DNA of 35,038 bases from Clostridia bacterium (GTDB taxonomy: Bacteria; Bacillota; Clostridia; Lachnospirales; Lachnospiraceae). The notes under the pieces were generated by a model. That model searched no databases, had not been told where the DNA came from, and was given only the letters and a program-made list of their open reading frames with translations. Location of the stretch: positions 1 to 35,038 of the forward strand of contig CAJTDE010000040.1 of the NCBI GenBank assembly GCA_910574835.1. Reading direction: 5' to 3'. Numbering within the stretch: the stretch's first letter is position 1; each line of letters starts with the position of its first letter. Both the position numbers and the translations under genes were made by a program. This document shows, piece after piece, positions 1 to 35,038 of this stretch.

Positions 1-540
1 GTCTGCTGTGCCCATCTTCTCCGTGAATTAACGGGGATTGATGAAAATCATCCGGATCAGAAGTGGGCATCTGCATTTATAGACCTTTTACTGGAAATGA
101 AAAAGGCCAAAGAGAAAGCTGTAGAGAAGGGAAAGGACTCTCTGAGCTATTATCATTATCATAAGTTCGATAAGAAGTATGATGAACTTATTGAACAGGC
201 CCGGAAGGAAAATCCGCTTTCCGAAACCACGGAGAAAAAACGCGGACGGAAGAAAAAAGGAAAAATCCTTGCCCTGGCAGAACGCCTTGCGAATTACAAG
301 GCCTCAGTCTGCCTTTTTATCCATAACTTCAATGTCCCGTTTGATAACAACCAGGCGGAACGAGATCTGCGGATGATAAAGGTGAAAACCAAAGTATCCG
401 GATGCTTCCGAACTGAGGAAGGTGCTAGAGATTATCTAAAAATCATGTCCTACGTTGGTACAGCACATAAGCAGGGATACAATGCTTACGAAGCAATCAG
501 AAATGCAATCTCAGGTCATCCTGATTTCATCTTTGAATAA
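1..540 (+). CDS. IS66-family transposase, C-terminal part (5' end outside window)
   Basis: The frame is open from base 1, so the first methionine at 97 is internal and not a start; the gene begins before the window. About 179 residues are visible. They contain a basic linker (KKRGRKKKGK) and the C-terminal DDE-domain block FDNNQAERDLRMIKVK, whose glutamate is the third catalytic acid of IS66 TnpC transposases. The 'CFRTEEGA' and 'YVGTAHKQG' stretches also fit this family. The protein would catalyse DDE-type strand transfer at the element ends. No frameshift is visible in this part. IS66 elements usually also carry small tnpA and tnpB genes upstream, which would lie outside the window. Confidence 0.9.
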   Translation, partial: VCCAHLLRELTGIDENHPDQKWASAFIDLLLEMKKAKEKAVEKGKDSLSYYHYHKFDKKYDELIEQARKENPLSETTEKKRGRKKKGKILALAERLANYKASVCLFIHNFNVPFDNNQAERDLRMIKVKTKVSGCFRTEEGARDYLKIMSYVGTAHKQGYNAYEAIRNAISGHPDFIFE

Positions 541-560
541 GGGTGGTTCTGAATAGTTAC
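1..560 (+). mobile_element. Right end of an IS66-family insertion sequence
   Basis: The transposase stop is at 538-540 and the sequence GGTTCTGAATAGTTAC ends at 560. Read on the other strand this begins GTAAC, and IS66 elements characteristically begin GTAA, so 560 is the likely outer edge. The 8 bases after it (561-568, CTGAAATA) would be the target duplication expected of this family. The left end is outside the window, so neither the terminal repeat nor the duplication can be confirmed here. Confidence 0.6.
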
Positions 561-594
561 CTGAAATAAAATTATATAAATGCCAGAAGTATGA

Positions 595-672
595 CAGGCA
601 TCCGGGAACCAGAATTGCATAGCGATTGGCCGGATGCCTGTTGCTGATGAAAGTTGATTTCTAAGTCAGCAA
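595..672. other. Two consecutive hairpins between the IS66 end and the ATPase gene
   Basis: 595-605 (CAGGCATCCGG) pairs perfectly with 630-640, leaving a 24-nt loop. Immediately after, TTGCTGA at 641-647 pairs with TCAGCAA at 666-672. Neither is followed by a T-run, so these are not clear intrinsic terminators. The phrase CCAGAAGT(A/G)TGA occurs twice, just before the first hairpin (582-593) and again near 706, close to the next gene. Function unknown. Confidence 0.5.
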
Positions 673-763
673 CGCATGGCAGTAAAAGAAAATTCGTTGT
701 AAATTACCAGAAGTGTGATAAGATAAAATAGAGTATGAAAGAAACCGATGGGAGGTGCGGAGC

Positions 764-2461
764 ATGGCAAGAACGATAAGCATCGGATGTCAGGATTTTG
801 AGACCCTTCAAAGAGGAGGATACTTTTACATTGATAAGACGCCATTTATAAAAGAGTGGTGGGAAGAAGGAGATATTGTAACCCTCATAACACGTCCAAG
901 GCGATTTGGGAAAACCTTAAATATAAGTATGACCGAGCAGTTCTTTTCCGTAAAATATGCAGGCCGTGAAGAGTTGTTTGAGAACCTTGCCATCTGGAAA
1001 GAGGAAAAATACCGGAAGCTTCAAGGCACCTATCCGGTAATCAGTCTTTCCTTTGCCAGCATCAAGGATTCCAATTATGAAACAGTACGCAGAAAGATAT
1101 GCCAGATATTGACAAACCTCTATTCCAACTGCCGCTTTTTATTAGAGACAGAATTACTGGATGAAAAGGAAAAAAGCTTTTTTGCATCCGTATCAATCGA
1201 TATGGATGATGTGACAGCTACATTGGCGCTCCATCAATTATCTGGCTATCTGTCCCGATATTATGGAAAAAAAGTGATTATTCTTCTGGATGAATACGAT
1301 ACCCCTATGCAGGAAGCTTACGTATACGGATATTGGAAAGAACTGGTATCTTTTACCAGAAGTATGTTCAATGCGGCTTTCAAAACGAACCCTTATCTGG
1401 AGCGGGCAATTATGACGGGAATCACACGTGTAAGCAGAGAATCGATTTTTTCCGATCTGAATAATTTGAAGGTGATAACGACGACTTCCGATGAGTATGC
1501 GGATTGTTTTGGATTTACGGAGGAAGAGGTTTTTAAGGCATTAGAAGAATTTGAAATACCTGACAGAAAGTCCGAAGTAAAAAAATGGTATGATGGTTTT
1601 ACTTTCGGCAGTAAAACAGATATCTATAATCCGTGGTCGATTTTGAATTATCTGGATGCAGGAAAGCTTGGAATTTATTGGGCTAACTCAAGCTCAAACA
1701 GTTTGGCAGGAAAATTGATTCGCGAAGGAAGCGCAGACATCAAGCAGGAATTTGAGGAATTGCTTTCGGGCAAATCCATCATAACCCCCATAGATGAACA
1801 GATAGTATATGGAGAATTGGATGGAAGCGAAGAAGGAATCTGGAGTCTTTTACTTGCAAGCGGATATCTAAAAGTACTTCACTATGAAGAAGACTGGGAG
1901 TCCGTAGACGCCCCGAACTATGAATTAACACTTACAAACCGTGAAGTAAAGCGGATGTTTCATACAATGGTAAGAGGGTGGTTCCGAAAAGCAGGAAGAG
2001 AGTATAACGGTTTCATCAAAGCGCTGTTAGCCGACGACTTAAAAGCCATGAACCACTATATGAACAAAGTAGCCCTCACTACATTCAGCGCCTTTGATAC
2101 CGGAAAAAAGCCCTCCGAAGCCGCCGAACCCGAGCGATTCTATCACGGCTTCGTCCTGGGACTCTTAGTAGAGCTGTCCGATCGTTACACCATAACCTCC
2201 AACCGCGAGAGTGGTTTCGGCCGCTACGATGTAATACTGGAGCCAAAACAAAAAGATGACGGAATCATTCTGGAATTTAAGGTCCAGGACCCCGACGACG
2301 AAAAAGAGCTGTCAGACACAGTAAAAGCCTCCTTACAGCAAATAGAAAACAAAAAATACGAAACCATCCTAACAGAAAAAGGAGTACCAAAAGAAAAAAT
2401 ACGAAAATACGGCTTTGCCTTCTGCGGAAAACAAGTACTAATCGGAAAACACCCCAACTAG
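764..2461 (+). CDS. AAA-ATPase-like protein with C-terminal PD-(D/E)XK nuclease domain
   Basis: The product is 565 residues. ATG at 764 is preferred over the in-frame GTG at 755 because GGGAGGT at 750-756 lies 7 bases before it. The N-terminus has the family signature GGYFYIDKTPFI. A Walker A-like loop RPRRFGKT (about 44-51) is followed by Walker B VIILLDEYD (171-179). The C-terminus carries a PD-(D/E)XK nuclease core: D489 in GRYDV, E504-x-K506 in LEFKV, then a QQ helix at 525-526. Such proteins (AAA-ATPase_like plus a DUF1703-type nuclease domain) occur in many copies in gut Clostridia and Bacteroidetes. A role in mobile-element or conflict biology is suspected but unproven. It is monocistronic and converges on hisK. 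Confidence 0.85.
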   Translation: MARTISIGCQDFETLQRGGYFYIDKTPFIKEWWEEGDIVTLITRPRRFGKTLNISMTEQFFSVKYAGREELFENLAIWKEEKYRKLQGTYPVISLSFASIKDSNYETVRRKICQILTNLYSNCRFLLETELLDEKEKSFFASVSIDMDDVTATLALHQLSGYLSRYYGKKVIILLDEYDTPMQEAYVYGYWKELVSFTRSMFNAAFKTNPYLERAIMTGITRVSRESIFSDLNNLKVITTTSDEYADCFGFTEEEVFKALEEFEIPDRKSEVKKWYDGFTFGSKTDIYNPWSILNYLDAGKLGIYWANSSSNSLAGKLIREGSADIKQEFEELLSGKSIITPIDEQIVYGELDGSEEGIWSLLLASGYLKVLHYEEDWESVDAPNYELTLTNREVKRMFHTMVRGWFRKAGREYNGFIKALLADDLKAMNHYMNKVALTTFSAFDTGKKPSEAAEPERFYHGFVLGLLVELSDRYTITSNRESGFGRYDVILEPKQKDDGIILEFKVQDPDDEKELSDTVKASLQQIENKKYETILTEKGVPKEKIRKYGFAFCGKQVLIGKHPN

Positions 2462-2570
2462 TAGTCCGTACCGGAAATCCACCATTTGAAGCACCCACAA
2501 CATCCAACATCAACAAACAAAATTCCAAAAGCTTTTAAAGCCACTTCCACATAAATACCCACCACAACCA

Positions 2571-2780
2571 GGTGAGGACCGAGAGCATGGCGGCAGTCTT
2601 TTCCGATATCAAGTGTCCGGCTGTTCGCATACACGCTGTCTGATATGAGCGTACATTATTACAAAACATTCCCAAAGCCAAGCCCTGCAAAAATAATGTA
2701 CGTTCAGAGCAGACAGCGTGTATGAGAACCGTCCGAACACAGATATGGAAAAGGCTGCCGCCATGCTTTCGGTCCTCACC
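2571..2780. repeat. Long inverted repeat (90-bp arms) between convergent genes
   Basis: Arm 2571-2660 is the near-perfect reverse complement of 2692-2780. The outermost GGTGAGGACC/GGTCCTCACC and innermost GTACATTATT/AATAATGTAC blocks match exactly; in between there are scattered substitutions and a few indels. The loop is 31 bases (2661-2691). It occupies most of the 331-bp gap between the ATPase and hisK stops and holds no gene. It would form a very long hairpin in either transcript. It may end transcription from both sides, or be a palindromic mobile unit; there is no clear target duplication. The rest of the gap, 2462-2570, shows nothing recognisable. Confidence 0.85.
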
Positions 2781-2792
2781 GTCCGTCCCCAA

Positions 2793-3599
2793 TCAATCTA
2801 ACGCAACAAACACAGCCTCCCTCCCCCGAAATACAGTAAAATACCGAAACCCACAATCCCGCAGCACATCCCGAGCCGTATCCATAAATCCCCCCACATA
2901 CTCCGCCGCATGAGCATCCGACCCCATCGTCACAATCTCCCCGCCCAGCTCCCGATACCTCCGCAAAACCTCCGGACATGGATTCGGGCACCCAAGCCCC
3001 GCCTTATACCCCCCGGTATTCACCTCAATCCCTTTCCCATGCGAAATCAAAAACCGCAGAATCTCATCCATCAAATCCCCATAATCCCCATAAAAAAAAC
3101 GCTTAGGCTCCAAAGGCGCATACCGCACAATATAATCCAGATGTCCATAAACATCAAAATCATCAAAAGCCTTCATATTCTCCAGCGTAATCTCCAAAAA
3201 CCTCCGAATCCCATCCTTCGGAGCACAATCCTCCCAAAACGAAGCATAATAAGGGTCCTTCCCATCCATCAAATGCGTAGACCCAATCACAAAATCAAAG
3301 GGATACTGCCCCACATAAGAACGGTAAAGCTCCCCAAGGTGCGGCTGCAGCCCAAGCTCCACCCCGAACCCAATCTCAATTCTTCCCTCATAAGCGGAGC
3401 GAAGCTCCAAAATACGTTCCAGGTAAGCCTCCGTATCCAGCACAAAACACACATTATCATAAGGATAATCCGCATCAAAATGATCCGTAAAACAGACCGC
3501 AGAAAGCCCTTTAAGAAGCCCGGTCTCAACGATCTGCTCCGGCGCAGTATCACTATCCCCGGAAAAAGAAGAATGTAAATGAAAATCCGCCTTCAACAT
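2793..3599 (-). CDS. hisK: Histidinol-phosphatase, PHP family
   Basis: The product is 268 residues. ATG at 3599 is chosen because GGAGGTGG sits 5 bases upstream and the protein then starts directly with MLKADFHLHS, as PHP enzymes do; the open frame continues to 3752 but the extra residues fit nothing. Metal-binding PHP motifs are present in order: H7-x-H9 (DFHLHS), FTDH with H40, a glutamate in GFGVELG, STH, GHLD, and SDAH near the C-terminus. The family hydrolyses L-histidinol phosphate in histidine biosynthesis. PHP enzymes with other phosphoester substrates look alike, so the substrate is inferred. It stands alone, not in a his operon. Confidence 0.8.
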   Translation of the reverse strand: MLKADFHLHSSFSGDSDTAPEQIVETGLLKGLSAVCFTDHFDADYPYDNVCFVLDTEAYLERILELRSAYEGRIEIGFGVELGLQPHLGELYRSYVGQYPFDFVIGSTHLMDGKDPYYASFWEDCAPKDGIRRFLEITLENMKAFDDFDVYGHLDYIVRYAPLEPKRFFYGDYGDLMDEILRFLISHGKGIEVNTGGYKAGLGCPNPCPEVLRRYRELGGEIVTMGSDAHAAEYVGGFMDTARDVLRDCGFRYFTVFRGREAVFVALD

Positions 3600-4034
3600 A
3601 TCCACCTCCAAAGAAAAATTCAATCCTACCTGTATCTGAACAAAGCCCGCCAACCCGAAGTACGCATCAGCAAGAAGTCCGCAAAGCATAAATTCAGCCT
3701 CCGGCATATCCGCGTTTTTCTTAATAGTAGTGGAAGAACCGGAAAAAGGCAAGACAGAACTTCACATTCATTTACGGAGGCAGCAGAACAGAAAAAAGCA
3801 AACATTGCATCGATAAAGCAGAAAAATAACTGAATTTTCAAACTATTTTCCTGCTTTTTCTGATTTCCCCACAAGCCAATCAGAGCATATCCAAAATGTA
3901 AGCATAAAATTTCAATTAGGTCTTGAAATTTTTAAAGGGATTCGGTACAATTAATACCAGATTGCGGGCTTTTCCCAAAAAGAGGGTCCGCAGGAAAAAA
4001 ATAAATAAAATTTATTTTTAGGAGGAATTGAAAA
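3600..4034. other. 435-bp divergent spacer between hisK and gap
   Basis: It holds the gap promoter (3923-3951) and leader. A weak hairpin AGCAG...CTGCT lies at 3817-3855, followed by TTTTC and of no obvious use. A small stem, TGCGG 3963-3967 with CCGCA 3988-3992, lies in the gap leader. No convincing gene is seen, and no clear promoter for hisK was found. Confidence 0.5.
3923..3951 (+). promoter_or_regulatory. Promoter of gap
   Basis: TTGAAA (3923-3928), a 17-bp spacer, then TACAAT (3946-3951) make a strong sigma-A promoter. The predicted start near 3958 gives a leader of about 75 nt with a small hairpin at 3963-3992, ending in the AGGAGG ribosome site at 4020-4025. Confidence 0.8.
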
Positions 4035-5048
4035 ATGGCAGTAAAAGTAGCAATCAACGGTTTCGGACGTATCGGAAGACTTGCATTCAGACAGATGTTT
4101 GGTGCAGAAGGCTACGAAGTAGTTGCAATCAACGATTTAACAAGCCCCAAGATGCTTGCACACTTATTAAAATATGATTCTTCTCAGGGTAAGTACGCTC
4201 TGGCAGACAGCGTATCTGCAACAGAAGATTCTATCGTAGTTGACGGAAAAGAGATTAAGATCTATGCAAAGGCTAACGCAGCAGAGCTTCCCTGGGGAGA
4301 CCTGGATGTTGACGTAGTTCTGGAGTGTACAGGCTTCTACACCTCCAAGGACAAGGCATCCGCACACATCACCGCAGGCGCTAAGAAGGTTGTTATCTCC
4401 GCTCCGGCCGGAAATGACCTGCCTACAATCGTTTACAATGTAAACCATGAGACATTGAAGAAAGAGGATACTGTAATTTCCGCAGCTTCCTGTACAACAA
4501 ACTGCCTGGCTCCTATGGCAAAGGCTCTGAATGACCTGGCTCCCATCGAGTCCGGAATTATGTGCACCATCCATGCTTACACAGGCGATCAGATGCCTCT
4601 GGACGGACCGCAGAGAAAGGGCGACCTTAGAAGAAGCCGTGCGGCAGCTATCAACATCGTTCCCAACAGCACAGGCGCAGCTAAGGCAATCGGTCTGGTT
4701 ATTCCGGAACTGAACGGCAAGCTCATCGGCGCTGCACAGCGTGTACCGACCCCCACAGGTTCCACCACTCTGTTGTTTGCAGTTGTAAACAAGAGCGTAA
4801 CCAAGGAAGAGATCAACGCAGCTATGAAGGCAGCAACCACCGAGTCCTACGGCTACACCGAGGATGAGATCGTATCCAGCGATATCGTTGGCATGAGATT
4901 CGGTTCTCTGTTCGATGCAACTCAGACTATGGTTTCTCCGCTTCCCGATGGAAAGACCCAGGTAGAGGTTGTTTCCTGGTATGACAATGAGAACTCCTAC
5001 GTTTCTCAGATGGTTCGTACAATTAAGTACTTCGCTGAGTTAGCATAA
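4035..5048 (+). CDS. gap: Glyceraldehyde-3-phosphate dehydrogenase
   Basis: The 337-residue product has normal length for type I GAPDH. It catalyses the phosphorylating, NAD-dependent oxidation of glyceraldehyde-3-phosphate in cytoplasmic glycolysis. The Rossmann motif INGFGRIGR starts at residue 7. The acidic residue D34 in AINDL predicts NAD over NADP preference. SCTTNCLAP holds the nucleophile C153, and H180 in CTIHAY activates it. AGGAGG lies 9 bases before the ATG. A consensus promoter upstream and a strong terminator downstream suggest a largely separate, highly expressed transcript. Codon use looks optimised, as expected for an abundant enzyme. Confidence 0.98.
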
Positions 5049-5140
5049 TCAGGCGGTTTGGCAGATTAGAGCAGACGGAAGATGTACGGGAATTAAGATT
5101 ACTGTTCACATTGTGGCCAGTAACGAATTAAGACCTTTAA

Positions 5141-5170
5141 GGGTCCGGTCTTTGGACCGGACCCTTTTTT
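5141..5170 (+). terminator. Intrinsic terminator after gap
   Basis: GGGTCCGGTC (5141-5150), loop TTTG, GACCGGACCC (5155-5164), then six T. It is a perfect 10-bp GC-rich stem, a textbook rho-independent terminator. Confidence 0.95.
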
Positions 5171-5283
5171 CCAACATACAAAAAGCGCAGAAGGAACGCA
5201 TCTGCGGATGCGGTACGGCGCCCGTATGATGGGTAGAGAAGTACCTTCTTTACCAACCATAAAGAAAGCAGGAGGCAGATAAC

Positions 5284-6507
5284 ATGGGATTAAATAAAAA
5301 ATCAGTAAACGATATCAACGTAAAGGGAAAACGTGTCCTGGTAAGATGTGATTTCAACGTACCCTTAAAGGACGGCAAAATCACAGACGAGACACGTATC
5401 AAAGCAGCCCTTCCCACCATTCAGAAATTAATCGACGACGGCGGAAAGGTGATTCTCTGCTCCCACCTGGGAAAAGTAAAGAACGGACCCAACGAGGGCG
5501 AGTCCTTGGCGCCCGTTGCGGAGCGTCTGGCTGAGAAGCTCGGCAAGCCGGTAAACTTTGTATCCGATTACAACGTAACAGGCGAGGCCGCAACAGCAGC
5601 CGTAGCAGCTATGAACGAGGGCGATGTAGTGCTCCTTCAGAATACACGTTTCCGCGGCAAAGAGGAAACTAAGAACGGTGAGGACTTCTCCAAAGAGCTT
5701 GCCGATCTCTGCGATGTATACGTATGCGACGCATTCGGTTCTTCCCACCGGGCACATGCTTCCGTTGCAGGCGTAACCGATGTAGTCCGTGCAAAGGGCG
5801 GCGAGTGCGCCGTTGGCTACCTGATGCAGAAGGAGATTGATTTCCTTGGAAATGCGGTGGAGAACCCCGTAAGACCTTTCGTAGCCATCTTAGGCGGCGC
5901 AAAAGTTGCAGACAAGCTGAACGTAATCGCAAATCTGCTGGAGAAGTGCGATACCCTGATCATCGGCGGCGGTATGGCTTACACCTTCTTAAAGGCACAG
6001 GGCTGCGAGATCGGAACCTCTCTTGTGGATGATGAAAAGCTTGACTACTGCAAGGAAATGATTGCAAAGGCCGAGAAGCTTGGCAAGAAGCTGCTGCTTC
6101 CGGTTGACACTACCATTGCCGCTGAGTTCCCGAACCCCATTGACGCAGAGATCGAGGTTTCCGTAGTGGATTCCAATGCAATCCCGGCAGACAAGATGGG
6201 TCTCGATATCGGAACCAAAACCGCAGAGCTGTACGCAGAGGCAGTAAAGTCCGCTAAGACCGTTGTATGGAACGGACCTATGGGCGTATTTGAGAATCCC
6301 ATTCTGGCAAAGGGAACCATCGCCGTAGCAAAATCCCTGGCTGAGACAGACGCAACCACCATCATCGGCGGCGGCGATTCCGCAGCAGCCGTTAATCAGC
6401 TGGGCTTTGCGGATAAGATGAGCCACATTTCCACAGGCGGCGGCGCCTCTCTGGAATTTTTGGAAGGCAAAGAGCTTCCGGGTGTAGCGGCGGCAGACGA
6501 TATGTGA
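5284..6507 (+). CDS. pgk: Phosphoglycerate kinase
   Basis: The 407-residue product is slightly longer than the usual 390-397. It transfers phosphate from 1,3-bisphosphoglycerate to ADP in cytoplasmic glycolysis. The N-terminal substrate motif RCDFNVP lies at 21-27. The basic-patch segment CSHLGK, the hinge region GGAKVADK and the nucleotide-binding GGGDSAAAV follow in the expected order. AGGAGGCAG precedes the ATG by about 8 bases. It lies behind the gap terminator with 113 bp in between, in which I see no clear promoter, so it may depend on readthrough or on a non-canonical promoter. tpiA follows after 209 bp of structured spacer. Confidence 0.98.
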
Positions 6508-6516
6508 TAGCTATGA

Positions 6517-6669
6517 GCAGTGCCGGGGCAGGCAGTGACAAATTGACTGCTGGCAGGCAGATTTGTCAATGACTGTCCCGATAGGGCGACAGCCCGACAA
6601 TGAGGAAAATCTTTGATTTTCCGAGTTGGGCACTGCGGGGAACAGGCGATAGCCCAAATTGGGCACTGC
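6517..6669. repeat. Repeat-rich structured spacer between pgk and tpiA
   Basis: Several perfect hairpins are packed here: TGACAAAT (6536-6543) with ATTTGTCA (6561-6568) around an inner CTGC/GCAG stem, and GGAAAATC (6604-6611) with GATTTTCC (6615-6622). GCAGTGCC (6517-6524) can pair with either GGCACTGC at 6629-6636 or the copy at 6662-6669. The TTGGGCACTGC block is directly repeated. No gene is present. It may be a mosaic of small palindromic units, or RNA processing or stability sites that set pgk and tpiA levels apart. Confidence 0.7.
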
Positions 6670-6716
6670 AAAGTGAATGATATGGAATAAGAATTGACAA
6701 AAAGGAGAATAGAACA

Positions 6717-7466
6717 ATGGCAAGAAAGAAAATCATCGCCGGCAACTGGAAGATGAACATGACCCCCAGCGAGGCAGTAGAGCTGGTGAATACCTTAAAG
6801 CCCCTGGTAGCAAATGACGAAGTGGACGTTGTATTCTGCGTACCGGCAATTGACATTATCCCGGTTTTGGAAGCAGCAAAGGGTTCCAACATCCAGGTAG
6901 GCGCCGAGAATATGTACTTTGAGGAGAAGGGCGCTTATACAGGCGAGATTTCTCCGGCAATGCTCACAGACGTAGGCGTAAAATATGTTATCCTTGGACA
7001 TTCCGAGAGAAGAGAGTACTTCGGCGAGACCAACGAGGATATCAACAAGAAGATGCACAAGGCATTTGAGCACGGCATCACTCCCATTATGTGCTGCGGC
7101 GAATCTCTGACACAGAGAGAGCAGGGCGTAACGATGGATTTCATCCGTCAGCAGGTAAAAGTAGGCTTCCTGGGAATCACCGCAGAGCAGGCTAAGACAG
7201 CCGTGATTGCATACGAGCCGATCTGGGCTATCGGAACCGGCAAGACCGCAACCACCGAGCAGGCACAGGAAGTATGCGCCGATATCCGTAAGTGCATCGC
7301 TGAGATTTACGACGAGGCAACCGCAGAGGCTATCCGCATCCAGTACGGCGGTTCCGTCAATGCCAACACCGCAGCAGATCTGTTTGCACAGGCAGACATC
7401 GACGGCGGTCTGGTAGGCGGCGCGGCTCTGAAACCGGATTTTGGCAAGATTGTAAACTATAAGTAA
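6717..7466 (+). CDS. tpiA: Triosephosphate isomerase
   Basis: The 249-residue product is of normal length and interconverts dihydroxyacetone phosphate and glyceraldehyde-3-phosphate. All active-site residues are in place: N10 and K12 in AGNWKMN, H95 in LGHSERR, and E167 in [11 protein letters not shown]. The phosphate-binding loop YGGSV lies near the C-terminus. AAGGAG lies 9-10 bases before the ATG. Its position directly after pgk reflects the common clostridial glycolytic cluster; the usual next genes (phosphoglycerate mutase, enolase) are absent here. Confidence 0.98.
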
Positions 7467-7502
7467 GCGATAAGCAAACAGAATATTAAATATGGATTTA
7501 AA

Positions 7503-7530
7503 GGGGCTGTCTTATTTTGCGGCAGCCCCT
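7503..7530 (+). terminator. Probable terminator after tpiA
   Basis: GGGGCTG (7503-7509) pairs with CAGCCCC (7523-7529), extended by one G-U pair, around a loop containing TTATTTTG. There is no strong T-run after it, so it may be weak or act with the next hairpin. Confidence 0.6.
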
Positions 7531-7625
7531 GTTATCTGATTCTTAAGAAAACATTATTCCAGGCCGCAGAATGAACAGGAACTAAAAACGGTCTAAAATA
7601 TCCTTATTTGCAGAAAAAGGTGTAA

Positions 7626-7668
7626 ATACAAAATTTGTGCTCCACTGTTCAGTGGAGTATTTTTGTAT
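7626..7668 (+). terminator. Terminator hairpin upstream of the M24 peptidase gene
   Basis: CTCCACT (7640-7646), loop GTTC, AGTGGAG (7651-7657), then TATTTTT. An outer ATACAAAA/TTTTGTAT pair (7626-7633 with 7661-7668) extends the stem and makes it workable on both strands. Confidence 0.75.
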
Positions 7669-7750
7669 ACAGAAAGCACAACATAGATAGCCTCATTTGC
7701 CCATATCAGGAACAGGCAGGGAAAGCAGGCTATCAGGAAAGAGTGAAAAT

Positions 7751-8821
7751 ATGAATCAAGACAGAAAAAAACGTATCATCGCCAATATGAAGCAGGAAGG
7801 CTTATCCCAGATCATCGTATCCTCTACGGCCTCAATCTATTATCTGACGGGCCTGTGGATCGAACCCCACGAGCGGATGATAGCCCTGTACCTGGACGAT
7901 GGGGGACAGTCAATCTTATTTGGAAATGAGATCTTCGGCATTGCGCCTCAAGAGGGTCTGCCTCTTTACACCCACAAGGACGGGGAAAATCCCGTGGAAG
8001 AGCTTGCAAAGCACGTAAAAGCAGGCTCCCTGGGCATTGACAAATTCTGGTCCAGTAAATTCCTTATCAGCCTTATGGATCTGCGCCCGGATGTGAAGCC
8101 GGTTCATGGCTCCGCGCCTGTGGACAGGGCCAGAATGTTAAAGGATGCACAGGAAATCGAAGCCCTTCGCCGCAGCTCCTCCCTGAATGACGAGGTTATG
8201 GAGCTTATGATTTCCCGGGTAAGGGAGGGGGCTGTGGAAAATCAGCTTGCCGCCCAGGTAAACCGCCTCTATCTGGAGCGGGGGGCCGACTGTGAGGGCA
8301 CGCAGCTGGTATGCTTTGGCCCAAACGGGGCCGATCCCCACCACAACGGCGACGGCACGGTGCTGAAGCCGGGAGACAGTGTGATCTTCGATATTTTCAT
8401 CCCTTTTGGCCGCTATTGGTGTGATATGACCAGAACTGTTTTCTATAAGGAAGCGGGAGAGGAGCAGCGCAGGGTCTACGATCTGGTAAAAAAGGCGAAC
8501 CTGGCGGCTATCCAACGGATCAAACCCGGCGTATTCCTGTCCGAGCTTGACAAAACGGCCAGAGACATAATCACCGAGGGAGGCTATGGCCCCTATTTTA
8601 CCCACCGCCTGGGCCACGGCGTCGGCCTGGAATGTCACGAGCCGCCCGATGTGGGAAGCGCCTCAGAATTTCCCCTGGAGCCGGGCATGGTATTCTCCGT
8701 AGAGCCGGGCATCTACCTCCCCGGAAAATTCGGCGTTCGTATCGAAGATCTGGTACTTGTGACAGAAAACGGCTGCGAAGTACTGAATAAGGCTTCCAAG
8801 GACCTGCAGATTGTGGAGTAA
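7751..8821 (+). CDS. M24-family Xaa-Pro aminopeptidase/dipeptidase
   Basis: The product is 356 residues. ATG at 7751 is chosen, with AGGAAAG about 9 bases upstream; an in-frame TTG at 7697 has no ribosome site and adds unrelated residues. An N-terminal creatinase-like domain (1-135) is followed by the pita-bread catalytic domain. All five metal ligands can be assigned: D214 (IFDIF), D225 (CDMTR), H289 (LGHGVG), E318 (SVEPG) and E332 (RIEDL). The enzyme removes or splits residues next to proline in cytoplasmic peptides. Aminopeptidase P and prolidase cannot be separated by eye. The oligopeptide importer just downstream makes a shared role in peptide use plausible, though separate terminators and a promoter divide them. 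Confidence 0.88.
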   Translation: MNQDRKKRIIANMKQEGLSQIIVSSTASIYYLTGLWIEPHERMIALYLDDGGQSILFGNEIFGIAPQEGLPLYTHKDGENPVEELAKHVKAGSLGIDKFWSSKFLISLMDLRPDVKPVHGSAPVDRARMLKDAQEIEALRRSSSLNDEVMELMISRVREGAVENQLAAQVNRLYLERGADCEGTQLVCFGPNGADPHHNGDGTVLKPGDSVIFDIFIPFGRYWCDMTRTVFYKEAGEEQRRVYDLVKKANLAAIQRIKPGVFLSELDKTARDIITEGGYGPYFTHRLGHGVGLECHEPPDVGSASEFPLEPGMVFSVEPGIYLPGKFGVRIEDLVLVTENGCEVLNKASKDLQIVE

Positions 8822-9273
8822 AATAATGGAAGGTGATTTGATTGCGCCATCGCATAAGCGATAGCCGATGTTCTTAACGAACTGACATTGACGAGTGAAC
8901 CAATGTCATTAACTTAAACCTCAGAAGAATATATTATGCAACTGAAATATGAGGTTTTTCAGGTATGCTTTATAGCCGAAATTCCTTAAGTTAATACCTG
9001 TGCAGTCAATGCGGCGCAGTATAAATCGCCTGCTTTGAATGAATATAATAAATATATTATACTTATACAATCGTAAAAGTACTGCCTTGAATTTCAATCA
9101 TACACGGTAATAACAGAAAGTAACCTGTTCCCTTTGAGGAAGACGGTTACTTTCTTACATTTTTACGATTTTGTATAGAATTGTTGCTAAATAGTTAAGA
9201 AATCAACAATACAATAGCGACTTCACCGCTGAAAAGCGCTAAAAAGTTTTTTTCCAACAAATCCGATTCATAA
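8822..9273. other. Long spacer with several hairpins before the opp promoter
   Basis: No gene is seen. Perfect small stems occur at ATCGC/GCGAT around 8850-8863, at TGACATTG 8883-8890 with CAATGTCA 8901-8908, and at AAACCTCA 8916-8923 with TGAGGTTT 8950-8957, the last followed by a short T-run. An ATTGTTG/CAACAAT pair lies near 9179-9210. The first few probably end the peptidase transcript. The function of the others is unknown. Confidence 0.5.
9120..9156 (+). terminator. Probable intrinsic terminator
   Basis: GTAACC (9120-9125) pairs with GGTTAC (9145-9150), and TTCC with GGAA inside it, followed by TTTCTT. It lies about 120 bp before the opp promoter. Confidence 0.6.
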
Positions 9274-9303
9274 TTGACAACAAGGAAAGACAAGAGGTAT
9301 AAT
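9274..9303 (+). promoter_or_regulatory. Promoter of the opp operon
   Basis: Consensus TTGACA (9274-9279) and TATAAT (9298-9303) are separated by 18 bp. Transcription from about 9310 gives a leader of roughly 140 nt before oppB. No known operator or riboswitch fold was recognised in the leader. Confidence 0.85.
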
Positions 9304-9448
9304 TATAAAATATTATGCCCTTTGTACGCATGGGAAAGACAGATGAACGCTTTAAATGGAATATTGAAATCCAAAGAGAAGTCCGTCTCCCAGAAAGACA
9401 TGCATAAAAGGGATATCTAAGGGTATTGAAAAAACGGAGTGGAAAAAG

Positions 9449-10366
9449 ATGATTCGATATTTTGCAAAGCGGCTGGGAATGATGCTTGTGGCACTCTTTT
9501 TAATTATGCTGCTGACATTCTGCATTATGCATGCAGTACCGGGAGGGCCATTTACCAGCGACCGGAATATGAGCGAGGAGGTAGAGGCCGCGCTGAATGC
9601 CAAGTACCATTTGGACAGGCCGCTGCCGGAGCAGTTTTATGAATATGTGACCGGAGTATTAAGAGGCGATCTGGGTCCCTCTTACAAGTACCCCGGCAAG
9701 GAAGTCAACGACTTTGTGGAAAACGGCTTTCCTGTATCCACCCGGCTTGGCTTTATCACCATTGTGTTCGTGCTTCTGGCTGCGATTCCAATGGGAATCA
9801 TGGCCGCCGTAAAAAACGGAAAATGGCAGGACATGCTGCTGATGGCCTTCGCCACCATCGGCGTGACCATTCCGTCCTTTGTCATTGCTTCGGTTCTGAT
9901 ATACGTATTTTCCTTTAAACTCAATGTGCTTCCCACCTACGGTCTGGATACCTGGAAGGGTTATATCCTCCCCGTGGTGGCCCTTGGCGGCTATTCCATC
10001 AGCTACATGGCCCGGCTGATGCGTTCAAGTCTTCTGGAGGTTATGGGGCAGGACTACATACGGACTGCCCGGGCAAAGGGATTGTCGGAGATCAAGGTTA
10101 TTTTAAAGCATGCCATGCGGAATGCCCTGATTCCGGTTATCACCGTTCTTGGCCCCACCATTGCAGGTCTGCTGACCGGCAGCTTTGTCATTGAGAAAAT
10201 TTTTGCGATTCCCGGTCTTGGGGGTTATTTTGTAACGAGTGTATCCCAGAGAGATTACACGACCATCATGGGCGTAACCATTTTTTATGCAAGCTTTTTG
10301 ATGGCAATGATCTTATTGGTGGATATTTTCTACTGCCTCATTGACCCCAGAATCAAGTATGAGTAA
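9449..10366 (+). CDS. oppB: Oligopeptide/dipeptide ABC transporter permease OppB/DppB
   Basis: The 305-residue product has the length and layout of OppB: an N-terminal MIRYFAKRLG start and first membrane segment (about 9-30), an extracytoplasmic loop with HAVPGGPF, then five more membrane segments. The EAA coupling loop that docks on the ATPases reads AKGLSEIKVILKHAMRNA. The C-terminus (DPRIKYE) is typical. It forms the membrane channel together with OppC. GGAG at 9436-9439 lies 9 bases before the start. It is the first gene of the operon, directly after a consensus promoter. Peptide, dipeptide or nickel specificity cannot be read from the permease. Confidence 0.93.
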   Translation: MIRYFAKRLGMMLVALFLIMLLTFCIMHAVPGGPFTSDRNMSEEVEAALNAKYHLDRPLPEQFYEYVTGVLRGDLGPSYKYPGKEVNDFVENGFPVSTRLGFITIVFVLLAAIPMGIMAAVKNGKWQDMLLMAFATIGVTIPSFVIASVLIYVFSFKLNVLPTYGLDTWKGYILPVVALGGYSISYMARLMRSSLLEVMGQDYIRTARAKGLSEIKVILKHAMRNALIPVITVLGPTIAGLLTGSFVIEKIFAIPGLGGYFVTSVSQRDYTTIMGVTIFYASFLMAMILLVDIFYCLIDPRIKYE

Positions 10367-10380
10367 GGACGGGAAGAAGT

Positions 10381-11532
10381 ATGGAAAATAAATGGGAAAT
10401 GCTCGGCGCCTCCAACGAGGACCGGGAAAAGATATGGAGTAAAAACAGAACCTTTGCCGGAGACGTGTGGTTTCGCTTCCGGCATAAGCCCACGGCCATC
10501 GGCGGCCTGATAATGATTGTGATTCTGATGCTGTTTGCCCTTTTGGGCCCTATGTTTACGGATTACAGCTATTCCACACAGAATCTGGAGGTAGTCAACA
10601 TCCCGCCGCGGATGAAGGTCTATGAGACGCCGGACGGCTCCGGTTATCTGTATGTGACCCAGGCTCTCAAGGTAGTGCGGGTGAATAAGGACGGCACGAT
10701 GGAAAATCAGCTGAAAAAGGTGCGGGAGGAATCGGATTCTTCCATGACGATTTTTGACTGCAACGGTACGGAGGTGGCGCTCTATTACGGCGCGAAGCCT
10801 TACGTGATTGCAGATCCCCAGACACGTGTCATTTACCCTTCCGCTCATGTCTGGAATAAGTCCTATGTACTGGGAACGGACAGCCTTGGCAGGGATATCC
10901 TTACCCGCCTGATGTACGGCACAAGGGTGTCTCTGATGGTAGCATTTGTGGCGGCGGCCGTGAATATGATCATCGGGATTCTCTTCGGCGGAATTTCCGG
11001 CTATGCGGGCGGCATGGTGGATACCGTGATGATGCGTATCGTAGATATTATCAGCACCATACCGCTGACCTTATATGTGATTTTGATTATGGTGTATCTG
11101 GAATCAGGTTTGCAGAGTATTATCATTGCTCTGGGAACCGTGTACTGGGTGGATATGGCCCGGGTGGTCCGGGGACAGGTTTTAAGCCTTAAGCAGCAGG
11201 AATTTGTCATGGCGGCCAGAACCATCGGATCTTCCACCAAGACCATTTTATTGCAGCATCTGATACCGAATGCAATGGGTTCCATTCTGGTTACGGTGAC
11301 GATGCTGATTCCTTCCGCGATTTTTATGGAGGCGTTTTTGAGCTATCTGGGCATTGGATTAAAGCCGCCTCTTGCCAGTCTGGGAACCATGTGCAACGAT
11401 GCGACGGAGAATCTGCGCTCCTGTCCTCACCAAATGTTTATCCCGGCCCTGGTTATCTGCCTTATTATGTTTGCCTTCAACTTCGTAGGCGACGGCCTTC
11501 GGGATGCACTGGACCCGAAGCTTAAGAAATAG
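10381..11532 (+). CDS. oppC: Oligopeptide ABC transporter permease OppC/DppC with enlarged loop
   Basis: The 383-residue product is the second permease. It has an N-terminal cytoplasmic segment, a first membrane helix around 38-60, the GTDSLGRD motif, five further helices, and the EAA loop AARTIGSSTKTILLQHLIPN. The C-terminus DGLRDALDPKLKK is typical. The loop between helix 1 and GTDSLGRD is about 100 residues, clearly longer than in the classical ~300-residue OppC. This enlarged form should sit outside the membrane and may contact the binding protein. It starts 15 bases after the oppB stop with a GGGAAGAAG-like site. A 348-bp spacer with tandem hairpins follows before oppD. Confidence 0.93.
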   Translation: MENKWEMLGASNEDREKIWSKNRTFAGDVWFRFRHKPTAIGGLIMIVILMLFALLGPMFTDYSYSTQNLEVVNIPPRMKVYETPDGSGYLYVTQALKVVRVNKDGTMENQLKKVREESDSSMTIFDCNGTEVALYYGAKPYVIADPQTRVIYPSAHVWNKSYVLGTDSLGRDILTRLMYGTRVSLMVAFVAAAVNMIIGILFGGISGYAGGMVDTVMMRIVDIISTIPLTLYVILIMVYLESGLQSIIIALGTVYWVDMARVVRGQVLSLKQQEFVMAARTIGSSTKTILLQHLIPNAMGSILVTVTMLIPSAIFMEAFLSYLGIGLKPPLASLGTMCNDATENLRSCPHQMFIPALVICLIMFAFNFVGDGLRDALDPKLKK

Positions 11533-11540
11533 GGTTATAA

Positions 11541-11869
11541 TCAGCATACCCCCAGTCACCACCCAGATGGATTTACGGACGCGTGTACTTTGCGGCCGGA
11601 AATTCATCTCCTGTGTCTGCGTGGTGAATGGGGGTATGCGGAACTGGAATAAGACTGGAATCAGTATATCCTTTCCAATGCACAAATCGATTTACAGGCG
11701 CATGTATCTGTGACTGGAAATTGATTTCCGGCAAGTGTATTGGAAAGGATATACGGAACTGGAATCAGTATATCCTTTCCAATGCACAAATCGATTTACA
11801 GGCGCATGTATCTGTGACTGGAAATTGATTTCCGGCAAGTGTATTGGAAAGGATATACGGAACTGGAAT
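11541..11869. repeat. Three tandem hairpin units between oppC and oppD
   Basis: Units 2 and 3 are exact direct repeats with a 104-bp period (11654-11765 equals 11758-11869). Each is a hairpin: stems 11664-11683 with 11735-11754, and 11768-11787 with 11839-11858, are 20 bp with one G-U pair. Unit 1 (11544-11562 with 11621-11639) is a diverged copy. Its loop resembles the others but its stem has different bases that still pair, with one mismatch. Inner stems (ATCGATTT/AAATTGAT against ATGGATTT/AAATTCAT) also compensate. No gene is present. The last unit ends at the AGGAG of oppD. Confidence 0.92.
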
Positions 11870-11880
11870 AGGAGAGTACT

Positions 11881-12897
11881 ATGGAACCGATTTTAAATAT
11901 AGACAATTTAAAAGTATCCTTTATGACAAGCAACGGAGAGGTCCAGGCGGTACGGGGTGTGAGCTTCTCCGTGGGAAAGGGCGAAATCCTGGGCATTGTG
12001 GGGGAGTCCGGCAGCGGCAAGAGCGTAACCTCCATGTCCATCCTGCATCTGCTTGCGGATACGGCCCGGATTAAGGAGGGTTCCTCCATCCGCTTTGACG
12101 GCGAAGAGCTGATAGGAGCGGCCAGGAAGCGGATGCGCGAGATACGCGGCGAAAAGATCTCCATGATCTTTCAGGACCCCATGTCCTCCCTGAATCCCCT
12201 GATTCCCGTGGGAAAGCAGGTAGCCGAGATGCTTCTTGAGCACCATAAGGATATTTCCGGGGAAGAGGCAAAAAAGGCCGTACTGGAGCTTTTTGCAAAG
12301 GTGCGGATTCCGGAGCCGGAGAAGCGGTACAAATGCTATCCCCACGAGTTTTCCGGCGGTATGCGCCAGAGGGTTATGATTGCGATGGCTTTGGCCAACA
12401 AGCCGGAGCTGCTGATTGCGGATGAGCCGACCACGGCTCTTGACGTAACCATTCAGGATCAGATTCTGCGCCAGCTTCGGGAGCTTGAGAAGGAATACGG
12501 GACAAGCATTATTTTCATTACCCATGACCTGGGTGTGGTGGCGGAGCTTTGTGACCGCGTGATTGTGATGTACGGCGGCCTTGTTATGGAGGAGGCGCCG
12601 ATTGATGAGATTTTTGAGCATCCGAGCCATCCTTATACAATGGGCCTTTTAAATTCCATCCCCGATATGGAGCAGGACAAGGCTGTGCGGCTGAAACCCA
12701 TTCCCGGATCGCCGCCCGATATGACGAATCCTCCGGCCGGCTGTCCTTTTGCGCCGCGCTGTCCCTATGCCAGAAAGCTCTGCGGGGCAAAGCTGCCGGA
12801 ATTTATCCGGGTGGAAGAGGGACACAGCTCCCGCTGCTTCCTGTTGTACCCGGATGCGCCGGCAGATGAGAACAATCCCTTTCGCAGAGAGGTGTAG
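11881..12897 (+). CDS. oppD: Oligopeptide ABC transporter ATPase OppD/DppD
   Basis: The 338-residue product is a cytoplasmic ATPase. Walker A GESGSGKS lies at 41-48, Q-loop at FQDP (97-100), signature FSGGMRQ at 157-163, Walker B LLIADEP at 177-183, D-loop ALD and H-loop THD after it. The C-terminal extension with [15 protein letters not shown] is the cysteine-rich tail found in OppD/DppD-type ATPases. AGGAG at 11870-11874 lies 6 bases before the ATG. It pairs with OppF to power import. The oppF start follows 3 bases after its stop, so translation is probably coupled. Confidence 0.95.
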
Positions 12898-12900
12898 GCT

Positions 12901-13866
12901 ATGAGCGAGCAGAATATTTTAGAGGTGAAAGACCTCACCAAGCATTTTAAGGCAGGAAAAAAGCAGATTGTTCATGCGGTAGACGGTATCAGCTTCACCC
13001 TGGAAAGAGGAAAAACTCTGGGACTGGTGGGTGAGTCCGGCTGCGGCAAATCAAGCTGCGCGAGAACCATTATCCGCATGTACGATCCCACCGCCGGGCA
13101 GATTATCCTGGACGGTACGGATATTACCAATATGAAGCAGAAGGAGTTAATGCCCTATCGGAAGAAAATGCAGATGATCTTCCAGGACCCTTACGCTTCC
13201 TTAAATGCCAGAATGACCGTGCGCGACATTATTGCCGAGCCTCTTCTGGCCCATAAAATGGTGAAAAATAAGGAGGAGTCCAACGAGCTTGTCTACCCCA
13301 TGCTGGAGCGTGTGGGACTGACAAAGGAGCATGCCAACCGCTACGCCCATGAATTTTCCGGCGGGCAGCGTCAGCGTGTGGGAATTGCGCGGGCTTTGAT
13401 TCTGGAGCCGCAGCTTGTTATCTGTGATGAGCCGATTTCGGCCCTGGATGTGTCTATCCAGGCACAGGTGATTAATCTTTTGAAGGATTTTCAGGAGGAA
13501 AAGGGACTGTCCTATCTCTTTATCGCTCACGATCTTTCTATGGTGCGTTACGTCTCTGATGATGTGGGCGTGATGTATCTGGGACAGCTGGTGGAAATGA
13601 GTGAGGCGGACGAGATTTATAAAAATCCCCTCCATCCTTATACAAAGGGGCTTTTGGGAAGTGTTCCCATTGCCAATCCGAAGCTGGCAAGGCAGAAGGA
13701 GAAGAGCAGTATTGAGGGCGATATTCCAAGTCCTATCAATCCGCCTTCCGGCTGCCGCTTCCATACGCGGTGTCCCTATGCCAAGCCTGAATGTTCCCAG
13801 GTGACGCCAAAGCTTGTGGATGTGGGCAAAGGACACAGGGTGGCCTGTCACCTCTGCGGACAATAA
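12901..13866 (+). CDS. oppF: Oligopeptide ABC transporter ATPase OppF/DppF
   Basis: The 321-residue product is the second ATPase. Walker A GESGCGKS is at 44-51, Q-loop FQDP about 94-97, signature FSGGQRQ at 152-158, Walker B LVICDEP at 172-178, then ALDVS and AHD. The C-terminal tail with the cysteine pattern GCRFHTRCPYAKPEC matches the OppF/DppF type. GAGAGGTG lies 6 bases before the start, inside the end of oppD. The next gene, oppA, is 232 bp downstream behind hairpins. Confidence 0.95.
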   Translation: MSEQNILEVKDLTKHFKAGKKQIVHAVDGISFTLERGKTLGLVGESGCGKSSCARTIIRMYDPTAGQIILDGTDITNMKQKELMPYRKKMQMIFQDPYASLNARMTVRDIIAEPLLAHKMVKNKEESNELVYPMLERVGLTKEHANRYAHEFSGGQRQRVGIARALILEPQLVICDEPISALDVSIQAQVINLLKDFQEEKGLSYLFIAHDLSMVRYVSDDVGVMYLGQLVEMSEADEIYKNPLHPYTKGLLGSVPIANPKLARQKEKSSIEGDIPSPINPPSGCRFHTRCPYAKPECSQVTPKLVDVGKGHRVACHLCGQ

Positions 13867-14017
13867 GCCGGGCGGCCGTGAAGCAGTTATTTGACAGATG
13901 CGGCAGGGCAAATATCCGAGGAAGGATTTGAATCATTTCAATCAGAGCGGTTTCCCGATGCGTTTCGAAAAGGCGTATCTGAAACATAAAGTGCGGTCAT
14001 AATATATGGCTGCTCAA

Positions 14018-14075
14018 AAAGAGTAATTAAAAAGGGATACTGAGAAATTACTCTTTAGCGCTGTTGCGCAGCAAC
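14018..14075 (+). promoter_or_regulatory. Hairpins in the oppF-oppA spacer
   Basis: AAAGAGTAATT (14018-14028) pairs perfectly with AATTACTCTTT (14046-14056). Then GTTGC (14063-14067) pairs with GCAAC (14071-14075), just ahead of the AAGGAGG site of oppA. Binding proteins are usually needed in excess over permeases. These structures may protect the oppA end of a processed transcript or partly end transcription. TTGACA at 13891-13896 has no good -10 partner, so I do not call a promoter. Confidence 0.55.
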
Positions 14076-14098
14076 CTAAAATAAGGAGGATAAACATT

Positions 14099-15811
14099 AT
14101 GAAAAAGAAGTTATTAAGCATGCTTCTTGCCGTAAGCCTGGTGGGTACAATGCTCATGGCCGGCTGCGGAAACAAGGCGGCTGACGAGCCTCAGACCATC
14201 GATGATATTGAGGCGGCTCCCGAAACCCCGGAGGGGGAAGAGCCGGGAGATACCGAAGGAGCCGGAGGGGGAGAGCTTGCGGATACCCAGGAAATGGTTT
14301 TCGTGCTCAACAATGAGCCGGACGGCATCGACCCCAATGTAACCAACAACTCATTTGCAACTCCCTTCTTAAGCAACTGCTTTGAGGGTCTTGTAACCTA
14401 CGACGAGAAAGGCGAGGTTGTTCCCGGAAATGCGGAGTCCTGGGAGTCTAACGACGACCTTACCGTATTTACCTTCCATCTGAGAGAAGGACTGAAATGG
14501 AGCGACGGAACGGCTCTGACGGCAAACGATTATGTATATTCCGCACTTCGCGTTCTGACCCCGGAGACAACCTCTCAGTATGTGAATATGATTTCCGACT
14601 ATGTGGTAAACGGACAGGAGTTCTATGACGGAACGGCTTCCGCAGAGGATGTGGGAATCAAGGCTCTGGACGACAACACCCTGGAGTTCACTTTGAAGGC
14701 TTCCTGCCCCTACTTTATCGACCTGGTAAGCATGTGGGTATATTTCCCGGTTCAGCAGGCAACCATTGAGGCAAACGGCGACAAGTGGACTGCTTCAGCA
14801 GAAGCTTATGTGAGCAACGGACCCTTTAAGATTACCGAGATGAACATGGGCGAAAGCATGGTATTGGAGAAAAATGAAAACTACTGGAATGCGGAAAACG
14901 TAACGCTTGAAAAGCTGACCTTCCGCTATGTTCTGGATACCTCCACGGCACTGACTGCTTATGAGAGCGGCGAAGTGGACGGTGTGAGAACCGTTCCTTC
15001 CAGTGATCTTGCCCGTCTGAAAGCGGAGAACGCGGGTCTTGTATCAACACCCAACTACGGAACCGTATACTATGATATCAACTGCTCCAAGGAGCCTTAT
15101 AACAATCCTCTGGTAAGAAAGGCTCTGAACCTGGCAATTGACCGCGAGGCTTTGATTAACAATGTGGCTCAGGTAGACGGCCAGCCGGCATACAGCTTCC
15201 TGGCTCCCGGTTATGTGGTGGACGGAAAAGATGTGACGGAGGGACGTTCTGACTTCGGACTGTCCTCTACGGCTGATGTGGAGGGCGCAAAGGCAGCTCT
15301 GGCGGAGGCCGGTTATCCGGACGGAGAGGGCTTCCCGACCTTACAGCTTTCCTTCTATTCTGATGATAACGTAAAGAAGATTGCAGAAGCCATTGCGGAA
15401 ATGTGGGAGAAGAACCTTGGAATTACCGTAGAGGTAAGCTCCGCGGAATGGGCCGTATTCTATGACGCGGTACAGTCCGGCAACTATGAGGTGGCAGCGA
15501 TGGGCTGGAGCGCAGATTATGTAAATCCCATGAGTTTCCTTCCGCTTCTGTACACCAACGATGTGACTAATAATTCCTTCTACAGCAATCCGGACTATGA
15601 TGCCATTGTAGATCAGATCAAGGTGGAGAAGGATCCGGCAAAGTTTGCGGAACTGGTACTGCAGGCGGACGAGCTTGTATCCGCAGATTATCCGGTGCTT
15701 GGACTGTACTACAAGTCCAATACGTATCTGATTAAGGACTATATTGAGGGCGTTTACATGGTTTCCTCATCCAACATTTACTTCCGGAATGCAAAGGTTC
15801 TGGCACATTAA
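14099..15811 (+). CDS. oppA: Peptide-binding lipoprotein of the ABC transporter (OppA/DppA type)
   Basis: The 570-residue product starts with a lipoprotein signal: KKK, a hydrophobic core, then the lipobox LMAGC with lipidated C23. An acidic, proline- and glycine-rich linker (about 28-60) leads into an SBP_bac_5 domain. Typical features are NNEPDGIDP, the GLKWSDGTALTANDYVYS block (DG followed by TANDYVYS), and NPLVRKALNLAIDRE further on. It captures peptides outside the membrane and hands them to OppB/OppC. AAGGAGG lies 8 bases before the ATG. It is the fifth gene of the operon, and a cyclophilin gene follows after 3 bases. Substrate range cannot be read from the sequence. Confidence 0.95.
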   Translation: MKKKLLSMLLAVSLVGTMLMAGCGNKAADEPQTIDDIEAAPETPEGEEPGDTEGAGGGELADTQEMVFVLNNEPDGIDPNVTNNSFATPFLSNCFEGLVTYDEKGEVVPGNAESWESNDDLTVFTFHLREGLKWSDGTALTANDYVYSALRVLTPETTSQYVNMISDYVVNGQEFYDGTASAEDVGIKALDDNTLEFTLKASCPYFIDLVSMWVYFPVQQATIEANGDKWTASAEAYVSNGPFKITEMNMGESMVLEKNENYWNAENVTLEKLTFRYVLDTSTALTAYESGEVDGVRTVPSSDLARLKAENAGLVSTPNYGTVYYDINCSKEPYNNPLVRKALNLAIDREALINNVAQVDGQPAYSFLAPGYVVDGKDVTEGRSDFGLSSTADVEGAKAALAEAGYPDGEGFPTLQLSFYSDDNVKKIAEAIAEMWEKNLGITVEVSSAEWAVFYDAVQSGNYEVAAMGWSADYVNPMSFLPLLYTNDVTNNSFYSNPDYDAIVDQIKVEKDPAKFAELVLQADELVSADYPVLGLYYKSNTYLIKDYIEGVYMVSSSNIYFRNAKVLAH

Positions 15812-15814
15812 GCT

Positions 15815-16300
15815 ATGAGATGTATTATTACTACGGAGGGCTTCGGGGATATGGTCTTTGAACTGTACCCCAAGCTTGCTCCGATTACGGTGAAAAATTT
15901 TGCGGATACGGTAAGAAGCGGCTTCTATGACGGTCTGGCCTGGTGCCGTATTGTGAAGGACTATGTGATACAGGCCGGCTCCCCGGACAACGATATTATG
16001 ACGGACAGTGAGTGGCATATCAAGGGGGAGTTTGAGGAGAACGGGATTCCCAATCCTGTGGAGCATAAGCGGGGCGCCCTGTCGATGGCCAGGGATGATG
16101 ATTATGACACGGCCGGAACTCAGTTTTTTGTAGTGCATCAGGATGCCCATAAGCTGGACGGGCGGTATGCGGCCTTTGGACAGATGGTTTCCGGGTTTGA
16201 GGTTCTGGATGCCATTGCGGAGGTTCCTACTTACGGGGCAAAGACCTGGAATAAGCCGGTGGATATGCCGGTGATTGGCAGTATACGAATTGAAGATTGA
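15815..16300 (+). CDS. Cyclophilin-type peptidyl-prolyl cis-trans isomerase
   Basis: The 161-residue product is a single cyclophilin domain without signal peptide, so it should be cytoplasmic. It begins MRCIITTEGFGDMVFELYP and has VKNFADTVRSGFYDG, the catalytic arginine in CRIVKDYVIQAG, GALSMAR, GTQFFVVHQ and LDGRYAAFGQMVSG, all in canonical order. It speeds up proline isomerisation in folding proteins. The start lies 3 bases after the oppA stop with no good ribosome site, which points to coupled translation. A folding catalyst tied to a secreted binding protein is suggestive, but without an export signal it cannot assist OppA outside the cell. Confidence 0.93.
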   Translation: MRCIITTEGFGDMVFELYPKLAPITVKNFADTVRSGFYDGLAWCRIVKDYVIQAGSPDNDIMTDSEWHIKGEFEENGIPNPVEHKRGALSMARDDDYDTAGTQFFVVHQDAHKLDGRYAAFGQMVSGFEVLDAIAEVPTYGAKTWNKPVDMPVIGSIRIED

Positions 16301-16320
16301 TGAAGTGCCGAAAGATACCA

Positions 16321-16426
16321 GGGGGTGTCGCAAAATAAGACAGAAAATTTTTCCAATATCCAATGTATAGGAACTATTCAAACACAGGATATGGAAATGG
16401 CTGATGTCTTATTTGGTGATATCCCC
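16321..16426 (+). terminator. Long imperfect hairpin ending the opp-cyclophilin operon
   Basis: 16321-16360 pairs imperfectly with 16387-16424: GGGG with CCCC, AAATAAGAC with GTCTTATTT, and CAATATCC with GGATATGG. TTTT follows the last C. It works as a terminator by position and form. The core phrase AAATAAGAC recurs in reverse complement inside the tpiA terminator at 7510-7518. Confidence 0.7.
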
Positions 16427-16471
16427 TTTTCAACTGTGCAGTAAATGGTTTGGTTTTTGGAAAAGTTCTAT

Positions 16472-16500
16472 TTGCGTATCATGTTTTGATAAAGTATAAT
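16472..16500 (+). promoter_or_regulatory. Probable promoter of the antitoxin-like gene
   Basis: TATAAT at 16495-16500 is a perfect -10. The -35 at 17 bp spacing is TTGCGT (16472-16477), matching only TTG. The start of the gene follows 33 bp later. Confidence 0.5.
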
Positions 16501-16533
16501 AAACACATAAGGAAAAAGAAAGAAGGTGTTTCT

Positions 16534-16758
16534 ATGATTGCTTTACAGGCTTATTATGATGGAAATGCGGTGCAGCCATTAGAAGAGATCCACGCACAGA
16601 AGAATCAGAAGCTGATCATTACTATATTAGATGAATTTATTGATGAAACACTTACAAAAGAAGTAGAAAAAACTGCCAGAGGAATATTGGGGAAATATGC
16701 CAATCCGGAATTGCAAAAGCTAAAAAGAAAAGCTGCTATAGCTACTGAACCAGACTGA
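16534..16758 (+). CDS. Small AF2212-like antitoxin family protein (orphan)
   Basis: The product is 74 residues. ATG at 16534 has AAGGTG 8 bases upstream; the longer open frame from 16450 has no ribosome site. The N-terminal MIALQAYYDGNAVQPLEEI and the following LIITILDEF strand fit the AF2212/DUF104-like antitoxin family, whose members usually start V-x-A-x-Y-x-G and continue x-P-L-E. The C-terminal half contains RGILGKYANPEL, a stretch I associate with clostridial members of this group. Such antitoxins normally neutralise a PIN-domain RNase toxin encoded next door. Here no toxin gene follows, so it is an orphan or the remains of a pair. It has its own promoter and a terminator at 16808-16850. 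Confidence 0.65.
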   Translation: MIALQAYYDGNAVQPLEEIHAQKNQKLIITILDEFIDETLTKEVEKTARGILGKYANPELQKLKRKAAIATEPD

Positions 16759-16807
16759 TTAAACAGGATATATTTGAGGAAACAGAGTGGGTGAAGATGT
16801 AAAAATT

Positions 16808-16850
16808 CCATGAATTATAGGGCGGAAACAGCCATGATTCATGGTTTTTT
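16808..16850 (+). terminator. Intrinsic terminator before the kinase-helicase gene
   Basis: CCATGAAT (16808-16815) pairs perfectly with ATTCATGG (16837-16844), followed by six T (16845-16850). It separates the antitoxin gene from the three-gene cassette, which therefore needs its own promoter. A weak candidate is TTGCTT at 16849 with TATTGA 17 bp on, which I would not rely on. Confidence 0.8.
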
Positions 16851-16916
16851 GCTTATCAATAAAAGCATCAATATTGAAGTGAACAGCAAATATCTAATGA
16901 TATGTGAGGTGGTTAC

Positions 16917-19900
16917 ATGGCTACATATATTGCAGATCGCTACAGACTTAAGAGAAAAGACATTGGCGGTGGAAATATGGCGTCAATTCATCTGTGTGAA
17001 GATACGGATATGGATGATGGCGACAGGGATAGTTCCGTTATTGTTAAAATGTTTAATAAACCGAATATCGGTGATGAAGATTTGCAAAAACAGGTTTTTA
17101 ATCGGGAGGTTGAGTCTTTAGACAAGCTGAATCATAAAAATATAGTCCGCATATTAGACAGGGGTTATGATGAGGGTTTTAAGGCTTTCTTTATTGTGCT
17201 TGAGTATATTCAGGGCGAGAACTTTAAAGAGGCGTTTGGAGAGATCTGCAGATATGATTATGGCCAAAAGCTTGAATTAATAGAACAGGTTGTTGAAGGC
17301 ATTGAATATTTACACAAAAAGAATATTGTTCATCGTGATTTAAAGCCCTCTAATCTTATGCTTGATAAAGACGGCATAGTAAAAATTATAGATTTTGGTA
17401 TTAGCAGATTACAGGATACCTTCTATAGTGATTATACATTAGCTGCATTTGTAACGAAGAATTACAGTTCTCCAGAGCAGTTGGCCGGAAAAACGATTAC
17501 ATATCAGAGTGATATATATTCTCTTGGATTAATCTTTTATGAGATATTCACTTGTAACAATGTTACTGCTCGTGAATCTATGGATGTAAGCGGGCTGCCT
17601 TTGGGGATGCAGAATATTCTCGTGAAGATGACAGAAGAGGAGCCTGATTTAAGATATGGAACAATTACTGAGCTTAGGAGAGACATTGAAAAAGAGAGAA
17701 GTCTTCTTGTTCAGGAGAAATATATCAGCTTAGGTTTTACCAACAACGTGACTAAAAGATTAACGGCATTTGGTTACATAGCGAAGGAAGAAACAACATT
17801 AGCATTAAAGGCTCTTGAAGAAGAATATGCCGGAAAATGTTATATGTGGCCAATTAAGAATCAAGACGGCCGGTTTGAAGGTTCTTTTGAATTATATGGC
17901 CAAAGGTTCAGTTCGGTTCTAAAAATTGATCAAAGAGATGAGAAGCGTTTTACTGTTATAAGTATCAAATTTATTCAAGCCGACAGACTGATGACACAAA
18001 AGGAATTGGCTTATGAAATTCCTTATGGCGTACAGGTGGGAAGAGGAGCAAGAGTTCATTATAAAACTGAGGTTAACGCACAGATATTGAGCGAGGAAGT
18101 GCTTAATCATGAAGCTGATTTTATTAACCGACGTTCGGACGATATGCATCAGAAAGATATTACGGGAAAATGGAAAAACATTCTCGAATTAGAGAAGAAG
18201 CGGATAAGCCAGGAAAAATCTACATTAACATACCGTAATTTAAAAATAAATGAAAAAGATGCATCGCTGGAGATTGAGATTAATACGGATAGAGCATATG
18301 AATTGAATTATACCGCAGATGATATGCTCCAGATGACAACAAGAAAGAACATTCATCGTTATTTGGATGTTGGCCATATGAGAGAGTTTTCCGATGGTCA
18401 TATGATAATTGATCTCGCACCACAGGTTGATTACTCAAATATTGCTTCTTCAGGTGAAATATCTATTAGTATGAGAATGGCAGAGATTGCTATCGAGAGA
18501 CAGCGTAAAGCATTAAAGAGTATTCAATATAAAGAAAACGTGAATCCGGAGATAAGCGAGATTATCTTTCATCCTTCAAAGGCAACTTCCAAGAATAATC
18601 TTATCCTGACAGAAGATGACTGTAAATCAAAAGAAATTGACAGGTCTAAGTTGATAAGTCTTGAAAGAGCCTTATCGGCAGATAATATATTCCTGTTACA
18701 AGGCCCTCCAGGTACAGGAAAGACTACATTTATATCTGAACTTGTGTATCAGATTTTAAATGGTAATGATAAGTACCGGGGAAATCCAGATGCAAAAATA
18801 CTAATAACATCTCAGTCGCATGTGGCTGTTGACCATTCATTGGCAAAGATTAAGAAACTTATTCCGGATATTAAAATGATTCGTATAGGTATCATAGATA
18901 AACTAGCGGAGTCGTCAAGGGAATATACATTGGATATTTTCTGCAGAGAATGGACAAAGAAGGTGATTGAAAACTGCAAAGCTGCTCTTGTAAAATATAA
19001 GCAAGAGATTGGAATTGATGAGACGTTACAAGAAAAGAATAGTATCATTACTGAAATTGACAGTATAACACAAGAGACTGCGGATTTAATGGAGGAGCTT
19101 GAAAAAGTAGAATCAGAGCTTGAAAAAATAAACATTTTAGACTCAAAGTGGCAGTTTGTTAATGATAAGATTGCCTCTATGAAACAAATAGTATCTGTTA
19201 AGACTGCAGGAGTTACTGAAGAACATTTGTCACAGATTATTGATAATTTTACGGATAGTTTATCTGGACTTAATGATAAATTGGCATCTGTTATTGACGA
19301 ATCAATCGCATTGTCAGAGCAGAAAATGGAACTTCAAGACCGATATGCAGCAATGAAAGATGAATTGAGCGTAAAGAGCCATGAAGTAAATGAATGGAAA
19401 GAGCTTCTGGGAATATCTTCAAATGAAGAGTATGTACAGGTCAAATCTGATATTCAGGCAGCTCTTAAAGAGAATAAGAAGAAATATGCTAAATATTCCA
19501 AAATTGAAAGCATATGCAAAGAATGGCAGAAACGAGTTGCACAGGGGGACGGACTATTACAGGAGAGTATTGCGGATTCGACTCTTGTAGGAGCTACTTG
19601 TCTTGGCATTGCCAGTCTAAGTGGCGCAATTGAATCTAATTTTGATTGGGTAATTGTGGATGAAGCAGGAAAGGCAACGCCGCCCGAAATCCTTGTTCCC
19701 ATATGCTTAGGACGAAAAGTAGTATTGGTGGGGGATCATAAGCAGTTACCACCGGTAGTTGACGAGGCTTTGTTAAAATTACAGGATAAGGAACGAATGA
19801 ACATTAGCAAGGAAGATCTTGAATTAAGTTTGTTTGAGTATCTTGAAAGAAGCCTGAACAATGAGTGTAAGAATATTTTGGATGAACAATATCGAATGAA

Positions 19901-20522
19901 TCCGGTGATTGGCGATCTCATCAGTAAGTTATTTTATGAAGGTAAACTGATATCAAAAACATCAAGAGAAGAAAAAACAATTCCACTTAAGATATATGAG
20001 AACAAACCTTTGGTATGGCTTTCGACTGCTTCCAGGTCAGATAGAAAAGAAGAACGAATATCTGATTCCTATAGAAACACTTGTGAAGCAAAAATTATAT
20101 TTGAACAGCTGCTTGAGATCGATAAAGAATTGGGTGAGCTTAAGCTTAGGAAGGAAACGGCAATTATTGCCGGATACAGAGGCCAGAGGGACAGGCTAAC
20201 AGGATTGTACGAAAGTAAATACAAAACAAGATTCCATAATATGACAGTTGAAATTAATACGGTTGATGCGTTTCAAGGCCGTGAGACAGATATTGTGTTC
20301 TATAGCGTTGTGCGAAGTAACGATGAGGGCAATCTTGGATTCTTAAAGGATGTAAGAAGACTAAATGTAGCCTTTTCAAGAGCCAGAGAGCTTCTCATTG
20401 TTGTTGGTGATCATCAGTGTGCTCAAAGACGTTTCGATATAAATGGCCAAGAGAATCCATTTGTAGGAATTATAAAGTTTATTCGTGATAATTCGGATGA
20501 TTGTATACTGAAGGAGGTGTAG
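16917..20522 (+). CDS. Ser/Thr protein kinase fused to Upf1/Dna2-like SF1 helicase
   Basis: The product is 1201 residues; GAGGTGG ends 4 bases before the ATG. Residues 1-265 form a complete Hanks-type kinase: glycine loop IGGGNMAS, K44 (VIVK), E64, catalytic HRDLKPSN (139-146), DFG (159-161), SPE (185-187) and D199. A linker domain of unknown fold (about 270-580) leads to a superfamily 1B helicase: Walker A GPPGTGKTT (596-604), VDEAGKA (914-920), VGDHKQLPP (938-946), QYRMNP (991-996), VDAFQGRETD (1116-1125) and AFSRAREL. A long coiled-coil insertion (about 690-860) splits the helicase between motifs Ia and II. No export or membrane signal. It is AT-rich against its surroundings. It probably remodels nucleic acid and phosphorylates partners in a defence response; this is inference from domains and context. 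Confidence 0.9.
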   Translation: MATYIADRYRLKRKDIGGGNMASIHLCEDTDMDDGDRDSSVIVKMFNKPNIGDEDLQKQVFNREVESLDKLNHKNIVRILDRGYDEGFKAFFIVLEYIQGENFKEAFGEICRYDYGQKLELIEQVVEGIEYLHKKNIVHRDLKPSNLMLDKDGIVKIIDFGISRLQDTFYSDYTLAAFVTKNYSSPEQLAGKTITYQSDIYSLGLIFYEIFTCNNVTARESMDVSGLPLGMQNILVKMTEEEPDLRYGTITELRRDIEKERSLLVQEKYISLGFTNNVTKRLTAFGYIAKEETTLALKALEEEYAGKCYMWPIKNQDGRFEGSFELYGQRFSSVLKIDQRDEKRFTVISIKFIQADRLMTQKELAYEIPYGVQVGRGARVHYKTEVNAQILSEEVLNHEADFINRRSDDMHQKDITGKWKNILELEKKRISQEKSTLTYRNLKINEKDASLEIEINTDRAYELNYTADDMLQMTTRKNIHRYLDVGHMREFSDGHMIIDLAPQVDYSNIASSGEISISMRMAEIAIERQRKALKSIQYKENVNPEISEIIFHPSKATSKNNLILTEDDCKSKEIDRSKLISLERALSADNIFLLQGPPGTGKTTFISELVYQILNGNDKYRGNPDAKILITSQSHVAVDHSLAKIKKLIPDIKMIRIGIIDKLAESSREYTLDIFCREWTKKVIENCKAALVKYKQEIGIDETLQEKNSIITEIDSITQETADLMEELEKVESELEKINILDSKWQFVNDKIASMKQIVSVKTAGVTEEHLSQIIDNFTDSLSGLNDKLASVIDESIALSEQKMELQDRYAAMKDELSVKSHEVNEWKELLGISSNEEYVQVKSDIQAALKENKKKYAKYSKIESICKEWQKRVAQGDGLLQESIADSTLVGATCLGIASLSGAIESNFDWVIVDEAGKATPPEILVPICLGRKVVLVGDHKQLPPVVDEALLKLQDKERMNISKEDLELSLFEYLERSLNNECKNILDEQYRMNPVIGDLISKLFYEGKLISKTSREEKTIPLKIYENKPLVWLSTASRSDRKEERISDSYRNTCEAKIIFEQLLEIDKELGELKLRKETAIIAGYRGQRDRLTGLYESKYKTRFHNMTVEINTVDAFQGRETDIVFYSVVRSNDEGNLGFLKDVRRLNVAFSRARELLIVVGDHQCAQRRFDINGQENPFVGIIKFIRDNSDDCILKEV

Positions 20523-20526
20523 ATGC

Positions 20527-21999
20527 GTGACTATCGAAGAACTTGCAAAACTGAAAGCCAATTCTGTACCTGATTCAATACTTGTAAAATATTACGAAGC
20601 TGGGATTCCCCAATGGCATATGGAAACAATTCTTACAATGCTAAAACCTAAAAAACTGTCTGTTTTACAGGAGTTTATTTTAAAGTTTATTTCATCAGGA
20701 ATAGATGATGTTTCTGATATATGTAACTTCCTTGGAGTGAATAAGTCTGCGGTAAATAACGCAGTTGCGGTTCTGCAAAAAAACAGCTTAATAGCAGTTG
20801 ACATATTCTATTCAAAGTTAAAACTTACGGATAAGGGTGAGAAAGCCTTGAAAGAAGCCGCAACAATTGTTCCGGAGGATATTGAATATGTATTGTATGT
20901 GGATGGTCTTATTGGAAACGTATATCTTGATACAAGAAAACTTTATAACGTTAAAGAGCTGCATAATTTTGAAATAAGACCAATTAATACTACGATAGAA
21001 AAACCGACAATTGCCACTTTGATATATGATGAGGTTAAGCGTGCCATCAATTCATTTAAGAAGAATCATGCTTATGAACGGGACAAATTAGAAGGGGATT
21101 TACAAGAAATATCACGGATTGTAAAGACTTATGTTGAATACAAAAGAGTATATGTTCTTGTTTTCTTGAATAATAAATCGGAAGATATTGAGTTTCAGGT
21201 ATATGACGGTACAACACGCAATGATGATTATAGTATAGCTTTGCAAAGGCAATACAATAACAACACGCATGTATTTGATTTTGACAGTGTAGAGACAACA
21301 GAGGAAGAAACAGATAATTCGCTGATAAGCGTATTACCACAAGAGATTATCGAAAGTGCCAAATCATTTTCTTATAAGGATTCCACATTAGAACGTGAGA
21401 TATCAAATTTAACAACACAGCTTGATGCAATGAAAGATAACAGTGATGACACCGAGGAACAGAAAGAATCAGCAACAGATAGGATTCGCTTCCTGGAAAA
21501 GAAGATAGATGAGATGAAGAATGAACGTAAGGGAGCGGACCGGATTTTATCTACATATGACCATAGACCTTTATTATTGGAAGCTCTGGATCATGCACAG
21601 AATATGGTTGTGATTGTTTCTCCGTGGATCAAGTCTGGTGGACTCAATTATGAAATACTTGGTCGGATAGAAAGAGTTTTGCAAAGAAAGGCACAGGTTG
21701 TTATCGGATATGGGATCAGCGAAAAAGAAGATAGTGATAGATGGATTTTACAAAGATTATCAGATATTAAAAATAAGCAATATGGAAAGAATCTTCATCT
21801 TGTTAAATTGAGTAATACACATGAAAAGGTATTGATTAAGGATAATGAGTATATGGTTATTACCAGCTTTAACTGGCTTTCATTTAAAGGTGATCCAAAG
21901 AAAGGATTTAGACAGGAAACAGGATATTATACAGAATCGAAAGAAGCTATAAAACAGATGAAGGAAAATCTTTCGAATCGAATGAGCATTAGGCTATAA
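20527..21999 (+). CDS. Winged-helix protein with C-terminal PLD-nuclease-like domain
   Basis: The 490-residue product starts at GTG 20527, 4 bases after the helicase stop, with AAGGAGGTG at 20510-20518; an ATG at 20523 is out of frame and is a decoy. Residues 43-110 look like a winged helix with VNKSAVNNAVAVLQKNSL as recognition region and LKLTDKGEKAL as wing. The middle (120-260) is not recognised. A coiled coil lies at 285-340. The C-terminus (340-490) is a phospholipase D superfamily domain with H432-x-K434, D439 and TSFN (446-449), the HKD pattern once per chain, as in dimeric PLD nucleases. It is the likely effector nuclease of the cassette; activity is inferred. Confidence 0.8.
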   Translation: MTIEELAKLKANSVPDSILVKYYEAGIPQWHMETILTMLKPKKLSVLQEFILKFISSGIDDVSDICNFLGVNKSAVNNAVAVLQKNSLIAVDIFYSKLKLTDKGEKALKEAATIVPEDIEYVLYVDGLIGNVYLDTRKLYNVKELHNFEIRPINTTIEKPTIATLIYDEVKRAINSFKKNHAYERDKLEGDLQEISRIVKTYVEYKRVYVLVFLNNKSEDIEFQVYDGTTRNDDYSIALQRQYNNNTHVFDFDSVETTEEETDNSLISVLPQEIIESAKSFSYKDSTLEREISNLTTQLDAMKDNSDDTEEQKESATDRIRFLEKKIDEMKNERKGADRILSTYDHRPLLLEALDHAQNMVVIVSPWIKSGGLNYEILGRIERVLQRKAQVVIGYGISEKEDSDRWILQRLSDIKNKQYGKNLHLVKLSNTHEKVLIKDNEYMVITSFNWLSFKGDPKKGFRQETGYYTESKEAIKQMKENLSNRMSIRL

Positions 22000-22011
22000 A
22001 GGAGTGGCATG

Positions 22012-23400
22012 ATGGTATATCTGCAAATGGAAAATGATAGAATACCGATTGGCAATTTTTCTTTTGTGTATGATCACACGAATAACGAAGAACTTTTTTG
22101 TAAATTTTATGACGCTGAAAGGCATCTAAAAGTTGATTATATGGATTTTGCGCATAAAATCAGAATAGCGTTTGAAGCTTTTGCTTTAGATGAAGAAGCA
22201 AGGAAACGTAAGAAACAAGAGACTTATAAGGATATTCATATTTCTGTTATAAAGGAACAGATAATATCGGAAATAAAGCAACCGGCATCTTTGTTAAATT
22301 ATAAGAATATTGTTCTAGCGTTATGTGATGGGCGAGAATTAGAATTCGAGGATATGCTGTTAAGGTATTCGTTTATAAAAAACATTTCTTACGAAGATGA
22401 AGTAAGAAGAAAATTCAAGGCTTTTATTCGTTTTTTATATGGTTTTGGAAGTGAGAGTTCTCATGAAAATGTAACTTTTGAAGAAAAGTATATCCCAAAT
22501 AAAGAAAATTGTCTGAGAGTTGCAGGAGCTTTTCATGACTTTTTATGTATCTATTATGGAGAGATGAAAAAATACGATAGTACGCTGGCTCCTGTCAGAG
22601 ATTATATTGCGGTTCCTAAGCAGGTTGTTGATAAAATGGGGTTAGTTCTGGAAGTCGGAAAATCTCTTTTTGTTAAAGAACGAAGAGGGAAAATAACATA
22701 CCATATTTTTTCAAGTGATATAGACAGCATAAGCCAAGGACAGAGACGTGATATTGATGTTATCAATAAGCTTTGGGAGGATAATGCTGAGGATCCGTCA
22801 AATGTTATCAGGCAGGCGGAGCATATTAGCGGCAGCAATGGAGATTATAGGTTTCAGGTGTACTCATTACCAAATAGACCGCTCAGATTAACAGATGACT
22901 TTGTCAACAATATGAACATAGGACAAAAAATGAATATCATCACTGGCTTGTGCAGAGGGGTTGCATCCATACACAACTACGAAACACCATTGTTTCAAAG
23001 AAATATTAATCCGGATGCATTTTATATTTTTGATATAAGGGGAAAATATAAGCCTTTACTTGCAAAATTTGATTGTACGAAGGATTCTGCTGATGCGGCA
23101 TTTACGGTGTTTCAGAATGTTGAAAAAAAGGTGCGTAATCAAAACATAAACCAGTATTTTGCTCCCGAGGTTATGAAATCTAATATGGGTATAGGAGTTG
23201 ACTGGGAAAAAGCAGATATTTATTCGCTAGCAAAGACGATAGCATATATTATTCTGGGTAAAGTGGTTGAATTTTCGGACTGTTTGGCTGATGTTGAAGA
23301 CATAGATGATGAACTGAAGATGATCCTTATGGAAATGTTAGATGAAAATCCGAAAAATAGACCAGGCTTAGAAAAATTGATGGAAATTCTGAAGATTTAG
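22012..23400 (+). CDS. Protein with C-terminal degenerate kinase domain (pseudokinase)
   Basis: The product is 462 residues from ATG 22012; the adjacent ATG at 22009 is only 4 bases after GGAG (22001-22004), so the second fits better. The first 210 residues are mostly helical and charged and match nothing I know. The rest follows a kinase C-lobe: the HRDLKPSN position reads QRNINPDA (329-336), replacing the catalytic Asp by Asn and the metal-binding Asn by Ala. DFG reads DCT (354-356). FAPEV (383-387) and KADIYSLAKT with D402 are kept. This predicts a protein that binds or regulates rather than phosphorylates. It is the third gene, 9-12 bases after the PLD gene, and AT-rich like it. Confidence 0.75.
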   Translation: MVYLQMENDRIPIGNFSFVYDHTNNEELFCKFYDAERHLKVDYMDFAHKIRIAFEAFALDEEARKRKKQETYKDIHISVIKEQIISEIKQPASLLNYKNIVLALCDGRELEFEDMLLRYSFIKNISYEDEVRRKFKAFIRFLYGFGSESSHENVTFEEKYIPNKENCLRVAGAFHDFLCIYYGEMKKYDSTLAPVRDYIAVPKQVVDKMGLVLEVGKSLFVKERRGKITYHIFSSDIDSISQGQRRDIDVINKLWEDNAEDPSNVIRQAEHISGSNGDYRFQVYSLPNRPLRLTDDFVNNMNIGQKMNIITGLCRGVASIHNYETPLFQRNINPDAFYIFDIRGKYKPLLAKFDCTKDSADAAFTVFQNVEKKVRNQNINQYFAPEVMKSNMGIGVDWEKADIYSLAKTIAYIILGKVVEFSDCLADVEDIDDELKMILMEMLDENPKNRPGLEKLMEILKI

Positions 23401-23460
23401 AAGATGTTGATTTTACAGAAAAGCATGAACCAATTAACAAAGTGTATATAGAAATGATAA

Positions 23461-23709
23461 GGCGGATTTATGGCTACTTATCTGGATTTGCTTGGCTGCA
23501 TTACCTGTGGAAAGACTGTGGAAAGTGCGGTGGCAAATGCACTGGATGCAAAAAAAGCGTGGATTGAAGCCACAATCTAAGAAGGTGTGGAAATCCATGA
23601 ACCGGATAGTCTGGAGGATTATTCTGGACAGTTTAAATTGAGAATTCCACGAAGCCTACATAGATCACTGGCAGAACATTCTCAGAGAGAAGGAATCGGT
23701 ATGAAATAA
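23461..23709 (+). pseudogene. hicB: Broken HicB-family antitoxin gene
   Basis: The frame reads GGFMATYLDLLGCITCGKT, VESAVANALDAKKAWIEAT, then TAA at 23578-23580, then in the same frame EGVEIHEPDSLEDYSG, QFKLRIPRSLHRSLAEH and SQREGIGMK to a TAA at 23707-23709. This is the HicB layout: partial RNase H-like fold followed by a C-terminal DNA-binding segment. Two stops (TGA TAA) lie just before GGF, the usual N-terminus is missing, an internal stop splits it, and the C-terminus is cut short. No hicA toxin gene is visible. It is a decayed toxin-antitoxin locus at the downstream edge of the defence-like cassette. Confidence 0.85.
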
Positions 23710-23861
23710 TATTGTGTATATCTTCTTTCCAAAAATGATGCGGTGTTCTCGAAATGAAAGCATAAAAGAGACGAAACCTAATTTGCAGAAGAAAGGGGCT
23801 GCTAAAGAGATATGGTAAACGAAGGTGGGCAAACGCTCTCTGGTAAGCTATAGAAAAGGAA

Positions 23862-23907
23862 AAACCATGAATCACAGAATAAAGGAATACGCTGTGATTC
23901 ATGGTTT
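23862..23907. terminator. Bidirectional hairpin between the island and the deacetylase gene
   Basis: AAACCATGAATCACAG (23862-23877) pairs perfectly over 16 bp with 23892-23907, with A-rich sequence before and T-rich after, so it can end transcripts from both sides (convergent with the deacetylase). Its right arm shares TGATTCATGGTTT with the terminator at 16835-16847. The stretch 23710-23861 shows no gene. Confidence 0.75.
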
Positions 23908-23933
23908 CTGTTTGATTCCGGGCAGACCGTATA

Positions 23934-24809
23934 TCAGAGGTCAGAGTCTGTTGCCCTGCCCGGCATAAGCGGAACATTTGGAAGCTGCTCTCCGGTCAGA
24001 TCGCTTAAGGGATGAAAGCTATATCCAAGCTCCTCCCACTTTGTCAGCAGTTCATCCAGGATTTCCCCATTTGTTTTGGACGTATTATGCAGCAGCACCA
24101 CTGCTCCGGGATGGATGCGGGGAATCAGCTTGGCGAAGGCTTCCTCGTGGGAGGGCTGCTGATCCTGATACCAGTCCACATAGGCCAGACTCCAGAAAAA
24201 GGTTTTATATCCCAGTTCCTGAGCCATTTTCAGATTGCTTTCGCTGTAGACACCCTGGGGAGGACGGTAGTATTTTGTCATAGGCTGGCCGACGGTTTCC
24301 TCATAGAGAGTCTCTAAGTCCGAAAGCTCCTTTTGAAAAGCAGTCATTTCTCCGATCTTGGACATGTCGGGGTGATGATATGTATGATTTCCTACGGTGT
24401 GGCCCTCCGACGCCATGCGCTTTACCAGGTCCGGGCTGGTTTCCATATAATTTCCTACTATAAAAAATGTGGCGGGTGCATTGTGCTTTTTGAGTGCGTC
24501 TAGGATGGCGGGCGTATTGCCGTTTTCAAAGCCGCAGTCGAAGGTGAGATAGATTTTTTTCTCTTCCGTTTCTTCCACAAAGTAAGCGTCGAAATCCTTT
24601 AAGTAGGAGGCGGAGGCGTTGCCGGCAGGAGCCTTTCCTTCCTCCTGGAAGCTTAAACCCCAGTTTGCGGAAGCGCTGCTGCCTGCGGGAAGAAGAGCGC
24701 CAAGGCTGCGTGTGCTTTGAAGGTGTGCAATGCCCTGACCACAGAAATAGGAGAGAGTAAGAAGCAGGGCGGTGCAAATTATCTTTCCCAGATTTTTATC
24801 CAATTTCAT
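23934..24809 (-). CDS. pdaA: PdaA-type polysaccharide (muramic acid) deacetylase
   Basis: The 291-residue product has an N-terminal membrane anchor or signal (about 8-25) and a NodB deacetylase domain. Motif 1 TFDCGFENG has the catalytic D91. PdaA enzymes likewise lack the second Asp of the usual TFDDG and have ENG after it. The metal-binding histidines are H142 and H146 (NHTYHHPDMS). RPPQGVYS and LLHNTSKTNGEIL complete the PdaA-like set. Such enzymes deacetylate N-acetylmuramic acid in spore cortex or, in some family members, in vegetative peptidoglycan, acting outside the membrane. The ribosome site is weak. The gene stands alone, and the spore role is inferred from the family. Confidence 0.85.
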   Translation of the reverse strand: MKLDKNLGKIICTALLLTLSYFCGQGIAHLQSTRSLGALLPAGSSASANWGLSFQEEGKAPAGNASASYLKDFDAYFVEETEEKKIYLTFDCGFENGNTPAILDALKKHNAPATFFIVGNYMETSPDLVKRMASEGHTVGNHTYHHPDMSKIGEMTAFQKELSDLETLYEETVGQPMTKYYRPPQGVYSESNLKMAQELGYKTFFWSLAYVDWYQDQQPSHEEAFAKLIPRIHPGAVVLLHNTSKTNGEILDELLTKWEELGYSFHPLSDLTGEQLPNVPLMPGRATDSDL

Positions 24810-25187
24810 AATTACAAAAGTCCCGTTTTTTCTTAGTATATTAGAAATAATAGGAAATCAGACGCATTCTGCGAATTTTTCAGCTTGTCTAAGCGATTAT
24901 ACCTTACGGATACCTCATTAATACATGCGACTTTAAGGCGGATGTATTTTGTCCGGCAAGTCATACCCCATATGTACCCCGTTAATGCATGTCCCTTTGG
25001 GAACAGGAGCTTTAAATAACTTAGTTATCGGAGCTTCTACAGAAACATTCGTTATTTAACCGCTGTTATAAAATAATACTCGACTTGTCTTATATTTCAG
25101 GTTAAAATAGGAAGCAGAAAATTGATTTTTATTAGTGTATTGGAAGAAATATTACGGAACCGGAGACAGGAAGGAGAAAAAGAGATC
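24810..25187. other. Spacer upstream of pdaA and the alcohol dehydrogenase, with a direct repeat
   Basis: No gene is seen. An imperfect direct repeat with a 64-bp offset lies at 24899-24934 and 24963-24998, sharing ATACC...TACC(T/C)C(A/G)TTAAT(A/G)CATG. TTAAATAAC (25012-25020) pairs perfectly with GTTATTTAA (25051-25059). These may regulate one of the divergent genes; no clear promoter was found. Confidence 0.45.
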
Positions 25188-26366
25188 ATGAATAATTTTC
25201 AATACTATACCCCCACAAAGGTAGTTTTCGGAAAGGACACGGAAAGTCAGACAGGCGATTTGATCAAGGAGCAGAAGTGCAGCAAGGTTTTGGTGCATTA
25301 TGGAACAGGCAGTGTGAAAAAAAGCGGTTTGCTGAATCGGGTCTATGAGGCTTTGGATGCGGCGGGAATTTCTTATATAAGCCTTGGCGGAGCTGTGCCC
25401 AATCCCCGGCTGTCATTGGTGTATGAAGGCATTGAGCTGTGCAGGAAGGAAGGCGTGGACTTTATCCTGGCTGTGGGCGGCGGAAGCGCCATTGATTCAG
25501 CCAAAGCAATTGCCCTGGGAGCAAGATATGAGGGAGACGTGTGGGAACTTTATTTGAAAAAGGCTTCGGCGCAGGATGCGGTACCCTTGGGCGTGATTCT
25601 GACGATTGCGGCTACAGGAAGCGAAATGAGCGATTCTACCGTGATTACCAATGAAGAGGGATGGTTAAAGCGCGGCCTTCACAGCAGCCTGATTCGGCCC
25701 CGCTTTGCTGTTATGAACCCGGAGCTGACCTATACTTTGCCGGAATATCAGACGATGAGCGGGTGTACGGACATTTTAATGCACACGCTGGAGCGGTATT
25801 TTTCCCATGAAATGGATACGGATCTGGTGGACGGCATGGCGGAGAGCCTTCTAAAGTCTGTGATGCGCGCGGCGAAGGTTCTCTTAAAAGACCCAAAGAA
25901 TTACAATGCCAGAGCGGAAATTCTCTGGGCAGGCAGTTTATCACACAATGGTTTGACGGGCTGCGGCCGGACGGGTGATTGGGCCTGCCATCAGTTGGAG
26001 CATGAACTGGGCGGCATGTTTGACGTGGCGCACGGCGCCGGGCTTGCGGCTGTGTGGGGAAGCTGGGCGAGGTATGTGTATAAGGAGGACGTGGCCCGTT
26101 TTGCTAAGTTTGCGGTAAATGTGATGGGGATTCCTTATGACTACGCAGATCCGGAAAAGACGGTTTTGGAAGGAATTGAGGCTATGGAAAGCTTTTTCCG
26201 TTCTATTCACATGCCGGTAAGTATCCATGAGCTTGGAGTGGAAGTGACGCAGGAGCAGATAAAAGAGCTGGCCTATAAGTGCACCTATATGGAACAGCGT
26301 ACCATTGGCGGAATCAAAAAGCTGGGAAAAGAAGATATTGCTCAGATTTATGAGATGGCGAAGTAG
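25188..26366 (+). CDS. Iron-containing alcohol dehydrogenase (butanol dehydrogenase-like)
   Basis: The product is 392 residues. ATG at 25188 begins MNNFQYYTPTKVVFGK, the usual family start; AAGGAG lies 11 bases upstream. The nucleotide-binding motif GGGSAIDSAK is at 97-106 and the ATGSEMSDS segment at 142-150. Fe ligands are assignable as D195 and H199 (CTDILMHT), H268 (CHQLEHELGG) and H282 (VAHGAG). The enzyme reduces aldehydes to alcohols with NAD(P)H. Sequence character is closest to the BDH/YqhD branch, but substrate is uncertain. It heads a plus-strand run of four genes that ends with the terminator at 30915. Confidence 0.92.
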   Translation: MNNFQYYTPTKVVFGKDTESQTGDLIKEQKCSKVLVHYGTGSVKKSGLLNRVYEALDAAGISYISLGGAVPNPRLSLVYEGIELCRKEGVDFILAVGGGSAIDSAKAIALGARYEGDVWELYLKKASAQDAVPLGVILTIAATGSEMSDSTVITNEEGWLKRGLHSSLIRPRFAVMNPELTYTLPEYQTMSGCTDILMHTLERYFSHEMDTDLVDGMAESLLKSVMRAAKVLLKDPKNYNARAEILWAGSLSHNGLTGCGRTGDWACHQLEHELGGMFDVAHGAGLAAVWGSWARYVYKEDVARFAKFAVNVMGIPYDYADPEKTVLEGIEAMESFFRSIHMPVSIHELGVEVTQEQIKELAYKCTYMEQRTIGGIKKLGKEDIAQIYEMAK

Positions 26367-26378
26367 GAAGTGAAGAAA

Positions 26379-27773
26379 ATGGGAAACACAAGAACAGATC
26401 TGGGAACGGAGAAGGTGAGCCGCCTTTTGGTGCGGCTGGCCATACCGACAATAACGGCTCAGATTGTCAATATGCTTTACAATATCGTGGATCGGATTTA
26501 CATTGGGCATATTCCGGGAGAGGGAGCCTTGGCGCTGACGGGGCTGGGCTTATGCTTTCCGGTGCTGATGCTTGTTACCGCATTCTCCAGTCTGGTAGGA
26601 ATGGGCGGCGCCCCCCAGGCGTCTATTAAGATGGGACAGCAGGATTCGGAGAGCGCGGAAAAGATTCTGGGAAACTGCTTTACAATGCTGCTGGTTTTGG
26701 CGATTATTTTAACAGTGGTGTTTCGGTTCAACGGGCAGGCGCTTTTGTTCCTGTTTGGAGCCAGTCAGGATACCATTGGCTATGCCCTGGATTATTTGAA
26801 TATTTATATTCTGGGAACAATCTCTGTGATGCTCTCATTAGGACTAAACGCCTTTATTACAACCCAGGGCTTTACAAAAATCAGTATGCTGACTGTGGTG
26901 ATAGGAGCCGCGGTTAATATTGTACTGGACCCGATTTTTATTTTTGAATTTGGAATGGGCGTTCAGGGGGCGGCGCTGGCTACCATTATCGCCCAGACGG
27001 TTTCAGCGGTATGGGTTTTGAAATTCCTTTTGGGAAATCAGACCATTTTGAGAATTAAGAAGGAAAATATGAGGGTCCGCAGTACGGTGGTTTTGCCGGT
27101 GCTGGCCCTGGGCTTGTCCCCGTTTATTATGACGAGTACGGAGAGCCTTTTAAATATCTGCTTTAATACGTCTTTGCAGAAGTACGGCGGAGATCTGGCA
27201 GTGGGAACGATGACGATTCTCTCAAGCTGTATGCAGGTGTGCAGTCTGCCCCTTCAAGGTCTGGCTCAGGGGGCGCAGCCTATTATCAGCTATAATTTTG
27301 GGGCAAAGAATCTGTCCAGGGTGAAGGAAGCTTTTCGCCTGTTGTTTATCAGTGCAATCTGTGCGTCTTCAGTGATTTGGCTGATTGCTATTTTTATTCC
27401 AAGCTTTTTCCCGTCTTTGTTTTCGGGGGATGAAAAGCTGATTGCTTATGCTTCCTGGGCAATTCGGATTTATCTTGGGATGGCCTTTGTGATGGGAGCG
27501 CAGATGTCCTGTCAGCAGACTTTTGTGGCTATCGGGGAGGCGAAGATTTCTCTGTTTCTGGCACTGTTTCGGAAGATTATTGTATTGATTCCTCTGATTT
27601 ATCTTTTACCGAACTTTTTTGCAGATAAGGTATTCGCAGTATTTCTGGCGGAGCCGGTGGCGGATACGATGGCGGCGCTTACTACAACTACGCTGTTCTT
27701 CGGGAGATTTCGGAAACTGTCCCGGAAGACGGACTGGGCGGGGCAGACAGATTTGAAACGGACAGGTGTATGA
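26379..27773 (+). CDS. MATE-family multidrug/sodium antiporter
   Basis: The product is 464 residues. ATG at 26379 is preferred over GTG at 26370 because AGGAAG (26365-26370) lies 8 bases ahead of it. It has about 12 hydrophobic segments in two similar halves, beginning with LLVRLAIPTITAQIVNMLYN and a RIYIGHIPGEGALA segment, and in the second half LPLQGLAQGAQPIISYNFGA, the typical MATE signature. It should export organic cations or metabolites with Na+ or H+ influx. It starts 12 bases after the dehydrogenase stop and its stop overlaps the next start by 4 bases (ATGA). Substrate unknown. Confidence 0.92.
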   Translation: MGNTRTDLGTEKVSRLLVRLAIPTITAQIVNMLYNIVDRIYIGHIPGEGALALTGLGLCFPVLMLVTAFSSLVGMGGAPQASIKMGQQDSESAEKILGNCFTMLLVLAIILTVVFRFNGQALLFLFGASQDTIGYALDYLNIYILGTISVMLSLGLNAFITTQGFTKISMLTVVIGAAVNIVLDPIFIFEFGMGVQGAALATIIAQTVSAVWVLKFLLGNQTILRIKKENMRVRSTVVLPVLALGLSPFIMTSTESLLNICFNTSLQKYGGDLAVGTMTILSSCMQVCSLPLQGLAQGAQPIISYNFGAKNLSRVKEAFRLLFISAICASSVIWLIAIFIPSFFPSLFSGDEKLIAYASWAIRIYLGMAFVMGAQMSCQQTFVAIGEAKISLFLALFRKIIVLIPLIYLLPNFFADKVFAVFLAEPVADTMAALTTTTLFFGRFRKLSRKTDWAGQTDLKRTGV

Positions 27774-28822
27774 TGGAGACGCAGATTAGAAAATTGGATT
27801 ATGCAGCGATAGATATGGATATCATTGAGAAGGCCGGAAGGATTCTAAAGGAGGGCGGTTTGGTTGCTTTTCCCACGGAGACGGTTTACGGTCTTGGAGG
27901 AAATGCTTTGAATCCGGCATCTTCGGAGAAAATTTACGCAGCTAAGGGGCGGCCGTCGGATAATCCCCTGATTGTACATATTTCGGAAAAAGACGATGTG
28001 TATCAGATTGCAGAGCAGGTGTCGGAGCGGGCAAAGCAGTTAATGGAGGCGTTTTGGCCAGGGCCTTTGACACTGATTTTCTCTAAAAAGGCTTTGGTTC
28101 CGGATAAGACAACAGGGGGGCTTTCGACGGTGGCAGTACGGATGCCCAGTGATAAGATAGCGAGGGCTTTGATCCGGGCATCCGGCGGCTTTGTGGCGGC
28201 TCCCAGCGCCAATGCCTCCGGGCGGCCCAGCACAACTACGGCGGCCCATGTGGCGGAGGATCTAAGCGGACGCATTGAGATGATTCTTGACGGGGGACAG
28301 GCTGTGATTGGCCTGGAATCTACCATTGTGGATGTGAGTGAGGAACAACCTGTGATTCTGCGGCCGGGAGTGATTACCAGGGCTATGATGGAGTCTGTTA
28401 TCGGGCCTGTGGAGATAGACAGGGCTGTGATAGCGCCGGATTCTCATGTAAAGCCAAAGGCGCCTGGAATGAAGTACCGTCACTATGCGCCCAAAGCTTC
28501 CCTGACTATTGTGGAAGGGGAGACAAAGGATGTGATAGAGGCTGTGAACCGGCTGAGTGCCGAAGCGGCGGCAGAGGGAAAACGGGTCGGAATCATGGCC
28601 ACGGACGAGACGGCCGGGTGCTACGGTATGGGTCTTGTCAGAAGCCTTGGTGCGCGCAGCCGCGAGGAGGAGATTTCCATGCATCTTTTTGAGGTGCTCC
28701 GAAGCTTTGATGAGACAGATGTGGATTGTATCTATTCGGAGTCCTTTGGGGATGCGGCTATTGGACAGGCGATTATGAACCGGCTTTTGAAAGCGGCGGG
28801 GCACCGGGTGATTGAGGTGTAG
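27770..28822 (+). CDS. L-threonylcarbamoyladenylate synthase, Sua5 type
   Basis: The 350-residue product contains a YrdC/TsaC domain (about 15-205) and a C-terminal Sua5 domain. Key motifs are GGLVAFPTETVYGLG, KGRPSDNPLIVHI, WPGPLTLI, VAVRMPSD, APSANASGRPS and GLESTIVDVS, then PGMKYRHYAPKA at the linker to the Sua5 domain. It makes threonylcarbamoyl-AMP from threonine, bicarbonate and ATP, the first step toward t6A37 in ANN-decoding tRNAs. ATG at 27770 overlaps the MATE stop (ATGA), so translation is coupled; a second ATG at 27773 is possible. The gene is usually called tsaC or sua5/ywlC. Confidence 0.95.
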   Translation: MMETQIRKLDYAAIDMDIIEKAGRILKEGGLVAFPTETVYGLGGNALNPASSEKIYAAKGRPSDNPLIVHISEKDDVYQIAEQVSERAKQLMEAFWPGPLTLIFSKKALVPDKTTGGLSTVAVRMPSDKIARALIRASGGFVAAPSANASGRPSTTTAAHVAEDLSGRIEMILDGGQAVIGLESTIVDVSEEQPVILRPGVITRAMMESVIGPVEIDRAVIAPDSHVKPKAPGMKYRHYAPKASLTIVEGETKDVIEAVNRLSAEAAAEGKRVGIMATDETAGCYGMGLVRSLGARSREEEISMHLFEVLRSFDETDVDCIYSESFGDAAIGQAIMNRLLKAAGHRVIEV

Positions 28823-28831
28823 GGGGAAGAG

Positions 28832-30916
28832 ATGAGAACATGGAATGAAAAAATGCTTTTGCAGACAGCGAAGGTTTGGAAGATTCCGCTGTTGTTGTGT
28901 TTTCTTGCGGTTTTATTGGAGCTATTTGTTTTTAATTATAAGCATTGGGAGTCTTTGTTCTGGCAGGGGGAGCATATTCCGACATTCAACTGGCTGACGG
29001 GGGAAGGGCTTTCCAAGGAGGAGAATGCACTTTTTCGCATAACAGAAGCAGAGGGTGAGGAAACAGCTACCATTGAGCTTACGGATATCAACCGGACGCT
29101 CCACAATATTCATATAAGCATTTCTCAGGAAAATGCGTCAACAGCGGCGGATAAGGCCGTAAATATTCAATTAAAGGTTAAGGACGGCACAAGCGCTAGT
29201 TATTTTCGGATTCCGGAGAGAGATATTGTGTCCGGAGTACCGAAGAGTGAATATATAAGGCTTCACCTGTGCGGTGAGGTAAAGGATATCCTGCTGATTA
29301 TCAATTCTACGGAGGGTTCGCTGATTCGTATCCATGATATCAGCGGCAATGTGCGTGTACCCTTTTTCTTTTCCTTTGGAAGAATGTTTGCCGTTATGGC
29401 GTTTTTGCTGGCGGGATATTTTCTGAAGCCGGATTCGAAGGTTCACAGAAGGCTCTATGTAGAACACGCCTTTAGGGGGAAGCTTATCATTGCCGTACTG
29501 GCGGCGTTGGAGATTTTCTCCGCCGTAGTAGTTGCTCAGAAAAATCCTCAGTCAAAGGAAAACAGTAAAGAAGTCTATCAGCAGCAATATCAGCTTCTGG
29601 CTCATGCTTTGGCAAAGGGGCAGCCTTGGCTGGAGATAGAACCGGACGGCTTTCTGGCTGAACTGGAAGATCCTTATGATTATCGGATTCGAAGCGCAGC
29701 GCTGATGGAGACGGATGGCACTTATATTTGGGATGCTGCTTATTACCAGGGAAAATACTATGTTTATTTTGGCGTTGTGCCGGAGATTTTGCTATTTCTT
29801 CCTTATTATCTGATTACGGGAAAGGATCTTTCCACAATGGCCGTAATCCTGCTTGAAGGAGGACTCTTTATTCTTGGCATTTTTGCCCTGCTGGGGACTA
29901 TTGTCCGCCGCTGGTTTCCAAAAACGCCGTTTTCCGTGTATTTAATGATGGCTCTTTTGATAGTGAACGGAAGCGGCATCTGGACGTATTTCCGAAATCC
30001 GGGGTTTTATGAAATACCTATTCTGGCGGCATTGGCCTGTGGATCGTGGGGATTGTATTTTTGGTTTTCTTCTCTTTCGGGGGAGCGGGTCAGTCGCTGG
30101 CGCATGTCATTCGGATCTTTGCTTTTGGCCATGATTGCCGGGTGCCGTCCGACGCTGGTCCTTGTTACCCTGCTGGCATTTCCTATCTTTTGGAAGCCGG
30201 TGAAGGAAAAACGGATTCTGGGAGAACATAAGATCATGGATCTTACCTGCTTTTTTGCGCCTGTTTTACTGGTCGCGGCAGGGTTGATGTATTACAATTA
30301 TGTTCGTTTTGGGAGTGTGACGGATTTTGGAGCTATGTATAATCTGACGACCCAGAATATGCCCCAAAGAGAGTTTATTGTGGGTATGATTCCTATGGAA
30401 CTGTTTGCCCTGCTGTTTCAGTCTCCTTATATGACGGGGGTATTTCCTTATTATCAGCAGGCGCCTATTGTAAGCCAGTATGCGGGAACGCTGCTTGGAG
30501 AATCGGGATTTGGCGGTGTTGCGGCTACAAACGTTATCTTGATTTTTGCTTTTATGCCTTATCTGTTTCGGCATATAGAGTATAGCCGTGCCGCCTATGC
30601 ATCTTCGTTCATTCTTCTGGGCGCCGCACTTGTTATTGTTGTGGCGGATACGCAGATTGGCGGAATTGTTCCCCGTTACCTGGTGGATTTTACGTGGCTT
30701 TTGTTTTTGTCGGTTGCTTTTTTGTTCCTCGGGTGGAATCAGAAATATCTTGGTACGCGTTTTTGGAACATGGGCTGGCTTTTCTTCCTGGTCCTGTTTG
30801 TGCAGAGCATGATTTTTAACGGGCTTACTATCTTTACGGATGTCTATGAGAAGGTGGAGGAGTTTAACCCGGAATGGTTTTATCAGGCGGCGCATCAGAT
30901 TGCGTTTTGGATGTAG
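28832..30916 (+). CDS. Polytopic membrane protein, GT-C glycosyltransferase-like
   Basis: The 694-residue product starts at ATG 28832 behind AGGGGG. A membrane helix lies at about 18-36, then a beta-rich extracytoplasmic domain of about 140 residues, a second helix near 180-198, and at least eight more helices in the C-terminal two thirds. The segment DPYDYRIRSAALMETDG and the following WDAAYYQGKYYVYFGVVP resemble the acidic first loop of GT-C-fold, lipid-linked glycosyltransferases, which carry catalytic acidic residues there. I do not recognise a characterised homologue, so a role in envelope glycan transfer is inference. It follows the Sua5 gene by 9 bases and ends the four-gene run. Confidence 0.75.
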   Translation: MRTWNEKMLLQTAKVWKIPLLLCFLAVLLELFVFNYKHWESLFWQGEHIPTFNWLTGEGLSKEENALFRITEAEGEETATIELTDINRTLHNIHISISQENASTAADKAVNIQLKVKDGTSASYFRIPERDIVSGVPKSEYIRLHLCGEVKDILLIINSTEGSLIRIHDISGNVRVPFFFSFGRMFAVMAFLLAGYFLKPDSKVHRRLYVEHAFRGKLIIAVLAALEIFSAVVVAQKNPQSKENSKEVYQQQYQLLAHALAKGQPWLEIEPDGFLAELEDPYDYRIRSAALMETDGTYIWDAAYYQGKYYVYFGVVPEILLFLPYYLITGKDLSTMAVILLEGGLFILGIFALLGTIVRRWFPKTPFSVYLMMALLIVNGSGIWTYFRNPGFYEIPILAALACGSWGLYFWFSSLSGERVSRWRMSFGSLLLAMIAGCRPTLVLVTLLAFPIFWKPVKEKRILGEHKIMDLTCFFAPVLLVAAGLMYYNYVRFGSVTDFGAMYNLTTQNMPQREFIVGMIPMELFALLFQSPYMTGVFPYYQQAPIVSQYAGTLLGESGFGGVAATNVILIFAFMPYLFRHIEYSRAAYASSFILLGAALVIVVADTQIGGIVPRYLVDFTWLLFLSVAFLFLGWNQKYLGTRFWNMGWLFFLVLFVQSMIFNGLTIFTDVYEKVEEFNPEWFYQAAHQIAFWM

Positions 30917-30947
30917 AGGATGGGGATATTCCCATCCTCTTTATCTT
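30915..30947 (+). terminator. Intrinsic terminator overlapping the stop of the membrane protein gene
   Basis: AGAGGATGGG (30915-30924), loop GATATT, CCCATCCTCT (30931-30940), then TTATCTT. The perfect 10-bp stem begins inside the stop codon of the preceding gene. Confidence 0.85.
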
Positions 30948-31100
30948 ACGGTATCATAATGTGACCGCATACGAACATTTTTTTTGCTTTTAACAGTTTT
31001 TTATCTCTGTCATACCTGGTATGGAATTTAAATATAATGTTTCCTGGATAGCATTCCAATCTTCTTCTGATATGAGAACGCTGTTTTTTCCGCGCATTTG

Positions 31101-31146
31101 CAAAAAAGAAAAAGAACTGAAAACATTGAAAAATCAACGTTTTCAG
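31101..31146 (-). terminator. Terminator of the minus-strand tRNA-Leu
   Basis: CTGAAAAC (31117-31124) pairs perfectly with GTTTTCAG (31139-31146). On the minus strand this is followed by a long T-rich tract, complement of the A-rich bases 31101-31116. It ends the transcript starting at the promoter near 31314. Confidence 0.85.
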
Positions 31147-31159
31147 TCCTCTAAACCAA

Positions 31160-31243
31160 TGCGGAAGATGGGACTTGAACCCACACGGCACGAATGCCAC
31201 AAGATCCTTAGTCTTGCTCGTCTGCCAGTTCCGACACTTCCGC
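31160..31243 (-). tRNA. tRNA-Leu, anticodon AAG
   Basis: The minus strand folds as an 84-nt class II tRNA. Acceptor GCGGAAG (31243-31237) pairs with CTTCCGC (31167-31161), with A73 at 31160. The anticodon stem CAAGA/TCTTG encloses the loop CTAAGGA, giving anticodon AAG (reads CUU/CUC, with A34 presumably modified to inosine or unmodified). A long variable arm GGCATTCGTGCC and the T-loop GTTCAAGTC are present. CCA is not encoded. It is transcribed divergently from the next tRNA-Leu. Confidence 0.95.
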
Positions 31244-31285
31244 ATCTTGTGCGGCTCTCAAGCTGTTATCTCAAGGCACTTAATT

Positions 31286-31314
31286 ATACTACCATTTCCA
31301 GAGCAAAAAGTCAA
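31286..31314 (-). promoter_or_regulatory. Promoter of tRNA-Leu(AAG)
   Basis: On the minus strand TTGACT (31314-31309) and TAGTAT (31291-31286) are 17 bp apart, with TG just before the -10 (extended -10). An overlapping TATAAT three bases on would give a 20-bp spacer. The tRNA begins about 36 bases after the predicted start. Confidence 0.7.
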
Positions 31315-31357
31315 GTACTAACTTCATAAAAAAATGTCAAAATTTTAGAAAAAAGTG

Positions 31358-31386
31358 TTGACATTTTATTTAAAATTCGGTAGAAT
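31358..31386 (+). promoter_or_regulatory. Promoter of tRNA-Leu(CAG)
   Basis: TTGACA (31358-31363), a 17-bp spacer and TAGAAT (31381-31386) form a near-consensus promoter. The mature tRNA begins at 31398, only about 5 bases after the expected transcription start. Confidence 0.9.
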
Positions 31387-31397
31387 ACTATTTGTTC

Positions 31398-31480
31398 GCA
31401 GGAGTGGCGGAATGGCAGACGCGCAGGCTTCAGGTGCCTGTAGTCGCAAGGCTGTGTGGGTTCAAGTCCCATCTCCTGCA
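31398..31480 (+). tRNA. tRNA-Leu, anticodon CAG
   Basis: This is an 83-nt class II tRNA. Acceptor GCAGGAG (31398-31404) pairs with CTCCTGC (31473-31479), with A73 at 31480. The anticodon stem CAGGC/GCCTG encloses TTCAGGT, giving anticodon CAG (reads CUG). It has a long variable arm and T-loop GTTCAAGTC. CCA is not encoded. The last 27 bases resemble the other tRNA-Leu closely. A tyrosine integrase gene lies 85 bp downstream, so the 3' end is a plausible integration site. Confidence 0.96.
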
Positions 31481-31494
31481 TAGATATTTTAGTT

Positions 31495-31530
31495 GGGAAG
31501 CCCGTATTTATGAGGCTTCCCTGTTTTTTT
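31495..31530 (+). terminator. Terminator of tRNA-Leu(CAG)
   Basis: GGGAAGCC (31495-31502) pairs perfectly with GGCTTCCC (31514-31521), followed by TGTTTTTTT. It is a textbook rho-independent terminator, 14 bases after the tRNA. Confidence 0.93.
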
Positions 31531-31564
31531 CTCATCGAATCCGATGGTACGTTCTGGTACGATT

Positions 31565-32857
31565 TTATAATCTCAAAGCCGTTTCCAAAGCTTTCGCCTG
31601 TTCCTCTCTTGAGCTTCTATCAAAATAGTAATAGCGAAGAGTAGTGCTGATATCGCTATGCCCTGCAAAACGTTGAACCATACGGTTATTGACATTGGGG
31701 CTGTCAAGCAGCACGGAAAGGCATGTTTTCCGCAGTTTATGAGGGCTTTTAATAATTGTTCCCATCCGTTTGCATAACTTTCTCAGCTTGTGATCTGCGG
31801 CGTTATAGCCTAGACGGTTTTCGTAATTTTTATTGGTGCTTTGGAAAATCCATTCTGCAGTGTAGTTATGCTGTTGGTTAAAAGCTCTTACATTCTGCAG
31901 AATATTCTGAGCTTCTTTTGTTAACGGGATTTCACGTCTGCTTGAATTCGTTTTCGTCCATTCATATACTCCATTATTGTCAGCTTGACGCTCAATAGAA
32001 ATCCAGTTATCTTTAATATCTGACCATTTCAATCCACAGCACTCACCAATTCGCAGGCCAGTTTCGAGCATAAGCAATATCTGCAATCCAGCACTCGATG
32101 CACAGTTTGGGTATTTCTCCAGATCTTCATAGATCATTTGTCTAAGCTGGAGACGCTCACTATCGGTAAAAACCTGCTCTTTATCAAGAGGTGTACCCTT
32201 AGAACGGACAAATTCTTTACGGAGCTTTTTACTCACTTTCGGCCAGGGATTTTCTGAAATAATAGCAATATCCTCGTCAGCGGCATATTCTAAACAGTTA
32301 TCAACAATCTGAAAAATTCGTGAGAATTTTTTATTATCTATAAATGTTTTGTCTTTTCCCTTGACTTTTGCCATAAGCGATTCAGCCCATTCCCGTAGCA
32401 TAGAGCTTGTGAGGCTTGGTATAGGTGTTGTGATTAGTTTTTGGCTGGTTTCAATTAAATAATAACTTTTCCATTCTGCCTCTATCCGCTTAATAGTTTT
32501 CTCCACTACAGTTGGACGTTTATGATTTAACCATTTGGGATAGAATTCTTCCAATGTAATGTTTTTGGTATCCTCCTTTTCATACCAGTCTGCCAGCGCA
32601 AACCACAGTTTTTCCTCGCTGGATTTTCTGATTTTCTTTTTGCCGTCTGGATGCGTGGGATCATCCACGGTGGTAAACCAGCCACTTTTTTCGGTGCAGT
32701 AAACTTTATAAGGGTGCTTTTTCATTGCATATTTTACAGCTCTTTTCATATTGATTATATTCTGCACCTCATCCTCCTGCATCATATCATCAAACGCCAG
32801 GGAAGGGAAGTGTTTTTTGTCAAATGTATGTACGTTTTTATCATAGGGGATAAACAT
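31565..32857 (-). CDS. Tyrosine recombinase/integrase
   Basis: The 430-residue product has the three-part layout of element integrases: an N-terminal arm-type DNA-binding segment (about 48-92, with KVYCTEKSGWFTTV), a SAM-like core-binding domain (about 95-200) and the catalytic domain. Catalytic residues are R269 (ETGLRIGE), H373 and R376 (SPHKLRKT), H400 (FAGHSDISTT) and nucleophile Y409. It would integrate and excise a mobile element by site-specific recombination. The start lies 2 bases after the stop of the methylase gene, and its ribosome site AAAGGGGGGG lies within the end of that gene. Its 3' end faces the tRNA-Leu(CAG) gene, the usual arrangement at an attachment site. Confidence 0.92.
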   Translation of the reverse strand: MFIPYDKNVHTFDKKHFPSLAFDDMMQEDEVQNIINMKRAVKYAMKKHPYKVYCTEKSGWFTTVDDPTHPDGKKKIRKSSEEKLWFALADWYEKEDTKNITLEEFYPKWLNHKRPTVVEKTIKRIEAEWKSYYLIETSQKLITTPIPSLTSSMLREWAESLMAKVKGKDKTFIDNKKFSRIFQIVDNCLEYAADEDIAIISENPWPKVSKKLRKEFVRSKGTPLDKEQVFTDSERLQLRQMIYEDLEKYPNCASSAGLQILLMLETGLRIGECCGLKWSDIKDNWISIERQADNNGVYEWTKTNSSRREIPLTKEAQNILQNVRAFNQQHNYTAEWIFQSTNKNYENRLGYNAADHKLRKLCKRMGTIIKSPHKLRKTCLSVLLDSPNVNNRMVQRFAGHSDISTTLRYYYFDRSSREEQAKALETALRL

Positions 32858-32859
32858 AA

Positions 32860-34221
32860 TCAGATCCCCCCCTTTCCGTACAGCTTTGCACCCTCAAAGG
32901 GGAAACTGGTTATAATCCGCTCAATTGTCCCATCCTTTTCGTTGAACAGTACATCCATATAGTAAAACCCGTAGCCCCAGAACATGTCATCAATCCGGCC
33001 CAACAGATGCCTGTCGTTTTCAGCCAGCTCCTCCACGCTTATGGTAGGTTTCCCATGAGAGTCTTTTCTGCGTGTGCTCGTAATACGGCAGAAATAAATA
33101 AAATCATTTCCATACATATGGCAGGTTTCACGTAACAGCTTGGCGAGCTCTTTATGCTCGTTGTCGCCAAAGACAGTTTTACCTGTAGGATTGTCTGTTA
33201 CCAGCTTGTCTGCATAGATATCCGTATCCAGGTAGGGAGGGTCAATTATAAAGATGGTATTCCTGTCTTTCTTATGCTTTCTTACAAGAGCGAGAATGTC
33301 CATCCCACAAATCACGGTCTTTTCCAGTCGCTCATGGAGAGGGCGGATGGCAGTCAGTGTTTTCCGGTATGAATTAGAACATTTGAATGCACTGCCATCA
33401 TTCCAGACGGACATCAGGTTTAAGTACAGAAAACGGGCGGTTGCGGAAACATCGATTCCGCATCCGTTCAGACTACTGCTGCCATTTCTGGATTTTTCAT
33501 CTTCTTTCAGTTTCTCAAAAACTTCTTCGTTTTCATACTCAGAGAATATTTTCAGAAATGGCGTTGCCAGACAAAGCATTTCCAGAAGAAGCCCATTTGC
33601 ATTTTTCTTTAATGCTTTGTACAGGTTTACTTTTCTGAGATCCTTATCATTAATGATTTCATTAAAAGCAACACGGAAGTTTGCAAAGATACCCAGTGCA
33701 CCGACACAGGGTTCAATGCTTGTTGCCCATACTTTATTGGAGGTTTCAAAAATATGACGGATCGCAGCCTGCATGGCCTGGTTCCACTTGCTCCCTGGAA
33801 TACGCAGAAGATGCATGGAGGTGTCAGCAGTCCTCTTTGCCAGAGGCAAGAAATTATTTCCTGGTGAATAGGGAAGTGCAGGTACTTTTCCGGAGAGATA
33901 GAGCATGTTTGACAGCATAATGGTGACGGTGTCGGAAAAAGAATTTTCCCCCTGGTACTTTTTTTGTATAATTTTCTTAAGAACTTTCGGGATGCGGACA
34001 GAGCAGGTCCTGGTTACATTTCTTTCTTCTATTGAAAGAATCTGGTGCAGGGTAAAATCGTCCATCCGTTCTCCGAACGAAGAGACTGTGAGGAAGTCCA
34101 GCAAGCAGCTGTTGATAGCTTCAGACCGGTTGTCTGTGCCGTAAGCCTTGAGTACAAGATCCACCAGGGCAACCGGTAGTGTAATGGTTGTAGCTTTGAC
34201 TAAGTTATCATTTTTATTCAT
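32860..34221 (-). CDS. D12-class adenine-N6 DNA methyltransferase-like protein with two ribbon-helix-helix motifs
   Basis: The product is 453 residues. ATG at 34221 has AGGAG 9 bases upstream; a GTG at 34245 would overlap that site and is rejected. Two ribbon-helix-helix-like segments are visible: TTITLPVALVDLVLKAYG with NRSEAINSCLLDFL (11-44), and CSVRIPKVLKKII with SFSDTVTIMLSNML (73-107). Then come D12/Dam-type methylase motifs: IPGSKWNQ (141-148), EPCVGALGIF (170-179), NDKD (191-194) and catalytic DPPY (327-330). It would methylate adenine in DNA, with the N-terminus binding a specific operator or target. The motif I spacing is unusual, so activity is not certain. It is coupled to the integrase. 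No restriction enzyme gene is visible. Confidence 0.82.
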   Translation of the reverse strand: MNKNDNLVKATTITLPVALVDLVLKAYGTDNRSEAINSCLLDFLTVSSFGERMDDFTLHQILSIEERNVTRTCSVRIPKVLKKIIQKKYQGENSFSDTVTIMLSNMLYLSGKVPALPYSPGNNFLPLAKRTADTSMHLLRIPGSKWNQAMQAAIRHIFETSNKVWATSIEPCVGALGIFANFRVAFNEIINDKDLRKVNLYKALKKNANGLLLEMLCLATPFLKIFSEYENEEVFEKLKEDEKSRNGSSSLNGCGIDVSATARFLYLNLMSVWNDGSAFKCSNSYRKTLTAIRPLHERLEKTVICGMDILALVRKHKKDRNTIFIIDPPYLDTDIYADKLVTDNPTGKTVFGDNEHKELAKLLRETCHMYGNDFIYFCRITSTRRKDSHGKPTISVEELAENDRHLLGRIDDMFWGYGFYYMDVLFNEKDGTIERIITSFPFEGAKLYGKGGI

Positions 34222-34450
34222 GAGTGTTAACTCCTTTCTGCCCACTCTGGGCGAAAAAATTTGTTAAAACCCATAATTCAGATCGCTGGCAGACTAATGG
34301 ACGGCAAACCAAAGATCCTACAATCCATTCATATAGTGTCAAAAACCCCCATCTTGCCCGTTCCCGGTGCAATATAGGGGGGTTAGGACCTGTTTCGTGG
34401 ACAGGCCAGCCATATAAGCGTGAAATATAGCCGAGATTTTTGGCCATTTG
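34222..34450. other. Upstream region of the methylase-integrase pair
   Basis: It holds the ribosome site of the methylase and a small CCTG/CAGG hairpin around 34389-34405. I find no clear minus-strand promoter and no convincing gene. Together with the array that follows it forms an 817-bp stretch without genes. Confidence 0.4.
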
Positions 34451-34846
34451 GTGAATGGATTTTGCCATATAAAAACCCGGTTTTGTCAGTAAAGGGGGAT
34501 AAAATTTCCCAGGAAGTGTACGTGGGGGATGCCGGAGAGGGTTCGGATTTGTAATTTTTGAGAGAATGATTCCGGAGATTTTTGTAGTGGGAGACTGTGC
34601 CGGAAAGGTAGATTTTGTAATTTGTCCCGGAGAAAAAAGCCGGGTTTTGTAATTTTATCTGGGATAGAAAAGCCGTCTTTTGTAATTGTGGATTATGGGA
34701 AATGATATGGATTTGTAGTGGTGCTGTGAAATAAAAGGCGTGAAAATGTAATTTTAGGGATGTCTGAAAAGAGCGGATCTGTAATGTCCGGACCAGGGCC
34801 TGGAAAAGAAAATGTGGTGGAAAGTGTCGGCCAGCCTGCACTGCAG
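34451..34846. repeat. Degenerate tandem array with 33-bp period
   Basis: A core TTTGTA(A/G)T recurs with its GTA at 34551, 34584, 34617, 34649, 34682, 34715, 34748 and 34781: spacings 33, 33, 32, 33, 33, 33, 33. Weaker members continue the phase at 34814 (GTGGT), 34518 (GTACG), 34485 (GTCAG) and 34451 (GTGAA). Between cores the sequence varies, with a purine-rich centre and often (C/G)CGG before the T-run. Read on the plus strand each unit gives 11 codons starting V-I or V-V, but stops and the 32-bp unit break any long frame. Confidence 0.8.
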
Positions 34847-35038
34847 ACACGCTGCCAGTCTGGCTTTTTATGCCTTATGTGCCAGAAAAGATACGGAAAA
34901 GGGCACAAAAAAAGGACATCCTCCCGTTAACGGAAACTTAGAGTATAATTATCATTGGCAAAAATAAAGGGAAGAGATCGAAACCTCTTCCCAATCATAC
35001 AGATTTCGCTTATGATTGAGTTTGCGAATAAACAAAGA
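34847..35038. other. Terminal region with hairpins and a possible -10 box
   Basis: No gene is seen. GGGAAGAG (34969-34976) pairs with CTCTTCCC (34985-34992), and AATCATA (34993-34999) with TATGATT (35011-35017). TATAAT at 34944-34949 lacks a good -35. The window ends here, so the next gene may begin outside it. Confidence 0.45.

Follow-up and report, generated by a model that had tools for sequence, protein, structure and literature searches.

Gene content of the cassette

The window analyzed here is a stretch of 35,038 nucleotides from a Lachnospiraceae genome (GCA_910574835.1), one contig of a 5.0-Mb assembly in 133 contigs. Three open reading frames follow one another on its forward strand, within a stretch that is missing from the empty site of genome G012:

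16917..20522, + strand: mkoA (1201 aa), a Ser/Thr kinase with active motifs (residues ~1 to 265) fused to a UPF1/SMUBP-2-like SF1 helicase (~540 to 1201)
20527..21999, + strand: mkoB (490 aa, GTG start), a winged helix, a coiled coil, and a single-HKD PLD domain
22009..23400, + strand: gene 3 (463 aa), a helical N-terminal region (possibly DUF4145/HEPN-like) and a pseudokinase domain (~205 to 463)
16315..23958, no strand: stretch without counterpart by blastn against L087, L088, and L089 (L087 does match block 16487 to 16719 of it), absent from the empty site of genome G012 (L089)

The genes lie exactly where the original prediction had placed them and are as closely packed as it had claimed, with intergenic gaps of 4 and 9 bases; a pattern scan detected no terminator-like site on the + strand in either gap. 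The domains it had proposed were likewise recovered, namely, a kinase with a UPF1-like helicase, a winged helix and coiled coil with a single HKD, and a pseudokinase. Protein 1 matched the PADLOC MkoA profile (PDLC03920) with E = 7e-232 (residues 3 to 1198 on profile positions 5 to 1107 of 1112) and scored far over the Pfam cutoffs for Pkinase, AAA_11, and AAA_12. The residues that had been singled out are in place: HRDLKPSN runs from residue 139 (D141), GPPGTGKT runs from residue 596 (K602), and K44 was located by an eye count in the translation. The nearest solved structures to the helicase are NAM7/UPF1 and SMUBP-2. Protein 2 matched the PADLOC MkoB profile (PDLC03922; E = 2.9e-77, best stretch 20 to 423) and contains one HKD only, starting at the predicted H432. 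Its PLD end (residues 330 to 484) matched the C-terminal end of MkoC (PADLOC, E = 8.1e-20), and both PLDc_2 (20.1 versus 27 bits) and a MarR-type winged helix were sub-threshold in Pfam.

By these profile matches, genes 1 and 2 are identified as the MkoA/MkoB pair of type I Mokosh, a two-gene system that Millman et al. reportedly validated against phages in 2022. NERD and PLD-like domains are given for Mokosh type I in a passage of a 2023 paper (PMC10952713). The combination had been proposed to match no named system. This proved wrong for genes 1 and 2 and right for gene 3, which has weak kinase matches only; a named system of the same architecture thus exists for two of the three genes. Because PADLOC names these two, we dropped the idea of a wholly undescribed system.

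Insertion and conservation of the cassette

Congeners lack an insert where the cassette lies in the window: in G007 and G012 the cyclophilin gene directly adjoins the deacetylase gene, and in G002 an AF2212-like antitoxin gene and a PIN gene lie between the two. GC content is 35.7% across the three genes versus 48.4% and 46.0% in the flanks. The stretch without counterpart also holds an orphan antitoxin-like ORF to the left of the cassette and a broken hicB-like remnant to its right, and the only repeat found between the two sides was a 14-base inverted match.

Mokosh genes are patchily distributed among the relatives of this bacterium. Of the 397 family genomes sampled, 10 matched the MkoA profile at E = 1e-60 or better, and of the 391 sampled from the class, 15 matched it at 1e-90 (the class and family samples overlap); no MkoA relative was found among 50,697 phage records at E = 1e-40. 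This distribution bears on the alternative that the three genes are a housekeeping operon, serving RNA processing or encoding a stress kinase, with no part in defense. Such an operon would fit a helicase whose closest solved structures are UPF1 and SMUBP-2 and the deep, long-branched position of the window MkoA (see below), and PADLOC Mokosh calls can be overgenerous according to a passage on type II calls in the B. cereus group (PMC11811056). However, the MkoA profile is matched over its full length, through kinase, middle region, and helicase, with mkoB as the next gene, and patchy presence, low GC content, and the empty site in congeners all argue against it. We consider a housekeeping operon highly improbable; on sequence evidence, defense appears to be the best-supported role of the cassette.

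Close homologues of gene 3 are rare. They were detected in the window's own genome only among 98 relatives and at two further loci, L001 (82% identity) and L002 (72%), in a collection of genome contigs; among relatives with a name, those nearest to gene 3 come from Agathobacter and Lachnoclostridium MAGs. A search of 72,556 plasmid records at E = 0.01 returned no match, and none of six pattern stretches on viral contigs was a relative. In L001, another Lachnospiraceae MAG, the same three genes are separated by gaps of 5 and 9 bases. As these genes recur there amid different neighbors, the cassette is more than a chance association. The L002 contig starts inside mkoB, whose C-terminal end is legible directly ahead of gene 3; gene 3 therefore directly follows mkoB in all three close relatives found (window, L001, and L002). 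In L001, gene 3 is followed by a fourth gene, absent from the window and L002, whose product is an AAA ATPase that includes an AAA lid. All three genes are under purifying selection between the window and L001 (dN/dS = 0.058 for mkoA, 0.061 for mkoB, and 0.122 for gene 3), these figures being approximate at a dS of 0.83 to 1.10.

Gene 3 and its pseudokinase family

Pfam recovered in gene 3 just the terminal part of a kinase, with Pkinase sub-threshold. Weak matches were obtained to NCBIfam MAD6 (4.9e-9), the kinase of PADLOC MkoA (1.2e-8), and a PHROGs kinase family (4.6e-5), and among solved structures it matched eukaryotic kinases only, at E = 7e-4 or weaker. We aligned the catalytic motifs of nine MkoA or partner kinases, seven pseudokinases, and one NERD-kinase. 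Gene 3 has none of the three residues by which an active Ser/Thr kinase is recognized (HRD Asp, loop Asn, and DFG Asp), and all three are also gone in its six homologues (7/7). The HRD position reads QRN in the window and HRN, HRQ, or HRA in other pseudokinases, and the DFG position reads KFD, FFE, or NFE; both Asp residues are retained in 9/9 partner or related kinases of the same alignment. The seven pseudokinases have in common a [DN]W motif ahead of a conserved C-lobe Asp (D-[IV]-[YF]). The domain may still bind ATP.

Beyond its close relatives, homologues of the pseudokinase domain were found in four other Bacillota genomes (L039, L040, L060, and L086), each beside a separate active kinase, an MkoA-type helicase, and a winged-helix MkoB-like protein. 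In addition to small membrane proteins, the operon in L039 and L040, two members of the class sampled, encodes a DUF4145-pseudokinase, a separate kinase with intact motifs, an MkoA-type helicase without a kinase, and an MkoB-like protein with a winged helix; in L060 and L086 the order is pseudokinase, kinase, helicase, and MkoB-like protein. Gene 3 matched the L039 and L040 pseudokinases by BLASTP (3e-11 and 3e-6) and in a profile-profile comparison with hhalign (probability of 97.2%, E = 3.5e-11, columns 269 to 463). Its matches to the L060 and L086 proteins had values of 5e-5 and 1e-16, respectively. Profile searches that yielded L060 matched 2 of 16 genomes in the order of G779, G779 included, and in the order of G1071 they matched only G1071 itself (1/28). 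L086, which belongs to another class than the window, came from a profile search matching 2 of 299 genomes of the phylum, the window's own included. A search of 392 genomes at the level of the order returned the window's own genome and four weak partial matches (L020 to L023); L020 and L022 were rejected as relatives, being ordinary kinases with the HRD Asp present.

Every locus of the pseudokinase family found adjoins Mokosh-type genes (7/7). Four of the seven (L001, L002, L060, and L086) were found with the pseudokinase protein or profile, independently of MkoA, and two (L039 and L040) came out of the MkoA search itself. Helicase trees place the window lineage deep and separate, on a long branch, and unite the four split pseudokinase loci in one clade. 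A single clade of all six pseudokinase-bearing helicases was rejected (AU test, P = 1.8e-4, with a warning from the tool about long branches) in a tree that omits 6 long-branch rows of 35 (L049, L061, L062, L063, L064, and L065). As the helicases are not sisters, the pseudokinase has either moved between Mokosh lineages or been lost many times, and by either route it is a recurrent partner.

The gene slot behind mkoB was surveyed in 19 loci whose MkoA is a kinase-helicase fusion, a set that includes L014 and L038, cut by the contig end 328 and 485 bases past mkoB, and excludes L002 (contig start in mkoB) and L049 (no kinase motif found). For plasmids, 13 of the 15 records with an MkoA match were opened, H3 and H7 being left out with match scores equal to those of H2 and H6; among weaker-scoring MkoA-profile loci (L009 to L013 and others), neighbors were looked at only in part. 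The slot holds the pseudokinase in 2 of the 19 loci (window and L001), a 252-aa gene of no assigned family 49 bases past mkoB in one (L037), and a PP2C phosphatase gene overlapping mkoB in five, which are all five of the Rhizobiales plasmid loci opened (L044, L047, L048, L083, and L084). No third gene (an ORF of at least 80 aa on the same strand, starting within 50 bases) was found in the remaining 11, and in L014 the 328 bases left behind mkoB contain no ORF of 60 aa. With 11 of 19 fused loci lacking one, a third gene is not essential to Mokosh generally.

This count would also suit an ordinary two-gene Mokosh system in which gene 3 is an unrelated passenger behind mkoB in one small lineage, and the AAA ATPase gene that follows gene 3 in L001 suggests a slot that collects genes. 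A passenger is at odds with the homologous pseudokinases of four distant loci, which adjoin MkoA-type helicases that do not group as sisters with the window's, and with the conserved short gaps and purifying selection; we regard it as rather unlikely.

The effector ends of these systems vary. By pattern search, the HKD is present in MkoB of the window and L001, in 7/7 loci from cyanobacteria, and in L049, an Arcobacter-type locus (in L002 only the part of mkoB beyond the HKD position is visible); it is absent in 5/5 Rhizobiales and 5/5 two-gene Clostridia loci. Among split loci, the pattern is absent in L040 and L060 and, in a stricter form, in L086; L039 has a single HxK match outside any PLD context. 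Hydrophobic segments occur within the MkoB-like protein in L086 and in small separate proteins in L039, L040, and L060. Because HKD and membrane ends differ among its loci, the pseudokinase tracks the helicase and kinase and not one type of effector.

We also considered whether gene 3, instead of being a regulator, is itself a toxic or effector part, such as an RNase of the HEPN type that the kinase system holds in check. A passage in PMC3710099 assigns DUF4145 to the HEPN superfamily. In Pfam this domain is over the cutoff in the L039 and L040 homologues and slightly under it in the L086 homologue (20.2 versus 23.1 bits); the L060 homologue has no Pfam match to it and aligns with the L039 and L040 proteins across the region. 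The N-terminal region of gene 3 has no Pfam match to DUF4145. In hhalign comparisons, its score fell within the range of 40 shuffles with a four-row profile, whereas with a five-row profile (L086 added, query trimmed) it exceeded 60/60 column shuffles and 200/200 residue shuffles. Where the homologues have an R-x-x-G-N-x-x-x-H stretch, gene 3 has, by eye, Y-G-F-G-S-E-S-S-H, so that their Arg looks lost. AlphaFold models of very low confidence (mean pLDDT of 39.9 for gene 3 and 42.2 for the N-terminal region alone) are mostly helical in this part. A HEPN-like nature of the region is therefore weakly supported: the DUF4145 matches in L039 and L040 and the five-row score favor an effector, and the four-row score, the missing Pfam match, the apparent loss of the Arg, and the nuclease motif already present in MkoB speak against it. 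An effector role for gene 3 seems improbable to us.

Taken together, the sequence comparisons suggest that gene 3 is a new part of the cassette, with the look of a regulatory component so far missed in Mokosh systems. Among the matches listed, the excerpts of open-licence PMC papers did not describe a pseudokinase as a subunit of Mokosh, which does not prove its absence from print.

Proposed mechanism and comparison with known systems

We think it likely that the locus is a horizontally acquired type I Mokosh antiphage cassette with an accessory phospho-signaling subunit that regulates the MkoA kinase. Mokosh is said to degrade viral transcripts in a passage of one paper (PMC11291487), and an excerpt of a 2026 review places it among systems of unknown mechanism (PMC12926258). 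In the proposed mechanism, the UPF1-like helicase of MkoA would encounter either phage RNA or single-stranded nucleic acid that is exposed, and the helicase and the winged helix of MkoB would position the PLD nuclease of MkoB, which should be a dimer given the single HKD in each chain. The threshold would be set by the active kinase of MkoA through phosphorylation of itself, of MkoB, or of the third protein, and the third protein, a dead kinase, would bind the live kinase and control it allosterically or would convey a phage signal to it. The PP2C gene in the same slot in Rhizobiales suggests an on/off switch by phosphorylation.

A more specific model, plausible but tentative, is that gene 3 belongs to a conserved family of Mokosh subunits (DUF4145-like region plus pseudokinase) in which an infection-gated dead kinase frees or switches on the live kinase of MkoA, the family being paired with at least two MkoA lineages through transfer or repeated loss elsewhere. 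As the effectors of the paired lineages differ (PLD nuclease versus membrane proteins), gene 3 would act in the sensing and regulatory core and not at the killing end. Pseudokinase in one lineage and PP2C in another, both behind mkoB, suggest that phosphorylation is the control layer of Mokosh, and the slot genes would offer a simple genetic handle on that control.

The window resembles Mokosh type I in the order of its first two genes, a kinase-helicase MkoA followed by a winged-helix/PLD MkoB, and differs in the added pseudokinase gene and in an MkoA that forms a deep, separate helicase lineage. Mokosh type II (mkoC) is a single fused protein. It also combines helicase and PLD, and the PLD end of the window MkoB matches the end of MkoC, whereas the window has two genes plus a kinase and a pseudokinase. 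DISARM consists of the DrmA helicase, DrmB (DUF1998), and a methyltransferase; PADLOC returned only a weak DrmC-like PLD match in MkoB (E = 1e-5), and DISARM components are absent from the nine window proteins scanned with Pfam, which include the neighbors on both sides. BREX type 2/Pgl has a PglW with NERD and two kinase domains, accompanied by PglZ and PglX; the three cassette proteins gave no NERD match, and neither PglZ nor PglX occurs among the same nine proteins. CoCoNuT types II and III, as described in part of PMC11090510, have a UPF1-like helicase and a winged-helix effector (HEPN or PLD), often with kinase/PP2C/vWA TerY-P genes. The window has the same pairing of helicase and effector, but no McrB-type GTPase or TerY-P triad was detected among the nine proteins. 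On these comparisons, an assignment to DISARM, BREX, or CoCoNuT was dropped.

Two groups of kinases offer closer parallels to gene 3 itself. DLHK are bacterial pseudokinases tied to helicase/DNA2 domains (excerpt of PMC12599244); in that excerpt they keep the HRD Asp and loop Asn, both of which are gone in gene 3. PglW and DndF each hold a dead and a live kinase within one defense protein (passage in PMC12839542). The cassette likewise pairs a pseudokinase with an active kinase, and the gene 3 pseudokinase is weakly similar to PglW and MAD6; in contrast, the window kinases are separate proteins, the window proteins have no NERD nuclease, and no BREX or Dnd genes occur among the scanned neighbors. 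If the proposed role of gene 3 is correct, one dead-kinase/live-kinase switch would be common to PglW, DndF, and Mokosh.

Sequences flanking the window cassette

The three-gene type I Mokosh cassette of the window is bordered on each side by a terminator-like hairpin and by antitoxin-related sequence, as follows.

Window 16534-16758: weak AF2212-like antitoxin ORF (E 0.024)
Window 16830-16846: terminator-like hairpin, left side
Window 23470-23706: HicB-type antitoxin gene remnant, split into two fragments (HicB_lk_antitox, E 4e-5; HicB, E 5e-6)
Window about 23860-23907: terminator-like hairpin, right side

The left and right hairpins have in common a 14-base inverted match. The AF2212-like ORF stands without a partner, and the same site in genome G002 (L087, the counterpart of the window insertion site) carries this antitoxin together with a PIN-domain gene.

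Variation among related cassettes

Additional coding sequence was detected in two related loci, one a close relative by its third gene (L001) and the other a split Mokosh-type locus (L040).

L001:10404-11942: fourth cassette gene, AAA ATPase with AAA lid, weakly resembling PADLOC IetA
L040:2248-2670: stand-alone DUF4145-like domain copy, directly before the DUF4145-pseudokinase gene

The L001 ATPase gene has no counterpart in the cassettes of the window or of L002, the other closest relative. By pattern search, the HKD motif is missing from MkoB of five Clostridia loci (L014, L015, L016, L037, and L038) and of the Rhizobiales loci, which would mean either that the nuclease site has been lost or that the effector is different. 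On the Rhizobiales plasmids (L044, L047, L048, L083, and L084), type I mkoB is overlapped by a PP2C phosphatase gene; in three of these loci (L044, L048, and L084) a DUF3800 gene comes next.

MkoA-related helicases in other gene neighborhoods

L058:5170-11222 (genome G1003): MkoA-type helicase and adjoining protein, Cas10-like neighbor
L059:4831-10829 (genome G934): MkoA-type helicase and adjoining protein, look-alike neighbor
L062:7120-13329: MkoA-like helicase near kinase and vWA-/PP2C-like genes
L064:3793-12368: MkoA-like helicase near kinase and vWA-/PP2C-like genes

In L058, the protein next to the helicase and its adjoining protein has matches to the Cas10 palm domain and to Csm1 domain B; the L059 counterpart of the Cas10-like protein appears similar by eye. 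These neighbors suggest a possible link between the MkoA-type helicase family and cyclic-oligonucleotide signaling. In L062 and L064, a kinase lies near the helicase, and the vWA and PP2C resemblance of further genes was judged by eye. These helicase-kinase-vWA-PP2C surroundings recall the TerY-P triads of CoCoNuTs (PMC11090510).
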